Source: Pyxicephalus adspersus (lineage: Eukaryota; Chordata; Amphibia; Anura; Pyxicephalidae). From it: a stretch of DNA of 64,000 nucleotides. Positions 1 to 64,000 of the stretch are shown piece after piece (position 1 is the first letter of the stretch; each line of letters begins with the position of its first letter). The DNA lies in the NCBI RefSeq assembly GCF_032062135.1, contig NC_092861.1:144176566-144240565 (forward strand), in the 5' to 3' direction. A program made the position numbers and the translations under genes. The notes below the pieces were generated by a model. That model was not told the origin of the DNA. It saw only the letters and a program-made list of their open reading frames with translations, and searched no databases.

Positions 1-654
1 CTGCAGGACCTGGTCACTGCTGCTCTCTCTCCAGGGAGACTGGTCTTGTCCCCGCCCCTTCCTGTAGTTTTCTGCAGGCAGTCTGTAGAGGGTGGGGCTG
101 CTGGCCCCTCCCACAGCTCTGCACAGCATGTTCAGCACAGTCATGATGTCCTTGCTACATTTAAAGGGTAATTTGAAACGCAAAGGTATTTTGTGTTTAC
201 AAAAGTGGATTTCTTTATTTATGAATATTGCAGAATATCTTTTTAATTTCGGTGGCTGTAGTTTAACTTTAATAAAAGCCATCCCTGCACTGTCATTGTA
301 ATCCCACAAGCGGTATGAGAATTATTTGCTCATCTATATAACCATTTGGAGTTTTTCTCTGATAGTTTTCACTGCCATAGTGTATTAATGATTTGCTTCC
401 TACTCAATGGCCTGATTTTTGTCCTCTATCCCCTAAAACGATGATTAACATTAACGCTAAAAATATCCCGCCATAAAATCCCATTTGCTTTGCTCCCAGC
501 TCAAACGTGGATTGAACGGTTTAAACATCAAGCTTTCCCCGCTTTACTTTAAAACAAGAATTGTGTGTGAATTTTATGTGGAGAACTCTGAGCTTCTACA
601 GTTCAATCACATCTCAGCCAATGGGCTGAACTTGCCAAAAACTGATACAATATA
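1..654. other. Unassigned AT-rich segment with a GC-rich start
   Basis: The first 150 bases are GC-richer, with CCGCCCC and GGTGGGGCTG motifs; the rest is AT-rich. All open frames are under 70 codons and resemble nothing I know. The GC-rich start could be the edge of a repeat cut by the window boundary. I see no gene. Confidence 0.4.
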
Positions 655-731
655 CCAGGTATATATATAACTATGTTATAGGGGGTGTGAATAATAAATC
701 AGTTGTAGGGAGTAGAAGGTGTACACTATAT

Positions 732-1005
732 NNNNNNNNNNNNNNNNNNNNNNNNNNNNNNNNNNNNNNNNNNNNNNNNNNNNNNNNNNNNNNNNNNNNN
801 NNNNNNNNNNNNNNNNNNNNNNNNNNNNNNNNNNNNNNNNNNNNNNNNNNNNNNNNNNNNNNNNNNNNNNNNNNNNNNNNNNNNNNNNNNNNNNNNNNNN
901 NNNNNNNNNNNNNNNNNNNNNNNNNNNNNNNNNNNNNNNNNNNNNNNNNNNNNNNNNNNNNNNNNNNNNNNNNNNNNNNNNNNNNNNNNNNNNNNNNNNN
1001 NNNNN
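732..1005. other. Assembly gap (274 N)
   Basis: Run of N inside the minisatellite. Frames spanning it are meaningless. The true length may differ because tandem repeats assemble poorly. Confidence 0.99.
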
Positions 1006-1450
1006 CTCTTTATCAGGGGACCCTGTGTATTGTATAGGGGGGTTATTACACTATATCAGTTATGTGGGAGCTCTGTACACTATATCAGCTATAGGCAGGA
1101 TGTGTACACTATATCTGACATGGGGTGCCCTGTAAACTGTATCAAATATGTAGAGACTCTATCAGTTAATGAGGGCTCTATAGAATAAAATTGTTACTGG
1201 TGTGCTGCATACACTACGAGGAAGGTAAGAGCTATGTACATGTATTAGTTAAGGGGGACTCTGGGGGGCTCTGCACACTATATCTGTTATAGGGGAGAGC
1301 TCTGTAGACTGTATCACTTATAGTGGAGTCAACACACTATATAAGTTTTAGGGGGCTCTGTACACAATATCAGCACTGGGTGGGCTGTGTACGCTATATC
1401 TGGTATGGGGTGCCCTGTACCCCCTATTAGATATGGCAGGTCCTGTAGAC

Positions 1451-1726
1451 CAGTGGTCCTCAACCCCCAGTCCACTAGTGGGCCGAGGCCGTCTGACAGG
1501 TGGGCCACGGGAGCATGGGGACCAGTGGTGGTCCGCGGCTCTGGCCGGAGCACCCCCAGTGGATCGCAGGCTCAGGGCGTTGGGCGGGTTGTGTCTCTGG
1601 GGGGCCTGGGTGGATTCTAGCATTGTGACATCACTCAGGGGGAAGTTTCTTCCCCTTTGAGTGACACAGGACTCCGGACATCAATAGATTCAATGGTTCG
1701 GAGCTGCAAAAAGTTGGGGGCCACTG
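1451..1726 (+). mobile_element. Non-autonomous hAT-like element, family hAT-1
   Basis: Terminal inverted repeats CAGTGGTCCTCAACCCCC and the reverse complement of AGTTGGGGGCCACTG. The 276-bp element is flanked by a perfect 8-bp duplication CTGTAGAC (1443-1450 and 1727-1734), diagnostic for the hAT superfamily. The interior is CpG-rich and has no transposase. The same family, inverted, is at 55216-55500, and a truncated copy is at 52839-53068. It sits inside the minisatellite, so it is younger than that array. Confidence 0.85.
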
Positions 1727-1770
1727 CTGTAGACTATATCAATTATGTAGGAGGTACTCTTTATCAATAC

Positions 1771-3096
1771 ACTGAACAAAAATAATAAAGCCTCTATAAA
1801 ATTGAAGGGGTATAGTTTAGTAAAGCAGTACATACAACTATCCCCAAACATTCTTCAGTAGTAAATCAAGCACTGTTATTTAAAGTGTACATAAAATAAT
1901 AAAAATATTTGTGTTATCATCTGAGCAATAGGTACTCCTGTTCCAAAGACAATGTTTGTTCAGAGTTGCTTGGAGAGATTTTCTCTAAATTTCTGTTGCA
2001 TATTTAGGACTAAAGTGAACGGAAATCTCCCTACTGGGGTATATTAAATGTTTCGGCACCAGATCCTGTTTTGAATATGCATGACATCTGGAGCCGCATC
2101 ATTAGGGAATGGCTGCAGAAAATTAGGAAGACATAAACAGCTTTGGATTACTGTAAAAAAATGGAGGCAGGGGATCTGACATGGACAAGTGGAATGGCCA
2201 AATAGAAGAAGACAACGCAAAAGAATAAGGGGTGCAATGTCCTGTCACAGGTACGCCCACCCACATATTTCAACCAAAGCCCCCCACCTAGGTTAGATTA
2301 TTGTAAAAAAAACAAAACACATACATTTTTAACAGTGTTTTTTTCCCAATCCAATGTCATCAACAACACAATCTCTTTTTATTTTTTACTTTACAGAAAA
2401 ATAAAAATATTGAAATTCAAGATTAGTAACAGGGTCACTTAATGAACATAACTTACAAGCAAGGAGGTTCATTTTCAATCTATTTTTTTCATTTCTTTGG
2501 CTCTTGCTCACAGAAGATTAAAATATTCTAATAACATTTCTTCATCTATAAAAAAAAAAGTTGCAGGTGTTTCATATTTATTCTTATAACTATTTGTCTT
2601 GGTCTGTATCTACTTTGAACTATGTGACAAAAATAATAAAAATGTATTTTTTTTATACTTAACATTAAAATTGAAGTATACAATTAAAAATACACAGCTA
2701 CACAGCTCTGTAAGGGAGGCCCACAGCAAACGAAGTATAGGCAGAGAGCCTACATGACAGGGTGCTAGGCATAGCCCAAGGGGGGTGGGGGCTGGGGATA
2801 TAAAGAAATGACTAAGGTGTGGTGAGGAAGATGATTGGCTAGATGTTAAAGTGGAGGGTAGAAAGGAAATTTCTAAAGGGGGTTGGCATTTGTAAAAAAT
2901 TTTTAAAAGTGATCGTTATTTTTATATATTTGAAATGGTTATTTATTTATTAAGTTGTTTAAAAAAATGGCTGCCTCCTGGCCATTTAAGTCTGATTTAA
3001 GTGTCAGAGTGTTTTTGGAGGCAGGGAGTGGGCTGGCATGGAAATACCTAGGTATGCTTTAACTGTTGATTAGGCAATCAGAGTCTCAGCTTTACC
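1771..3096. other. AT-rich unassigned segment
   Basis: Mostly A/T-rich DNA with poly-A and poly-T runs (for example 2295-2345, 2550-2560, 2648-2656). A GC-richer patch at 2700-2880 contains AAGGGGGGTGGGGGCTGGGG. No credible ORF, RNA gene or element end was recognised. Confidence 0.4.
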
Positions 3097-3651
3097 NNNN
3101 NNNNNNNNNNNNNNNNNNNNNNNNNNNNNNNNNNNNNNNNNNNNNNNNNNNNNNNNNNNNNNNNNNNNNNNNNNNNNNNNNNNNNNNNNNNNNNNNNNNN
3201 NNNNNNNNNNNNNNNNNNNNNNNNNNNNNNNNNNNNNNNNNNNNNNNNNNNNNNNNNNNNNNNNNNNNNNNNNNNNNNNNNNNNNNNNNNNNNNNNNNNN
3301 NNNNNNNNNNNNNNNNNNNNNNNNNNNNNNNNNNNNNNNNNNNNNNNNNNNNNNNNNNNNNNNNNNNNNNNNNNNNNNNNNNNNNNNNNNNNNNNNNNNN
3401 NNNNNNNNNNNNNNNNNNNNNNNNNNNNNNNNNNNNNNNNNNNNNNNNNNNNNNNNNNNNNNNNNNNNNNNNNNNNNNNNNNNNNNNNNNNNNNNNNNNN
3501 NNNNNNNNNNNNNNNNNNNNNNNNNNNNNNNNNNNNNNNNNNNNNNNNNNNNNNNNNNNNNNNNNNNNNNNNNNNNNNNNNNNNNNNNNNNNNNNNNNNN
3601 NNNNNNNNNNNNNNNNNNNNNNNNNNNNNNNNNNNNNNNNNNNNNNNNNNN
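3097..3651. other. Assembly gap (555 N)
   Basis: Run of N directly upstream of a Penelope-like fragment; the missing sequence may hold the rest of that element. Confidence 0.99.
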
Positions 3652-4150
3652 CCACAACAAAAATACTCCATACAAGAAGACAACACTTTATCTTCCCTTG
3701 TTGGATCACTGTCATTTACTTCTACTAAGACAGACAGAGATGTCATAATCATTGTGCATATGAAAGTCCTGGAATAAACATTTCAAGCTTCTATCACATC
3801 GTTCACTCCACTCGGACATCTGGAAACACCAGCAGTACGTCCAAATTGATATCGGTCTCACTATCAAATCACTTACAAATAGCAGTTTGGTATCAAAAGG
3901 CTCTTAATGCAGTAAGAAGCCCCAGCAATATAACTAAGTCTCCCCTTACCCCTGAGGCAGCCCGGTTCGGGCGAAACATGTCGGGTGGGACACCTTACCG
4001 CCATCGCTAACCTAGTATGATACTAAACTATGTTGCTATTTTTTGCGAAACTAGTGGTTATATGTTGGCCTAGGATTTATTTATAGAAACACAGCTCCTA
4101 ATCTTTTAAGTTATGTTGTTGGAACAATAAAATTTTGTGTTTTTAAATTT
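3652..4150 (+). mobile_element. Probable Penelope-like retroelement fragment
   Basis: This block contains the hammerhead-like motif at 3948-3986, followed by ~165 bp ending in GAACAATAAAATTTTGTG, a polyadenylation-like stretch. Penelope-like elements are known to carry minimal hammerhead ribozymes in their repeated ends. No reverse transcriptase or GIY-YIG coding is visible; the upstream part is lost in the gap. Boundaries are approximate and the class assignment rests mainly on the ribozyme motif. Confidence 0.45.
3948..3986 (+). ncRNA. Minimal hammerhead-ribozyme-like motif
   Basis: Order on the plus strand: stem I strand ACCC (3948-3951), core CTGAGGC (3952-3958), stem II GCCCG-GTT-CGGGC (3960-3972), GAAAC (3973-3977), AT, then GTC (3980-3982), and stem I partner GGGT (3983-3986). 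Stem III is only AC/GU around a 2-nt loop, in the palindrome ACATGT. Such short stem III forms are known from Penelope elements and act as dimers. Position A9 is C here, so this copy may be inactive. An extra A lies between the core and stem II. Confidence 0.6.
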
Positions 4151-4718
4151 AACTCTGGTTGCCCTTCAAAAGGCTGGCTTTCCCTCCCCTCTCTTCTTCT
4201 CTTCCTTAGATACACGTTAATTCAATGACCACCATGGAGTCAGAACATGAAGGAATTGTCAAGTGAGGTGCTAAAATACCTGTAAGAGGTAAAACATACC
4301 CCCAAGTGATACACCTACACAATACTTAAAAATAATGAATATAACATGAAACATATATCTAATGTTGGGTCCTCCTTTAAATGGCTCTGTTGCCACATTT
4401 AATAAATGGTCTTGCAAAAGAAGAGTTTTATACCTAAACCATTATGACACATGTCCAGGAGTATCAGATGCTTGCTCTCCCCAGATCATATTGTGCTTCC
4501 ACCACTACAGTGACAGAGCAGCCTGTGGGTACAGCGGGGGACCAGGCATTTGACACTCCTTAAGATTCTTTAGCTTTTCAGAAGATTAAAGACCTGAGAC
4601 AAAGGTGGTGGAAAGGTAAGAATTCAAGGATTTGTAAACTCAAGAATAAAAATATGATATATATTGCTGCTTTTGGTTTCCTTTTTTAGGCTAATTACTC
4701 TTTTACTTTCCAAGCTAT

Positions 4719-4724
<6 letters not shown>
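4151..4724. other. Unassigned segment
   Basis: Mixed-composition sequence between two Penelope-like motifs. No recognisable ORF; the 63-codon frame near 4362 has no family signature. Confidence 0.35.

Positions 4725-4752
<28 letters not shown>
4725..4752. repeat. (TA)n microsatellite
   Basis: Uninterrupted TA dinucleotides, followed by more AT-rich sequence up to 4800. Confidence 0.95.
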
Positions 4753-4757
<5 letters not shown>

Positions 4758-4825
4758 TATAAATTCTATATATAGATAGTATATATTCTATAAATATAAA
4801 TGTAATTGTAAATTGTATTATATAA

Positions 4826-4868
4826 GTTCCTGACGAAGCGGTATATATTTCCGCAAAACGCGTTGAAC
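4826..4868 (+). ncRNA. Minimal hammerhead-ribozyme-like motif
   Basis: Stem I GTTC (4826-4829) pairs with GAAC (4865-4868). The core CTGACGA is at 4830-4836. Stem II GCGG/CCGC (4838-4841, 4851-4854) carries an AT-rich loop. AAAAC (4855-4859) replaces GAAAC, so G12 is A. Then come GC and GTT with the predicted cleavage after T4864. Stem III is the palindrome ACGCGT. The G12 change would be expected to abolish or weaken activity. Probably a decayed Penelope-type ribozyme; the AT-rich tail to ~5030 may belong to the element. Confidence 0.6.
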
Positions 4869-6026
4869 ATTTGATTAATTGAGAACACTCCAAGATATGC
4901 ATTTATCTGTTACTGTTTTTATACAAATGTAATTTTTTTTATCTTTGTACAAAAAATGATGTTTTTACATTTTTATTGATTTGAGTATTTGGCATTGAAT
5001 GCCCTAAAAGTCCCATTCCTTTTCCGTTCTTTTCTGTACTAATGTTATTTTTGGGATGTGGCATGAAGTAATTTACCAGTTGGGGAAACAGCTATTTGTA
5101 ATTATAGTATATATACTATATCTATATAGTTCTCATGTAAAAGGTTCAAAAGTGGAACAATAAATAGCACATTACCAAAACGAGATCAAAACAAAAAAAT
5201 CTTTGGGTGGAAGAATTCTTAAGGTCAGGTCACGCTGTCTTAGCCTCCCATTATAAACAATTTAAATAATTCCTTAGAAAAAAAATCTATAGATAAAATC
5301 CCCATCACCAGCTGACATGAAACGAACATGAAATATTAACATACACTTACATATATTCATACATAAGAAATGTTTTCTCAAGCGCTAGATGAAATATTTG
5401 TTATACAACCATGATTTATCCCGCATGGCACATATAAAAATTTAATTGACAAATAATGAAACTCCTGCAGTTGCCTAAACATTTATGGTTGATTAAATAT
5501 GACATGGTCTGTGATTAAAGCCCCGTTCAGTTAAAATATAAATAAATAAATCAGCTATTTTTAGACATTTCCATCATTTTGTGTCTCACAAGCAACACTG
5601 GAAGAATAAATAATTTTCATGGGCGCCTTGCAAATAATAATCGATTAAGTTTAATTAATTGCTGTTTTCATCTTTGACATAATAGCTGTCAGAGCGCTCT
5701 CCTCCTTGTCCCCTTACTTGTGCTAATAACCCGGCCGTAAGAGTGAACATATGCTTTTCATCAAGTCGGGTTAACATTTGGTCTTGTGTTGAATATGGGT
5801 TAATGGTAGCTATGGTGCTAGAACCCATGAACATGTTGGTTGAACCCATGAGCATGTTGGCTCGGTTTTAGGATCTGTAGATGAGAATAGGGCCATGTTA
5901 CCAATAGCGGTAAGTTTGGTGTGCGTTTGCCACTTCCTCATGCCAGGGAACTGCTGCCTCTTGGGAAAAACAGAAGGCACCAAAGTACTACAAAGTACAG
6001 GAATCTTGCTTTATTGTAAGAACACT
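4869..6026. other. Unique-looking AT-rich segment; conserved non-coding candidate at 5440-5790
   Basis: No repeat family from elsewhere in the window matches here. Between 5440 and 5790 there are several homeodomain-type cores (TTTAATTAATTGC near 5650, AATCGATTAAG near 5638) and preserved CpGs. That is the look of a developmental enhancer, but no comparison was possible. The ORF frames are short and unremarkable. Confidence 0.25.
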
Positions 6027-6230
6027 GGACCTGATTTATTGAAGCTCTCCAAGGCTGGAGAAGATAAACTTTCATCAGTAAAGTTGAGTGATCTAGCAAA
6101 CCTGGAATGAATATGGGCCAACAAATAGCAAATGACTTTTAGGAAATCCTTTCCAGGTTTGCTAGATCAACCAGCTTCACTGATGAAAGTGTATTCTCTC
6201 CAGCCTTTAAGAACTTAATTAAATGGAGCC
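6027..6230. mobile_element. Palindromic MITE, family A
   Basis: Starts GGACCTGATTTATTGAAGC and ends in its near reverse complement. The arms carry the family signature TCCAAGGCTGGAGAAG and TTTCATCAGTAAAG with mirrored CTTCACTGATGAAAG. Almost the entire ~200 bp folds back on itself. It has no coding capacity. Sister copies: 9773-9999, 23391-23614, 27063-27276, 42183-42386, 54301-54373, 55761-55983 and 59678-59900. Confidence 0.85.
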
Positions 6231-6690
6231 AACTGTCACAAAATGTTTGGAAAACCAACGTTTCATGGTAGCCTATGGTCCCTTTCTCAAGGCAACATTG
6301 TGGACTATGTTGCCTTAAGGAAGAGACACTGCGCAGGAACAACTGGGTCAACAAAATTAGGAGACACTGCAGTCCAGGGCTCATACAGCCCACTGGGCCC
6401 CTCCGACCTTCTATTCCACCAATGCCACCAAAAAGCTTCTCAAGAGTAAAAAGCTACTGAGACAGAACAACGTTAAATAATTACATTTATCATAAATTAT
6501 AGGTGATTGGAAACGAATCTTGCAATTTAGAGCAAGCTATTTATTTAAAAAATGTATGTGTGGGTGATGTTATCGTCTTCCAGTAAATATTACAATTATG
6601 TAGACCGTGTCTAAGAGGTGATGCAGAAAAGTCAGCTCACATATGATTTCTGGTTCAGGAACCTATAATACAGAGGGTCATATAATGGAA
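6231..6690. other. Unassigned segment
   Basis: Contains short overlapping frames on both strands (for example 6243-6449) with no family signature. No further elements recognised. Confidence 0.35.
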
Positions 6691-6750
6691 GCATGATTTA
6701 TTAAAGATTGGAGAAGATAGACCATCATGGGAGAACATGGGTGATCAATC
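6691..6750. mobile_element. Half copy of palindromic MITE family A (subfamily A2)
   Basis: One arm only: GCATGATTTATTAAAG, then GGAGAAGATAGACCATCATG and GGAGAACATGGGTGATCA. The ATCATGGGAGAAC wording is shared with 27063-27276 and 55761-55983, defining a second subfamily. Confidence 0.6.
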
Positions 6751-8162
6751 ATTGTTTAGCCCCATGCACAAAGATCAGGATACATCTCAGCTTTAAAACT
6801 AAACTCATAAACAAATAAATACCCCCCAAAAAAATACATATGGGAGTTATTTTACCCACATAAGACTTTGTTTTTTTGTTATCTAGTTGTATTATTTGCA
6901 CAGCATACCCAACCTTGTGACCTCTTCTGCAACAGGACTTGGAAACTTTCTGTCCACCAAACCCTGATTGGACAGTAAGGAGTAATTGGGTCATCTTTTT
7001 GCTTGCTGCTAACTTGTTCCTTGTTAGCACATGTGAATACCACACATCTGATTGGCCTTTAGTTTTGCTCTCACACTCTGCCTGCTGCTCTGACAAGAAG
7101 ATTTATTTTACTTTGGTTGGATTTATTATTTTATAATTTATTGTTTTATATTCAACTGCATTCTTTTTTTTTTAATTTTGTATCTGCCCTGTATTCAACA
7201 ACTCAACATTCTCTGAATGCTGGGTCATACATATTAATGCCCGAATATTACTATACAATTCCAAGGCTAGGCTCCGTCCCTGCTGTGGTCAGGAATGCTT
7301 GTCACGAGTTATACGAATTAGTAGTAAGAAAACACGCCAGTGTTCCTAATATTAGCCATGGAAATTGGATGTCCGGCACTGGAGTTAATAACCTCCTGTT
7401 ACCCCGTTTGTTGTTTTCTATAACCATTTAAAGGCACAGGATTTCTGCAGTTGCTGAGAGCAGAGCTTAACTTGGTTTACACTGGAGGTTCATGAGAAAC
7501 TTGGCAGAGGTACACGTCCATATTGCCCAGCTGTTTTGTAGACACGATGACAGGTGCTCAGGCTTCTTTTTTTTCCATTTGATCATTGAACGTAATACAA
7601 CTTCAAACGCATTTCGCTAAACCGCACTTACAGCTACATATGTGTTTGCATTATCCAGTGGCAGCTTCCTTTCTGTCATAACTGCAGGGTATCCACAGCA
7701 AAGCTTCTCATCACATAACAGGAAACTCGGACAAGGAGAGCTTTCACATATTAAAGAGATGAAGCAAGATCACAGTGTTATAGAACAGATGGAAACAATG
7801 CAAAATTGCTTTTACCTATTATTTTCATGCTGCCCTTTCTTAATTATTAGCAGTGAAAAATCAGCACTTTGGATTGTGTTACTTTTATTTTCCATGGCAG
7901 CTCTACAAATGTTGGGGGCTCCAGACATTTTTCTGTCTGAACTTTGAAAATATCTAATAATAATGGCCATCCAATTGCATATATCTATAAATAATGGAGA
8001 AACCAAAAGTGTGCAACCATCAACAATCCTTTTATTTTCAAATCTCTGATGAAGTCATACAGTCTCTATTTCCAACGGTTTGATCAGAAGGCCATGGAAT
8101 TTGCCAGGGATTGGCAGTGGACCTAATTCATCATCAATGAAGCCAATGAGGGACCTAGATAT
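6751..8162. other. Unassigned segment
   Basis: Includes poly-T runs and frames of ~100 codons (7117-7431, 7642-7947) with no recognisable domain. Sequence near 6990-7080 (CACATCTGATTGGCC) resembles 61550-61575, suggesting a shared old repeat. A CTGATGAAG word at 8047 lacks the rest of a hammerhead core. Confidence 0.35.
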
Positions 8163-8450
8163 TTAAAGCGGAGCTAAAGTTCCACAGGTAGCTCATTATT
8201 GCGGAAAGGGACAGGAGATGTCCCTTCTGCAATAATTTGTTGTACCTGTCTGATCGCTCCAAGTTTTCTGGAAACAAAACCGCCATTCTTGGCTTTGTGT
8301 GTGCATACCAGGGATAAATGAACAATGAATGAACATTATGTCATCCTGGGTAATCTAGATGGCCAAAGATTGCGGGCAGAAAGAGGAGGAAGAAGTAGAT
8401 GGTGCTTGCCCTGGAAGAAATGGGGACAGGTGAGTAATTCTGTTCCCTAT
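8163..8450 (+). mobile_element. TTAA-type non-autonomous DNA element, family D2
   Basis: Begins TTAAAGCGGAGCTAAAGTTC and contains GGGACAGGAGATGTCCC and ACCTGTCTGATCGC. The same words recur at 12752-13012 (plus), 52345-52812 (minus, two copies) and 62320-62640 (minus). A TTAAAG terminus is typical of Kolobok/T2-like elements, which duplicate TTAA. No transposase. The 3' end is unclear. Confidence 0.55.
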
Positions 8451-8540
8451 AAGCCATCACAAAACATTCCAAACATGAATATTGAGAGAGAGCTACAGTG
8501 ACCAGTCTGTATTACTGGAAAGTCCTGCACAGAGGTCAGA

Positions 8541-8790
8541 TTTAGGGGTTCTTCAAACTGTGGCCCATTGATCTCAAATTTGATGATATGTCTCCATAGT
8601 TCGGGGGTCAAGAGCACCTAAAAAAGCAAGCTGCATGACTCTAATGATATGTTTCATTCTTAGAAAGGTGATATTGTAGCCACTACTGTAAGGAGAGCAA
8701 TTCTCCCCACTTACCACCAATTTAGAAGGCTTTTTATCCTACTGATCCCAAATATATTGGTTTGAAAATGTGCTCCCAGAGGGAACTCAT
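8541..8790 (+). mobile_element. hAT-like MITE family E, divergent copy
   Basis: Shares with 10690-10970 the order AGGGGTTCTTCAAACTGTGG, GGGGTCAAGAGCACCTA, GCATGACTCTAATGATAT and CCACTACTGTAAG. Better-preserved family members start near CAGTTTTTCTCAACC and end in GAGAAAGGCTG, giving hAT-type inverted ends. The termini of this copy are eroded. Confidence 0.5.
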
Positions 8791-9772
8791 ATAGCGTGGG
8801 TGTGATGGTCAAGTCTCCACAAATGTTTGTGAGAGGGTTAACCCTTATCTTTGACATAGACTGGCCATAAAGTGATCAGGCTGGGTGTCACCAGGCATCA
8901 GTGCCATCACATGGCATGAGGAAGAAGAGTGACTTGGGCTTTAAATATTGGGTATACTTCTCTGTATCTGAGTGGAGCAGTAGGGGAACAAATAAAGAGT
9001 ACATATCTATTGGCGGAGGGTGAAGATTTGCTTTAGGACCTGGTTGCTATATGTTTCTGAGCTCAGCATATTATGCTTTGCCATATATTTCACGTGTTGG
9101 TAGTAAGAGCATGGTAGAATCCGGCAAGGCCTGAGCCGTGCTTGCAGAAGCCGATGAACTGGGTATTTCATGTTATTAACATTTTTTATATTTTCTGAAT
9201 CAGATCTGCTGCAGTAACCATCGATGTGTTAAATTGAAAGCATAACGGACTGTTACCACAATCATAAATAAGTAAATATAATTACAGTACTTATACCAGG
9301 TGATGTATTAACGCTGCCTAAGTGTGCAAACCGGTTGCCAAAAAAAATGCAGTGAAACCAATATGATTTTTTGCTTTCATAAAAAAAACTTCTATTTCTG
9401 CAATATAATGGCACAAATGGAATTGGGATCCGTAAATCTGTGGAATTATTCATGCTTTGTTCTCTTGTAACGCTGTGCTAAAGTAGCGGGAATCTCCGAA
9501 GGAAGAGGACGACTTTACTGATCGTTATTTTTACAGCTGACAAAACTACAAATATGACTACAAATCCAAGCGTACTATATTGTGTGCATTATTCTTCATC
9601 TCCTTGTAAAACAATGGCACTTCTTTTTATTTTTCCATTAATAGGTTCATCTTCTACCAGTGTTAAAGAAAATGTGTAGTCAATAGCATGCATGCCAAGT
9701 AATTTATAAGTGTAACACTTGCCTAAAGGTATTTATTACCTCTCACAGAGATCACAATACCTTCCCTGACAG
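8791..9772. other. Unassigned segment
   Basis: No recognised repeat, RNA or coding signal. Frames are under 65 codons. Confidence 0.35.
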
Positions 9773-9999
9773 TGGGCCTGATTTATTAAAGCTTTCCAAG
9801 GCTGGAGAGGATACACTTTCATCAGTAAAGCTGGGTGATCCAGCCAACCTGGAATGGATTTCCTAAAAAATATTTAATTTTTGTTAGCAAATGTTTTCAA
9901 TCGTGGACCAGATCCATTTCAGGTTTGCTGAATCACTCAGCTTCACTTATGAAAGTGTATTCTCTCCAGCCATGGGGAACTTAAATAAATCAAACCCAT
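9773..9999. mobile_element. Palindromic MITE, family A
   Basis: Opens GGGCCTGATTTATTAAAGC, and the right end mirrors it (TTAAATAAATCAAACCC). Both arms contain CAGCTTCAC / GTAAAGCTG and the CAAACCTGGAATGGAT type inner motif. The full fold-back is retained; only the centre (about 9870-9910) is unpaired. Confidence 0.88.
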
Positions 10000-10689
10000 T
10001 GCCTTTATCTGTTTTCTCTCTAGATAAATAATCCAGGATCCGCTTCTGCTTTCTGGACAGAGATGCTAGCACAACAGGGAGATGAAGTAAATACTTTCTC
10101 CTTTCTGCAGCAGACTAATTACATCATTATAACCAAGGCAAAATCATTGAATAGAAGCTCCGGGATTGCTTTTATTAATAAAAGGTAAAGTTATTTTAAA
10201 AATTTTTTAGATATTGAGGCATGTCAAGAACAATGAAATTCAAATTCAAATTTACATTAAAGGTAAACAAACTGCTGTATGTTTATAAAGCGCCATAAGC
10301 ATGTCCATGCTGAAAATGTATTATACATTACTCTTTACACATGAGATGATTATCTCTGAGGTTTTGACCTCCATATCTTTGGACAGCACCAGAGCTCTGC
10401 AAGGAATGATGGGTTGGTAACCCACGTGGCAACTGGACTATTTTGCAGCAAGATGACATCAGGTCTTGATCCTCAAAGTTACTCCACCAATGAATGGCAA
10501 TAACAGGGAGGCCAAAGAGTGGAAAAAGAGAGGTGATAGTCAAGTTTAGACAGAAGACAGGGCAGGCGGGAGGTAAGAAAAGTCAGTGTCTAGGCAGTGC
10601 TCAACAAAAACACTGAGCAAAGACTTACCATTGTCCAGGCAATTATCAAGGTAGATGGCAATATTTCATATTCATTCATGAGTCTAGCC
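10000..10689. other. Unassigned segment
   Basis: AT-rich with no repeated words from other parts of the window. The minus frame at 10328-10543 has no domain signature. Confidence 0.35.
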
Positions 10690-10970
10690 CAGTTTTTCTC
10701 AACCAGGGTCCTGTGGAACCCCAATGTTTCATAAGAGATTGCTAGGAGTTCCTAAAACTGTGGCTCATTGACCTCGATATCTGCATGGTTCTGGGGTCAA
10801 CACCACCTAGAAAAACCAGCTGCATGACTGTAATGATATTTTTGTTGTCTATAAAGGTGGTATTCTATCCACTACTGTAAGCATGTCTCCTTACTGGGCA
10901 GCAATTTAAAAAGCTTTGTACCTCACTGACCCGAAATAGAGTGAAAATGCGTTCCATGAGGTCTAAACAT
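10690..10970 (+). mobile_element. hAT-like MITE family E
   Basis: Starts CAGTTTTTCTCAACCAGGG, a hAT-like terminus, and continues with GGTCCTGTGGAACCCC. It parallels 8541-8790 over most of its length. The right end is not clear, so no target duplication can be confirmed. Confidence 0.55.
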
Positions 10971-12751
10971 TACTTTAAAAAATACTCAAAACCACAAATG
11001 TGAGCAGTTATGTCTTTCTGCTTGCTTTCCCTACTCTAATCTTTAACTTAAGGTCTCCTTGGAAAAGAAATGCAAACACAAAACAATGAAACACAACATA
11101 CATCTTCATATCCATTAACGTGAAAGGGCCCGTAGGATCTACTAATGTCCGCTGTAACCTAACACCATCTCTCCTATTGATATGATCATCAAACGCATCC
11201 CAAGCGCCCGTATAATTAGTTTAGCTCAGAAAACTCTGCAGTTGTTACAGTAACCTTCCCTTCACCTGATAGGTTAATCCCACAATTTGCTCGCACATAC
11301 TTGAATACTTGTGGTCTGCGTCCCGGCCTCATTATCACATCATTTATAGAACGTAATCATGGTGGGATGCTATAAAAAGACCTTGTTAGAACAAGTGTGC
11401 TTCGGATCAGATTTAATGTTGTTAAAAGCCAAAGTATATTACAAACCGCTTCGATAACTGAAGACGCTCAAGTTTCAACTTGTTTTCTATGATCGAAGAG
11501 CACCTGTTATCCATTTACATGTTGCAGGGGCGGCCATATTGTTCTGCGAGCCAATGTTGGCAGTGATATTGCTTGTACATTCATTAAAATAGCCTTTTTG
11601 AAATTTACTCTCCTATGTGCCATAGGCTACATTAGGACATGGGTTGAGCTTTTGGTGTGGTTCTTCTCCCTCACATCCAGGAACCATGCCAACTGTACAT
11701 GTATCACCATGTATCACCTTACCTTTGGCCGTCCATACAGAATGAATAGGGGTGGTAGTGAGTGGTTAAATAGTGCTCATTGCAACCAGTTGTCAAATGT
11801 TCAAAAGCTGGTTTGTTAAGAACCATCAGTGGTTGGAACTTCCAAGGTGCCACCTGGAACCAGCTTTTATAAGATCCATCTGAATTCAGCTTTAGAATGG
11901 CAATTGCTTCATCAGTTCATAATTTTGTCTTGAAATCTTTTTTATCTATCTACAGTCTTGTTTCCCCTCACTAATCAATTCATGGTTGATTTTGCTAGGA
12001 AATGCCTTAAAATAACTTTTTCATCTTAGTGAAAATACCGCGTCCAACTCTTCAGTTTTTTTGTGCCAGCAAAGCAACAGCCGCACCCTCGTGATGAGTT
12101 CTTACATGACTTGTAACCAAACTTTGAATAAACAAGCACAATAAGGTAAATTCTTATTCTAAATGGCTACTGTTCATTCCTCCACTTTGTACTTTCAGCT
12201 TTGCTTTGTATTTCTTATTGAACACGACTGTTATTGTTCTCTTGAATGGAGTGAGTGATCTCCATATTTGAATGTGGCAAATGCTGCACATTCATTTCTA
12301 TGGTAGCCAAATCAAAGGTGGGGATCAGTGTGTTTGAACCAAAATTCACATCATTGACAGCATCGGCATTTTTCAATGTCACCATCATGGCGAATGGTGA
12401 ATGTTTTCTAATGATCCACTTTCTTGTTACACTAGGTTGGTTGAAAAACCCAACTGGATTTCTAAATCCCAAGATGGAACTGGTATTTTTTTTACTTTTC
12501 TACTAGTACAGCTTAGCCAATGTAGCTGCCATACAACAGCTATCATCATCCATGGACCTACTATACCTGTCAATGACATACAGTAATTATGGATCAGAAT
12601 TTACTCAAATTGACTTCCAAACCAAGGGTGGAAAACTCCAACTGGAGTCAGAACTGACTCAGATCAGAACCATCCAATCACTACTTGTCACTATGTTATG
12701 CAATTAGTACTGGTGCTGGTAAACAGTACCGATTGTCCTTTTATTCATTGC
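10971..12751. other. Unassigned segment, mostly repeat-free
   Basis: Between about 11110 and 11540 the sequence is balanced in composition, keeps CpGs and matches no family in this window, so it is a weak candidate for conserved non-coding DNA. The frames at 11598-11819 and 12215-12506 are short and unrecognised. Confidence 0.3.
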
Positions 12752-13012
12752 AGTGGAACTAAAGTCCCTTTTTGCAGAATACAGGATTAGGAAGGTCATT
12801 ATTAAAAAAAAAGGGGGACAGGTGATGCAATAAACCATCTTACTTGTCTGATCGTGGCGGGAATAAATAAACTCCCACACCCCTGCACAGGAATTAGTAA
12901 TTTTGGCACAGCCAATCAAGATGGCTGGTGGTTGCTCTTAGAAAGAAGAAATGGTGGCGCCCTGCAATAGAACAGGGATAGATAAGTCGTGTAGGTTTAG
13001 TTTTGTTTTAAC
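12752..13012 (+). mobile_element. TTAA-type element, family D2
   Basis: Starts GTGGAACTAAAGTCCC, then TTTTTGCAGAA, GGGGACAGGTGATGCAATAA and ACTTGTCTGATCG, in the same order as 8163-8450. Ends near TAGTTTTGTTTTAAC. No coding capacity. The termini are diverged from TTAAAG. Confidence 0.5.
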
Positions 13013-15051
13013 TTACAAATCATGTCATGATCAGCCACTTGATCACAATAGTGATGGTATTTCTGCAGAAACAATGGCCCTTAACCATCAATCAGCATGA
13101 TGGCAAGCACGATGGGCCCAAAATATACTTATACATACATCCACAATACACAGATATATTATAATTTACCTCCAAGACCCTACCTGGTTGTACTATTATC
13201 AGACAACATATAAACCATTACACAATGCACCCTGATCCAACATTGAATCCTTTCTCTTCATTAAAGGAAGTTCTCCTAGCGGGAGCACACATCTTGACAT
13301 TTTAAAGGGTTATAAGAACTTGCATTGCATTGCATAACCAAAGCTGTAATTGTGTTTTTCATAATTCTCAGACATTTTTGTTGGAGTAACATCCTTGAAA
13401 TATCTTTCAAATGACACTTTTTCTACTATGAAGCTCTTCTTGTATGACAAGCTGAGATTGATATAATGTCTTTTTTGCTATTTATTTTCTCCTGGGATTT
13501 TCAGCCTGTATGGTAAGGCAGCTCTATACGGTCTTCATACTGAGATAGGAATCCCAGCTGTTTTCCTACGCTGGTTTGTAAGCTCCATGCAAATCACATT
13601 ACAACTCAATATAATGTTAAAATGTCAAATATGCTACTAATAAATCCAACTCAGGGCTTGACAACCAAAGTTTAGAAAAGGGAAGAAAAATAAGAAGAAA
13701 ACAGAATATGGATGTAATCAAGTAAAAGTTTTATGTATTAATATTTTTATGAACATGGCACTGTATTCTTTTATAAAGATACTTTCTTTATTATATTTAT
13801 TTTTATTGTTTTATTATTTATATTGATATGATGTTAATGTTAAAACTGTTTATCTACCTGTTCTTTCCAATATGCTGCTTTGGATAGACAGCATATCAAA
13901 CCATTTTTCAGGTCACACACAGCCCTGAGCTAGTTCAGAGTGCAAAATGGTTTTGCTAGTCATTAAAGAGTATACTAAATCCCTAGTAAGTGCAGGTTTT
14001 ATATTATTACCGTAATGCTTACTGTAAAATATTGTTTGCTATTATATTTACACAGTTGCACAGTTTTAGTATTATATTGCACAGGTTTATCTTCTGAGCT
14101 GAAATCTCTGATTTCGCTGAATACTGTAAGCTTCTCACAATGTGCATTTGAAGCTGCAGCAATTAGATAGAGCCTGTCTCATTTCCTGGATGACAGACAC
14201 ACAGAATCATAAAGCCTTTTCCTCCCCAGCCTGATTGTCCCTGGTCCACCTTTCATTCATTGGATTTCAGTTCTGTCAATCATAGAAGTTCAGTTTCAAG
14301 CAAAGTGTTAACTAAAGCGATCTGCATGCAGATGTATCCTGCCTACTCCAACTGACATCCGACCATCAAGACGTTTGGTATTTGCATACTGTTCCCAAGA
14401 GCCACTCCACTGCATGCATCAGGGCTGGGGGCTCTTGAGGGCCCTTCTGCCCCCTGCAAATAATCATGTTCCACCTGCATATTACATAGAGACCGAGACC
14501 TGGCAGTGATGCCATTGGGTCTAAAATAAGATATGTTGTGAAAGCAGAAAGTGTTATTAAACCTTTATGTATGTCATTAGCATCTTGATGAGGGGGAGAC
14601 AGGAACAGAAAAATATAAACAGATTTACCTTCAAAATAAAAAATATTTATATTGGACATTAGATGGGACCTCCTGAGGCTCAGTCTCTGACTTAAAGAAA
14701 TGAAAAGTAAAAACATAAAATCAAAATGATGATGGAAGAAGTGGAGGAAAGAGATAACAATGGCCTAAAAACTTAATAAAGAGTTAAATAGATTTTTTTT
14801 AATAACATAAAAACGTTTTTTCTTAAAATTAATGTATGGCTGGAATTAACATCACGTGCAAATCAAAGAAAACATATTGAATTTGCTGATTGGTAAATAA
14901 TATTGTAACAATGTATTTATAACCAAAGCCCGCAACCATTGAAGCCTAATTAGGTAAACTTTCCTCTTTTTGCCACGATGGTGGGTGTGCCAGATAGACA
15001 GAAATAAGAAAAAGAAAGAATGAATATAGCTATTTTGGTACATTTTATATT
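13013..15051. other. Unassigned AT-rich segment
   Basis: Long AT-rich stretch without recognised elements. The 116-codon minus frame at 14366-14716 has no family signature and is within chance expectation. Nothing further can be supported. Confidence 0.35.
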
Positions 15052-15418
15052 TTGGAAGATTTATTTAGTTTCCACAACTGCTACCCCAGCAAAGATTCAT
15101 TTAGATAGATAGATTTAAAGACAAGCTTACATTATTTTTTTGTATAAATTGGATGGAAATCAAAGTTTCCATGGATGTTCTGTTAGTCCCGACACATTTA
15201 GCTAGAGAAAAGGGCTTCTTCAGGGAAAGTAAGGGTATCAGTTACAATAGATGTTCCATTCCATAGGCAAAACACGTTGGGACTAACAGGACATTGCCGA
15301 AACATTGATTTTCATACATTTATCAAAAAAGTCTGTAAGCTTGTCCTTAAATCTATATTGCTAAGACATTGAATCGTTGTTTGAAATGCAGTTGTGGAAA
15401 CTAAATAAGTCTTCTGGA
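15052..15418. repeat. Long inverted repeat, probable head-to-head Penelope-like remnants
   Basis: The left arm (15052-~15208) and right arm (~15262-15418) are reverse complements with moderate divergence. Matching words include TTTAGTTTCCACAACTGC with GCAGTTGTGGAAACTAAA, GACAAGCTTACA with TGTAAGCTTGTC, and CTGTTAGTCCC with GGGACTAACAG. Both inner ends carry hammerhead-like 3' halves (CGACACATTT on the left, AAACACGTTGGGAC on the right). Penelope-like elements often occur as inverted pairs. Palindromic origin by another mechanism remains possible. Confidence 0.75.
15185..15228 (-). ncRNA. Degenerate hammerhead-like motif
   Basis: On the minus strand: core CTGAAGA (15217-15223), AGC...GCT stem II with a long loop, TAAAT in place of GAAAC, then GTC followed by GGGAC (15186-15190), which can pair weakly with the upstream CC. 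The G12 equivalent is lost, so cleavage is unlikely. Its position at the inner end of an inverted-repeat arm supports a Penelope-like origin. Confidence 0.4.
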
Positions 15419-16609
15419 ATAGTTAATAATTCATAAAGCCCTGGTTGTTCTTTCTTTCCTTCTTTCTATATATCTTTACACATTTTTTTCATACTAAAGC
15501 TGCTGTGAGCACTTCTAAAATACACAGCGAGATCTGCCTGTCAAATCAACTCCCCAATTCAACACATGTTACTGGGATAGTGTACATGGCAGGGCCACAC
15601 ATCTCTTCCCTTATTACAACACCCAGATCCATCTCCTGCCTGTGCATTAGCCTAGCTTGGGTGAATATAGTAGATGAATGTGTATTCTTGGCCATGATGA
15701 GTGTGAATGTGTTTGCAAACACTCCTTTTGCTGTTGTAGCTAGGATTTGAATCCATATTCTTATAAACATCTTTGTGCAGAATAGCCAGACAAGGTTAGT
15801 AAACCCTAAGATTTAAAAATCATAACAATGAAAGTGAAATAAACACAATTTTAAATAAAACCGATTCATGCACAGACAAGCTTACATTTTTTCCACTAAT
15901 TAGGAGTGATATAGATATACCCATATAATGTGATATAAAATGCAGATACAGGAAATACGGGGTTGTCTCCCAACTTGTGAAACACGATTGGCATGTGGTT
16001 TTATAGACCAGTACACACTTCACAAGTCACGGCCAAAAATACAACCCAAGTGCCAAGTATCATTTACCACAACCATCACTTTGCGGGTTTAAGCTGTGTC
16101 ACTGATCTATAATTAATTGCTTCTTTGATCCATAATGCTTCCTAATTATATCCCCAATAAAATTCACAATTAATTTCCATGATTTCAGACATGATTATAG
16201 AATGTAATTATAAAGCAAAATAAGTTGAGTTACGGTCTTACTTATGGTTCGTATGAACAGTTAATTATGGTTCATTTTTACCCGATCTCAAACCCCTCCC
16301 TGTAATAACATGTTCTAACAAATGACTGCACAAGCGTAGAGGTTTTTAATTGTGTGTCCAAATTCCACTTCTGAATTACATGTCGGCTTTTGTCTATCGA
16401 AGGATGGCACTATGCACTTCGGTATTTGCACCTCAAATGGTGGGAATGTAAAAAAAAAAGAACTACACAGTGGAAGGTGTGCCCAAAAAGTCAAGCAGAG
16501 GGCAAAGGACTAACTGTTAGTATTGTTTAGTCTCCATGTAGATTATCTTTTTCCCCATTACTGACTTCCCTGCCTTGTTCTGCATTGTGTCTCTATGTAG
16601 AGGTGGCCA
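15419..16609. other. AT-rich segment; conserved non-coding candidate at 16080-16400
   Basis: From 16080 to 16400 there are repeated homeodomain-type cores (ATAATTAATTGC, CACAATTAATTTCC, GTAATTATAAAG). A short match to the inverted-repeat arm (AGACAAGCTTACATT) occurs near 15877, possibly a stray fragment of the same element. The 101-codon plus frame at 15445-15750 is unrecognised. Confidence 0.25.
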
Positions 16610-16745
16610 TCTTGGTAGAGGCAAGGCTTTGTTTTCACATGGTAAAGCCTCCAGCAAGGAGAACAGGGATCAGTACAGTGGTTTCATCACCAAATCCCAC
16701 TCCAGGTCAGCGACATCAGAGCTTTAACTTACATTCTTCCACAGC
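16610..16745 (-). mobile_element. Fragment of family F repeat
   Basis: The minus strand reads CCTGTTCTCCTTGCTGGAGG, matching the centre of the family F copies at 18895-19190 (plus) and 58430-58830 (minus). Only a middle portion is recognisable. Confidence 0.45.
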
Positions 16746-17148
16746 AGATACATATATATGAAGCCATATGAAGCCGGGAGTTCAATAATAATAGATATAT
16801 CTTTTTAGGTTTTTGCTTAAGCACTAGATTGCTTCTGCAAAAGAAGTAGAGGAATACTCACCTTTTAAGACAGGTTGTAACTCAAATCTCTCTAGGGGTC
16901 ACTGAACTCTTTTATGTTCTGTATGGGTGCTTCCTGTCCCTGACCACTATATTGCATATAAGTGAGAGGTGCAGGGAGTCTTCAGGAGGAGCTAAAATGG
17001 CTAATACCCCCACTAGCCCAAATTTATTGTCTGTATATTATGTACAGCTGTGGTCACAAGGACAAATGGACTGTGAATTGCCCAGTCTATTGCATTTCCG
17101 TGGTATCCTTCATCAGGTCTTCAAATTGCTATGATGGTACACAATGGA

Positions 17149-17400
17149 GTTGATTTACTAAAGGAATACAGGCTGTTCACATAACAATAGTGAATGTCCC
17201 CCTTGAATGGTATGTTTCACTTAGTTTAGTAAAAGATTTGAAATTATCCTGACTTCAATCATCCAATCATGTACAAATACACATTCTGTTCTTTTAGTGG
17301 TCCTTGCATGTGATTTTTTTACAAAGTGAGCTATCATCACATTCACCAAGCTGAATTATTAGTGCAAATCAGTTCCAACTGGCTTGCACATGATTGGATG
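17149..17400. mobile_element. Palindromic MITE, family C
   Basis: Starts GTTGATTTACTAAAGGAATA followed by CAGGCTGTTCACATAACA; the right part mirrors these words imperfectly (CCAAGCTGAATTATTAGTGC). It shares its order with 35494-35765 and 41821-42090, including CATCCAATCATG and GCATGTGATT inner motifs. No coding capacity. Superfamily unknown. Confidence 0.6.
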
Positions 17401-17578
17401 GTGTTACAAAGCTAAAGGAATCATCTCTCACTAACCCCTCTAGCCACAGACACCAGGGAGAAATTCATCTGCAAATTTTAGAAACAAACCCTCATGTTGT
17501 TTCTTTAGCAGCTCAGCTCACCTTGTTCCTCCTTTCACCCACTATTCAAACTGCAGCTTTTCATTCATCATGCTCCTT

Positions 17579-17601
17579 TAATAATAATAATAATAATAAT
17601 A
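17579..17601. repeat. (TAA)n microsatellite
   Basis: Seven to eight tandem TAA units. No LINE tail precedes it, so it seems independent of the retroelement tails elsewhere in the window. Confidence 0.9.
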
Positions 17602-18625
17602 TGGTATAAAAAACAGAAAAAAATAAAATACTTAGGGTTTACATACTCTTTCTCAGCAGGGGTTGTGTAATCATAACCTTATATTTTCAATATATTGTAA
17701 AGATTGATTGTCTCTGACTCCGTTGTCTTTGCCAGTCTGTTTGTTCACCAATTAGTGGTGGTGAAGTTGCACAGTTGTCACCAATTATGCAATGTAATGA
17801 CTTTGCATTGTGCATTTATATTACAAGTGGGTACTCAAAAAAAATTTTATTTGCAACAATAGTTACATTTTTTAGGACAAGCATTTGAAAAACCCTTTGT
17901 GTATCATAACTGCTTGGAAGAAGAGGAATGGAGTAGACATTCAAAAAGCTTGTGCTGAAAATTTACCCAAAATGTGTACTAGTATGGCAAAAATCACCTT
18001 AAGCGTGCGTTTAAAGAGAAAATAAATCTTTACAAGCCGTGCTTTGATTGTCGTTCGCAACAAACGACATAAAAATGATGAAAGTGAAAGCCTAAAAATG
18101 AACATGGAGGAAGGTTTGCTCCTGGTCAGTCATGGCAGATGTGACCAGGTAGGAGACTTAACAGAAAGCTGCTGGCTGTGTGTAATAACATCGTCCTTTG
18201 CTTCGTAAAGCTTTCAAGGGTAATAAAGCCTTCCCCTTTTAAGCCTTCCCTTTTGTCCTATGCATTTATTTCGTGCCATGTGTATAGAATACAAATGGTT
18301 CTTAAATCAGCCTGCAGTTTCAGCAGAACAACACGAATGGACAAATACAAGCGACAGAGAGGATCCAGAAATTGACAATTCTGATGAAATGCAAAGTTGG
18401 ATCAGTGCTTGGCCATATATGAGTTTTTGTATGTGTTTACTGGAACAATCTGAAGCAATCTGCAATTCAGGTAGGTAAGTTTTAAGACATACAGCAACTG
18501 AACAATCAGTATAGGTTGGGTAAAATCTTTAAAAAGTATTCATAATTTCTACTGCATGTTTCACTTGGTTGCTCATTTGTGACCAAGCTCACATTAAAAG
18601 TATAGGTAAAGTACGTTGTTGAAAT
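17602..18625. other. Unassigned segment
   Basis: AT-rich, without recognised elements. The plus frames at 18178-18478 overlap each other in different frames and have no signature. Confidence 0.35.
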
Positions 18626-18812
18626 CGGTGTTTCTCAATCGGGGTTCCTCAAGAGGGGTTCCTTGAGTCATAATCAATGACCTATTAGGCTATCTGTAAG
18701 GGTGACATTCTTCCAATAAATAGCAATATAAGAATTCTGCCTATAGACCACCCTGGGACCTGAAAGGTATTTCAAGGTTTCCCCCATGGTAAAAAGCCTG
18801 GGAAAGGTTGTT
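18626..18812 (+). mobile_element. hAT-like MITE family E
   Basis: Starts CGGTGTTTCTCAATCGGGG and ends CCTGGGAAAGGTTG, close to inverted complements. The interior GGTGACATTCTTCC and ACCTGAAAGGTATTTCAAGG matches copies at 40325-40510 and 58175-58410. Flanking octamers agree only partly, so the duplication has decayed. Confidence 0.65.
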
Positions 18813-18894
18813 GTAGACTAAGTTCCAAGCAATTGTTTTTTTTTTGTTTTTTTTTATTGCATAAACTAATTTACAGAAGTTAGCTGTCTGATCA

Positions 18895-19190
18895 TAGTAG
18901 ATTTTTATGCCACTTTAATAGAAAATGAAGAAGTGAAGATTTGCTGTCCTATAGGTAACATCTAGAATTGCTATGGCACTGCTGCCTGTGACTGCTAATC
19001 TCACCAGATTTGGAATGATATTTGCTCACTAATGTGCTGCTCACAGTTCTCTTTGCTGGAGTGGAAGCTGTATCTGAGTACCTGCAATTCAAGGATCTGC
19101 CTGCTTTTACTTCATTCATTCCCTGGTTTTTCTTTCACCTCTCTTACTGCTTCTTCTCTTTTATTCTCCCACCACTCATAAGAAGGGCAG
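18895..19190 (+). mobile_element. Family F repeat (TTAA-type, unclassified)
   Basis: Aligns in order with the minus-strand copy at 58430-58830: CACTTTAAT/TTAAAGTGG start, GTGAAGATTTGCT, TCACCAGATTTG, GTGCTGCTCA and TTCTCTTTGCTGGAGTGGAA, and CTGCTTTTACTTC. The TTAAAGTGGACCT-like end suggests a Kolobok/T2-like terminus. The open frame here (19022-19354) is a by-product: the two copies differ by indels and do not share a frame. Confidence 0.6.
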
Positions 19191-21159
19191 GTATGACACA
19201 GAAAAGCAAAGGCTTGCCTTCACACAAAGACACTGTGAGGAACATAGTAAGTTATCAATGTGGAAAAGATCAATCCACAGTTATCATTGGGGGCATTCTG
19301 CTTCCAATTTCTAAATTCAAGCCCTATAAATATATAGTAACTGAATCAACATAAAAACCAAGAATTTCTCTGGGAGCTGGTTATTTATTCAATGTCGATG
19401 CATTTGTGGCATGGACTTTGCCAGTAGGATGCACTGCAAAGAAAAGTCACTGCCTGGCTTTGATTAAACAAATCCAAGAAATGTTTCATGTGACTGGCTG
19501 CTGGAAGGAGCCAGGAGCAATGCTTTATGGACTGTACAAATAATGTACTTACTCTTTGAAATGTTAGCATGTTTTGAACATAACATCTATATTTTTTTAT
19601 TTCTTCTACTTGACCCACTGATCTGCACAAAAGGAGCAGCATTGAGGCTAATTGGTCAGCACTCCTGCAGGTCAGTGATTCAAATACAGAAGGGTCAGAA
19701 CAAAAGTCAGGTTAGGATTTCTAGAAGAGAGTTAGCAAAGGCATCAACTTTAATTCTCATAACTAGTTTATTTAAACCTCTATCTATATCATATGTATGC
19801 TTGGAGTGATTGATTAAACTTATGCCTAGAAAGCTGATAAATCCTCAACTGGTTCTTAAGGAAAAAGCTTGGGTAGGCTAAATTGAAATAGAAAGTTTCT
19901 TTTATTTCCTGCTATAAATCAAAGGTTTTATTACAATAACATTTTCAAACTGAAGTGTAAAATCATCTTTAACATGCAGCCCTCACCCCAACAAGAGATT
20001 CTTCTCTTTCTCAGAAGCTTTGCTTTACCAGATCAAGACCCTACTAGAATTTTTTACACACACTTACAGCCTTACAAAAGCCCCCAACACTCAGACTTGG
20101 AGCCCTACAAAAGTATTTTGCCTGGTCAGCGACCCATACAAGTTTCGCCCCTTTTCAGACTCAACCAGCTCAACCAGAATCCTTCACCAAGACTAAGGGT
20201 CCCAGAAGGGTCCCAGAAGGGTCCCCCTACCAGAGTCTGTGTACTATCAAAGCATTATTGCCAAATCAGGCCCAGTCTCCTAATAACTCATACTTTATCT
20301 TTGTGATTATTAGTTTTACATACTGATAGTAGGTGCCACAATCAGGATTTTGATGAGGAATACTATTATATTCCATGATAGTCCCTGTTCAGATGCCCGC
20401 CTTTGTGTTCAGATGTAGGCTATGTCAATCGTGGGCAGGGTAATGATTTGGAAGAGATATGGGACCTGACTTTAGGCTAGTATACTGATCAGGACAGAGC
20501 TTAGTCATAATTCCTCATTTTCATATTAGGCTAGTGGGTAAAGGTATTTAGTGAGAGGATACCCAGGACAGCACACACTTTACAGAATAAAGAGTCAGGG
20601 AAGGCATCTTTTCAGGAAAGTTTTCCTTTCTCACAATTTTCTTTAAGGCCCAACATTAGGACTTTGAATAGAAGAACTCATATACTAGGACGCTTTTCAC
20701 AAGATACAATAAAGATTCGGTAAAGATTGGTGTGATAATGGGGTAAAGTGTGAGCAACAAGTAGGCAATAGGGATCATTTGGAAGTCAAATTCTTTAGCA
20801 TTTAGGGTAAAAATTTGCTAACATTTTAGAAAATAGGTGTTAAGAGTCATTAAGAAAATATTAGTCAACCAAGAATGCAGATTATCAAATAATTATCATA
20901 CTGTAAGATGGAAAAAAGGAGGAAGAACAACTGATTTTCTCTTGATAAATTACGTAAATGTATAGTGGAAGAGAAGAAAAAAATAGGAAGAGAAGGAGGA
21001 GGAAGACACCTTTCTTAAATAGGATCTTGCCACACCTCATGCCACACCTTACAACATTTGAAATTGAAGAAAAATAATATATGTTCATATATCAAAATAT
21101 AATATGTTCATAATATGTCTAATCTATGATCAACATAGACCATAAATCTCCATTGCATA
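19191..21159. other. Unassigned segment
   Basis: AT-rich with a short local duplication at 20195-20225 (GGGTCCCAGAA repeated). Frames at 19385-19642, 19543-19809 and 19974-20306 have no recognisable domain. No element ends were identified. Confidence 0.35.
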
Positions 21160-21195
21160 CCCCTGAGGAAGCCTTAAGAGGTGAAACGCGTTGGG
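21160..21195 (+). ncRNA. Hammerhead-ribozyme-like motif with an intact core
   Basis: Best copy in the window: stem I CCC (21160-21162) with GGG (21193-21195); core CTGAGGA (21163-21169, C3 U4 G5 A6 N7 G8 A9 all acceptable); stem II GCCT-TAAG-AGGT (21171-21182); GAAAC (21183-21187); GC; GTT with predicted cleavage after T21192. Stem III is the palindrome ACGCGT, suited to dimer formation. Stem I is short and an extra A lies before stem II. Activity is untested. Confidence 0.65.
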
Positions 21196-21515
21196 AAAGC
21201 AGCAATACACGGGTATATAACGTGGTTATAAGCAACTGACTGCAATGACACCTACTTAGTCATTTAGGCCTAATTAATATATTGTGTTTAGCTTTTTATG
21301 TCTAGTATACCATGACTAATAATACCCTGATGAAGTAATCAGGGGGTGATTATATATATTGTATACTACATTAGCATTGATGTATGCTTTTTCTCATTAC
21401 GTTTTATATATGATTCTGACTGCACTAATTACTGTAATTGCATTTCACCAATACATATTAAGTTTGCCAAACTAAACATCTCTTTTGTGGTTTTTAAAAA
21501 CCCATGGTCTGTCTT
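21196..21515 (+). mobile_element. Probable Penelope-like tail downstream of the ribozyme motif
   Basis: About 300 bp of AT-rich sequence follows the motif, including CCTGATGAAGTAATCAGGGG at 21327, a second degenerate core-like word without the GAAAC half. It runs up to the start of the polypurine tract. No coding is visible; the assignment follows from the ribozyme motif and is uncertain. Confidence 0.35.
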
Positions 21516-21523
21516 TTTCTTCA

Positions 21524-21539
21524 GAGAGAGGAGAGAGCG

Positions 21540-21573
<34 letters not shown>

Positions 21574-22346
21574 GGGGGTAAAAGAGAGAGAGAGAATGAG
21601 GGAGAGAGAGAGCAACAGAGTGTAAGTGAGAAAAGGAGAGAGACAGAGAGAGAGTAAGAGGGGTATAAGAGAAGCAGAGAGAGAGCAACAGATAGATTAT
21701 CAGAGAGAGAGAGATAAGATAATAAAGAGAAGGAGTAAGAGAAAAAGAGAGAGCAACAAGGTATCAGAGCGAGAGAAAATAAATATATATATAGAGAGAG
21801 AGAGAGAAAGGGGGATATAAGAGAAGGACAGACAGTGTCAGAGAAGGAGATGAAAATAGAAAGCTGGAGAGAGAGAATATACAGATGAGAAAAAGATAGC
21901 AAAGGGGGGCATGAAGGAGAGGAAGATAATGGGAGATAATGAGAAGAAAGGATAATGAGAGTAAAACAAATAGAAGGAAAAGGTAGGTCTGGGAAGGAGA
22001 GATGATTAAGAAGATGATAGAAACAAGGAAGGGGGAGCGGTAAATGAGAAAAAAAAAGGGTAAGGAGGGAGAAGAGATGGAGGTAGAGGTATAGTAGAGG
22101 TATATGTCTTTGATGAAGGGTGAGAGAATGCAGAGAAAAATAGAAAGAAGGAAAATTGGTAGAGGAGAAAGGAGACAAAAAGGAGATAGGTATGAGAGGG
22201 AGCAATGGAAAGGGAATGAGAGTGAAGAGAAAGAGAGAAATGGAATGGGAAAGAAAAGGATACAAGAAGGAAGATGAAAGAAAATAGATAGGAAAGATAA
22301 AAGAAAAATGGGAAATAAAAAAAGTAAACAATATTAGAGATTAAGA
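21524..22346 (+). repeat. ~820-bp polypurine tract with (GAAA)n and (GA)n
   Basis: The plus strand is almost only A and G, with a clean (GAAA)n block at 21540-21571, many GAGAGA runs and few pyrimidines. The complementary strand is therefore a stop-poor polypyrimidine stretch that gives a 300-codon Ser/Leu/Phe/Pro-rich frame (21429-22331), an artefact of composition. Mirror-repeat purine tracts can form triplex (H-DNA). Confidence 0.95.
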
Positions 22347-23390
22347 GAAAAGTATTACTGAGATTTCCTGTTCCAGCAACAACCACTATTGTGGATTATC
22401 AGCCTCTAACTTTTACAAAAAATCTCTTAATTGCAACCCCAATTGTCCATTTGGTTACTGTCAAACCCAAAGTAAAACAAAATACATTCACAAAAAATAT
22501 ATTTAAAACTTGTGTGTGTTTTAGTTATGTAAAAAAACAGCAAAAGAGATCAAACATCAATTTTCTCTTAAATAGAAAAATAATACAAAAGGCAAAGGAA
22601 ATGAAAGCAGTAAAACATCCTAAGCTGTCCCTTTTTATCATTTTACCCCCCTTCCACCCCTACAGACAGAATCCCCAGGGAGCGGATAGTTACAGCTGTG
22701 ATCTAGGGCTGGTGTTGCCTCAATGAAATGTACTTACAGGTCTTTGGAATCTCCCAAGAGTTTGGTGCAGTTTCAAGGACAAAGTGTCTTAAAGGAAGTC
22801 TTGCTAGCATACGACAGCATTCTCATCTGATTACAGAGGCACCCTAGCAAATGTGCAGAGACAATGGAAACTTCCCTGATGAAGAGATGGTCTTGTGTGA
22901 AAATTTCAGGGTTAACGTCTTGCTTAGTGAACGCCGTGATATGCTGGCTGGTTTACACACATAAACATGCAGGCAGCTGATGCTGGTTTGCAGCCTTGCA
23001 GAAAGAAGACCTTACTGAAAAACCAATGGAATCACATTTCAGCTCTTAGTGCCAGGCATAGGAAGGCAAAACATGCTTCAGCAGCTTTTACACAATTGAC
23101 AATTAAAGCGTAAGTGTGACTGCACTTTGGAGTAGGTCCCCCGCTTGTCCCCTTCTCAAAATGATCATTTTCTATTAAGATTTTTTTTTTCTGTTTTTGG
23201 CATAATTAGCGTGTGATTTATCTCTGTGGCCTAGAACATGCTAAAATTAAAACCATGAAGCCCCATCCAGGGTTTTTTCTTAGTAGGGTTTACCAGGGTT
23301 TATCACTTTTATTCTGGTGTAACCATTTCCTTTTTCTCCAATGCAGACTGGTGGTGAGGCTCCCACTTCCATATACATCAATGATGTATT
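22347..23390. other. Unassigned segment
   Basis: Mixed AT-rich sequence. A CTGATGA...GAAA spacing at 22876-22902 resembles a hammerhead core, but stems I and III do not form convincingly. The 111-codon frame at 22391-22726 has no signature. Confidence 0.3.
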
Positions 23391-23614
23391 GGGCCTAATT
23401 ATTTAAGGCTCTCCAAGGCTAGAGAGGATACACTTTCATGAGTAAATCTGGGTGATCCAGCAAACCTAAAATGGATCTTGTCCAGGATTCAAAACGTTTG
23501 CTAGCAAATAGCAAATGACTTTAAAGAAATCCATTCCCGGTTTGCTGGATCACCCAACTTCACTGATGAAAGTGTATCCTCTCCTGCCTTGGAAAGCTTT
23601 AATAAATCAGGCCC
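23391..23614. mobile_element. Palindromic MITE, family A
   Basis: GGGCCTAATTATTTAAGGC at the left and TTTAATAAATCAGGCCC at the right. The arms pair over about 85 bp with few mismatches (CACTTTCATGAG / CTGATGAAAGTG, GGTGATCCAGCAAACC / GGTTTGCTGGATCACC). ATT lies next to both ends, possibly a short target duplication. Confidence 0.9.
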
Positions 23615-23871
23615 ATTGCCTCATTTGCGCCATCTTATAGAAAAAAAAATAGGGGCAGTTCAGTACCACCTGTCGCTCCTTATGTACCAGTGCCATGGTG
23701 TGTGTAGCCAAGGTGTGTGCTGGCATGGTGAAGTCACTGTGACCCACAAGGGTATTCTTTTTCTTATAGCAAGTCTTAGCTTAAATCTTTGAAACTCAAC
23801 AGAAGTTCTGAATCTTTTCTAAAGAGAGCTTTAACGGTCACTGCACATGTGGATGAAGTGATTCCTTGGTC

Positions 23872-24408
23872 TTAAAGCTGACCTAAACTCAAATTTTGAC
23901 ACAACTCCTTTATATAAAGTAAAAAACATTGTTCTCTTTTTTGAAGTGCAACACTTTTTTGAAGTGCAAAAAACAAAAAAAAAGGTGAAGCATCTCCCCT
24001 TTCTTTTTTGATTGCTGTGGCAAGAGCCTGCCGGGATATATGGCGTATGTATCCTGGGAGGCTCTTGGCTGCTCCTTCTGTGCATGAAGGGGCATTTGCC
24101 TTCACCAAGGGAAAAGTGATGCCGATCCAACTCCTGTGCAGTGAGAGTGGCACTCTTTTTTTCCCCTTTTACAGCAGGCTATGTCACCCAATCCCGTGTC
24201 TGCACAGTGTAAGATTGGGGGATGTACTCAGAAAAAGGAAGAAGAAGGCTTGAAGGTGGCAGGGCCAGGCAATTCCTCTGCCCTGGGACAAAGAAGAATT
24301 CTGTGCCGTCCTGGAATTCTTCTTCGTTCCAGCGAGGGACCCAATCGAGAAATCTGTGGGATTAAAGGTAAATGTGATTTTTTTATTTTTCACTTTAGTT
24401 CCACTTTC
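23872..24408 (+). mobile_element. TTAA-type non-autonomous element, family D1
   Basis: Starts TTAAAGCTGACCTAAACTC and ends TTTTCACTTTAGTTCCACTT, related inverted ends. The interior carries GAAGTGCAACAC-like words, GGCTGCTCCTTCTG, CAGGCTATGTCACCCAATCC and AAGGTAAATGTGATTTTTT, in the same order as 35781-36403 and inverted at 38870-39280. CpG-rich centre, no transposase. The apparent 60-120 codon frames inside are by-products. Confidence 0.75.
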
Positions 24409-25435
24409 ATGGACTTTAGGTGCAGGGTGGCCATGGCAGCATTATTGCAATATGCACAGCTTATGGCTATACTGCTTATCCGCAAAGGCATGAGCAACCT
24501 AATAGAGCACATGACAGGTTGGCAACACTGCTGCTAATTGCAAAGCTAATTTAAAACACTGAAGTGAATGCAACTTTAGGTTCATTAATACATAATTCAG
24601 TACCTAAATGCTACTTGGTATTAGTATCTTGCAATTCCCTAAACAGCACTCATTTAAACAATAAGATCCAGAGGTTGGAATGGAAGCCAAACAGATATGC
24701 TGCAAGCAAAAAACATGCTGATAGCAGGAGGGAGCAAAGAAACCACATTAATATTTCTCTGCTGTTCTTTAACTGTCCAATCAGCAGGCGGGGGGGGGGG
24801 GGGGGGTGGAGAGAGAACACACGCAATAGTTCTCAATAGTGATGTCATCCACCTGGCTGGGCTAAGGAGAATACAAATTCTTTGGCAGGTGCTCGAGGGC
24901 CCACCCATTTACAGGGGAGAACATGATACCATTTTTTACTTTTTTAGCAAGATAAACCCATGAAGATGGGCATTTACACCCTTCCCCAGCAATGGTGAGA
25001 ATGCATAAAAAGCAGAGCTGGGTGGAAGTCAAACTTTCAATGAAGGACAGAAACTTCAAAAGTGCATCTGGCCCTTCACCGCCTTGCAACTAATGGGAAC
25101 GTTCTAATTGAATACTTGTTGGAGAGAGACAGACTGGAAATTAATACCAAGGGGACACATCAAACATACCAACCAAAACAACCCATTGGGTTGGATTCTG
25201 GCCCATGGGCTGTTTGTTGGATATTTGTGAATAAAAGGTTACATCTTGTGGCCAGAAGGCCACATTATGAAGCTTTTCTGTTAAATATGGAAGGATTAGA
25301 AACCCTATCAGGATTTTATTGCTGTTCATGTCCCCACTGAAATCACTCACTCTTCTCATTTTAAAGATCAAGGTAAAGATCAAGAGTTGGACTGAAGTGA
25401 GTGAACATTTTTAGTTCTCATTAAAACAAGAACAT
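24409..25435. other. Unassigned segment with a 17-G run
   Basis: Contains an uninterrupted run of G at 24790-24806 just after CCAATCAGCAGG. Several 80-120 codon frames on both strands overlap it (for example 24564-24908), with G or P runs that come from this homopolymer. No recognisable gene. Confidence 0.35.
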
Positions 25436-25557
25436 AAGGTGAATCTGACATTCAATACCATTCTTTGGTGGTGAGCCATCCAGGTCCATGTGTTTTCAAT
25501 GGCAGTGATTAATTCTCCGCCTGACCCTAGCGAATGCTAGATTCACTGCTTTAAAAA
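25436..25557. mobile_element. Palindromic repeat, family G
   Basis: GGTGAATCTGACATTCAAT at the left and GAATGCTAGATTCACTGC at the right are imperfect inverted ends around TGTTTTCAATGGCAGTGATT. The same arrangement is at 59307-59425 and partly at 28321-28430. Confidence 0.5.
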
Positions 25558-27062
25558 AGATCCCATGGAGTAAATCCTCCAGTTTTGTCCCAATGACAGC
25601 TAAGGGTGAAATTATCTTGTTTCATCTACAGAACAGTAATAGGAATTCATTCCAATTGGACAGAGATACCAAAACAAACCGCCATGTACCATGTCCCTAC
25701 CATATCCAAAATGAAAAATATGGCATAAAGTATCTTTTAAAGCACAAAAATATAATAAAAATATCATTATTTGTTGAAAAATAAAACAATACATGAATAC
25801 AGAGAATCATCTCGCTAAGTTCCAATCCAATATACCAGCCATTAATAAGGTTTAAGTCACCGGAATTGTTTTATACTCTTTAGGAAGAGCTCAATCAGTT
25901 AATAAAAATGGGACACATTGATAGCAAGTAAAAAAAAAAAACTAATTATACAATTAAATTAACAAAAGGCGGAATGTATTCTGCGCGGAGTAATTTCTGA
26001 CCAGCAACACCCTGCAAAAAAACCCCTTGAGGCTGATGCTATTCCAGCGGCATGTGTGCGCGGTTCAGACTTATTTATCCAATGAGGCATACACAGCCGA
26101 GATACATTCCACCGAAACACAAGACGTGATCTAGTTTACAAAATCCCAAAGAATAAACACCGAAGGAAATTAGCTGGAGGAGGAGGAGATCCACAAACAT
26201 GGGCAACACATCTAAGAAGAAATTATACAAATACATAGAATAATTCTCCATGTTCCTATGCTGTGTATTGTACACTTTGAATGAATGGAACCAAGTGGCA
26301 TAATATACAGAAAAGAACCTATAGAGGGGTATAATTGTGAATTGCCTATTCCTGTGCCGTAAGAAAGGCCATATTTAAAGTTAGGACTGCCTAATTGAAT
26401 GTTTACAATATTTCATATCCACCTTCTCTCTTTGAAGATACAGGCATACAGGTATAACCAGGTACTCTCCAGATCGGGTTTGGGGACTCCAGATTACCTA
26501 ATTGGCTTGACTGCTGGGCAATTCCCTTCAGCTCTGAGTGGTGAACAAACACTGGCGAACCAGATTTCCAAATAATAAGCAAACCTTTCCAGCTAGCAAG
26601 ACCAGCACCATAGGTGTCCAATGCTAGGTTTCACATTATCATCAAAATCGAACTGTAGGTTTTGGTGCAGATATCAGATATCAACAGCTTGTACCCACCC
26701 TTGAAGTCACTAGCTAAGGATATCTCTGCCTACCATGTAACAATTAACAGGCTGGTAGCCAGGCTTCTAATGTAATACTCGGCAGTGTTTCCATTTGCTG
26801 GTAGTTGTAGGTATCAGTACCAGCAAGCAAAAAGAAGATATGGCAGTGAACTATTGCTGGCTATATACATGCTGGGTTGGGTTTGCAACTGTTAGGGAAA
26901 TATATGATTCATTTCTAGTTTTGGCCGGGGGTACAATTCATTTGCATATTACACTAATGATGCAGGGGCGTTTTTACTGGACCAACAATACCAACACAAG
27001 GCCTTATGGAAAGGTATGTTTTCTTTTGCAACGTTAAACCTTAGATTTTATAAGGAGACAAT
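25558..27062. other. Unassigned segment; weak conserved non-coding candidate at 25960-26200
   Basis: 25960-26200 keeps CpGs (GGCGGAATG, CTGCGCGGAG, GTGTGCGCGG) and shows no repeat family. The rest is AT-rich. Frames are under 85 codons and unrecognised. Confidence 0.25.
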
Positions 27063-27276
27063 GGGCCTGATTTAATAAATCTTTCCGAGACTTGAGAACA
27101 TAAACTATCATGGGAGAACCTTGGTGTTCCTGCAACCCTAGAATGAATTTCTTTTTGCTATTAGTTGACAGATTTTAAATCCTGAACCGGATCAATTCCA
27201 GGTTTGCTGACTCATCCAGGTTTTCCCATGATAGTCTATCTACTCCAGGCTTGGTGAACTTTAATATATCAGACTC
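27063..27276. mobile_element. Palindromic MITE, family A, subfamily A2
   Basis: GGGCCTGATTTAATAAATC at the left and TTTAATATATCAGACTC at the right. Arms use the A2 wording AACTATCATGGGAGAACC mirrored by GGTTTTCCCATGATAGTC. The inner CCAGGTTTGCTGA word is shared with subfamily A1. Confidence 0.85.
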
Positions 27277-28320
27277 AAGATGTGACCGTTCTTTAACTCC
27301 CCGATTCACTGTGGTGCTTTAAGGATGCCACAATCATTGCCAACATACCAGCACCATGCATACCATAACTATTGTTTCCTGTTTAGGTCAGCAGGCTTCG
27401 CATACCACTATAAGCCCTGACCCTAGCTCCAGTCCTTGTCACAGGCCCATTGACTTCCAGAAGTCCAGAAGAATTTATGTGCCATGGTTTGCCGATCAGT
27501 CTGAATTGCAAATATTTTGCTAAAAAATATTCTATTTCATGTTAAATGTGTTGTACCTCTTTATACCTATTGTGTATGCCAATTTTGCAATGATTTTATA
27601 AGGGGCAGCAGAAAAGATTTAGGGTCTCAATTTCAGATACTTCCACCTGTTTAAAAAGCGGTCCACATCGCTTCTCCATTATGGAACAGATCGGTGTGTT
27701 GATTGCAATCTGTTGCAATTTAGTTTATAACACTTGCGATAAAGTGTGCTCTGCTATTGAATGTACTTACCTTTGTATGAATGGATGACAGCTAAGTAGT
27801 AGCATGCGGTAAAAAATAAAGATTTTTCCTAAAAACTAATTTGTTTTGGTTCTACCTGACCACTGTTTGGGTCCATTCACATGACTGTATTTTAGAAGGT
27901 AATGTATGTTATTAAAATAAACATTGCCATTAATTTTAAAAGGAACAAAAAGCAATGCACATTCATTTTTGCACAACACACACTGATGAAGCTGCCTATG
28001 CCTTGTGGTGCACTGCAGGTCTATTCTGGGGAGCTAGAGACCCATTCAAAGTGAATGACCTCCCTTAAAGTATTGCATGTTAATATGCATGATGTAACAG
28101 TTTAAATGCATGCTTAGGGGGGGTTTCCTATGCAAATCCCATGGAACCAATATCATTAATGGCAAATGTAAAAAAAATAAAAAGAAAAAAAAAGAAAAAA
28201 TGCCAAAGTTTAGTTTGACCTTTCCAATGAACAAAATACATCATAACCCTTTTGGAAGGAATTATCTGTGCTTGGTATGTTTATATTGTGCGATGTTACA
28301 TTACAATTTAATCCAAAGAT
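27277..28320. other. Unassigned segment
   Basis: AT-rich. A patch at 27940-28015 (AAGCAATGCACATTC, CTTGTGGTGCACTGCAGG) resembles the TGCA/GGTGCA-rich family H seen near 47400 and 61700. Poly-A-rich run at 28168-28200. No gene recognised. Confidence 0.3.
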
Positions 28321-28430
28321 TTTTAAAGCAGTGAATCTGACAGTCACCACACATTCACTGCAAGTGAATCAGATGCATGTGCTTTAAATGACACTTATAG
28401 ATTCACCACTAGTAAATGGTTGTTAAAGGT
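28321..28430. mobile_element. Palindromic repeat, family G (degenerate)
   Basis: TTTTAAAGCAGTGAATCTGA followed by CAGTCACCACACATTCACTG, with internal inverted words (TTCACTGCAAGTGAA). It matches the start of 59307-59425. Confidence 0.45.
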
Positions 28431-31340
28431 CACATTTGCTGCTCTAAACATCCCCCCACTCCCAATACCACTTCTGCTGCCTGTACCACAGATCTCGCCT
28501 TAATTCTTCTAACCAGTGCCTAATGATTGTGTATCTCTGGGACAGGAAGTGAAGCGGTATCTCTTTCTGCCAATTACCTTTACATACATTTTATTTTGTA
28601 TTGTTGTGTAGCCTTAATTATGGAAGATCTTCTATAAAAACTTATGGGATACTTGCTTGCTTATCTTTGCTTGTATTTGACTCTTCTGTTGGTAAAAAAA
28701 CATCTTACATTAAGTAAGTTAATGACAACAACAACCATATGATAAAATAACAAATATTAAATCCATACTAAAACTCTCTTTCCTTTCCATTTTAGAGAAC
28801 TATAGCAGCACACCTAATTATAACAAAACGAGAACAGGAGGAAAAAAAATTTACAAGGTTCTGTGGGCCAGGACTCTATACAGTACTATCTAATAATTAG
28901 GGCGCCATGTAAGCACCTAAAATTTAAATAAAAAGAATAATAACACAAAAATCATACATTTAAATGGACTGAATCTGACCATTAAGTCCACCTTTTATAG
29001 GACTTCCTAATGCGTGCTCTTTTCTTCTAAGTGGATTTATAGAACGGTAGTTAAAGATTAACAATCTGATTGTTTCTATTTAAGTAGAATCACTTTCCTT
29101 GCATAAAATCACAATATGCTCTGAACCTAATAAAATGTGTGGGACTCTCTGTTCTTAACATTGTAACCCAGGCAGCTTTGAATGCACCACTTCTTTAAAA
29201 CCAGAACTGTCCCTTTTGATTCCTCAGGGGATGTCCTAGGTCTTCTGGGCTGAACACATATTGTGAGTGTAGGGAAGTATGGCTCTGCCTCCAAGGGGAT
29301 GTTTTCATGTTGTTCTCAGTTGCAGTTTAAAGGTTGGCCCAGAACAAAATAAGGAAGCAGGATAGGTGAAGGGACTATATGACTGGGTACCAGGGGGAAA
29401 CATTTGATTAGGGGTTAAAGTATAGGGGAAGGGGAGGAGGATAATGGTGGAGTGATAGCGGTGGTCTAAAGTGCTGAACAGGAAGTTGCGGGCATCAAAA
29501 GTTGGGTAGTAGTGTAGTGAGTTTCCCATCCACCTACCCTTGTTTATGATGGGGTATAGCTTGGAGGTATTGTGAGGTGATGGCAGTTGGCAGTTGGGGT
29601 CCTGGGAAAGCAGACGTCTTGTGGATGCTGGAATGTGGTAAAGGACTCATGTATTTATTTTGTTGATAAAGGTAAATTTATATAATTTGTTAATACTGTC
29701 TCAGTCAGTTTTGTTGTTTGTCCTTGAGGGTTTATGTATGAGGTTGGCTGGGGCAACATTTGAGGATGAGGACATCAGAGCTACCCAAGTAATGGTGCCG
29801 AGAGTGGCATTGAAATCATTGGTGAGGGATAGGAAGAGGACCCTGTGGCATTACATAACTGGCCTGGAGACTTCAGAAAAGATACAAACATCAAAAAAGA
29901 AAATACACCCAATGGAGGCTAAAATGGTCGGGCCGGGGATGGCCGGGGAGACGATTTGCCTGAAAAGTACAGAGCCCAAAGTCAGGCTTTTAGCTGATAA
30001 AGTACATTAAAAACATGATAGTTCCAATGAAGTACAATAGCTGCCAGGCTCTTGTTTTTTTCAGAACAGATAATGACATCCAATATAACTTTTATTGTTA
30101 TTAAACCTTCTATTTCCTGGTACAAGACCGGCATTTTGTTTATCTGACCATTCATATTTATGCCAGGGACGCCCCCACATCTATTTTTCTAACTGGTGAA
30201 AAACAGCCTGGTAATATATAGACTTGCCTGTGTTTATTATAAACCATCTCAAAGGATATCTCCAACTCTCCTACAATTTCTTTGATTTATGTTCAAAAAC
30301 ACACAGGGCATGAAATGATTTCAGCAACCTTACATTTCCCTCAAGAGCGCGGCGGCCAGCCGATATATTCCGAAACATCATGTCGGATCCCTCGTTATGT
30401 CTCCTTCTTAAATAAATTTATGATAATCAATTATATCTGCTTCAAAGGAACTGCCACTGGATTCCCCATCACAAAATCGGTTTGAAAAAAAGTGAAATAC
30501 TGCTTCCCCTATATTTAAGTTACCACGGGGGGAATTGTGCCCATGCTGACATCCAAATTGAAAGAAAATGTGCCAAACTCAGCAAAGAACAGCATCTATC
30601 AAAAGCCAGTAATGTCAAAGGTGCTGGAAGAATCAGTAACCTTCCTTCTCATCATATGCAGAAGATTCATGGCCAGTGAGATAATGCGCTCATGGCGTTT
30701 CAAAAAGAATCGGGTAACTAGCAGCTGTCTGCCCATTTCGCAGGCCTCCCCTCAAACATTCAGCGCTCTATGCATATTGATCAGGTTATCACTGTACAAT
30801 TTGCTCCAGCTGGTAGAAAATGCAAAAACACTCACACGACACAGCCACAAATGACCCTGTACAAGTATCTTGTAGGTGTCATGCATATGTGGCCAAGCTG
30901 GTATTGAAAGTAACCCCTACTTTCCTAAAAAAATTAAATAAAATTGAAACAACATTTTGATAAACAAAAATGAACTTCCACAAAAGGCTTTCCCTGCAAA
31001 AAAAACCCATGATATGGGTGGAAGTCGCCACCCAAAGTTGGAACCCACAGTGCAGGATTCCACACTTCAGGGAGTGTTAAACTCCCCTGTCCCTTGCAGA
31101 GCATCTTGGTTCTTCCAAACAACTTCCAAGTCATTACTGTACCCCATATAAACATTGGGTGCATTTGGAGGAACCACGGAGCTCAGTTGGGGGACACTGG
31201 AACAACACACCAGGGAGTTTTGGTTAAACGGGCAGGGAGTTATCATCAGTAATGACTGGCAGTAAGAACAGCTTGGGAAGTAGGTATTTATTTTTTTACA
31301 ACCTTTTGAAAAATGTTATGTTTGTGGTCATGGTTTAAAC
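28431..31340. other. Unassigned segment
   Basis: Nearly 3 kb without a recognised element. Frames at 29660-30010 (116 codons) and 30537-30854 (105 codons) have no domain signature. 30500-30860 is of balanced composition and could be conserved non-coding DNA, but I cannot test this. Confidence 0.3.
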
Positions 31341-31689
31341 CAAGGGTCAGCAAACTTTTTTGGCTACTAGGCCATTTTGGAAGATCAAGAAGGCACACTA
31401 GGCCAGTCTCTCTCTTAAATCCCACGCTGATGGCTTCGCCCCCAACCTTGAACACCTCTGAGGGGAAATCCCTTTCCTCAGCAATGCATATGGAGGAGAG
31501 GAAATGTCCCCTCACCCCGGCGACGGAAGTATTAACGCCAGCCCCAGTAATTAGGGAAGGGAGGCATAAAAAGGAGGCTCAAGAGCCGCTGGTTGCCAAC
31601 CTCTGCCAGCCAGGACTAGGTCCATCGACCTGTTTCGTCCGAAACTGACTACTGGCTAGGCCCTATCCTGGCCATAGATAAGTTGTGAT
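31341..31689 (+). mobile_element. hAT-like non-autonomous element, family hAT-2, 3' end eroded
   Basis: Starts CAAGGGTCAGCAAACTTTTT after GTTTAAAC. It follows the copy at 60375-60719 word for word: TTGGCTACTAGGCCATTTT, AAGAAGGCACACTAGGC, GATGGCT.CGCCCCC, GGAAATCCCT, GGGAAGGGAGGCATAA and AGGAGGCTCA.GAGCCG. The terminal CCTACCCCTG is not recognisable; the element runs directly into a LINE tail. Confidence 0.75.
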
Positions 31690-31819
31690 GGCTACTAGAT
31701 TGTAAGCTCTTCAGGGCAGGGTCCTCTCCTCCTGTATCACTGTCTGTTTTAGTCTGACATTTGCAACCCCTATTTAATGTACAGCGCTGCGTAATATGTT
31801 GGCACTATATACATCCTGT

Positions 31820-31857
<38 letters not shown>
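31690..31857 (+). mobile_element. LINE/SINE 3' tail with (TAA)n
   Basis: GATTGTAAGCTCTTCAGGGC, then AGGGTCCTCTCCTCCTG, TTAATGTACAGCGCTGCGTA, ATATGTTGGCACTATATA and a (TAA)n tail from 31821 to 31857. The same tail ends the full-length SINE (57707-58080) and the LINE fragment (38785-39535). The 5'-truncated copy and A/T-rich microsatellite tail are typical of CR1/L2-type retroposition. Confidence 0.8.
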
Positions 31858-31858
<1 letters not shown>

Positions 31859-32340
31859 GCAGTATGGGCTAGGTAATAAAGGGTCACTGTCAAGGAATCA
31901 TTGGATAGAAGATTTGCCATTACAAATGTTTACATGCCAATTGGTCATATTAAAAATACTGCCTACAATACTGAGACATGAAGTTCCAGGTGAAGAGGTG
32001 ATGGGAAATTCCAATGTTGTGAGAAGATGAATGTGACTCCTTCCAACAAATATTTGGAAGTTATCAGTTGCCAAATGTGCTGTGTAACCTCTGGAAATCC
32101 TTTGATGGTAGTGATTGATCAATAAATGTTGTGGCTTGTTATGTTCATATTTGATGCCTATACTTTCTAATACATACAAACCAACTTTATAAATGCCTGC
32201 TAATGTGGTATCTCCACACCAAATGAGATATTTAGATTCACGTGGGATAGCTTTTTTTTTTTCAGAAAGAACCCAATTCAGAGAGGATAGGGCACCATAA
32301 AAAAGCCTCCCTACACCCCATCTACTTGCAACTACAACCC
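31858..32340. other. Unassigned segment
   Basis: Holds a 148-codon minus frame (31898-32344) with no recognisable domain. Its length is within what chance allows over 64 kb. No repeat family recognised. Confidence 0.35.
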
Positions 32341-33440
32341 TCACATTATTCTTCCTTGTAACCTTGAACCCTTCCTATACTCTGATAGTAAATCTCACAC
32401 CTATAACCCTGTATCCCTAATACTAACCCTTTCTGTAACCTTAACTATCCATGTCACCCTAAACTTTATCCTCCCACTATTACTAAGCTTAACCTTCAAC
32501 ATAACCATAATTCTAATTCTCCCTCTAATACACTCACCCTTACCATCCTTATAACCTTAACATCAACTTTAACTTTTATACTGAGTCTCTCAATAATCTT
32601 TCTTGTAACAGTAACCCTATTACCAAGCCTCCTAAACCTTTCTCTGTGACCCCAACCATGACCCTAACCCTCAGGATAACCTTTCCTATAAGCCTAGCAC
32701 CAACCCTGCCTCTGACCACACACTAAACTTGACATTAGGCTACCCTCTAACCCTATTACTAAACAATTCTGTATATTCACCTTCCTCGTAACCTTGATTC
32801 CTTTTTTTCCTCTAATAGTAAACCTAACACCTACTAACCCTGTATCCCTAATTCTAGCCCTCCATGTAACCTAAAACTTTATCCTCCCATTAATACTAAG
32901 CCTTACCTTTATCTTCAACGTAACTATAACTTTTATACTAAGACTCACACTAACCTTTGTTGTAACACTAACCCTATACCTAAACCTAAGCATTCTAAAG
33001 CCTTTCCTGTGACCCCAACCATGACACTAATCCTTAGAACAAGGGTGCTCACACTTTTTTGGCTTGCGAGCTACTTTTAAAATGAACAAGTCAAAATGAT
33101 GTACCAACAATAAAAACTTGAACTTAAAAAATCCTGTGCGCGGTAGAATTTATTTTGAACGGTAGGGCTCCGTAATCTACTCTCGTTGCCTTTGAGATTT
33201 ACTGGTAGATCACAATCCACCAATTGGACACCCCTGCCTTAGAATAACTTTTCATGTAAGCCGAATACGAACCCTGCCTCTAACTCAAACAATAAACCTT
33301 ACATTAGGCTACCCTGTATCCCTATTACTAAGCCCTCCTGTAACCCTTATATATACCTACCTGCAACCCTAACACTAACTAACCCTTAAACTTCAGCTCT
33401 GACACCTGTAACCCTTGCACTAACCTGTGGGCTACTGGGT
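32341..33440 (+). repeat. Degenerate telomere-like (CCCTAA)-rich region, internally duplicated
   Basis: Dense CCCTAA/AACCCT words with drift (CTGTATCCCTAATACTAACC, GACCCTAACCCTCAGG) and a strong C-versus-G strand bias. A ~0.36-0.43 kb unit is present twice in tandem: GTATCCCTAA at 32411 and 32842, GACCCCAACCATGAC at 32648 and 33011, AACCCTGCCTCT at 32702 and 33270. After removing the inserted hAT element plus its duplication, the last two offsets are both 363. This looks like an old interstitial telomeric block. Confidence 0.75.
33040..33236 (+). mobile_element. hAT-like MITE with perfect 8-bp target duplication
   Basis: CAAGGGTGCTCACACTTTTT at the left and TTGGACACCCCTG at the right. The 197-bp element is flanked by CCTTAGAA at 33032-33039 and 33237-33244. 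The interior GCGAGCTACTTTTAAAATGA has no coding capacity. It interrupts the second unit of the telomere-like duplication. Confidence 0.88.
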
Positions 33441-35493
33441 CATAGCTAGCCCATAAGTATTTCCCATAAGGGCTCACAAGTATTTTATATATCAAGCATA
33501 CATCAAGTATTGAACTAGCCATTTGCCTTACAAGATGGTCCTCCAGTCAACCTCTACAATATACATGGATAGACATGGATAAAGGGGCCTATGTGCAAGA
33601 CCAATTTTTTCTCCCCCCCATCCCATTTAACCACTGGTCAAGATTTTTTTTTATTTACAATGTATTAATTAGCAGTTCACTATCCATCTGACCCATATTC
33701 TCTGTAATGGGTCCCAAATCCCAGAGGGCCCCTGTGCAGCTGTGACAACTTAACAATTGGTATACCTCAAGGGGCCTCCATTGATTAAGTGTGCAATATG
33801 CCTAATTTTGTTACACCATATTCTGTTTACATACACTGTGCGCCCATCAGTAATTTTATTTACCAGGGTTGGAAAGTTTTTCTGATCCTCGTCCAACACA
33901 TTTTTACATTTGTTGAAACATAAAGAACACATACAGAAGTAGCATTTTATTACGTTTAACAAAAGCATTCATAATTTATATGGCACACAATTCTCCTGTG
34001 TAAAACAACCTAGAAAATACATTCACCAAAAAAAAGAAAAAAACACTCCACTGTCAAGACAAGGTCCTATTAGCCCATAAAAATGTAAAAGCAGCTTAAA
34101 AACCATAATATTATGAACCTTTAAAATCATTATTTTCAGAAAAGGCTTTAAGCATCTCTGTTGGCTGGGAAATCTTTGGCTATTTCTCCTACTTAGAAGA
34201 GGCTCAATCAAAAGATTCACCAAGTGCCCCCTCGAGAAAACAGCAGATCTACATTTAAATGGAGATATATTTTCAAATGCACACTACCTGGAAGGCAGAG
34301 GCTGTCAAGGTTCCTTAGCGAGTTAATATAAAATAGTTTGAAATATATTTCTCTGGCTTATCCACCTTCCCTTTAGAGGGCTGTGAAATATGCATTCTCC
34401 CATTTATTTGCTTGCCTAGTTTTGATTTTTCTGTCTTGTAAATTAATATTAATCACTTAACCAATGACATTTTTTATTGTGCTAACAAATCTCTATTATG
34501 CATTTATTGCGCTCTTATTTCACCTGAGACCGCGGTAGGCAGCTTGTGTTTGCTGGTCAGCTGCGCTAAATAATTAAGCATATTGCTGGTATGATGTGAA
34601 TGTGGCTGCTTAGTAAGCTGCAGCTGGAAGACGGTGTGCCCTGCACAGCTTTGTAGGGTAATTACACAAAAACCAAATTTTTAGGTAGGTAGTTTGTGAC
34701 GAGGTATAGATTTGCTGCTATCATAGCCTACAATTTGCAGACCCGGCGGTGTATGTCTAAATTCGTACTAGCAGTTCTTAACACCATACTGAGGTTCAGT
34801 GGAGGTCAGAGAATTAGTGTTGGAAATGATTTTTTTGCGATTGTTTCCATTGACATATGAATGATCGAGTGCTGTACACACAGCAATTCTGTTCTATGGA
34901 AAGGGGAAGACGAGTGGGTAGCACCTGCTGTCCTCTCCTCCATAGAAGAGGATCAGTCATCTATCAGTTTGCCCTGACGTTGGGGGGCAAATGTACACGT
35001 CAGACTTTCACCTGAGACTAGGATGAACATTTATGTCAGGTGGTGATTTTCTGAGATATGTACAAAACTAAATAAAAATTGTGGGGTCTTTTGGGTAAGC
35101 TCATCTCATTGCTATAAAAGTGATAAATAGTGATAGTGATAGCGTATTGTAAGCTATTGCAGGGAACTGATAAGGAGTGCTAGGAAACTTATGTAACTCT
35201 TTGGACAATCCATTCATTTGCTGCCTAATTTTCTTTTACATTTATTTCTTTTATTGCTATTATTTTGCCACGTCCGTACATCCATAGCCAATGTTTCATT
35301 ACTGCAAGGATTACGGAAAAAAATATAATAAGTTGGGCTTTTCACTTATTTTGAGGGTATTATGATTTTTTTTCTGTTGAATTGGCTTTTATTTTATGTT
35401 AAACTGTTTCTGTCCTGCTGTTTGTGAATTTTACACTATTGTATTACCTGCAGTTTCCTTATTCTTGTAAAAAAAATCTATTTGTACTCATTG
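33441..35493. other. Mostly repeat-free; conserved non-coding candidate at 34400-34650
   Basis: 34400-34650 combines AT-rich homeodomain-type motifs (TAAATTAATATTAATCAC, AAATAATTAAGC) with CpG-keeping words (GAGACCGCGGTAGGC) and E-box-like CAGCTG near 34558 and 34620, and matches no repeat here. That is the usual look of a developmental enhancer. Remaining frames are under 75 codons. Confidence 0.3.
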
Positions 35494-35765
35494 GGGTTAA
35501 TTTACTAAAGGAATAGAAGCTGCTGTCATAACAAAGTGCATTATCCCCTTACAAGGGAAATTTCACATAGCTAAGTAAATGAGATCAAGCTTTGATAACC
35601 TCAACTGTTTAATCACATGGAAGCAACAATCTTTTCTTTTTTATGTTATTGAATGTTCTTTACAAAGTTAACTGTCAGTGTATTTACCAAGCTAGAGGAA
35701 TTCCTTGCAAGGTAATAATTCTCTCTGATAAGTGAACAGCCCAAATTTATTTAGTATATCACCAT
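35494..35765. mobile_element. Palindromic MITE, family C
   Basis: GGGGTTAATTTACTAAAGGA at the left; the right mirrors it with GAACAGCCCAAATTTATTTA. Inner words ACAAAGTGCATTATCCCCTT and CAAGCTAGAGGAATT are shared in order with 17149-17400 and 41821-42090. It lies 15 bp from the next TTAA-type element. Confidence 0.65.
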
Positions 35766-35780
35766 CATCACTCTAAAACA

Positions 35781-36403
35781 GTAAAGCGTACCTAAACTCA
35801 GAATTTGTACGTCACATAGAAGGGTAGACAATTCTTTTATTTAAAGTAAAAATTTTGTTTGTTAGTGTTTTTTTAAGTGCAACACCCTTTTTTATAAAAC
35901 AAAAAAAGTTGCAGCACCGCCCCCTTAATTCTTGAATGCCTAGGCAATTAAAAATTAATGGAAGTGCAGAGCCTCCTACATTACACATACTGGGAGGCTA
36001 TTAGCTGCTCCTTCTGCCATGCCGAGCATCAAAAGCATGCGCAGAAGGAGCCCTTTCATCAAGGGTTTTTTCCCTAATCTACGTCACCCGATTTCGCACC
36101 TGTGCAGTGCGAGATCAAGTGACGTAGGAAGAAGAACACAGAAGAAGAGAGGAGAGAATTGCATCATTTGGAATTCCCCCTGCCCCGGGCCAAAGACAAA
36201 TACCGGGACGACGTGGGACCCAATGGAAGAAACCATCGGTGGAACGAAGAATTGCAGCATCTGGCATTCCCCCTGCGCCGGGCCAAAGACAAATAACGGG
36301 ACGACGCGGGACCCAATGGAAGAAACCATCGGTGGAACTGGGGGATTGAAGGTAAGTGTGATTTTTTTGTTTTGGGATAGTTTTGGGTTTACTTCCACTT
36401 TAA
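35781..36403 (+). mobile_element. TTAA-type element, family D1, with internal duplication
   Basis: Starts GTAAAGCGTACCTAAACTC and ends TTTACTTCCACTTTAA. It is the longest D1 copy here because a ~93-bp segment is tandemly repeated (ACGACGTGGGACCCAATGG at 36208 and ACGACGCGGGACCCAATGG at 36301). CpG-rich. The open frame at 36019-36477 crosses this duplication and is not a gene. Confidence 0.78.
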
Positions 36404-37094
36404 GGCAAATGCTCCTTCATTACAAATGTCCCGCTGCTGGCCAATTTTACATTGTTATATCACCTGCAGTCTACTAATTCGTAATGGGAGCTTGATAGAA
36501 ATCGGTAAGTGGCAGGTCAGTTTTGCATCAGCAAGAACAGGGACAGACTCAGTGAACGAATAGCTAAAACATTTTTTCAAACTGAAATGAATCAGTTTGG
36601 GGTGCTGCTGTATATAAGCCAAGCACTTCCACAGCCATACATATGAGTTACCTGTGTATGTTGGCATTAGGTCTGTGAAAAGCTCACTTTTCTGAAAAAC
36701 TTTGTTAAGCTTTGAAATATCTACACCAAAGAACACAAATGTAGTATTTTTCTGCTTACCAATCTAAACATTTTCACTTGATGATTTTGTCAGTAATTGT
36801 CTGTTATGCTCACTAACTTTTATGTATATATGAAGAGTTAGCATCACTCCAGGGCTGCTTGCTCTATCCAGTCCTGATCTTCACATAGCATAATGTCTTA
36901 TTTGACAGATAAGAGAACCTAATCTTTTAGCTTCAGTTTTATTTTCACTTACAGGTTCACCTCCTTTCCCCAACCCTATAATAAGCACACTGATATACTC
37001 ATCTTCTTATCACTCTGCCTAACTTGATGGACTTGTGTCTTTTTGTTACCCTATGTTACTTTGATATATGTTAGGACTATGGACCCTGACAGAT
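36404..37094. other. Unassigned segment
   Basis: AT-rich; no element or gene recognised. Confidence 0.35.
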
Positions 37095-37184
37095 GGGATG
37101 CTAAGATAGACAGAGTGCATATGAGTTAAAGGAGGCTGGGGATGCTAAGATAGACAGAGTGCATATGAGTTAAAGGAGGCTGGG
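37095..37184 (+). repeat. Two perfect 44-bp tandem copies
   Basis: GATGCTAAGATAGACAGAGT begins at 37097 and again at 37141, and the two 44-bp units are identical. A third copy starts (GGGGATGCT) and breaks off at 37190. Perfect identity suggests a recent slippage or duplication. Confidence 0.92.
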
Positions 37185-37190
37185 GATGCT

Positions 37191-38784
37191 GCCAGCTGCT
37201 AAACAGAGAAGCTGCGGGCAGAGTGGTAAAAAAACCTTAGAATGGCTGGTTTTCTGTTTGGTTATTATTGCAGTCTGGATGTGTCATGGGACACCCGAAT
37301 TTCTGTTCCTGTGACATCTACTAAGTTTCTATACGACTCTTGGTCTTAGGGAACTAAGTTCACTCCAGCCATACGTCCCAACTGAAAAGATTTAGAGTGC
37401 TTGCATTCAAAAAATAAATATATTTAAATTACATAATAATTGTCATTTAAATCTCTCTTACCTGAAAGTTTTTGGTGACCTGGCCTAAAATCTGGGTGGA
37501 CACCAGAGAGGTACAATTAGTTACAAATGAGTTGAAAGTCTTTTGGGATCCCAAAGCTTTGGGTGAACATTCACACTAAATGTCTAAATCAATGCCATAA
37601 TATTTTAGTATAGAATTTAGATGAATTTTCTTTTACCGTTTTTTCCTAATGAAACTCATTGCAATGTTCATTTCTATAGATTATGTGCAATATTAATAAA
37701 ATCTCTTTTACTGCCATTTCCCCTTAAAATAAAACACACTGGTTCTTCCAACGTGACCACCATCCAAAACACCGTAAATTCACACCATCATTACAACGTT
37801 GTAAAAGGAAGGATTCTCTCCGACTGGGCTGAACTCACAGATGGAATTAGTTCATTTTATTTTCATTATTTTGGCACATAAAATGTACATTAGGAAAACG
37901 GGGATGCCAGAATTATAAAATAACACAGTTCATCTCCAAATGTGTGCAAAATGGCATGAATCAGTCTCCATCATTTCTCTTATGTTATCTCCCCGGGATA
38001 GTATAAGGAGCACTACTGCACCCTGAGACAAAATCTGTCATTATGACACGGTATTATATAACTAATAAGTCTCTGATAGGTCTGTGGAGTTAATAAATGA
38101 AGATAATTGTTGAGTTTTGATTGCTTAAAAAATTTGTAAAATTTTAGTAAAATGTTACCCAATAATCCTTTGTTAATAAAGTGTATGGCAGAATAAGGGT
38201 GTTTTTTTGGTAATTGTTAGGAACTGGATGCTGTGTCCATGAAGGTGGTAACTGGATTAATGCAGAATTGTTGCCACCCAATCACAAGAGGCTGCATTTG
38301 GTAATTTGCACTGCCAGGAATTTAGAGAAATAAACAAAAACATTAAATTAAGTAAACATTTTTTGTCGATTGGGGGGCACAGCTCTATGCTAAAAACACA
38401 TTATTAGATTATTATCCATAGTCTGGGCATAATCACTGACCTGAAACAAACATACAGAAAATCAGTTCCTGATTATTCTGGGATTGAGAATTCAAAAAGT
38501 GTTGAATGAAGAGCATCAAGTGGCCAGGTCACAAACATTTTTTTTTCATTAAATGTGGCATTTTAAGATCCTATTTACCTTTCCATTTGACAGTAGGGGT
38601 GGTTGATTTTTTTGAAAATCCATCCCGAATTGTCCATACTCCCCCTTAGTATTTTGTTGTGAATGGGTAGCAATAGAATCCAAGCTCTGTTTTTAATATT
38701 TCAGTATTTCAGCTTTTACTAACCTTGTATAATATTATAATATGGGAAATTTTGGCACATGCAAGACCCCAAAACTCCAAGATT
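37191..38784. other. Unassigned segment
   Basis: AT-rich with no recognised repeats; frames are under 90 codons. Confidence 0.35.
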
Positions 38785-39535
38785 TCTATAGGGCCATCCC
38801 AACTCTCTGGAATGCTCTTCATTGTGCAATCAGGCTTGCGTCTATTTTATGCACATTTGAAAGTGCGCTTTTAGAGGAACTAAACACAAAAATGCCTAAA
38901 ACAAAAAAAAATCCACTTACCTTCAATCCCACAGTGAAGTCAACTGGGCCGAGAGTCTCTTCCATTGGGTCCCGCGTCGTCCCGGCATCCGACTCCGACC
39001 TGGCACTGCCATCTTCACCTTTTCTTCCTACGTCACCCGACCCAGGCGTGAGATCAGGTGATGTAGGTTGAAAAAAAAACTTGCCTAGGGAATCGAGAAT
39101 TGAAAAAAAAATTAAACCTATTAAAAAAAAACTATATAAAATGAAACCTATTAAAAAAAATTTACCTATTAAAAAAAAAATAGGTATTGCATGTAAAAAC
39201 AAACAAACAAAGAGAACTTTTACCTTACATAAAAGGGTTGTCTACCCCTGTATGTAAAGTGAAATTTAGGTACGCTTTAAACCCACCTATTCAAACTCAC
39301 ATACCCACCTTCATTTGTCTTTTAAATCCTCACTACTTAGCCACCATTCCATATCCCCCTATTATGTTCTACATAATAGGTCTGTCCGCTTAGCCAATTG
39401 TAAGCTCTATCGCCCAGGGTCTTCTCATCCTTCGGTGTCTTTGTTTGTATTTGTTCTGCATTTGCAACCCCATTATTCTACAGTGCTGTGTAATGTGTTG
39501 GTGCTTTTTTATGTATATTTTTATAATAATGTTTT
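38785..39535 (+). pseudogene. 3' end of an L2/CR1-type LINE, split by a TTAA element
   Basis: Before the insertion the plus frame reads LWNALHCAIRLASILCTF, the pattern seen at the C-terminus of L2/CR1-clade ORF2 proteins (LWN-LP--IR--PSL--FK). After the insertion (from 39281) come AACCCACCTATTCAAACTCAC, continuing the same region, then ACATAATAGGTCTGTC, TTGTAAGCTCTATCGCCC, and the shared tail TACAGTGCTGTGTAATGTG. 5'-truncated and inactive. The tail equals that of the SINE at 57707-58080. Confidence 0.7.
38870..39280 (-). mobile_element. TTAA-type element, family D1, inserted in LINE
   Basis: Read on the minus strand it begins TTAAAGCGTACCTAAATTTC and ends GTTTAGTTCCTCTAAAA, matching 35781-36403 inverted (including TCACCTGATCTCACGCC and GGGACCCAATGGAAGAGA). 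Poly-A-rich centre at 39070-39180. The TTAA at 39277-39280 and the eroded TTTTA at 38869 mark the insertion site. Confidence 0.75.
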
Positions 39536-40324
39536 CTGTACCTAAAACATTCTATTTGTGGTTAGGCTCACCGTAAAGATTTTCCATAAAAAGTAATTTA
39601 AATGTGAAAAAACATACATTGTATAGAAATAAATGTCATATAATATTCAGTAGTTGTTTTTTTTTTTCTTGACAGGTTTCAGTTCACATTTTCCGCCCTG
39701 ACCGACATACACCTTTAAGAAGCCTGCCGTCCGCTTAGCCAATTGTTGCGTCTGGGAATAATTCTGCAAAGTGCATAACGTGACATTGGGTTGGGAGTCG
39801 TTCAGCTCGCCATATAGCGAAGTGGCACGCTGTTCGCATAAGGCACTCTCACTAATTCATTCACATGTCAATACCATCTCTGTGTATTTAATTTTGATTT
39901 AATCAGGGTTCCGCAGGCTTGAATTAGACAGAACAGAGTACGCCATAGATTTTCAGGCCTCCGTTTATCTATTTCCAGTGTTTTTCTTGCCTGGCATCTT
40001 CCCCGGCTTCCCTCTAACATCATCCGGCTGTCTTTCCAGCACTTATGTTAAATGAGGTTAATACAAGCAGACGGTGAACACGGCTCGTACTTCAAATATT
40101 ATTGAAAGCAACAAACACGCCTTTTATTTATTTCATTCTCGGGCTGGCAACACGTTCTGGCCAATCCAATTTACAAAATGGCTTGGGTATGGTCGGCCGA
40201 TGTTCCAACCTTTCTAAAAGTGGGGGCCACAAAAAGAGAGGGGTTGCAGGTCAACTCCACCCAAAAAGTTGTATTTTGGGGAGTCAATTAGTTAAATCAC
40301 CTGCCAGCTCTTTAGTGTACCTCA
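39536..40324. other. Repeat-free segment; conserved non-coding candidate at 39690-40095
   Basis: After a short AT-rich spacer, 39690-40095 is of balanced composition with many intact CpGs (TTGCGTCTGG, GGAGTCGTTCAGCTCGCC, AGACGGTGAACACGGCTCG) and TAATTC/TTTAATC cores. It does not match any repeat family in the window. Candidate regulatory element; there is no coding frame of note. Confidence 0.3.
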
Positions 40325-40510
40325 CTCCTTTAGAGTTCCTCCAGAGGGTGCCCAATAGCCAATATTCTTCCCAATAGCCAGCAATGTAAGAAACATTTTT
40401 CTTACTGACCACCACATTAATGTACTGTGAACTGTGGATATAGGAATTATAGAAGAGGTTTCCTCGAAGACCTGAAAGTTATTTCAAGGGTTGAGGAACA
40501 CTGATCTAGG
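40325..40510 (+). mobile_element. hAT-like MITE family E, 5' incomplete
   Basis: Begins within the family at TTTAGAGTTCCTCCAGAGGG and ends TTGAGGAACACTG, whose reverse complement CAGTGTTCCTCAA is the expected terminus. GACCTGAAAGTTATTTCAAG and AACTGTGGATATAGGAATTA match 58175-58410 almost exactly. Confidence 0.65.
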
Positions 40511-41820
40511 TTATTGTGCATTCAAGGGGCAGGTGACACCATCACTTGGCACCGTTACATTGCCTTTGACTCCAGGTTTGGCAATGTGGAATGAACCGAA
40601 CCTGGGCAGATTCGCCTATCACCAAAACCACCAAATGCCCAGAGTGAACTAGATCCTTTGGCCATTACAGATCCATGGTGGTCCACAGAGTTCTTGAAGT
40701 GAATGGGGAGGGTTAGGAACCTTTCGTTGCATGTGGGTGCAGAAGATTGCGGCACAAAAGTGGTCTGTCACCTTTTGTTGTTTTTAGGAACTGCAATGCG
40801 GACACATAAAGGTATAAAGGTATAAAGATGGAAAGTCTCTCCAAAACAGAGACAGAAAGATAGAATAAGAAAGGACAGTTCCTTCAAATGAAGAACAGCT
40901 GTAAACTATTAAGAGGGACAGTCTCACCAAATCAGGAAAACTTTGGAGGGTACATGAGGTCTGTTACATCTAAATGCATTTAGAAATCTATGTTTTCACC
41001 CAAGTTTCACCAACCAGTTTTTACTATTGCTTCTTCTTAGTTTCTGAATTGCAGCCAACCCCCGGTATTGTCACATAACAAGCATGCAAGTACCATTTCA
41101 CTGCTAAGCCCCCATTCAGCCCCCCTCCCTGGTAGAAGTAGTGGCTATCACGGTATATTTTCCTTTATTAAACAGACTTTTAAACAGGATTTCTGCATCT
41201 ACAAATCCAAAGCCGTTCCATGGCCCAGATTTAATCCGCTGAATACAGCGTACATTAAGGGAAAACACACCCTGCCCACATTACTGTAACAACAGATAGC
41301 GTGTAGTCCATTCTCCCAGACTCGTGTTTGATAACAGAGCAGTCCCATGTGGCTCCGCTACATAACTAGATTTAAAATAAAAAAATAATAAAATAAATAT
41401 ATCAAAGCGGCAAAAAAAAGAGAGAGAGAGCTAAATGCATACAAGTCTGGGTCCCACAAGGCCTGCGAGCTGCAATCTTATTTGAATTCAGGTTGTAGCA
41501 GAATTAATTCAGTAAGGAAGCAATCACTTGACTAGCAGACAAGAGATGAGGGCTGTGGTTACATTAGGAGTCTCACCCGCCATTAATTGAAGAGCGGGGG
41601 CCATAGAAAGAAGGGGGAGGGGGGTTGCTGAACTTATGAACTCTGTCTGTCTGTCTGCTTGTGAAATTCAGAACATGGGGTTTAAACGTCTCTTTTTGCA
41701 TGAGATTTTCTGGAAATAGTTTATATGACTTATACTGCGTCCTTTTCTGATGAAGTTAAATGTTTTGAACAGTATCCTTAACTTCATTTAACATGCTGTA
41801 TCTATCAATCAGATAATTGG
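40511..41820. other. Unassigned segment
   Basis: Includes a short (CTGT)n run near 41645 and A-rich patches near 41370. No recognised element or gene; frames are under 75 codons. Confidence 0.35.
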
Positions 41821-42090
41821 GCTGGTGAATATAAGCTGTTCACATAGCAAAGTAAATTATCACCTTGCACGGGACAGTTCACTTAGCTTAATAAATTAGA
41901 TGAAGTTCTACTGATTTCAACTATCCAATCAGGTGCAAAAAAAACGATCATGATAAAAATAATGTGATTAAAAAAAGTTTTTTCCAGATTGCCTTGCATG
42001 TGAAGTAAAGTATCACCACATTCACTAAGCTAAGCAAATTATCCTTTGCATTAATTAAATGAACAGCCTGAATTCTTTTAGTAAATTACC
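41821..42090. mobile_element. Palindromic MITE, family C
   Basis: AAGCTGTTCACATAGCAAAG at the left, mirrored by CTTTGCATTAATTAAATGAA and CAGCCTGAATTCTTTTAG at the right. Inner words CACTTAGCTTAATAAATTAG and CACATTCACTAAGCTAAGC are complementary to each other and shared with the other two family C copies. Confidence 0.7.
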
Positions 42091-42182
42091 AGTGTTATTT
42101 TCAATCAGTGCATCAATGCCAGAAACCAAGGGAGTCCTAAATACTACCACTCCTCCATTTTTCCCAACTCTACTAACACAGT

Positions 42183-42386
42183 GAGCCTGATACAAGGTTG
42201 GAGAAGATATACTTTCATCAGTGAAGCTGGGAGATCCAGAAAACCTGGAATAGATTAACAACCTGGAACTTATTAGCAAATGTTTTAAAACTTGGACCAG
42301 ATTCATTCCAGGTTTACTTGATCACCCAGCTTCACTGAGGAAAGTGTATCCTCCCCAGCCTTGGAGAGCTTTAATAAATCAGGGCC
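42183..42386. mobile_element. Palindromic MITE, family A
   Basis: GAGCCTGATACAAGGTTGG at the left (with a deletion of the TTATTAAAG part) and GAGAGCTTTAATAAATCAGG at the right. Arms pair through CTTTCATCAGTGAAGCTGGG and CCCAGCTTCACTGAGGAAAG. Confidence 0.85.
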
Positions 42387-43644
42387 AAGACAATGTTGGA
42401 TCTTCCATAGTGACCTCTTATTGGTTGTTCAGAGATGTTACATGGAATGAAGGAGAGTGAGAGTGTAAACTCTGAATTGTAAGCTTACACAGTGCTAACA
42501 TCTCTCACTTCCAGAGCAGAAGGGAAAGGCAAATTCTTTGATTTTTTTTTGCGGTCAGCAATTGCAGACAAAGTACCCCTTCCCGCCCATTTCAAAAATT
42601 GATGCAAGATGTTATGCAAAGAATTTCTTATTCCTCTCTCTTGCAAGCTTCCTACCCATCAATATCTGGATAAGCCACCTGTCTCAGGTAGTTCTTCTTC
42701 CTCAGCATATGTCACCTCTTTGCCAATGACGTCACATACAATGAAGGAGAAGTGGCCACTGCCTTATGGTAATGCACTGTACATGTATGTTGCGGTAAAT
42801 TCCTTTCATTGTTAATTGCACCCTAATGCACATATATAGCAGGTCACAACACACGGATGCAAACGCCTTGTGGTCACACTATTTTATTTTTGCATTGAAA
42901 TATATTCACAGCCCATTTAAAAGGAAGGAGTTCCTAATGCAGCAACTTTGGCACATAAAAATGTGAAATGCGTTAAACTGCAAAACGAGGCGGTACAATC
43001 GTTAAAGTTAATGGAATAGAATTCTTTTTACCCTAGCTGTACAAACACACAAACAGATTGACTATATTGCACATTATCTGTTATGTTCCCATGATCAACA
43101 AAATTGATGGCACCTTGAAAAAAACAGTGGCACGTCCCATAGTAAAGTACGTGAAAATGTTGCATTTTAGTGCACACTTGCACACTTGCCTATTAATGGA
43201 TTCTAACATTAAAAGGCACATATATTGTGTTGAAAACTAAAAGGTTCCATGGCAAATTGTTTTGGAGATGGAAGGCGGCCATTACTTTTTTATGATAACT
43301 TCACCACAGGGGGGCTCTGCTCTGTTCAGCCTTCTTTTTTCTGCTTTATACAGCAGCTACCCGGCTTCTAAATGCAAACAGACAACAAAGCTTCGCTGTG
43401 CAGAATAATGTACCGCCATATGTTTTATTGAACAATTATAGAAACACAAAAAAAAAAGTACAATGGGTTCTGCTTACTAAACAGGGGCAGCTTCTAAAAG
43501 TGCAGGAAAGGAAAAGTGCCGCCGTCCAGATCAAGCAAAATGTATTTGGAGGAACTCTAATTGCATTTTTTTCAAAAAAAGTCCTTGTGGCTTCCGATTA
43601 TTTAGAGGTTCCTGCAAATGCACCAGTCGTATGGATGATTCCTT
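42387..43644. repeat. Unassigned segment with TGCA-rich family H words at 42770-43235
   Basis: GGTAATGCACTGTACATG, CCTAATGCACATATATAGC and related words occur at 42770-43235 and recur at 43660-43935, 47390-47700, 56040-56130 and 61690-62130. I read this as an old, scattered repeat family (H), boundaries unknown. The rest of the segment shows nothing recognisable. Confidence 0.3.
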
Positions 43645-43935
43645 AGGGTAAATGCACACAGAGGGCATTTTAATGCATGCAAATGTGAGCAAAATGCGGG
43701 AAAAGGATGGCACGTGTGTAGTTTGCAATTTGGCCCATGCCTGCCATTGTTTTATTGAGTGTCTCAATAGTTACCAGATGCCTAAAGTTACATTAAATGC
43801 ACTCATAAGGCATGGTAATGCATGCACACATGAGCAAAGTTTAGGAAAACAATTGAACATGTGTAGTTGCCAATTGTTGCCCTTGCCCAACATTGTTTCA
43901 TTAAATGTCTCATAAGCTAGCAGGTGCTTAAAGGT
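43645..43935 (+). repeat. Two ~145-bp tandem copies (family H)
   Basis: TAATGCATGC occurs at 43671 and 43816, and the order GTGTGTAGTTTGC / ATGTGTAGTTGCC, CCATTGTTTTATTGAGTGTC / ACATTGTTTCATTAAATGTC, GATGCCTAAAG / GGTGCTTAAAG is kept in both. Divergence of roughly a quarter of positions indicates an old duplication. Confidence 0.7.
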
Positions 43936-44459
43936 ACATACACATGCTAGATAATTGTGGAATTATTGGTGAGTGTGTACAGCAATCCTCCAATGTCCAG
44001 CCAACAGATCGCCAATCGGAAAGATTACTATCATTTCCTATGGGGAGGACGCAGCGGGGAGTCTCCTGCTTGTCCTCCCCCTATTTCCTCTAACCATAGA
44101 ACAGAACAGCATTTGTTCAAATGCCATAAAAGATCCCTTTCAGCAACAAAAACATGCGTACATAGTTTAAAAGTTGCCATAGAAGTTTCGATCTAAGCTC
44201 GTTTATTATCTGGGCAGCCTAAACCATAGCAAGTTTCAAACTCCCAACAAGGCGCGCTTTATTACCATTTCCAAAAAAAACATTTGTACATATCACTACC
44301 TATGTAGAGATCAAAACAAAAACGCTTCGGTCATATACAAAAAGTACCCCAGCGCCCTTCAAACACCATATGCAAAATATTCCCAAAACGCACGTTTAGA
44401 CGCAGGAGTGCAAAGCTCGCCAAATAAAAAGCAACATGCAAAGTGTTCGCCGTTTATTG
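43936..44459. other. Segment upstream of the promoter candidate
   Basis: From ~44240 on the sequence gains CpGs (AAGGCGCGCTTTATT, AAACGCACGTTTAGACGC). No element or reading frame recognised. Confidence 0.35.
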
Positions 44460-44671
44460 GCGGCTCAAGTTCATCTTTCGCAGATTTGACGTTAGAATAT
44501 GATGGTTGTGATTGGTTGCTGTGAGTTATGGCACTTTGTGCCGTCGTTACGTGGAATGAGAGAGTCTATAAGGGAATTGCGTTTTTTTCTTTTTTATTCC
44601 CCTGTGAGTGCCTGTGTCATTGCAATCTCCTCTATTGTGCAGTGACTATGAGAACTGACTGCTGAGTAAGT
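44460..44671 (+). promoter_or_regulatory. Candidate core promoter and non-coding first exon
   Basis: Inverted CCAAT box GATTGG (44510-44515), an ACGT-type bZIP/CRE-like site TTACGTGG (44547-44554) and a TATA-like TATAAG (44567-44572) are ordered and spaced as in a vertebrate promoter. A start near 44597 would give a ~65-nt untranslated exon ending before the strong donor GTAAGT (44666-44671). No downstream exon could be tied to it. Each motif is common by chance; the arrangement plus the adjacent CpG-rich stretch is the argument. Confidence 0.3.
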
Positions 44672-44739
44672 TCATGCGAGGCTGGCCAAGGTTACACACA
44701 AGTACACACATAGCACAGACACAAGTGCCACAACGCCAG

Positions 44740-45560
44740 GATCTCATAGGAAGGTCAGCCAGCGCCTGCGTCCTAACAGCGCCTGAAACTCTGCTCCGGA
44801 CTTTGGCTGCGCTCTGACCACGGAGTAGAGACGGATCTGTCTAATCATTCTTTCTATGCCAAAACTGACAAGGACTAAAAAAAAGGAGTCACAGGAAAAG
44901 AAGATGCCAACCCTCCCACCCCAAAGCACCATATGAGAGCGAAGGGCACAGTACCTGGTGGCAAGCAGTCAGGTAGCCGGTTGGGTAATACGGACCATGC
45001 AGGAGCACTGAACGCACGCCTCCTCTCACCGGCTCCCAAGACCTCCACTCGGGAGGGGTGCTGGGTCCTCCTCCACTGACGGGGGCGCCTGGCTGTCCGC
45101 GGGGCCGGCTTCTACCATTAGGCAAAATTAGGCAATGCCAAGAATGGCATAAAGAGGTGGGGGTGGCGCCGGAATAGAAAGAGATGCGGGCAGTTCAAAG
45201 AGCTGTGCCGTGATCAGGTCTTTGAATTGCAGAGTCTCCGTTACAGCAGCAGCAGGAGGAGGCGGAGGAGGGGGGAGCGAGGAAATTCATCACCTCACTC
45301 TACGCAGAGCACTCCGATGAGACTTCTGAGTCCTGATCGTCCGTGAAACTGCTAAGTTATTCTTACGCGACCCCCCGAGCAACGATTCCCATGGGTTAAC
45401 GTGTGCCAGGGAGGGCAACCGACCTCAGGGGGCACACAGTGCATTCCCCTATAGCCCCCACGTGGCAGCTGAACGAGAGGGGGTCGTTGTCTCTGAACTC
45501 CAACAAAACGCATACAGGTTCAATCGCTGCGACTCGTGTGCGTTTCCTGCGTCTGGAGAC
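44740..45560. promoter_or_regulatory. CpG-rich stretch (CpG-island candidate)
   Basis: This is the highest local density of CpG outside transposons: CAGCGCCTGCGTCC, GACGGGGGCGCC, GTCCGCGGGGCCGGC, GGCGCCGGAAT, TTACGCGACCC. It contains a GCAGCAGCAGGAGGAGGCGG purine-rich run near 45250. On the minus strand 45125 to 45025 is open and Pro/Gly/Ser-rich, followed by a donor-like CCGGTGAGAG at about 45028-45035, so a gene running leftwards is an alternative. No product recognised. Confidence 0.45.
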
Positions 45561-46007
45561 CTCACATGCAAAAAGATATTGATAAGACAGAACGAGAGAT
45601 AAGAAAGAAAAATCAGACATGTCAGGGGAGACTGCGGGAAGTTACTGTGTACAGGTGTCATACACACAGGTTGGCACTTCCAAAATCAGCAACTGACCAA
45701 TCAGAAGAGGGCATTTTTTGGGGTTCTGATCAGTTATGGAAAGATCAGATGTGTTGGGAAATATCGATTGTATGCATGCAAGTTGTGTGTGTGAATGATC
45801 AAACACATCCAAATAATTCTGATCCATCTAGAAAGAAACAATCGTAAGATCAGAATCTTGTACATGTGCACCCAGTATTATGGGACGATTGATTATTGAT
45901 TGATTCAAATCAGTTAATCGATCGCAAATATAGCATAAGGTTTGCTCATGTGTAATAGAAAAAGGAAGAATTTAAGATATCTCTGGGTATTCCCGTTTTC
46001 CTCGATC
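45561..46007. other. Unassigned segment
   Basis: Balanced to AT-rich sequence after the CpG-rich stretch. Contains TTGATTATTGATTGATTCAA near 45890. No gene recognised. Confidence 0.35.
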
Positions 46008-46771
46008 AAATCATCCAATAAGCAGCAGTTCTCTGGGTGAAAATGCCTTAGTAATGGCAGAGGTCAGAGGAGAATGGCCAGACTGGTCCGAGCTGATAGA
46101 AAGGCAACAGAAACTCAAATAACCGCTTGTTACGCCCGAGAAGTGCAAAAGAGAGTTCGGAATGCATAACACGTCCAACGTTAAAGTGGATGGGTTATAG
46201 TAGCAGGCGACCACGCCAAGTGCCACTTCTCAACTAAGAACCAGCACCCGAGGCAACAACTGGCATGAGATCACCAAAACTGGTGAAGAAGATTGGATAA
46301 ATGGTATGTCTTGATTAATGCTGCAACTTTGGTAGAGTCAGAATTTGGCATCAACAACATGAAAGCATGGATCCATCCTTCTGTGTTTTTACAGTTCAGA
46401 CTGCTGGTGGTGTAAGAGTGTGTGGGGTATTATCTTGGCAAACCTCGGGCTCCTTAGTAGCATCGATTAAATGCAACAGCCTTAGTATGGTTGCTGGCCA
46501 TGTCCATCCCTATATTCTGATGGCTGCTTCCACCAGGAAAAAACTAACAGATCATCTCAAACTGGTTTCCAGATCTCAATCCACCATTGGCATGTGTTGG
46601 AATGGAAGATTGGCATCATGGATGTGCAACCAACAAATCTGCAGCAACTGTGATGCTATCATGTCAATATGAACCAAAACCCCGGAGCACCTTGCTAAAC
46701 CTTTGCCATCAAGAATTATGGCAGCTCCAAAGGCAAAGGTGCACCGAATAAAGTGCCGGTGAGACTATAAT
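46008..46771 (+). pseudogene. Decayed Tc1/mariner transposon with transposase relic
   Basis: Frame fragments read GQRRMARLVRADRKAT and LKWMGYSSRRPRQVPLL, matching the helix-turn-helix part of Tc1-type transposases; further on VRIWHQQHESMDPSF and SWQTSGSLVASI follow in the expected order across frameshifts. The 3' end GAATAAAGTGCCGGTGAG is the known terminal type of a frog/fish Tc1 family. The stop at the NA* point, several indels and deletion of the region holding the DD(E/D) residues make it inactive. The 5' terminus is missing. Confidence 0.88.
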
Positions 46772-47389
46772 ATATATATTTTTACATATATAGAGTATAT
46801 ATATAAAGGAACAAAAACTTCATGACGGCCAGTAATTCCAATGATGTGAAACTTGTTTGTGCCTCTGCCATCACAGCTTCTCACTAAAAGAAAAAACAGT
46901 TTTAAGAATGGCATAGACCTGATATTTGCACCGTTACATACTAAGATATTAGGCTGTCATATCCCCCCACACTCATTTTTCTATTTCATCTGGAAGGGGG
47001 TAAAGCCAGGAACTTCTCAGCATACCCTCGTATGTACATTATATTCATCTAGTTCAATAGATACAACTGGATTTTAAATAATGAAAACCAAACAAAAGCA
47101 TTTTCTGCATTTTCCATTCATCACTATTATTTTTCCTCCGTCGCTCTTTCTGTATTGCATTCCCCTGCTCACTTCCCTCGCTAACCCTGGCAAAGCAACA
47201 AGCTTCTGTCAATAGGACTTACATAAAAGCTCCCTGAAGCTCCACTTGTTCCCGTTGCATTTGTATTGTATTGTTGTGTCTTGTATTTGCATATTGGCTC
47301 AAAGAGCACCTGTAAAGGAGACAATTCACAGCCCAATAACTGAGATCTATGTGATCAGGTTGGGAATTAATACCAGTCATTTTTTGCCC
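46772..47389. other. Unassigned AT-rich segment
   Basis: TA-rich run at 46770-46805 abuts the Tc1 end, as expected for TA target sites. The rest shows nothing recognisable. Confidence 0.35.
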
Positions 47390-47700
47390 CTTTCTGGTGT
47401 GTTGCATTGCTGTATCCTATGCATTGCTGCAATGTACACAAGCAAGGTGCATTGCCGTTTATTTTAAAGCACACCAATGTACTAAGACAACTTATCCCCA
47501 AAGCAAATTGATTGCAATGCACCACAACACACAGTAACATAATACTATTGTGGTTTGCTGCATCCCAAATATTGGGGCTTGTCCATATTTTTGGACATTT
47601 TGGTGTGTTGCCATCCAATGTATTTAAATGGGCTGCTGCAACACAACACATAAAGATGACAAGGTTTGACTGGGCTCTAATTGGTTCTTTAGGCATTACT
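47390..47700. repeat. Family H, TGCATTG / CAATGCACC-rich block
   Basis: Repeated and mutually inverted words: GTGTGTTGCATTGC-type, GCTGCAATGTACAC, GCAATGCACCACAACACAC, GTGTTGCCATCC, GCTGCTGCAACACAACACA. The 152-codon minus frame over it (47367-47825) is probably a by-product of this Cys/His-rich repeat composition. Confidence 0.4.
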
Positions 47701-47900
47701 GTGTACTTGTGCTTAAATAGCAAACAGGTGCAATAAATCTGGAAAGTATGGCAGGCTAGCATTGTATCTGCATCGGGACTTATCTGCTCATGTGCCAACA
47801 AGCACACAAGATATGTAGCAAGCAACTCAAATGTTTTATTACTTCAGTGGATTTGTTAGGATTGGTCAGACATATAAAGGTTAATTTATACTCAAGTGTA

Positions 47901-47935
47901 GGGTCCTGATGAACCAAGTGCAAAACGCGTAAAGA
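47901..47935 (+). ncRNA. Degenerate hammerhead-like motif
   Basis: Core CTGATGA (47906-47912) is perfect, but the second half is AAAACGCGTAA, stem II (ACC..GTGC) is poor and stem I barely pairs. The palindrome ACGCGT is kept. Probably a decayed Penelope-type ribozyme; the AT-rich 3' flank to ~48010 is similar in character to the other copies. Confidence 0.3.
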
Positions 47936-48309
47936 AAAATGTTATTGATTTTGATGGTCCCATATGCATGTTTTCCCCTTTTATATTGATTTGATAATAA
48001 TACAAATGTAATGTTAAGCTATTGTACCTAAATAGTCTCATAGTTTAGGGTCAAAGGATTCGGTTTTGGGGTTAGGTTGTGATCATGGCAAGTTATAGGG
48101 TTAAATATAAGGAATTGGTTGACTAGTATTGGTTACATTGAAGAAGTAAGTAGAGCCAATCTCTAGGTTGGGCAAAAATCACTAACTATCCACTCATTAG
48201 CTGGTCATCCCAATCAATAGATAACGTGTTCCTCTACACATTTCACTTGACATGCTTCATTTGTAGAATCAAGGTTACTTTTAAATGTTGATTTTAGGAT
48301 CAGAATAAT

Positions 48310-48930
48310 GTATTAAAGTGAACCTGTCATTAAACAGGAAACTTCTATTTTGATTGAATTCTGATTAGGTTGATCCACTACCTAGGATTTATTAGAATTT
48401 AATTGTTAGGATTATATACGTTTCAAGCAAAAGGTCACCACCTAAAATCAAAAAGTGAAAAGAGCACCAAAAAAATGAAACAAAAACAAAAAAATATATA
48501 CTTACCTTACCCTGTCTCGTACCTAGCCTAGGCAAGAATCACACCACTGTTCTTTGGAAAGATTCTGAAATCCTGCAATGAACTGTTGAGTCTTCTGCGG
48601 ATTTTGGCTTCTCCGTGATCTGCAGGAGTTTTCTACTTAACTTATCTCTCATGCTCACAGGCTTCCTTCCATTTGCATGACCAGTCCCGAAAATGTCTTA
48701 TTGGCACTCCATTTATCACAGGCACTCTGATGTTATTACATACAACGTAGGACCAGCAGTCCCGCATTGTAAGTGAAGTCTTCAAAGCAATACAATTTGT
48801 CGGAAGAGGAATAAGCCTGCTGCCAGGCGGGGTGGGAGAAGGTACCAAAAAGGCGCTGTTGTGCTCCCCACTATAGGAGTGACTTTTGAATCTAGTTCAG
48901 CATTACAAAACTAACCTAAAGTTTTTTTCT
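48310..48930. mobile_element. Possible TTAA-type element related to family D
   Basis: ATTAAAGTGAACCTGTCATT near 48313 resembles the TTAAAG ends. TATATACTTACCTTACCC near 48495 resembles the inverted AAGGTAAGTGTGATT end. CTAACCTAAAGTTTTTTTC lies near 48912. The internal sequence does not align clearly with D1 or D2, so the boundaries and membership are tentative. Confidence 0.3.
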
Positions 48931-49239
48931 TGTCTCCCTTCGGTGACATTATTGCTGACTCAAGCGCCTTGAGCCCTAGCGGTCAATAACAATAATATAA
49001 TAGTCTAATAATTTCATGTTGGTAAAATTTACTAATTTATTGCTTTATAAATCTTTATTCCTTATATGGAAATCTTTGAAAGATTCATTTGAACCAATAA
49101 TGGTGGCCCTACTGGTGAACAACACAAAACTGCTTCATATGTATTGTCATCCTTGTAATCTGTAAACCTTTGTTCATGTTGAAATAAAAGTAAAGAGTGT
49201 CGTGTCTCCCGACTGTAGGGCCAGTTGGATCTAGACATT

Positions 49240-49905
49240 CTCAACCAGGGTTCCTCTAGAGTAGGGGTGTCATCACTTACGTCTTTAGACCAGCGGCCTC
49301 TCTGCGTGGCCCCACATTGGACTGTTTTATAGACACAAGGATTTGTAGTAGTGGTGCTATTTCAGTGAAGAGGGAGTTCCAGCCAATCGTAAGATTTAGC
49401 CCCACTAGAAAATTATTATTATTGTTAGCCTGTGCGAATATGTTACCATTGAAATTTAACTCAGAAGGTTGAATATTAAGCGAACCCTCTTTGTTTCCAA
49501 ATAAAAAAAGTTTTTTTATGTAATGAGAAGGGAAAACTTCCCAAATGTTTCAAGAAATTTCAAGGTTGGCCCGCGACTTTGTCTAAGTTTTTATTTTTGG
49601 CCCACTGTGTATTTGAGTTTGACACCCCTGCTCTAAAGTTTGCAAGGGTTCCTCGACCTGTGGCTGACCTCCCATTTGATGAATCATTTATAGTTCCAGA
49701 GCCAATGTTACATGGTAGACCCAGCCTAATAACTTTATTGATTATTTTAGTTGTCTAGGTGGTATTCTTGCCATCACAGCGAAGTGGGCATTCTTTCCAC
49801 TGGCAACCAATTAAAAAGTCTTTTTTCCTATTAGCTATCCAAAATCCTGAAAATTTTTTTAGAGGTTCCTCAGGGGTAAAAATATTGGGAAAGGCTTTTC
49901 TAGGG
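49240..49905 (+). mobile_element. hAT-like MITE family E, interrupted by another hAT element
   Basis: The left end ATTCTCAACCAGGGTTCCT (49238-49253) continues at 49639 with GCAAGGGTTCCTCGACC, GACCTCCCATTTGATGAATC, AGGTGGTATTCTTGCC and ends GGGAAAGGCTTT at 49902. The 377 bp between are the inserted element and one copy of its target duplication. Confidence 0.7.
49262..49630 (+). mobile_element. hAT-like element nested in family E
   Basis: TAGGGGTGTCATCAC and GAGTTTGACACCCCTG are inverted ends (one T for C at the first base). Flanks are CTCTAGAG (49254-49261) and CTCTAAAG (49631-49638), an 8-bp duplication with one change. 369 bp, interior GACCAGCGGCCTCTCTGCG, no transposase. Confidence 0.85.
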
Positions 49906-50374
49906 TAACATTTCTGGTTTATGAAATTTTTGGAAGATTTTATAAATTACATACTGTGTATCATGTGCACCCACATGGGTAGATCTGCTGGTGTGTTATT
50001 TACCCATTTATAACTTTTGTATTACCTGTACAAGCACAGAGCTGCTTTACTTGTGCTGTCATTCTTCCTATCTGTGAATGTTACTATGAAAGCATGGAGT
50101 GCAGTGATTCCAGATTGTGCAGCCAACTGGGTATAGTCCAACACCTAAAACACAAGATGTTTCCTAAAGGGCCATTTATCAAGTGGGTGCTGATAGCTCA
50201 CCTTAGACTGCTCTATTCATAAATCTAAAAATAAATTATGCTCTCAGAATTAGGATTTTGTATTTTTTATTCTTTTTTAATATATTAATTATAATTCTAT
50301 AAAATTGATGCCATGAGTTTGTGCAAAAATTGACTAGTAATGCCTAAAAGACTTTTTATTTTATTCATTTATAT
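49906..50374. other. Unassigned segment
   Basis: AT-rich, nothing recognised. Confidence 0.35.
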
Positions 50375-50490
50375 AGAACAGAGATGTTCAGCAATGCTTC
50401 TATAGTGAGCACCGACTTCATTACATTTGCAACCCCGCCCCAGAGGAGCTTAGAGTCCATTATCCTTCCTACATAGTCATACACTCTTAC
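50375..50490 (-). mobile_element. Second type of LINE/SINE 3' tail
   Basis: The minus strand reads ACTCTAAGCTCCTCTGGGGC, GGGTTGCAAATGTAATGAAG, GTGCTCACTATAGAAGC and ends TTCTATATAAAT. It is laid out like the TTGTAAGCTC...GCGCTATATAAA tails elsewhere but differs in wording, so it belongs to a related family. Confidence 0.5.
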
Positions 50491-52344
50491 AGGGGAACAA
50501 AAAAAAACATTTTTTTTACATTTTAGAGCTTTTTTTGTGGAATACTTTAATTTACCAATCTTTAAGGAGTTGTTTGGGCACTTGTTCAGTTTCCTTTTAA
50601 ACAGGGTGGAATTTTCTGAAACCTCCTAGAATGGATACCCTAGAGTTTAGCTAGAACAAGATAGTTCAGATGGTCAGTTGGGCCTTTCAGAAAAGAGAGT
50701 ATAGGGCTCATACACTGAACACCCCCACCATAGGCATCTCAGGTGCATCCCAACAAGGTGAAAAATTCCTACATTTAATTACCTATAGAGACCTGTCAGC
50801 ATGCTGCATAGGAGAAACCTTGATCTATGTGTAGAAGAAGGTGTCTTTTTGAAAAAAACAAAAGACTCCCTGCTGAGTTATAGCTAGAGTTCTCCAATTA
50901 TAAGGAATTACAAGCTTTGTTAATTGCATGAACTATCAATGAATAACATAAAAAAAAACTTTTAAAACTCAACTTTTTTTGCTGTTGGGAAATAGAGAAT
51001 TGGCATAAGGAACCAGCCAGTTGCATGACAGTACCCATGTGCCATATGTATGCCATATGTTGATAAGAAGAGAGGGACAGCTGGCAGAGATGAACAGAGT
51101 GTTGCTTCTCTTTCATTATCCAGTCATTAGCTGGAGGTAGGACAAGACCTGTGAGTGTTACTTAACTGCAGCAGACAGGAGTTAGGTCTCCTGCCTGCTG
51201 GAGAGAACTTTGCTGTACTACTGCCATTGGGGACATTTTTTAGAAATGGGGTAGAATTAGGGTACGAACTTTTGGCCATAGTTTATTTTTTATCATGTAC
51301 CTTTCTATCCTGGTGACCCCATTTTCCCAAACTTTCTTATACTAGTGCCACAGGGGTATCACTATTGAATATATTGGGGGGAATTCTACCCACTATGAAC
51401 ATAGACAGCACCAAAAAACCTGGAAAATGTTCTAATCCTCATCCACTCAAAAAAAACGTCTTTAGCGTTAACCTTTCAAGATATTTATATTAATGAGCCC
51501 ACTTTAATCCTGGTAGAAATTGTGATCAATGACCCATGTCACATGAACACCTGACCCGAGCTGGACACATCCTCGTTACACAGTGTAAAGTATTTGGCAA
51601 TGCCAACAATGCTGGACTGTGTGGACTGGACATGGAATCTTAGTTCTTTGGATGGGCGCTGAATGTATAAATTTGGAATGTCACAAAAAGTTTTCCCAAG
51701 CTGCCCAATACAGAGAATGTTCCAAAGACATAAAATACTACGCAATCATTATAGATCGGTCTTCAATCAACGCATATTTTATAGGAATGACCATGAAAAC
51801 ATCAGACAGGAACTATGAGTTTGTGTAACATTCAGCACAAAATGTTAATGTCAGTTTCCAACAATGATTTCTGTTCCAAAAAAAAAAAACAAAATCCAGA
51901 AAAAAATCTGAATTTCTGGTTCAGGAATATTTGTTCATGTGCAGGTTTGTATTAGCAAATTACCTTATGTGAAACGAAGACTTGATGTGAACATGCTCAA
52001 GCCAAATTTATCAGCCTTTAGTATCATGACTATAATTTTGTAACTAATAATAATCCTACAAAAAACATATATGTGACATAAATAACTTTTATTGGGTGTA
52101 TTTTTACATTAAAAGTACATTTTAATAAAATGCTAGACAATTCTGTTATAAGATCTGCCATATCTGCCTAAGGTCTGCCAAGTTGATGTTGTCCCTTCAG
52201 ATGGCTAAGCCAACGTTGAGATTCCTTGATATAAAAGTCGATTGCTAGACATTTCTTGAGCATGGTGACAGACCAAAAGTCGAAATATTCTCCCATGAAA
52301 TAATGTGGCACTTTACTGCTTTTTTAAGGTAGTGATAGATTGCT
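50491..52344. other. Unassigned segment
   Basis: Nearly 1.9 kb of AT-rich DNA; frames up to 72 codons, none recognised. No repeat family assigned. Confidence 0.35.
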
Positions 52345-52812
52345 AGGGGGTATTTGGACAGTGGAGGTTGGAAGGGACGGTCTGTAGACATGCACATGTG
52401 CAGTTTAGGATTGGAGCTGTGATACCCAGCGTATTCAGGCTTCCTACACTTAGCTGTGCATGTGCAGACAGAAGAGGACAGGCATAGGGCAGGTAGAGAT
52501 GTATTATCACAGAAGGGTCATCATTAGTCCCTTTCTGCAAATAGGTGGAAATTTTAGTTCTGCTTTACAATCGTGGTTGACGCCAGGGGGATATTTGGAC
52601 ACTGGAGGTAGGAGAGGAAGACCTGTAGACATGAGCATGCACAGTTTAGCATAGGAAGCCATGTTACTTGGAGTATGCCAGCATCCTACGCTTCCTTCTA
52701 GGTTTCAATGCTTCCAAGTCGTGCATGCGCAGCTTTTGAGTTTTGACGGAAGAGCACAGTGATCAGGCAGGTAGGTATGTTTCATTGCCTGTCCCTTTCT
52801 GCAATAAAGCCC
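52345..52812 (-). mobile_element. Two tandem copies of TTAA-type family D2
   Basis: GTATTTGGACAGTGGAGG at 52350 and ATATTTGGACACTGGAGG at 52591 begin ~241-bp copies in the same orientation. Both contain CTGTAGACATG.GCAT, GGCAGGTAG and the CCCTTTCTGCAA end (reverse complement TTGCAGAAAGGG, as in 8163-8450). The first ends AGTTCTGCTTTAC, close to the CTTTAA terminus. Confidence 0.6.
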
Positions 52813-52838
52813 CTGTCTGCAAAGAAGGAGAAGAACCC

Positions 52839-53068
52839 CATAAAGGGGGTGGGGGGCGCACCATCCAGAGCCCCAGACCACATCCCCCATAACTCAATGA
52901 ACTTGGCGGGTTGTGTCTCTGGACCAAGGGTCAGACCCGCCATGGGGGAGATTGGGTGGGTTCTGGCATCATGACATCACCCTGGGTGACACCCAGCTCC
53001 CCGCGCATGTGTGGTCCGCACCTGGTAAATTTAGTGGTCTGTACATCCGAAAAGCTTGGTGACCACTG
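52839..53068 (+). mobile_element. 5'-truncated hAT-like element, family hAT-1
   Basis: GGCGGGTTGTGTCTCTGGAC, GGTGGGTTCTGGCATCATGA, CATCACCCTGGGTGACAC and terminal AGCTTGGTGACCACTG align with the right half of 1451-1726. The left terminus is missing; it abuts the D2 dimer. Confidence 0.7.
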
Positions 53069-54300
53069 GTCTATGGAGCTCAAAGATGGCATTTTAATGT
53101 TAAAAGGTAGCAAAATGAATTCTGTAATACTCTGTAATACATAATAAAGTTATGAAAGGTTCATTTTCAGGTATGAACTATATGAAAAAAATGATTCTTG
53201 TTCTTGTGTTACCTGATTTCTTTTCAAAAAAGATATCATTATTGTTATTCTATAAGATACATCAACTCAAATTAAACAGAGCTGGGACTACAGCTAAACC
53301 TGGATGAATTGTTGAGCGAGTTTCTCCCGTGCCTCCACCATCACCAGGTCACCGAGCAGACTCCCAGTAGTGCTAACCCTTGATCCAACTGACTGGACAC
53401 TTATGTTTTAATTGCACTCGAATCGCTTTAATGGGAGCTCATCTCGCACAAAGTCTGTGGCAGCTTCATTCTCCAAAGAGTAATCTCTCTTTTCATTAAC
53501 CCTTTCCCATGCCAAATCTGTGCAATTATACCCATACCTCAGCCCCCTCCTGACTCAGGAATCCTTCCTGCCAAAGCTTATTTCATTTTACAATTTACAA
53601 TTTTATAAGTTCGCTGTACCTCTTTGCCTGCGAGAGGGTTTTATATCATATTGATAAAATGAACCTTATGTCATCCACATCATAATTTGCAAGGTCACCA
53701 GTGCCAGGTTTTCAGAATAATTACATTTACGAAAATTGGTATGAACGTACTCAGGCTGTTCCCGTGCTCCAATGGGAACAGAAAGAACAGTGGTCGTAGA
53801 ATGTTATGGTGGAAAATAAAATATCAGTGCTGAAAGCTTTGATACTGAAGCTCAGCTCCAGACATTTTTTCGGATAGAGAACTGTTAAAAATGGCTGGTA
53901 GGTTTTTATTGCCGGTTTCCCTATCTGAGAGATTTCTTCTCATTTCCTGTCTGTATGGCAGGTATCAGAGAGAACAGGAAGTCAGGGTAAATTTGCTAAT
54001 GACAGAGACAGCGCTCAGATTTACCTGTTGAAGTAAACAAGCACAAATTCCATTTCATCCAATCTGTTTCTGAAGTTGCACCATACTAGATTTGATTTCA
54101 ATTCAATCCCACAGTGAGTTCAACTTCTGCCGCTCACCTTTCCCCATTTTTCTGCACATATACATTTGACAGAGCTCCAAGATGATGTTTGCCTCAACAA
54201 TCGCTTGGTTGGCAAGTAAACAGCCTAAATAAAAAGAAAACAAATGCAGCCACCACACCTAAGGACTGCTAAGCTGCAATATACAGCAATCCTGGTGTTG
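53069..54300. other. Repeat-free segment; conserved non-coding candidate at 53400-53720
   Basis: 53400-53720 has AATTGCACTCGAATCGC, TAATCTCTCTTTTCATTAAC and GCAATTATACCC, matches no repeat in this window and keeps CpGs. Candidate enhancer-type sequence only. No coding. Confidence 0.25.
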
Positions 54301-54373
54301 GTCCTGATTTATTAAAGCTCTCCAAGGCTGCAGAGGATACACTTTTATTAGTCAAACTGGGTGATCCAGAAAA
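54301..54373. mobile_element. Left arm of palindromic MITE family A, cut by a gap
   Basis: GTCCTGATTTATTAAAGC, CCAAGGCTGCAGAGGATACA and GGGTGATCCAGAAAA are the left arm. The N run begins where the arm would continue. Confidence 0.8.
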
Positions 54374-55186
54374 NNNNNNNNNNNNNNNNNNNNNNNNNNN
54401 NNNNNNNNNNNNNNNNNNNNNNNNNNNNNNNNNNNNNNNNNNNNNNNNNNNNNNNNNNNNNNNNNNNNNNNNNNNNNNNNNNNNNNNNNNNNNNNNNNNN
54501 NNNNNNNNNNNNNNNNNNNNNNNNNNNNNNNNNNNNNNNNNNNNNNNNNNNNNNNNNNNNNNNNNNNNNNNNNNNNNNNNNNNNNNNNNNNNNNNNNNNN
54601 NNNNNNNNNNNNNNNNNNNNNNNNNNNNNNNNNNNNNNNNNNNNNNNNNNNNNNNNNNNNNNNNNNNNNNNNNNNNNNNNNNNNNNNNNNNNNNNNNNNN
54701 NNNNNNNNNNNNNNNNNNNNNNNNNNNNNNNNNNNNNNNNNNNNNNNNNNNNNNNNNNNNNNNNNNNNNNNNNNNNNNNNNNNNNNNNNNNNNNNNNNNN
54801 NNNNNNNNNNNNNNNNNNNNNNNNNNNNNNNNNNNNNNNNNNNNNNNNNNNNNNNNNNNNNNNNNNNNNNNNNNNNNNNNNNNNNNNNNNNNNNNNNNNN
54901 NNNNNNNNNNNNNNNNNNNNNNNNNNNNNNNNNNNNNNNNNNNNNNNNNNNNNNNNNNNNNNNNNNNNNNNNNNNNNNNNNNNNNNNNNNNNNNNNNNNN
55001 NNNNNNNNNNNNNNNNNNNNNNNNNNNNNNNNNNNNNNNNNNNNNNNNNNNNNNNNNNNNNNNNNNNNNNNNNNNNNNNNNNNNNNNNNNNNNNNNNNNN
55101 NNNNNNNNNNNNNNNNNNNNNNNNNNNNNNNNNNNNNNNNNNNNNNNNNNNNNNNNNNNNNNNNNNNNNNNNNNNNNNNNNNNNNN
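54374..55186. other. Assembly gap (813 N)
   Basis: Run of N starting inside a palindromic element; such hairpins hinder sequencing and assembly. Confidence 0.99.
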
Positions 55187-55215
55187 ACCGAATAATTATT
55201 GTATTCCTTTTCGAT

Positions 55216-55500
55216 CAGTGGTCGCCAACCTTTTGATTGTCACAGTCCACTAATTTCACGGACTCCGGACTGCGCATGCGCGGGTACCGGTGTGTCACTC
55301 AAAGGGGAAGACACTTCGCCCGAAGTGATGTCATGATGCCAGAACCTGCCCACTCTCTCTCTGCGGGACATGGTCTGCGGCTCTGGCCGGTAGGCCCCCC
55401 AGCGGGATCTTTCGCCTGACCCCGCGGGGGGGCTTGTATGCCCCGGTCAGAGCCGAGGACCACCAAAATTTTCTCGTAGACCACTGGTTGGCGACTGCTG
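55216..55500 (-). mobile_element. hAT-like element, family hAT-1, inverted copy
   Basis: CAGTGGTCGCCAACCTTTTG at the left and GTTGGCGACTGCTG at the right. Flanks TTTTCGAT (55208-55215) and TTTTAGAT (55501-55508) match at 7 of 8 bases. The interior GTGTCACTCAAAGGGGAAG and GTGATGTCATGATGCCAGAA is the reverse complement of 1451-1726. No transposase. Confidence 0.85.
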
Positions 55501-55547
55501 TTTTAGATGATATGATTATGTTTTATGTGAAAAGATAAAGGCAAAAC

Positions 55548-55589
55548 AACACGTTTCAGGGGCATCAAGTTACCTCTCTTCAACAGGGC
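55548..55589 (-). ncRNA. Degenerate hammerhead-like motif
   Basis: Minus strand: CTGTTGA (A6 changed to T) at 55580-55586, a loose stem II, intact GAAAC (55553-55557), then GT and GTT. The near-palindrome ACGTGT replaces ACGCGT. The A6 change should inactivate it. The hAT-1 element at 55216-55500 inserted just downstream of it. Confidence 0.4.
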
Positions 55590-55760
55590 TATGCAAGAAT
55601 CAGTTGATTGATCAATGATTGAATGTTTTAGTAAGAAGAAAAGAGAATAAGAAAGAATAAACTAGTTGTTTTATGTCTATCTTCCTTTTTATCTTACTTT
55701 TTGGTAGAAAATTGAATTCCTTAAAGGCCCATTGGGCATACTGGACCATCCTGGTATAAT

Positions 55761-55983
55761 GGGCCGAATTTATTAAAGCGCTCCAAGACTGGAAAAGATA
55801 GAATAGTATGGGAGAATCTGGGTGATCAGGCAAACCTAGAACAGATCTGGTCCAGGAATAAAAACATTTGACAACCAATAAAAAACTTGTTTTTAAGAAA
55901 TCTATTACAAGTTTGTTGGATCACCCAGGTTCTCCCATGTTATCCTATCATCTCCAGTCTTAGAGACCTTGAATTATTCAGGT
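55761..55983. mobile_element. Palindromic MITE, family A, subfamily A2
   Basis: GGGCCGAATTTATTAAAGC at the left; the right end CCTTGAATTATTCAGG mirrors it loosely. Arms share GGGAGAATCTGGGTGATCAG and GGATCACCCAGGTTCTCCC. Confidence 0.85.
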
Positions 55984-56980
55984 GCTTTATGTTAATACAT
56001 GCATAATAACCTGCCTTATCTAATGCTGGCGATGCACCAAAACAGTAACTAAAAATGGATATGTCCTTTTCTTGGGGATGCAGTGCACCACAACACATGG
56101 TAATGCATTATCATACAGTACCTCTTATATTGAGAAACCTTCTACATTAGATACCATTTAAAAATAAATCCATTGAAAAAGCTTTACAAAACAAAAAGCA
56201 AAAGCAAAACAGGTACAATAAATTCTATTCCTGATCCCATTCAACTTTTGGGGAAGTTCATGTAAAATGGAAACAGCCAGAAAGGGCCAAAATTAATCCA
56301 CTGCTGGACACTTAGTGTATATTGTATCTTAACCATGCATGCCCGAGGGCTGCATACCAGTTTCCAAAAAATGTCTGGAAATATGGAAAATACAAGAATG
56401 GTATGATCATTTACCCAATATTGCCCCATTACTAGCCAACGTTCTAAGGATCAGGTGACCTCCTTATCAAGAGGCCCAAAGACTGGAGACTTTGGAGGCA
56501 TTTGTGACATATTGTATTGGCAGGTAATTCATAGCAGTGGTCAATGGGTCATGGGTCTTATTTAATGCTAGATTCCAGACGAGCAGCCAAATACATGTTG
56601 GAAATACTCAAATATAAACTGTCCTACTAGACAAAGGGTTTGTATTTTAATTTATCCAATTGAAAGAACAGCCAGGTTGTTGACACCACTTTCTCCAAAA
56701 CACTTAGGAAATACATGGTTGAAATTTTCACCACCTCCTGCTAATTATATGGTGATGGAGCAGAGGAGAAGAAGTCGCTGCTCTAGTTTATTCATTTGGG
56801 TTATTCTGACCTTCAGCTATTGAACTCTGTAAACCAGAGGGATGTATAGCCTATAAAAATGCAATGTAAAGAAGCTCATTCTTCTTGTAGAAAATAGGAA
56901 TACAATATGTTCATGTGCAATATTTTATTTTTGCATACCAAGAAAAAAAAAACATTTTTATGATAGATAGTGTGGGATAT
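55984..56980. other. Unassigned segment with family H words at 56020-56130
   Basis: GGATGCAGTGCACCACAACA and CATGGTAATGCATTATC near 56078 belong to family H. The rest shows no recognised element or gene. Confidence 0.3.
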
Positions 56981-56988
56981 AATATTTA

Positions 56989-57026
<38 letters not shown>

Positions 57027-57038
57027 TATATATATATT
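56981..57038. repeat. (TA)n-rich microsatellite
   Basis: TA dinucleotides with a few TTTA and AAATA interruptions. Confidence 0.93.
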
Positions 57039-57451
57039 GACTAGAGTTATCTTTTAACTATCTGACAGTTTTTGGATCGACTTCTAACAGAGACCTGTGT
57101 TATTTATATTGCTAATAAAACAGCAATTACTTGAAATGTATATCATAGGCTTTTCTTTAGTATTCCTATTTATTGCCTATATTAAACTGTAAGAGGCGAC
57201 ATGATGAATTGTGGCGATTGCATTATTTCATCAAGTATACATTCCTTTCACATCATGACAATTTACACATAAAACCATCAAAAATAAAAGAACTGGAAAA
57301 GCAGTATTTTGCCATTTTTTCCCCTAGCGTGTAATTGATGAATGGGAAAAGCAATTGATTACCCTACTGGTTACATTGACAGATCGCTTGAAATATTACA
57401 CTAATTGTTCAGTGTTTTCAATGACGGTAAATTAAAATAGATTCTGCATTA
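57039..57451. other. AT-rich segment; conserved non-coding candidate
   Basis: 57180-57440 holds GTAATTGATGAATGGG, AGCAATTGATTACCC and ACACTAATTGTTCAG, repeat-free and rich in homeodomain-type cores. Low-confidence regulatory candidate. Confidence 0.25.
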
Positions 57452-57706
57452 AAGGGACTCTAAACTGAAGAAGTCATTAAAGACTCTGCTGTAATTAAAG
57501 GACAACTTCAGGAAAAGAGCTATTTACATAATAAAATATAGAAAAGCAGAATTATTTGTTAATGATATGAGACACATTTCTTACCTTGTTTCTGCATGGA
57601 GCAGCAGCGTCTGGAGTCCCTGGTCCTTCTTCCAAGGAATGCATAGGTGTCTCAAGGCTTGGCTGATCCCGGTGCCCTGGCGTCAGGGCTGCCATTAGAA
57701 ATCCCT
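57452..57706 (+). mobile_element. Possible TTAA-type fragment
   Basis: TTAAAGGGACTCTAAACTGA is a Kolobok/T2-like terminus, with further ATTAAAGGACAACTTCAGG at 57498. No right end is identifiable before the SINE begins. Confidence 0.35.
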
Positions 57707-58080
57707 GATTATTATTATTGTTTATTGTTATAACACAGTATTTATATAGTGCCGACATTTTACGAATGCTTTACAAAGTCCATAGTCATGTTACTAGCTG
57801 TCCTTCAAAGGAGCTCACAATCTAAAATTGGAGCTCACAAAATGTCCTTACCACAGTCATATGTCTTTATTACAGTCTAAGGCCAATTTTGGGTGGAAGC
57901 CAATTAACCTAACTGCATGTTTTTGGAATGTGGGGGGAAACCAGAGTACCCAGAGGAAACCCACAAAAACACTGGGAGAACCTACAAATTCCATGCAGAT
58001 AGTGCCCTGGCCGAGATACGAACCTGGGACCTAGCGCTGCAAAGGTCAGAGTTCTAACTTCTGAGCCACCATGCCGCCCC
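57707..58080 (-). mobile_element. Full-length tRNA-derived SINE with LINE-type tail
   Basis: Read on the minus strand from 58080: GGGGCGGCATGGTGGCTCAG with an A-box-like part (58054-58069), then a B-box-like AGGTTCGTATCTC (58013-58025), i.e. an RNA polymerase III head. Next is a body with AACATGCAGTTAGGTTAATT, and a tail TTAGATTGTGAGCTCC-like, ACTTTGTAAAGCATTCGT, CACTATATAAATACTG ending in (TAA)n at 57707-57720. The tail matches the LINE ends at 31690 and 39390, as expected for a SINE mobilised by that LINE. Head type is widespread in fish and amphibians. Confidence 0.85.
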
Positions 58081-58174
58081 ATACTAACTAAACTTCCTGC
58101 CCTTCCATCAGCCATGTTATGTTCCAGCATTGCAATAATCAAGCTCTTTTCCCCTTCTGATGACAGCCCTGCCT

Positions 58175-58410
58175 GGCACTAATTCGGTGGAACTCTAGGG
58201 TTCCTCCATGAATTTGCTAGGGGTTCCTTGTGCAATGTGCAATTTGTGCCTCCCAGGTCAGGTAAAGTGGCCTGTAGGGGTGTCATTCTTCCCAATAATT
58301 ACTAATGTACTGTGAGCTGTGGATATAGTAATTATAGAAGGGATTCCCTGAAGACCTGAAAGTTATTTCAAGGGTTCCCCTATGTTAAAAACTTCTGAGA
58401 AAGGCTGAAT
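58175..58410 (+). mobile_element. hAT-like MITE family E
   Basis: GGAACTCTAGGGTTCCTCC start and CTGAGAAAGGCTG end. AATTCGGT before and AATTAGGT after are a possible 8-bp duplication with one change. GACCTGAAAGTTATTTCAAG and GAGCTGTGGATATAGTAATT tie it to 40325-40510. Confidence 0.65.
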
Positions 58411-58830
58411 TAGGTGTTTGCCTTGTGTCAAAACTGCTTCTACAATAACTGGTGACCTGAAAACAAGACAGATGAAGAAAGCACAGATCCCAAAAATTAA
58501 AAGAAGCAAAAGCAGAGAACTCCTTGCACAGCAGGTCTTCAGACACAGCTTCCCCTCCAGCAAGGAGAACAATGAGCAGCACAAAGGTGCCATCAAGTGA
58601 TCTTACTTCAAATCTGGTGACACTAGCAGTCAGAGTCAACAAAACCTTAAATCCAGGAGTATAGATACAGATACGGGGCTGCAAAATAGAAAGCACAAGG
58701 GGTACAATGCTTTCAGGAGGAATTCAAGACCAAAGTTAGATTTCGCATGGTATTATCTTGGTGCATTGAATATTTCCAGATATTCCCCATGACATAGCAA
58801 ATCTTCACTTTTTCTGCTCAGGTCCACTTT
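58411..58830 (-). mobile_element. Family F repeat (TTAA-type, unclassified)
   Basis: Minus strand from 58830: GTTAAAGTGGACCTGAGC, GTGAAGATTTGCTATG, GTCACCAGATTTGAAG, TTGTTCTCCTTGCTGGAGGG, CTCTGCTTTTGCTTC. It aligns with 18895-19190 over its length. The plus-strand copy and this one follow or abut a family E element. Confidence 0.6.
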
Positions 58831-59306
58831 AACCAAACATTTATTTGAGATGTCTTTTTACAAACATTGCAGCTTATTACAGCGCTCAGTGATTATAGGT
58901 ACATGAATGGAACGGTGCCATCCTGTCTGAGCACCATAGAGCTTCTATTAGCTAATGTGTCTGGCTTACAGGCAGGAATATGTGAGGATAATGTTTAGTA
59001 GTGACCGAGCTCCTGGTGAACGACATCGATGAGGCTCGCAAGCCGCTGCATTAACTGAACCAGGGGGTAAGTATGTCAGAACAAAAACTAGAAGCTACAT
59101 CAAAGTCTGGCATTGTGAGTATGAGAAATAACATATTATATCATAACCTGAGACCTTAACAGGTGCTCCGTGATGAAGGAGGATTCCTGGACTGCGTGGG
59201 ACCCAATTGAGGAAAGCTCCGGAGGGATCAAGAGTTTGCAAAAGTAAAGGCAAGTGTGATTTTAATAGAGGGGTCAGTCTGACTTATATAGGACATATAT
59301 GGTGCT
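58831..59306. other. Conserved non-coding candidate (58860-59065) and a small D1 fragment (59160-59275)
   Basis: 58860-59065 is repeat-free and keeps CpGs (TTACAGCGCTCAGTG, GACATCGATGAGGCTCGC). 59160-59275 carries TGCGTGGGACCCAATTGAGG and AGGCAAGTGTGATTTT, the right-end words of family D1. Confidence 0.3.
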
Positions 59307-59425
59307 ATTTATAAAGCAGTGAATCTGATATACACCAAACATTCTCTGCTGGAGAATCTTCTAAGTCCATGCGTTTTCAATGGCAGTGATTGAATCACCA
59401 GCAGTTTTCAATGGCCTTTGGTTAA
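59307..59425. mobile_element. Palindromic repeat, family G
   Basis: ATTTATAAAGCAGTGAATCT, then ACACCAAACATTCTCTGCTG and GCGTTTTCAATGGCAGTGAT, as at 25436-25557. Confidence 0.5.
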
Positions 59426-59677
59426 TAAAGAGTTAAAGTTAACCTTTATAACTTTTGTATTTTTTTTTTAACCCAAGATTCCACCTGCACAAGCATCTTC
59501 CTTTTATAAGGTTGGTCGAATCTGAAGCTTTCGGTTCCCAAGTTTGCCAATGTTCGAGTTGATTCAGAGTCCAAATTAGAATACCGTTAAAGTCAATAAA
59601 GGAAAAATTCTGACATACAGTGCATGCAGATGGGTAAATCTAAAACAATGGCAGGTGCAGGATACAGCTCAGCCAAT
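59426..59677. other. Unassigned segment
   Basis: Short AT-rich spacer. ACAGCTCAGCCAAT at 59665 lies immediately left of the next MITE and recurs at 59989, hinting that both belong to one older repeat. Confidence 0.3.
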
Positions 59678-59900
59678 GGGCCTGATTTATTAAAGCTCTC
59701 CAAGGCTGGAGAGGATACATTTTCATCAGTGAAGCTGGGTGATCCAGCAAACCTGGAATGGATTTCATAATAGTCATTTGCCATTTGTTAGCAAATAATT
59801 TGAATCCTGGACCAGATCCATTCCAGGTTTGCTGGATCACCCAGCGTCACTAATGAAAATGTATCTTTTCCAGCCTTGGAGAGCTTTAATAAATCAGACC
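59678..59900. mobile_element. Palindromic MITE, family A (best-preserved copy)
   Basis: GGGCCTGATTTATTAAAGC at the left; AGCTTTAATAAATCAGACC at the right. Arms 59678-59764 and 59814-59900 pair over ~87 bp with about seven mismatches (TGGGTGATCCAGCAAACCTG with CAGGTTTGCTGGATCACCCA). No coding. A transcript would form one long hairpin. Confidence 0.93.
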
Positions 59901-60063
59901 ACTCTGTTCACCAGTCCATGTTAGCCTTTTATTCCAGCTGGATTGGTCAAGTTGTACCCTCTACCTGTCAATGACTTGTATACCGTACAGCTCAGCCAAT
60001 CCAATTGGTGGATGATGACACCGCTACCACAATGTACAACATACTTGTCATTACTAAAGGTGC
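59901..60063. other. Spacer between MITE and hairpin cluster
   Basis: Contains ACAGCTCAGCCAATCCAATT at 59989. No element end could be fixed; possibly part of the hairpin-bearing repeat that follows. Confidence 0.3.
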
Positions 60064-60150
60064 AAGTCTCCCCTTTCAAAACCTCTTGTCCTCTCTGATC
60101 AGCTGAGGAAGCCAATCAGAGAGCACTAGAAGTTTTGAATGGGGAGACTT
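60064..60150. repeat. 36-bp inverted repeat with 15-nt loop
   Basis: Arms 60064-60099 (AAGTCTCCCC...CTCTCTGAT) and 60115-60150 (ATCAGAGAG...GGGGAGACTT) pair at roughly 32 of 36 positions around a 15-nt loop. Size and near-perfect pairing are like a microRNA precursor or a small foldback element. Both strands fold, so the direction is not determined. Confidence 0.85.
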
Positions 60151-60179
60151 TTCCTCTAGTGCCGGGGATCGCACATGGA

Positions 60180-60221
60180 GCTGATCAATGAATGTAGCCG
60201 TGGCTGCATTCATTGATCAGC
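60180..60221. repeat. 20-bp perfect-type hairpin with 2-nt spacer
   Basis: GCTGATCAATGAATGTAGCC (60180-60199) and GGCTGCATTCATTGATCAGC (60202-60221) are reverse complements at 19 of 20 bases. A two-base loop makes a DNA cruciform more plausible than an RNA stem. Confidence 0.9.
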
Positions 60222-60286
60222 ACAGCCCACAATCTTTCAATCTTTTTTTTTTTTTTTTGATTTTGTTTGGCGAATTTACATCGGCC

Positions 60287-60317
60287 GTTCTCGCTTACAA
60301 TTTCGGTAAGCAAGAAC
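60287..60317. repeat. 12-bp hairpin
   Basis: GTTCTCGCTTAC (60287-60298) and GTAAGCAAGAAC (60306-60317) pair with one mismatch around a 7-nt loop. It is the third hairpin in a row, after a T-run at 60243-60258, suggesting one composite foldback element from 60064 to ~60330. Confidence 0.8.
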
Positions 60318-60374
60318 GTCCGGATTCTACCCTGCTTGCTTCTTGAGCTGTCAGGGCCACCATAGGCTATAGAC

Positions 60375-60719
60375 CAGGGGTCAGAAAACTTTTTTGGCTA
60401 CTAGGCCATTTTAGGAGGTCAAGAAGGCACACTAGGCAGGACTCTCAAATCCGCGCTGATGGCTCCGCCCCCCACCAGGAACGCACTGAAAGGAAATCCC
60501 TCGCCTCCGCAATGCATACGGAGGGAATGTCCCCTTACCCCAGAGGCGGAAGTGTTAACTTCGGACGTGATAAACAGGGAAGGGAGGCATAACAAGGAGG
60601 CTCAGGAGCCGTGGGTTGCCAGCCGGGATTAGGCGGGATCGACCAGGGGGTCGTTAGGCCAGAAGGAACTACTAGCTAGACCACATCTGGCCTAAAGGCC
60701 TGGAGTTTGCCTACCCCTG
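60375..60719 (+). mobile_element. hAT-like non-autonomous element, family hAT-2, complete
   Basis: CAGGGGTCAGAAAACTTTTT and GGAGTTTGCCTACCCCTG are inverted ends. The target duplication CTATAGAC at 60367-60374 and 60720-60727 is perfect. 345 bp, CpG-rich centre, no coding. The reference copy for the eroded element at 31341-31689. Confidence 0.92.
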
Positions 60720-61689
60720 CTATAGACCATAGAACTAGGAGAGCGCACAGGTACACACAAGAACACAGAATAATATTTTCTTAGCACATAACACCATCCC
60801 TGGGAATGTTAACTTACAGGGCTTGGGTCAGCTCTGGGCCTATTAGCAAAAATTAATTTTTAACTATTTTCCCATACGCTTGAATTAGCCATTTAACTCA
60901 GCTAATGTCTTGTTTCAAGACAAAGAATGTACGTGTGTACTTCACAGATTAGGATCTTTTTAACATAAATTCCTTATGCATGTAGTAATATATTAGAGCA
61001 CATGTGGTGTTATCTTTGTGAAAAGCCTCCTCAGTGTTGCTCCATTGTCAGCCACATTCCCAGATCAAGATTTTAAAGAGTAATGGACTGTTCCTGCGAC
61101 AAGATAAAGATTTATGACTATCAATAAGGCATATATTATTCTCTTCTACACCAGAGCCTCTAATAGATTCTAGTTTAAACTCCAGATTATTATTTGGAGA
61201 AAATGACCTAAAGACAGAAATATTCCAGGTATAAGCGCACAAATATTACTGGGCATTGACAAGGGTTAAAGCAAAACATCAGCAAAAAATACCAAAATGA
61301 AATATGAATCGTTAATTACAAAATAATGACAAATCAGTTGTTGCTGTCATAGTCAACTTTTTATAGATATTTACCATGCAGTATGTTTTTATGCCACTAG
61401 ATGTCCTCAGTATGGGGACCAGCATCATTCAATCTACTTGCTCTGAGCCCAGGTTGTCACAGTCTGGCCATTGGGCTTTGAAGTAGACTTAGTAGCACAG
61501 AGGTAAACTAATCTTTCTGTCACTCTGCTTTCATGCTTATATCATGTTTCTTGTCAGCACATTAGCTGATTGGCTTCTTGTGGTGATTTCTTTTCCCATA
61601 CCCCGGTCCCATTGTGCAGGAAGTGCAAAAAGCTATTACCGGTTCAAAATCAGGTATGTACATTGCAAAATTCAAACTTCCTTGTTGTG
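60720..61689. other. Unassigned AT-rich segment
   Basis: No recognised element apart from a short resemblance of 61550-61575 to 7020-7060. Frames are under 75 codons. Confidence 0.35.
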
Positions 61690-62130
61690 GTTATTTGCCT
61701 TTCCCCAACATGCAATGCATTTAGCACACACTATAGTGACATTTATTATTCATTATTGAATGGCACCCAAACCCTCCCCCGATGCACCACAATGCATGGC
61801 GTCATTATGTGCTTTTTTCCAAATGTTAGGGAACATTTGCTTTCCTTTTTTTAATGGCCTGCCTTACATTACAGCACATATTAATGCACTGCAAATAATT
61901 ATTAGGACCCATTGGGTCCATTAACTTTTGCAATATGAGAATGTCTAATGTGGTGCCATTTATTTCTGTAGGCACCCCTTCATCCTTCATCATGCACTTG
62001 TGTTCCATTTGGCGCATGCACACCTTCTTATGCACTGTGGTGCAGAGGCAGCCTATTCAAGTGAATAGGGTATCTAATGCAATGCACTGTACCAATCAGT
62101 CCCAGCCTGCAGGAATGAACGTATGTTCAC
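61690..62130. repeat. Family H, GCAATGCA / TGCACCA-rich block
   Basis: ACATGCAATGCATTTAGC, CGATGCACCACAATGCATGG, ATTAATGCACTGCAAATAA, GCACTGTGGTGCAGAGG and AATGCAATGCACTG recur in both orientations, as at 47390-47700. The overlapping frames of 60-90 codons on both strands are explained by this. Confidence 0.4.
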
Positions 62131-62319
62131 ACAGCAAATTTTTGTATGTACATGCTGCTTAGTGTATGATGCCGGGATATGCCTGGTACGTATGAATGCA
62201 TTTCTGAATGCATGCAAGGAAGTCACTTTAATCCCAATGGCCAAAGATATGGAACCCAGAAGATAATTGGGTGAAGATAATGGTGCCTTCAATGGAGTCA
62301 GACAAGTGATTGAAATTGA

Positions 62320-62640
62320 AAAAATGCGATCAGGCAGGTAGGTTTATTTTATTGCAGAAGGTTTTACTTTTAGATAAGAATCTGGGCCCTAAATTATTAT
62401 TAATATTATTAATAAACAGGATTTATATAGCGCCAACATATTATGCAGCGCTGTACATTAAATAGGGGTTGCAAATGACAGACTAATACAGACAGTGACA
62501 CAAGAGGAGGAGAGGACCCTGCCGGAAGAGCTTACAATCTATATGTCTATATTTCTTTTTGATTACTAGGACTTAAGTGGAACTCCCTTGCTTCCATATT
62601 GACCCCGAAATCTTCACCCAGTCCTTATCCAGGTTCGAGA
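62320..62640 (-). mobile_element. TTAA-type family D2, split by a LINE tail
   Basis: GCGATCAGGCAGGTAGGTTT and TTATTGCAGAAGGTTTTACT on the left match 52755-52810. After the insertion, GACTTAAGTGGAACTCCC and TTGCACATGTGCATGGG continue family-like words. Boundaries on the right are vague. Confidence 0.5.
62395..62545 (-). mobile_element. LINE/SINE 3' tail, 5'-truncated
   Basis: The minus strand reads AGATTGTAAGCTCTTCCGGC, AGGGTCCTCTCCTCCTC, TTAATGTACAGCGCTGCATA, ATGTTGGCGCTATATAAATC and ends in (TAA)n. Inserted into the D2 element. Confidence 0.85.
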
Positions 62641-63437
62641 TCCTTGGCCATCTGAAATTGCAAAACTCTTGCACATGTGCATGGGACTTAATTTATTCTG
62701 ATTTGCCGAGAATGCTCATGTGCAGCTCAGTGTATTCTACAGACTGCCAACAAGTAGATACGATATGCATTCCTGCAGAAGAAAAATAGCATGCAATAAG
62801 AGAATAAATGTAAAACCTTCATGTAAAACTTATATTTATCATCAAACCATCCAAACCGCATGTTGTAAAGGAGAATAAGTCATTGTTCCATCATTACATT
62901 CCTTAGTACATAAATTGAATTTTTCCCCTGCATGCTTTGTACAGGTAAGTAAAAAATGCGTCCATTTCTAGGCAGGACGGCGCATTAATGCCCGGGCAGA
63001 TCATTAGGAAGTGATAGCGTTCTTCCTCTCCAGTCGGCCGCATCTGTCTTGCAGTAAAAATGCACTTTCGCTGTCTCTTCCGAGAGTCGGTTATCTGTAA
63101 TACGTCTGGGAATATATTTAGACCTCTTTAACAAAGGTATTAATACAAGAAAGCAAGGGGACAGCGTATTTCTATATATATAATACATAATATATAATAC
63201 ATTTCTATAATAAAATCGGCCAAAGTTAATAGGGCTAATAGCTTTGTACCATTTCACCGGGACTCATCCATCAGAATCCTGGCGACTAATGAACGCTGTA
63301 ACAAGTGGCCACATATGTAATCTGACCTTGTCTGCCTGCGCTGCTTTCCAGACACGCTCAGGCTTGGAAACTTTTCCATTGGGTGTCAGAACTCTGTGCC
63401 AAATTATCTTAAAACACAGTAGAGGTATCTCCCTCCT
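62641..63437. other. Repeat-free segment; conserved non-coding candidate at 62965-63150
   Basis: 62965-63150 keeps many CpGs (CAGGACGGCGCATTAATGCC, CAGTCGGCCGCATC, CTTCCGAGAGTCGG) outside any repeat family. TA-rich run at 63170-63200. No gene recognised. Confidence 0.3.
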
Positions 63438-63602
63438 ATTGTGTGATACTTCCCCAACTCCTAGATTGTAAGCTCTTCGGGGCAGGGTCCTCTCATCCTC
63501 CTGTGTCATTGTCTGTATCTGTCGGTCATTTGCAAAACTTTTTAATTGTACAGCGCTGTGTAATATGTTGGCGCTATATAAATCCTGTTTCATAATAATA
63601 AT
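63438..63602 (+). mobile_element. LINE 3' end
   Basis: TATTGTGTGATACTTCCCCA leads into TAGATTGTAAGCTCTTCGGG, AATTGTACAGCGCTGTGTAA, TATGTTGGCGCTATATAAAT and a short (AAT)n. It extends ~25 bp further 5' than the other tails and there matches the LINE, not the SINE. Confidence 0.8.
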
Positions 63603-63687
63603 AGTTCATTGGTACATAAATTAAAACATTCATTATTTTAACTTCCAGGACCAACCTGCTTCACACTGTCTTGTCTGTGTGAACATG

Positions 63688-63927
63688 TATTCAGGAAGGG
63701 TGAACATCTACGTGAAAGTGCTGATCCTCCTTTCATTAGCGTTGCAGCAGATGGATGGGCCGTCCTTGACCAAGCTGTTTTGCCTAAGTTTGAAAGAAAA
63801 TTGTGAGGTCACCAACCTGGCTTTGCAGTGTGGCAGGGATGTGAGAATTACAACATTGACTGAACAAACATGTAAACTGACTGCACTTTTGAATGTTATA
63901 AATGTTAAAAATATGATATTGGATTAA
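63688..63927 (+). CDS. Short unrecognised ORF with a hydrophobic start (doubtful)
   Basis: Starting at the ATG at 63685-63690 the frame has an N-terminal stretch like a signal peptide (YVKVLILLSLALQ), then four cysteines spread over ~50 residues, and stops at 63927. It resembles no family I know. A frame of this length is common by chance in this window, and no promoter, splice site or poly-A signal supports it. Confidence 0.1.
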   Translation, partial: YSGRVNIYVKVLILLSLALQQMDGPSLTKLFCLSLKENCEVTNLALQCGRDVRITTLTEQTCKLTALLNVINVKNMILD

Positions 63928-64000
63928 AAAGCTGAAAATTGCAACCAGAGTGTTTTGTGGTTGGGTAAACTCAGAAATTGCCAAATACCCCTACCTTCTA
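63928..64000. other. Window end, unassigned
   Basis: Short AT-rich remainder; nothing recognised. Confidence 0.35.

Follow-up and report, generated by a model that had tools for sequence, protein, structure and literature searches.

At positions 21158-21197 of the window, the 64,000-nucleotide stretch of Pyxicephalus adspersus DNA analysed here, 40 plus-strand letters resemble a hammerhead ribozyme. Is this motif a ribozyme, of what kind is it, and what carried it to this place? Written as RNA, the letters are UACCC CUGAGGA A GCCU UAAG AGGU GAAA CGCG U U GGGAA, and they are assigned the usual roles of a hammerhead as follows. Stem I joins CCC at 21160-21162 to GGG at 21193-21195, followed by a mismatch at 21196. 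The two core blocks are CUGAGGA (21163-21169) and GAAA (21183-21186), and an unpaired extra A (21170) stands ahead of stem II, in which 21171-21174 pair with 21179-21182 around a loop at 21175-21178. The self-complementary ACGCGT at 21186-21191 supplies stem III, and the U at 21192 (T21192) is the candidate cleavage base. The window copy has the type I hammerhead core, CUGANGA ... GAAA, with every letter named in the initial annotation in place, and its stem III is reduced as had been described, to 2 bp within one molecule; between two molecules, ACGCGT could form 6 bp.

Could such a resemblance arise by chance? The loose core CTGANGA-N6-24-GAAA had six matches in the 64-kb window against 3.06 expected, and 7 of 100 shuffles reached six, as a chance reading would predict. 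By contrast, the longer pattern CTGANGA-N6-24-GAAACGCGT had 6833 matches in the window's own 1.44 Gb assembly, a count in which a few places may appear more than once because either of two gap lengths applies, as seen for one pair, and a reversed-pattern control had 11. It is because of this genome-wide count that the motif is significant, the loose core being at chance level in the window alone. The count refutes chance resemblance and the homologous flanks of other copies also speak against it, so that we give this reading a negligible probability. The analysis confirms that the motif is real and part of a genome-wide ribozyme family, and that the genome of this one animal contains hammerhead relics in large numbers. 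The first 100 matches on contig C1 lie within 0-9.2 Mb, about 11 per Mb compared with about 4.7 per Mb genome-wide, and the density is perhaps higher near chromosome ends.

A covariance model (R1) placed this site first in the window with 48.9 bits (E 1.5e-13), a score that is partly circular in that the 72 genomic copies behind the model include the window copy. The same model found a second relic at 4825-4869 (plus strand; 30.0 bits, E 2.1e-7) and a third at 3947-3987 (plus strand; 24.6 bits, E 1.2e-5). Two doubtful relics lie on the minus strand, one at 15186-15228 (16.4 bits, E 0.0055, or 0.024 in a larger search) and one of only 24 nt at 29209-29232 (15.7 bits, E 0.0099, or 0.044 in the larger search). 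The site had been called the best functional-RNA candidate in the window, and its top rank agrees with this; it is however not the sole trace, as four further sites have E<0.01, two of them barely. Rfam at its gathering cut-off had no match anywhere in the window, and at E<=10 over 21000-21450 it had four matches, none to a hammerhead family. In 12 clean relatives, RF00163 (Hammerhead_1) was the sole ribozyme family among four Rfam matches at E<=0.5 and was found in two of them (L078 and L099), with 24.9 and 22.2 bits against a cut-off of 34. Hammerhead_1 is the best ribozyme family for the two relatives, yet falls below its cut-off, and the misfit lies at stem III and at the base of stem II.

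We then examined the stems. The 6-24 nt between the core blocks were free in the search pattern and so allow an unbiased test of stem II, which we applied to the 100 copies listed first on contig C1, with 97 different inserts among them. Contiguous helices averaged 3.16 bp, compared with 2.27 bp when 3' halves were swapped and 0.66 bp in shuffled inserts; none of 2000 half-swap trials reached 3.16, the largest giving 2.67 bp. This pairing depends on skipping the first base after CTGANGA, without which the mean drops to 0.46 bp. That base is A in 99 of the 100 copies listed, and stem II does not directly follow A9 as in the type I layout. The extra A, initially taken for a deviation of the window copy, is a trait of the family. 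Further core insertions are reported for hammerheads in the available text of PMC3088659, and the extra A is a variation of the type I layout of this sort.

Stem I was likewise free in the search, and we analyzed 72 distinct copies with their flanks, the window copy among them and the others fetched by the pattern. Its mean length was 2.5 bp in the 72 copies; swapping the flanks gave 1.69 bp, and no more than 2.03 bp in any of 2000 controls. Pairs 2 to 5 exceeded independence and pair 1 barely did (51 against 49.3), while pairs 6 to 8 had no excess in these copies. The stem I of the window copy had been described as short. The mismatch at 21196 does leave it short of one pair, but the stem has about five pairs in the family, and the loss is common to the window copy, its nearest relative L046, L053 and L060. 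Pair 1 is mismatched in 21 copies, 16 times as C-A, and the two bases at the cut are CG in 22, TG in 22 and CA in 15 of the 72; the C-A excess would fit CpG decay.

By the initial annotation, the motif was to be rejected if the genomic copies showed no covariance in stems I and II. Covariance is present. In an alignment of the 72 copies (A1; 71 distinct rows), 80.5% of cells pair compared with 66.1% after shuffling, the covariation score is 0.379 compared with 0.180, and double changes occupy 133 cells compared with 64.4; none of 500 shuffles reached any of these values. Two weaker measures gave 34 pair types against 30.0 (reached by 16 of 500 shuffles) and 10 pairs with a double change against 9.3 (reached by 211 of 500). 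When A1 was slid by one to three columns, the score was at most 0.164, and a slide of one column was enough to break the register. Both stems of the type I layout are in this way paired across 71 distinct rows by covariation; the invariance of the stem III ACGCGT in the 72 copies, like that of the core blocks, was fixed by the search pattern.

A hammerhead may have any base but G at the cut. Among the 6833 genomic copies, 148 had G, 746 had A and 5939 had C or T (controls 3 and 3). In the 72-copy sample, the counts were C 41, T 25, A 5 and G 1, and the window has U. On the assumption that decay turns C and T into A and G at similar rates, a G count five times below that of A speaks for selection in the source elements.

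These observations also bear on a reading in which the motif is the conserved, DNA- or protein-binding end of a repeat that happens to resemble a hammerhead, the RNA of which never cleaves. Two other blocks of the repeat unit are conserved as well, among them a 7-bp hairpin, CCCUGAU/AUCAGGG, at 21325-21344 on the plus strand (agreement 0.913, computed over columns 21324-21345; fold -12.0 kcal/mol, z -2.77), which counts in favour of this reading. Against it stand three observations that a ribozyme specifically predicts: diverse copies carry compensatory changes in each of the two stems, the register is lost on a one-column slide, and G is lacking at the cut. We consider the binding-site reading very unlikely.

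How well preserved is the window copy? Relatives were recruited with 21200-21525, a query that lies outside the ribozyme, and were found at 33 places including the window itself, the others being 68-87% identical. CTGANGA...GAAAC is kept in 9 of 20 aligned relatives. Across the 21 subfamily copies, column agreement was 0.878 for CTGANGA and 0.926 for GAAACGCGT, compared with 0.82 overall, so that the core columns are above average even in copies recruited without the ribozyme. The majority letters of the family form a stem I of 5 bp, in which 80.3% of cells are paired. In a 16-row alignment of the subfamily (of the 20 relatives, L047, L057, L058, L062 and L074 were set aside because they are truncated or lack a homologous flank), the paired fraction of cells was 85.2%, compared with 85.1% after shuffling, with no excess of covariation. 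The predicted lowest-energy fold of the window copy was not a hammerhead (z 0.62, 0.24 and -0.21 at three lengths), and two-strand folding did not favour one either; the 6-bp ACGCGU duplex was computed at -7.5 kcal/mol. Six relatives were also folded, and neither the folds nor their z-scores (-0.83, -0.31, -0.44, -3.19, -0.67 and -0.36) are counted as evidence. In L068, L067 and L104, stem II formed together with inner stem I and an outer helix; in L073 and L048, stem II and an outer helix formed with other pairs at the core; L052 formed neither stem I. With its relatives only 68-87% identical, we take the window copy to be an old, partly decayed relic, and it is probably inert.

The relic lies near the 5' end of an interspersed repeat unit at 21102-21524 (plus strand) that is common to the genomic copies. 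Comparison with these copies shows that the stretch at 20981-21074 (minus strand) is inverted and lies past the unit's 3' end in several of them. A long GA-rich low-complexity tract at 21525-22331 directly follows the unit, and a 300-aa open frame on the minus strand is its mirror.

What kind of ribozyme is this? By the accounts in PMC7761336 and PMC6155905, Penelope-like elements (PLEs) harbour type I hammerheads of a minimal form, in which helix III is small or missing, as the initial annotation had stated. They were described in 2014 by Cervera and de la Pena (PMC4209133) and in 2017 by Lunse, Weinberg and Breaker (PMC5785218), both as cited in PMC7761336; cleavage as dimers is stated in the 2017 title as cited there, and the same source calls their role in vivo a mystery. 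As far as these accounts go, the minimal PLE hammerheads and our family have in common the type I layout, a reduced helix III, thousands of dispersed copies and a palindrome suited to dimers, features that support the interpretation first given to this site. Compared with the minimal hammerheads as described by citing papers, the family here differs in the extra A of the copies listed and, in some copies, in signs of an outer helix. The site would accordingly be a member of a kind already described, and its surprise is modest.

We regard it as highly probable that the window site is a minimal type I hammerhead, present as an old copy and carried in the terminal-repeat-like part of a Penelope-like retroelement. 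Cleavage, dimer formation and role are here drawn from published work on such ribozymes. The RNA of active source elements would self-cleave immediately behind the base that precedes the 3' strand of stem I, here U21192. Two copies would most likely pair through ACGCGU into the 6-bp stem III and cleave as a dimer, because a stem III of 2 bp with a 2-nt loop within one molecule is too short to close. Cleavage of this kind would trim multimeric or read-through transcripts.

Two other systems offer comparisons. PAc, a Penelope-like element of Anolis (PMC11167929), likewise has a hammerhead with stems I and II in the PLE pseudo-LTR; it differs in that the ribozyme abuts the start of an ORF and cleaved only when protein was added. 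Metazoan retrozymes such as those of the axolotl, likewise an amphibian (PMC7229834), also have type I hammerheads, with a weak helix III and better cleavage as dimers, but they are direct-tandem units with RNAs of about 170-400 nt and canonical loop contacts, whereas the units here are longer and their pairs are mostly head to head.

We next looked for Penelope-like elements in this genome. Penelope-type GIY-YIG domains occur at three places, two of which Pfam confirms in the frames given. An RT-like segment without a Pfam match lies upstream of one of them, and we judge it PLE-like from its motifs. In a search for PLE RT-like sequences, the best 150 of 1705 candidates were scored; 20 of these 150 lie on contig C13 (14.4 Mb, about 1% of the assembly), which, at a guess, could be a repeat-rich sex chromosome. 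Pieces of PLE ORFs stand beside ribozymes in L067, L033 (only 28 residues) and L010, three of the 117 loci screened, and none was found in the 64-kb window. One of four stretches upstream of PLE RT held a ribozyme relic (L123), inverted relative to the ORF. Searches for ribozymes at PLE loci gave none in L042, none in L118/L119, a weak match in L044 (17 bits) and a chance-level match in L043, and no junction of a ribozyme abutting an ORF start, as in PAc, was found. The data are only suggestive of ribozyme carriage by Penelope-like elements in the Pyxicephalus adspersus genome, a link that we take mainly from the literature. The ORF pieces beside ribozymes and the relic upstream of an RT speak for the link first proposed; their rarity, at 3 of 117 loci, and the several PLE loci without a ribozyme speak against it.

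The arrangement of unit copies matters for an alternative that accepts the ribozyme but assigns it to short non-autonomous carriers of a retrozyme-like or SINE-like type, perhaps moved by PLE enzymes, rather than to Penelope elements themselves. Copies of the unit often lie head to head: in five such pairs, separated by up to about 1 kb, and in a further one with 4.3 kb between its copies, the left copy is on the minus and the right copy on the plus strand. Eleven ribozyme pairs were compared, and five of these were head to head (L026, L031, L033, L092 and L075, the last with little similarity). Two of the 11 converge, one related (L037) and one with only 16-bp matches (L008). The remaining four run in the same direction; among them, related units in clear direct tandem were seen only at L028 (L028:1496-2751), where 442 bp match at 96% identity and the ribozymes lie 1218 bp apart. 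A match at L035 was rejected as overlapping DNA, not similarity. The L028 tandem is a spot where a dimer within one RNA would be possible. A near-palindrome at L092:376-733, which resembles a microRNA precursor (RF03839, 40.6 bits against a cut-off of 120), holds a head-to-head pair of ribozymes that share their core and stem II.

A non-autonomous carrier would account for the scarcity of PLE open frames beside ribozymes, for the PLE loci that lack one and for the direct tandem at L028, and PLEs are proposed as movers of retrozymes in the reviews (PMC7761336, as far as its available text goes). Against it stand the prevailing head-to-head arrangement, retrozymes being described as short direct tandems (PMC7229834, likewise), a stem III reduced as in PLE ribozymes and the finding that all three ORF neighbours are PLE-like. 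We regard such a carrier as unlikely, although far less so than the binding-site reading, and prefer carriage by Penelope-like elements.

Finally, we examined the sequence beyond stem I for an outer helix. At one relative position, 17 of the 72 copies had at least five exact pairs past stem I, compared with 6.1 with swapped flanks (none of 400 controls reached 17; the largest had 16), and seven other relative positions had no excess of such helices in the 72 copies. The excess comes from helices whose 5' side exceeds the 3' side by 4 or 5 nt, with 10 helices against 1.74 expected. Offsets 3-6 pooled gave 11 of 72 against 3.1 (largest control 9). In a broad scan, the mean was 4.875 against 4.50, and the highest among 300 controls was also 4.875. 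Both the narrow window and the offset were chosen post hoc and tested on the same 72 copies, after 26 offsets had been scanned. The outer helix was not tied to the quality of inner stem I (6 of 36 copies with a good and 5 of 36 with a poor one). Among ten further ribozymes, of which L035 matches only in part and could be misregistered, offset 4-5 was absent; helices of at least five pairs occurred in two, with 8 and 6 pairs, each at offset -1. In the subfamily alignment, pairing was high and covariation was no better than after shuffling.

A bulge on the 5' side of stem I is where classical type I ribozymes contact loop II. The family might then not be minimal at all: with a two-part stem I carrying a 4-5 nt bulge on its 5' side, and with the extra A as a fixed feature where stem II begins, it could form a distinct, dimeric sub-class that lacks only stem III. 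The PLE hammerheads are described as lacking tertiary contacts in the portions of the reviews available to us (PMC7761336, PMC6155905). We marked the two-part stem I down because offset 4-5 is missing in the ten further copies and because the helix has no tie to inner stem I, and we hold the sub-class to be doubtful, if somewhat less so than a non-autonomous carrier. Thousands of natural variants in one genome allow a statistical reading of the cut base, both stems, the additional A of the core and the possible outer helix, ahead of any bench work.

Two further repeats were seen in the window. A repeat of about 220 bp matching L042:6354-6583 occurs at 6022-6237, 9768-10007, 23388-23622, 27067-27277, 42193-42388, 55760-55981 and 59671-59897; it matches on both strands at six of these seven places (on one strand at 55760-55981) and is therefore nearly palindromic, perhaps a MITE. 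At 36155-36338, two 93-bp tandem copies, a multiple of three in length and 93% matching, sit within a 152-aa open frame (36019-36477) without a Pfam match.
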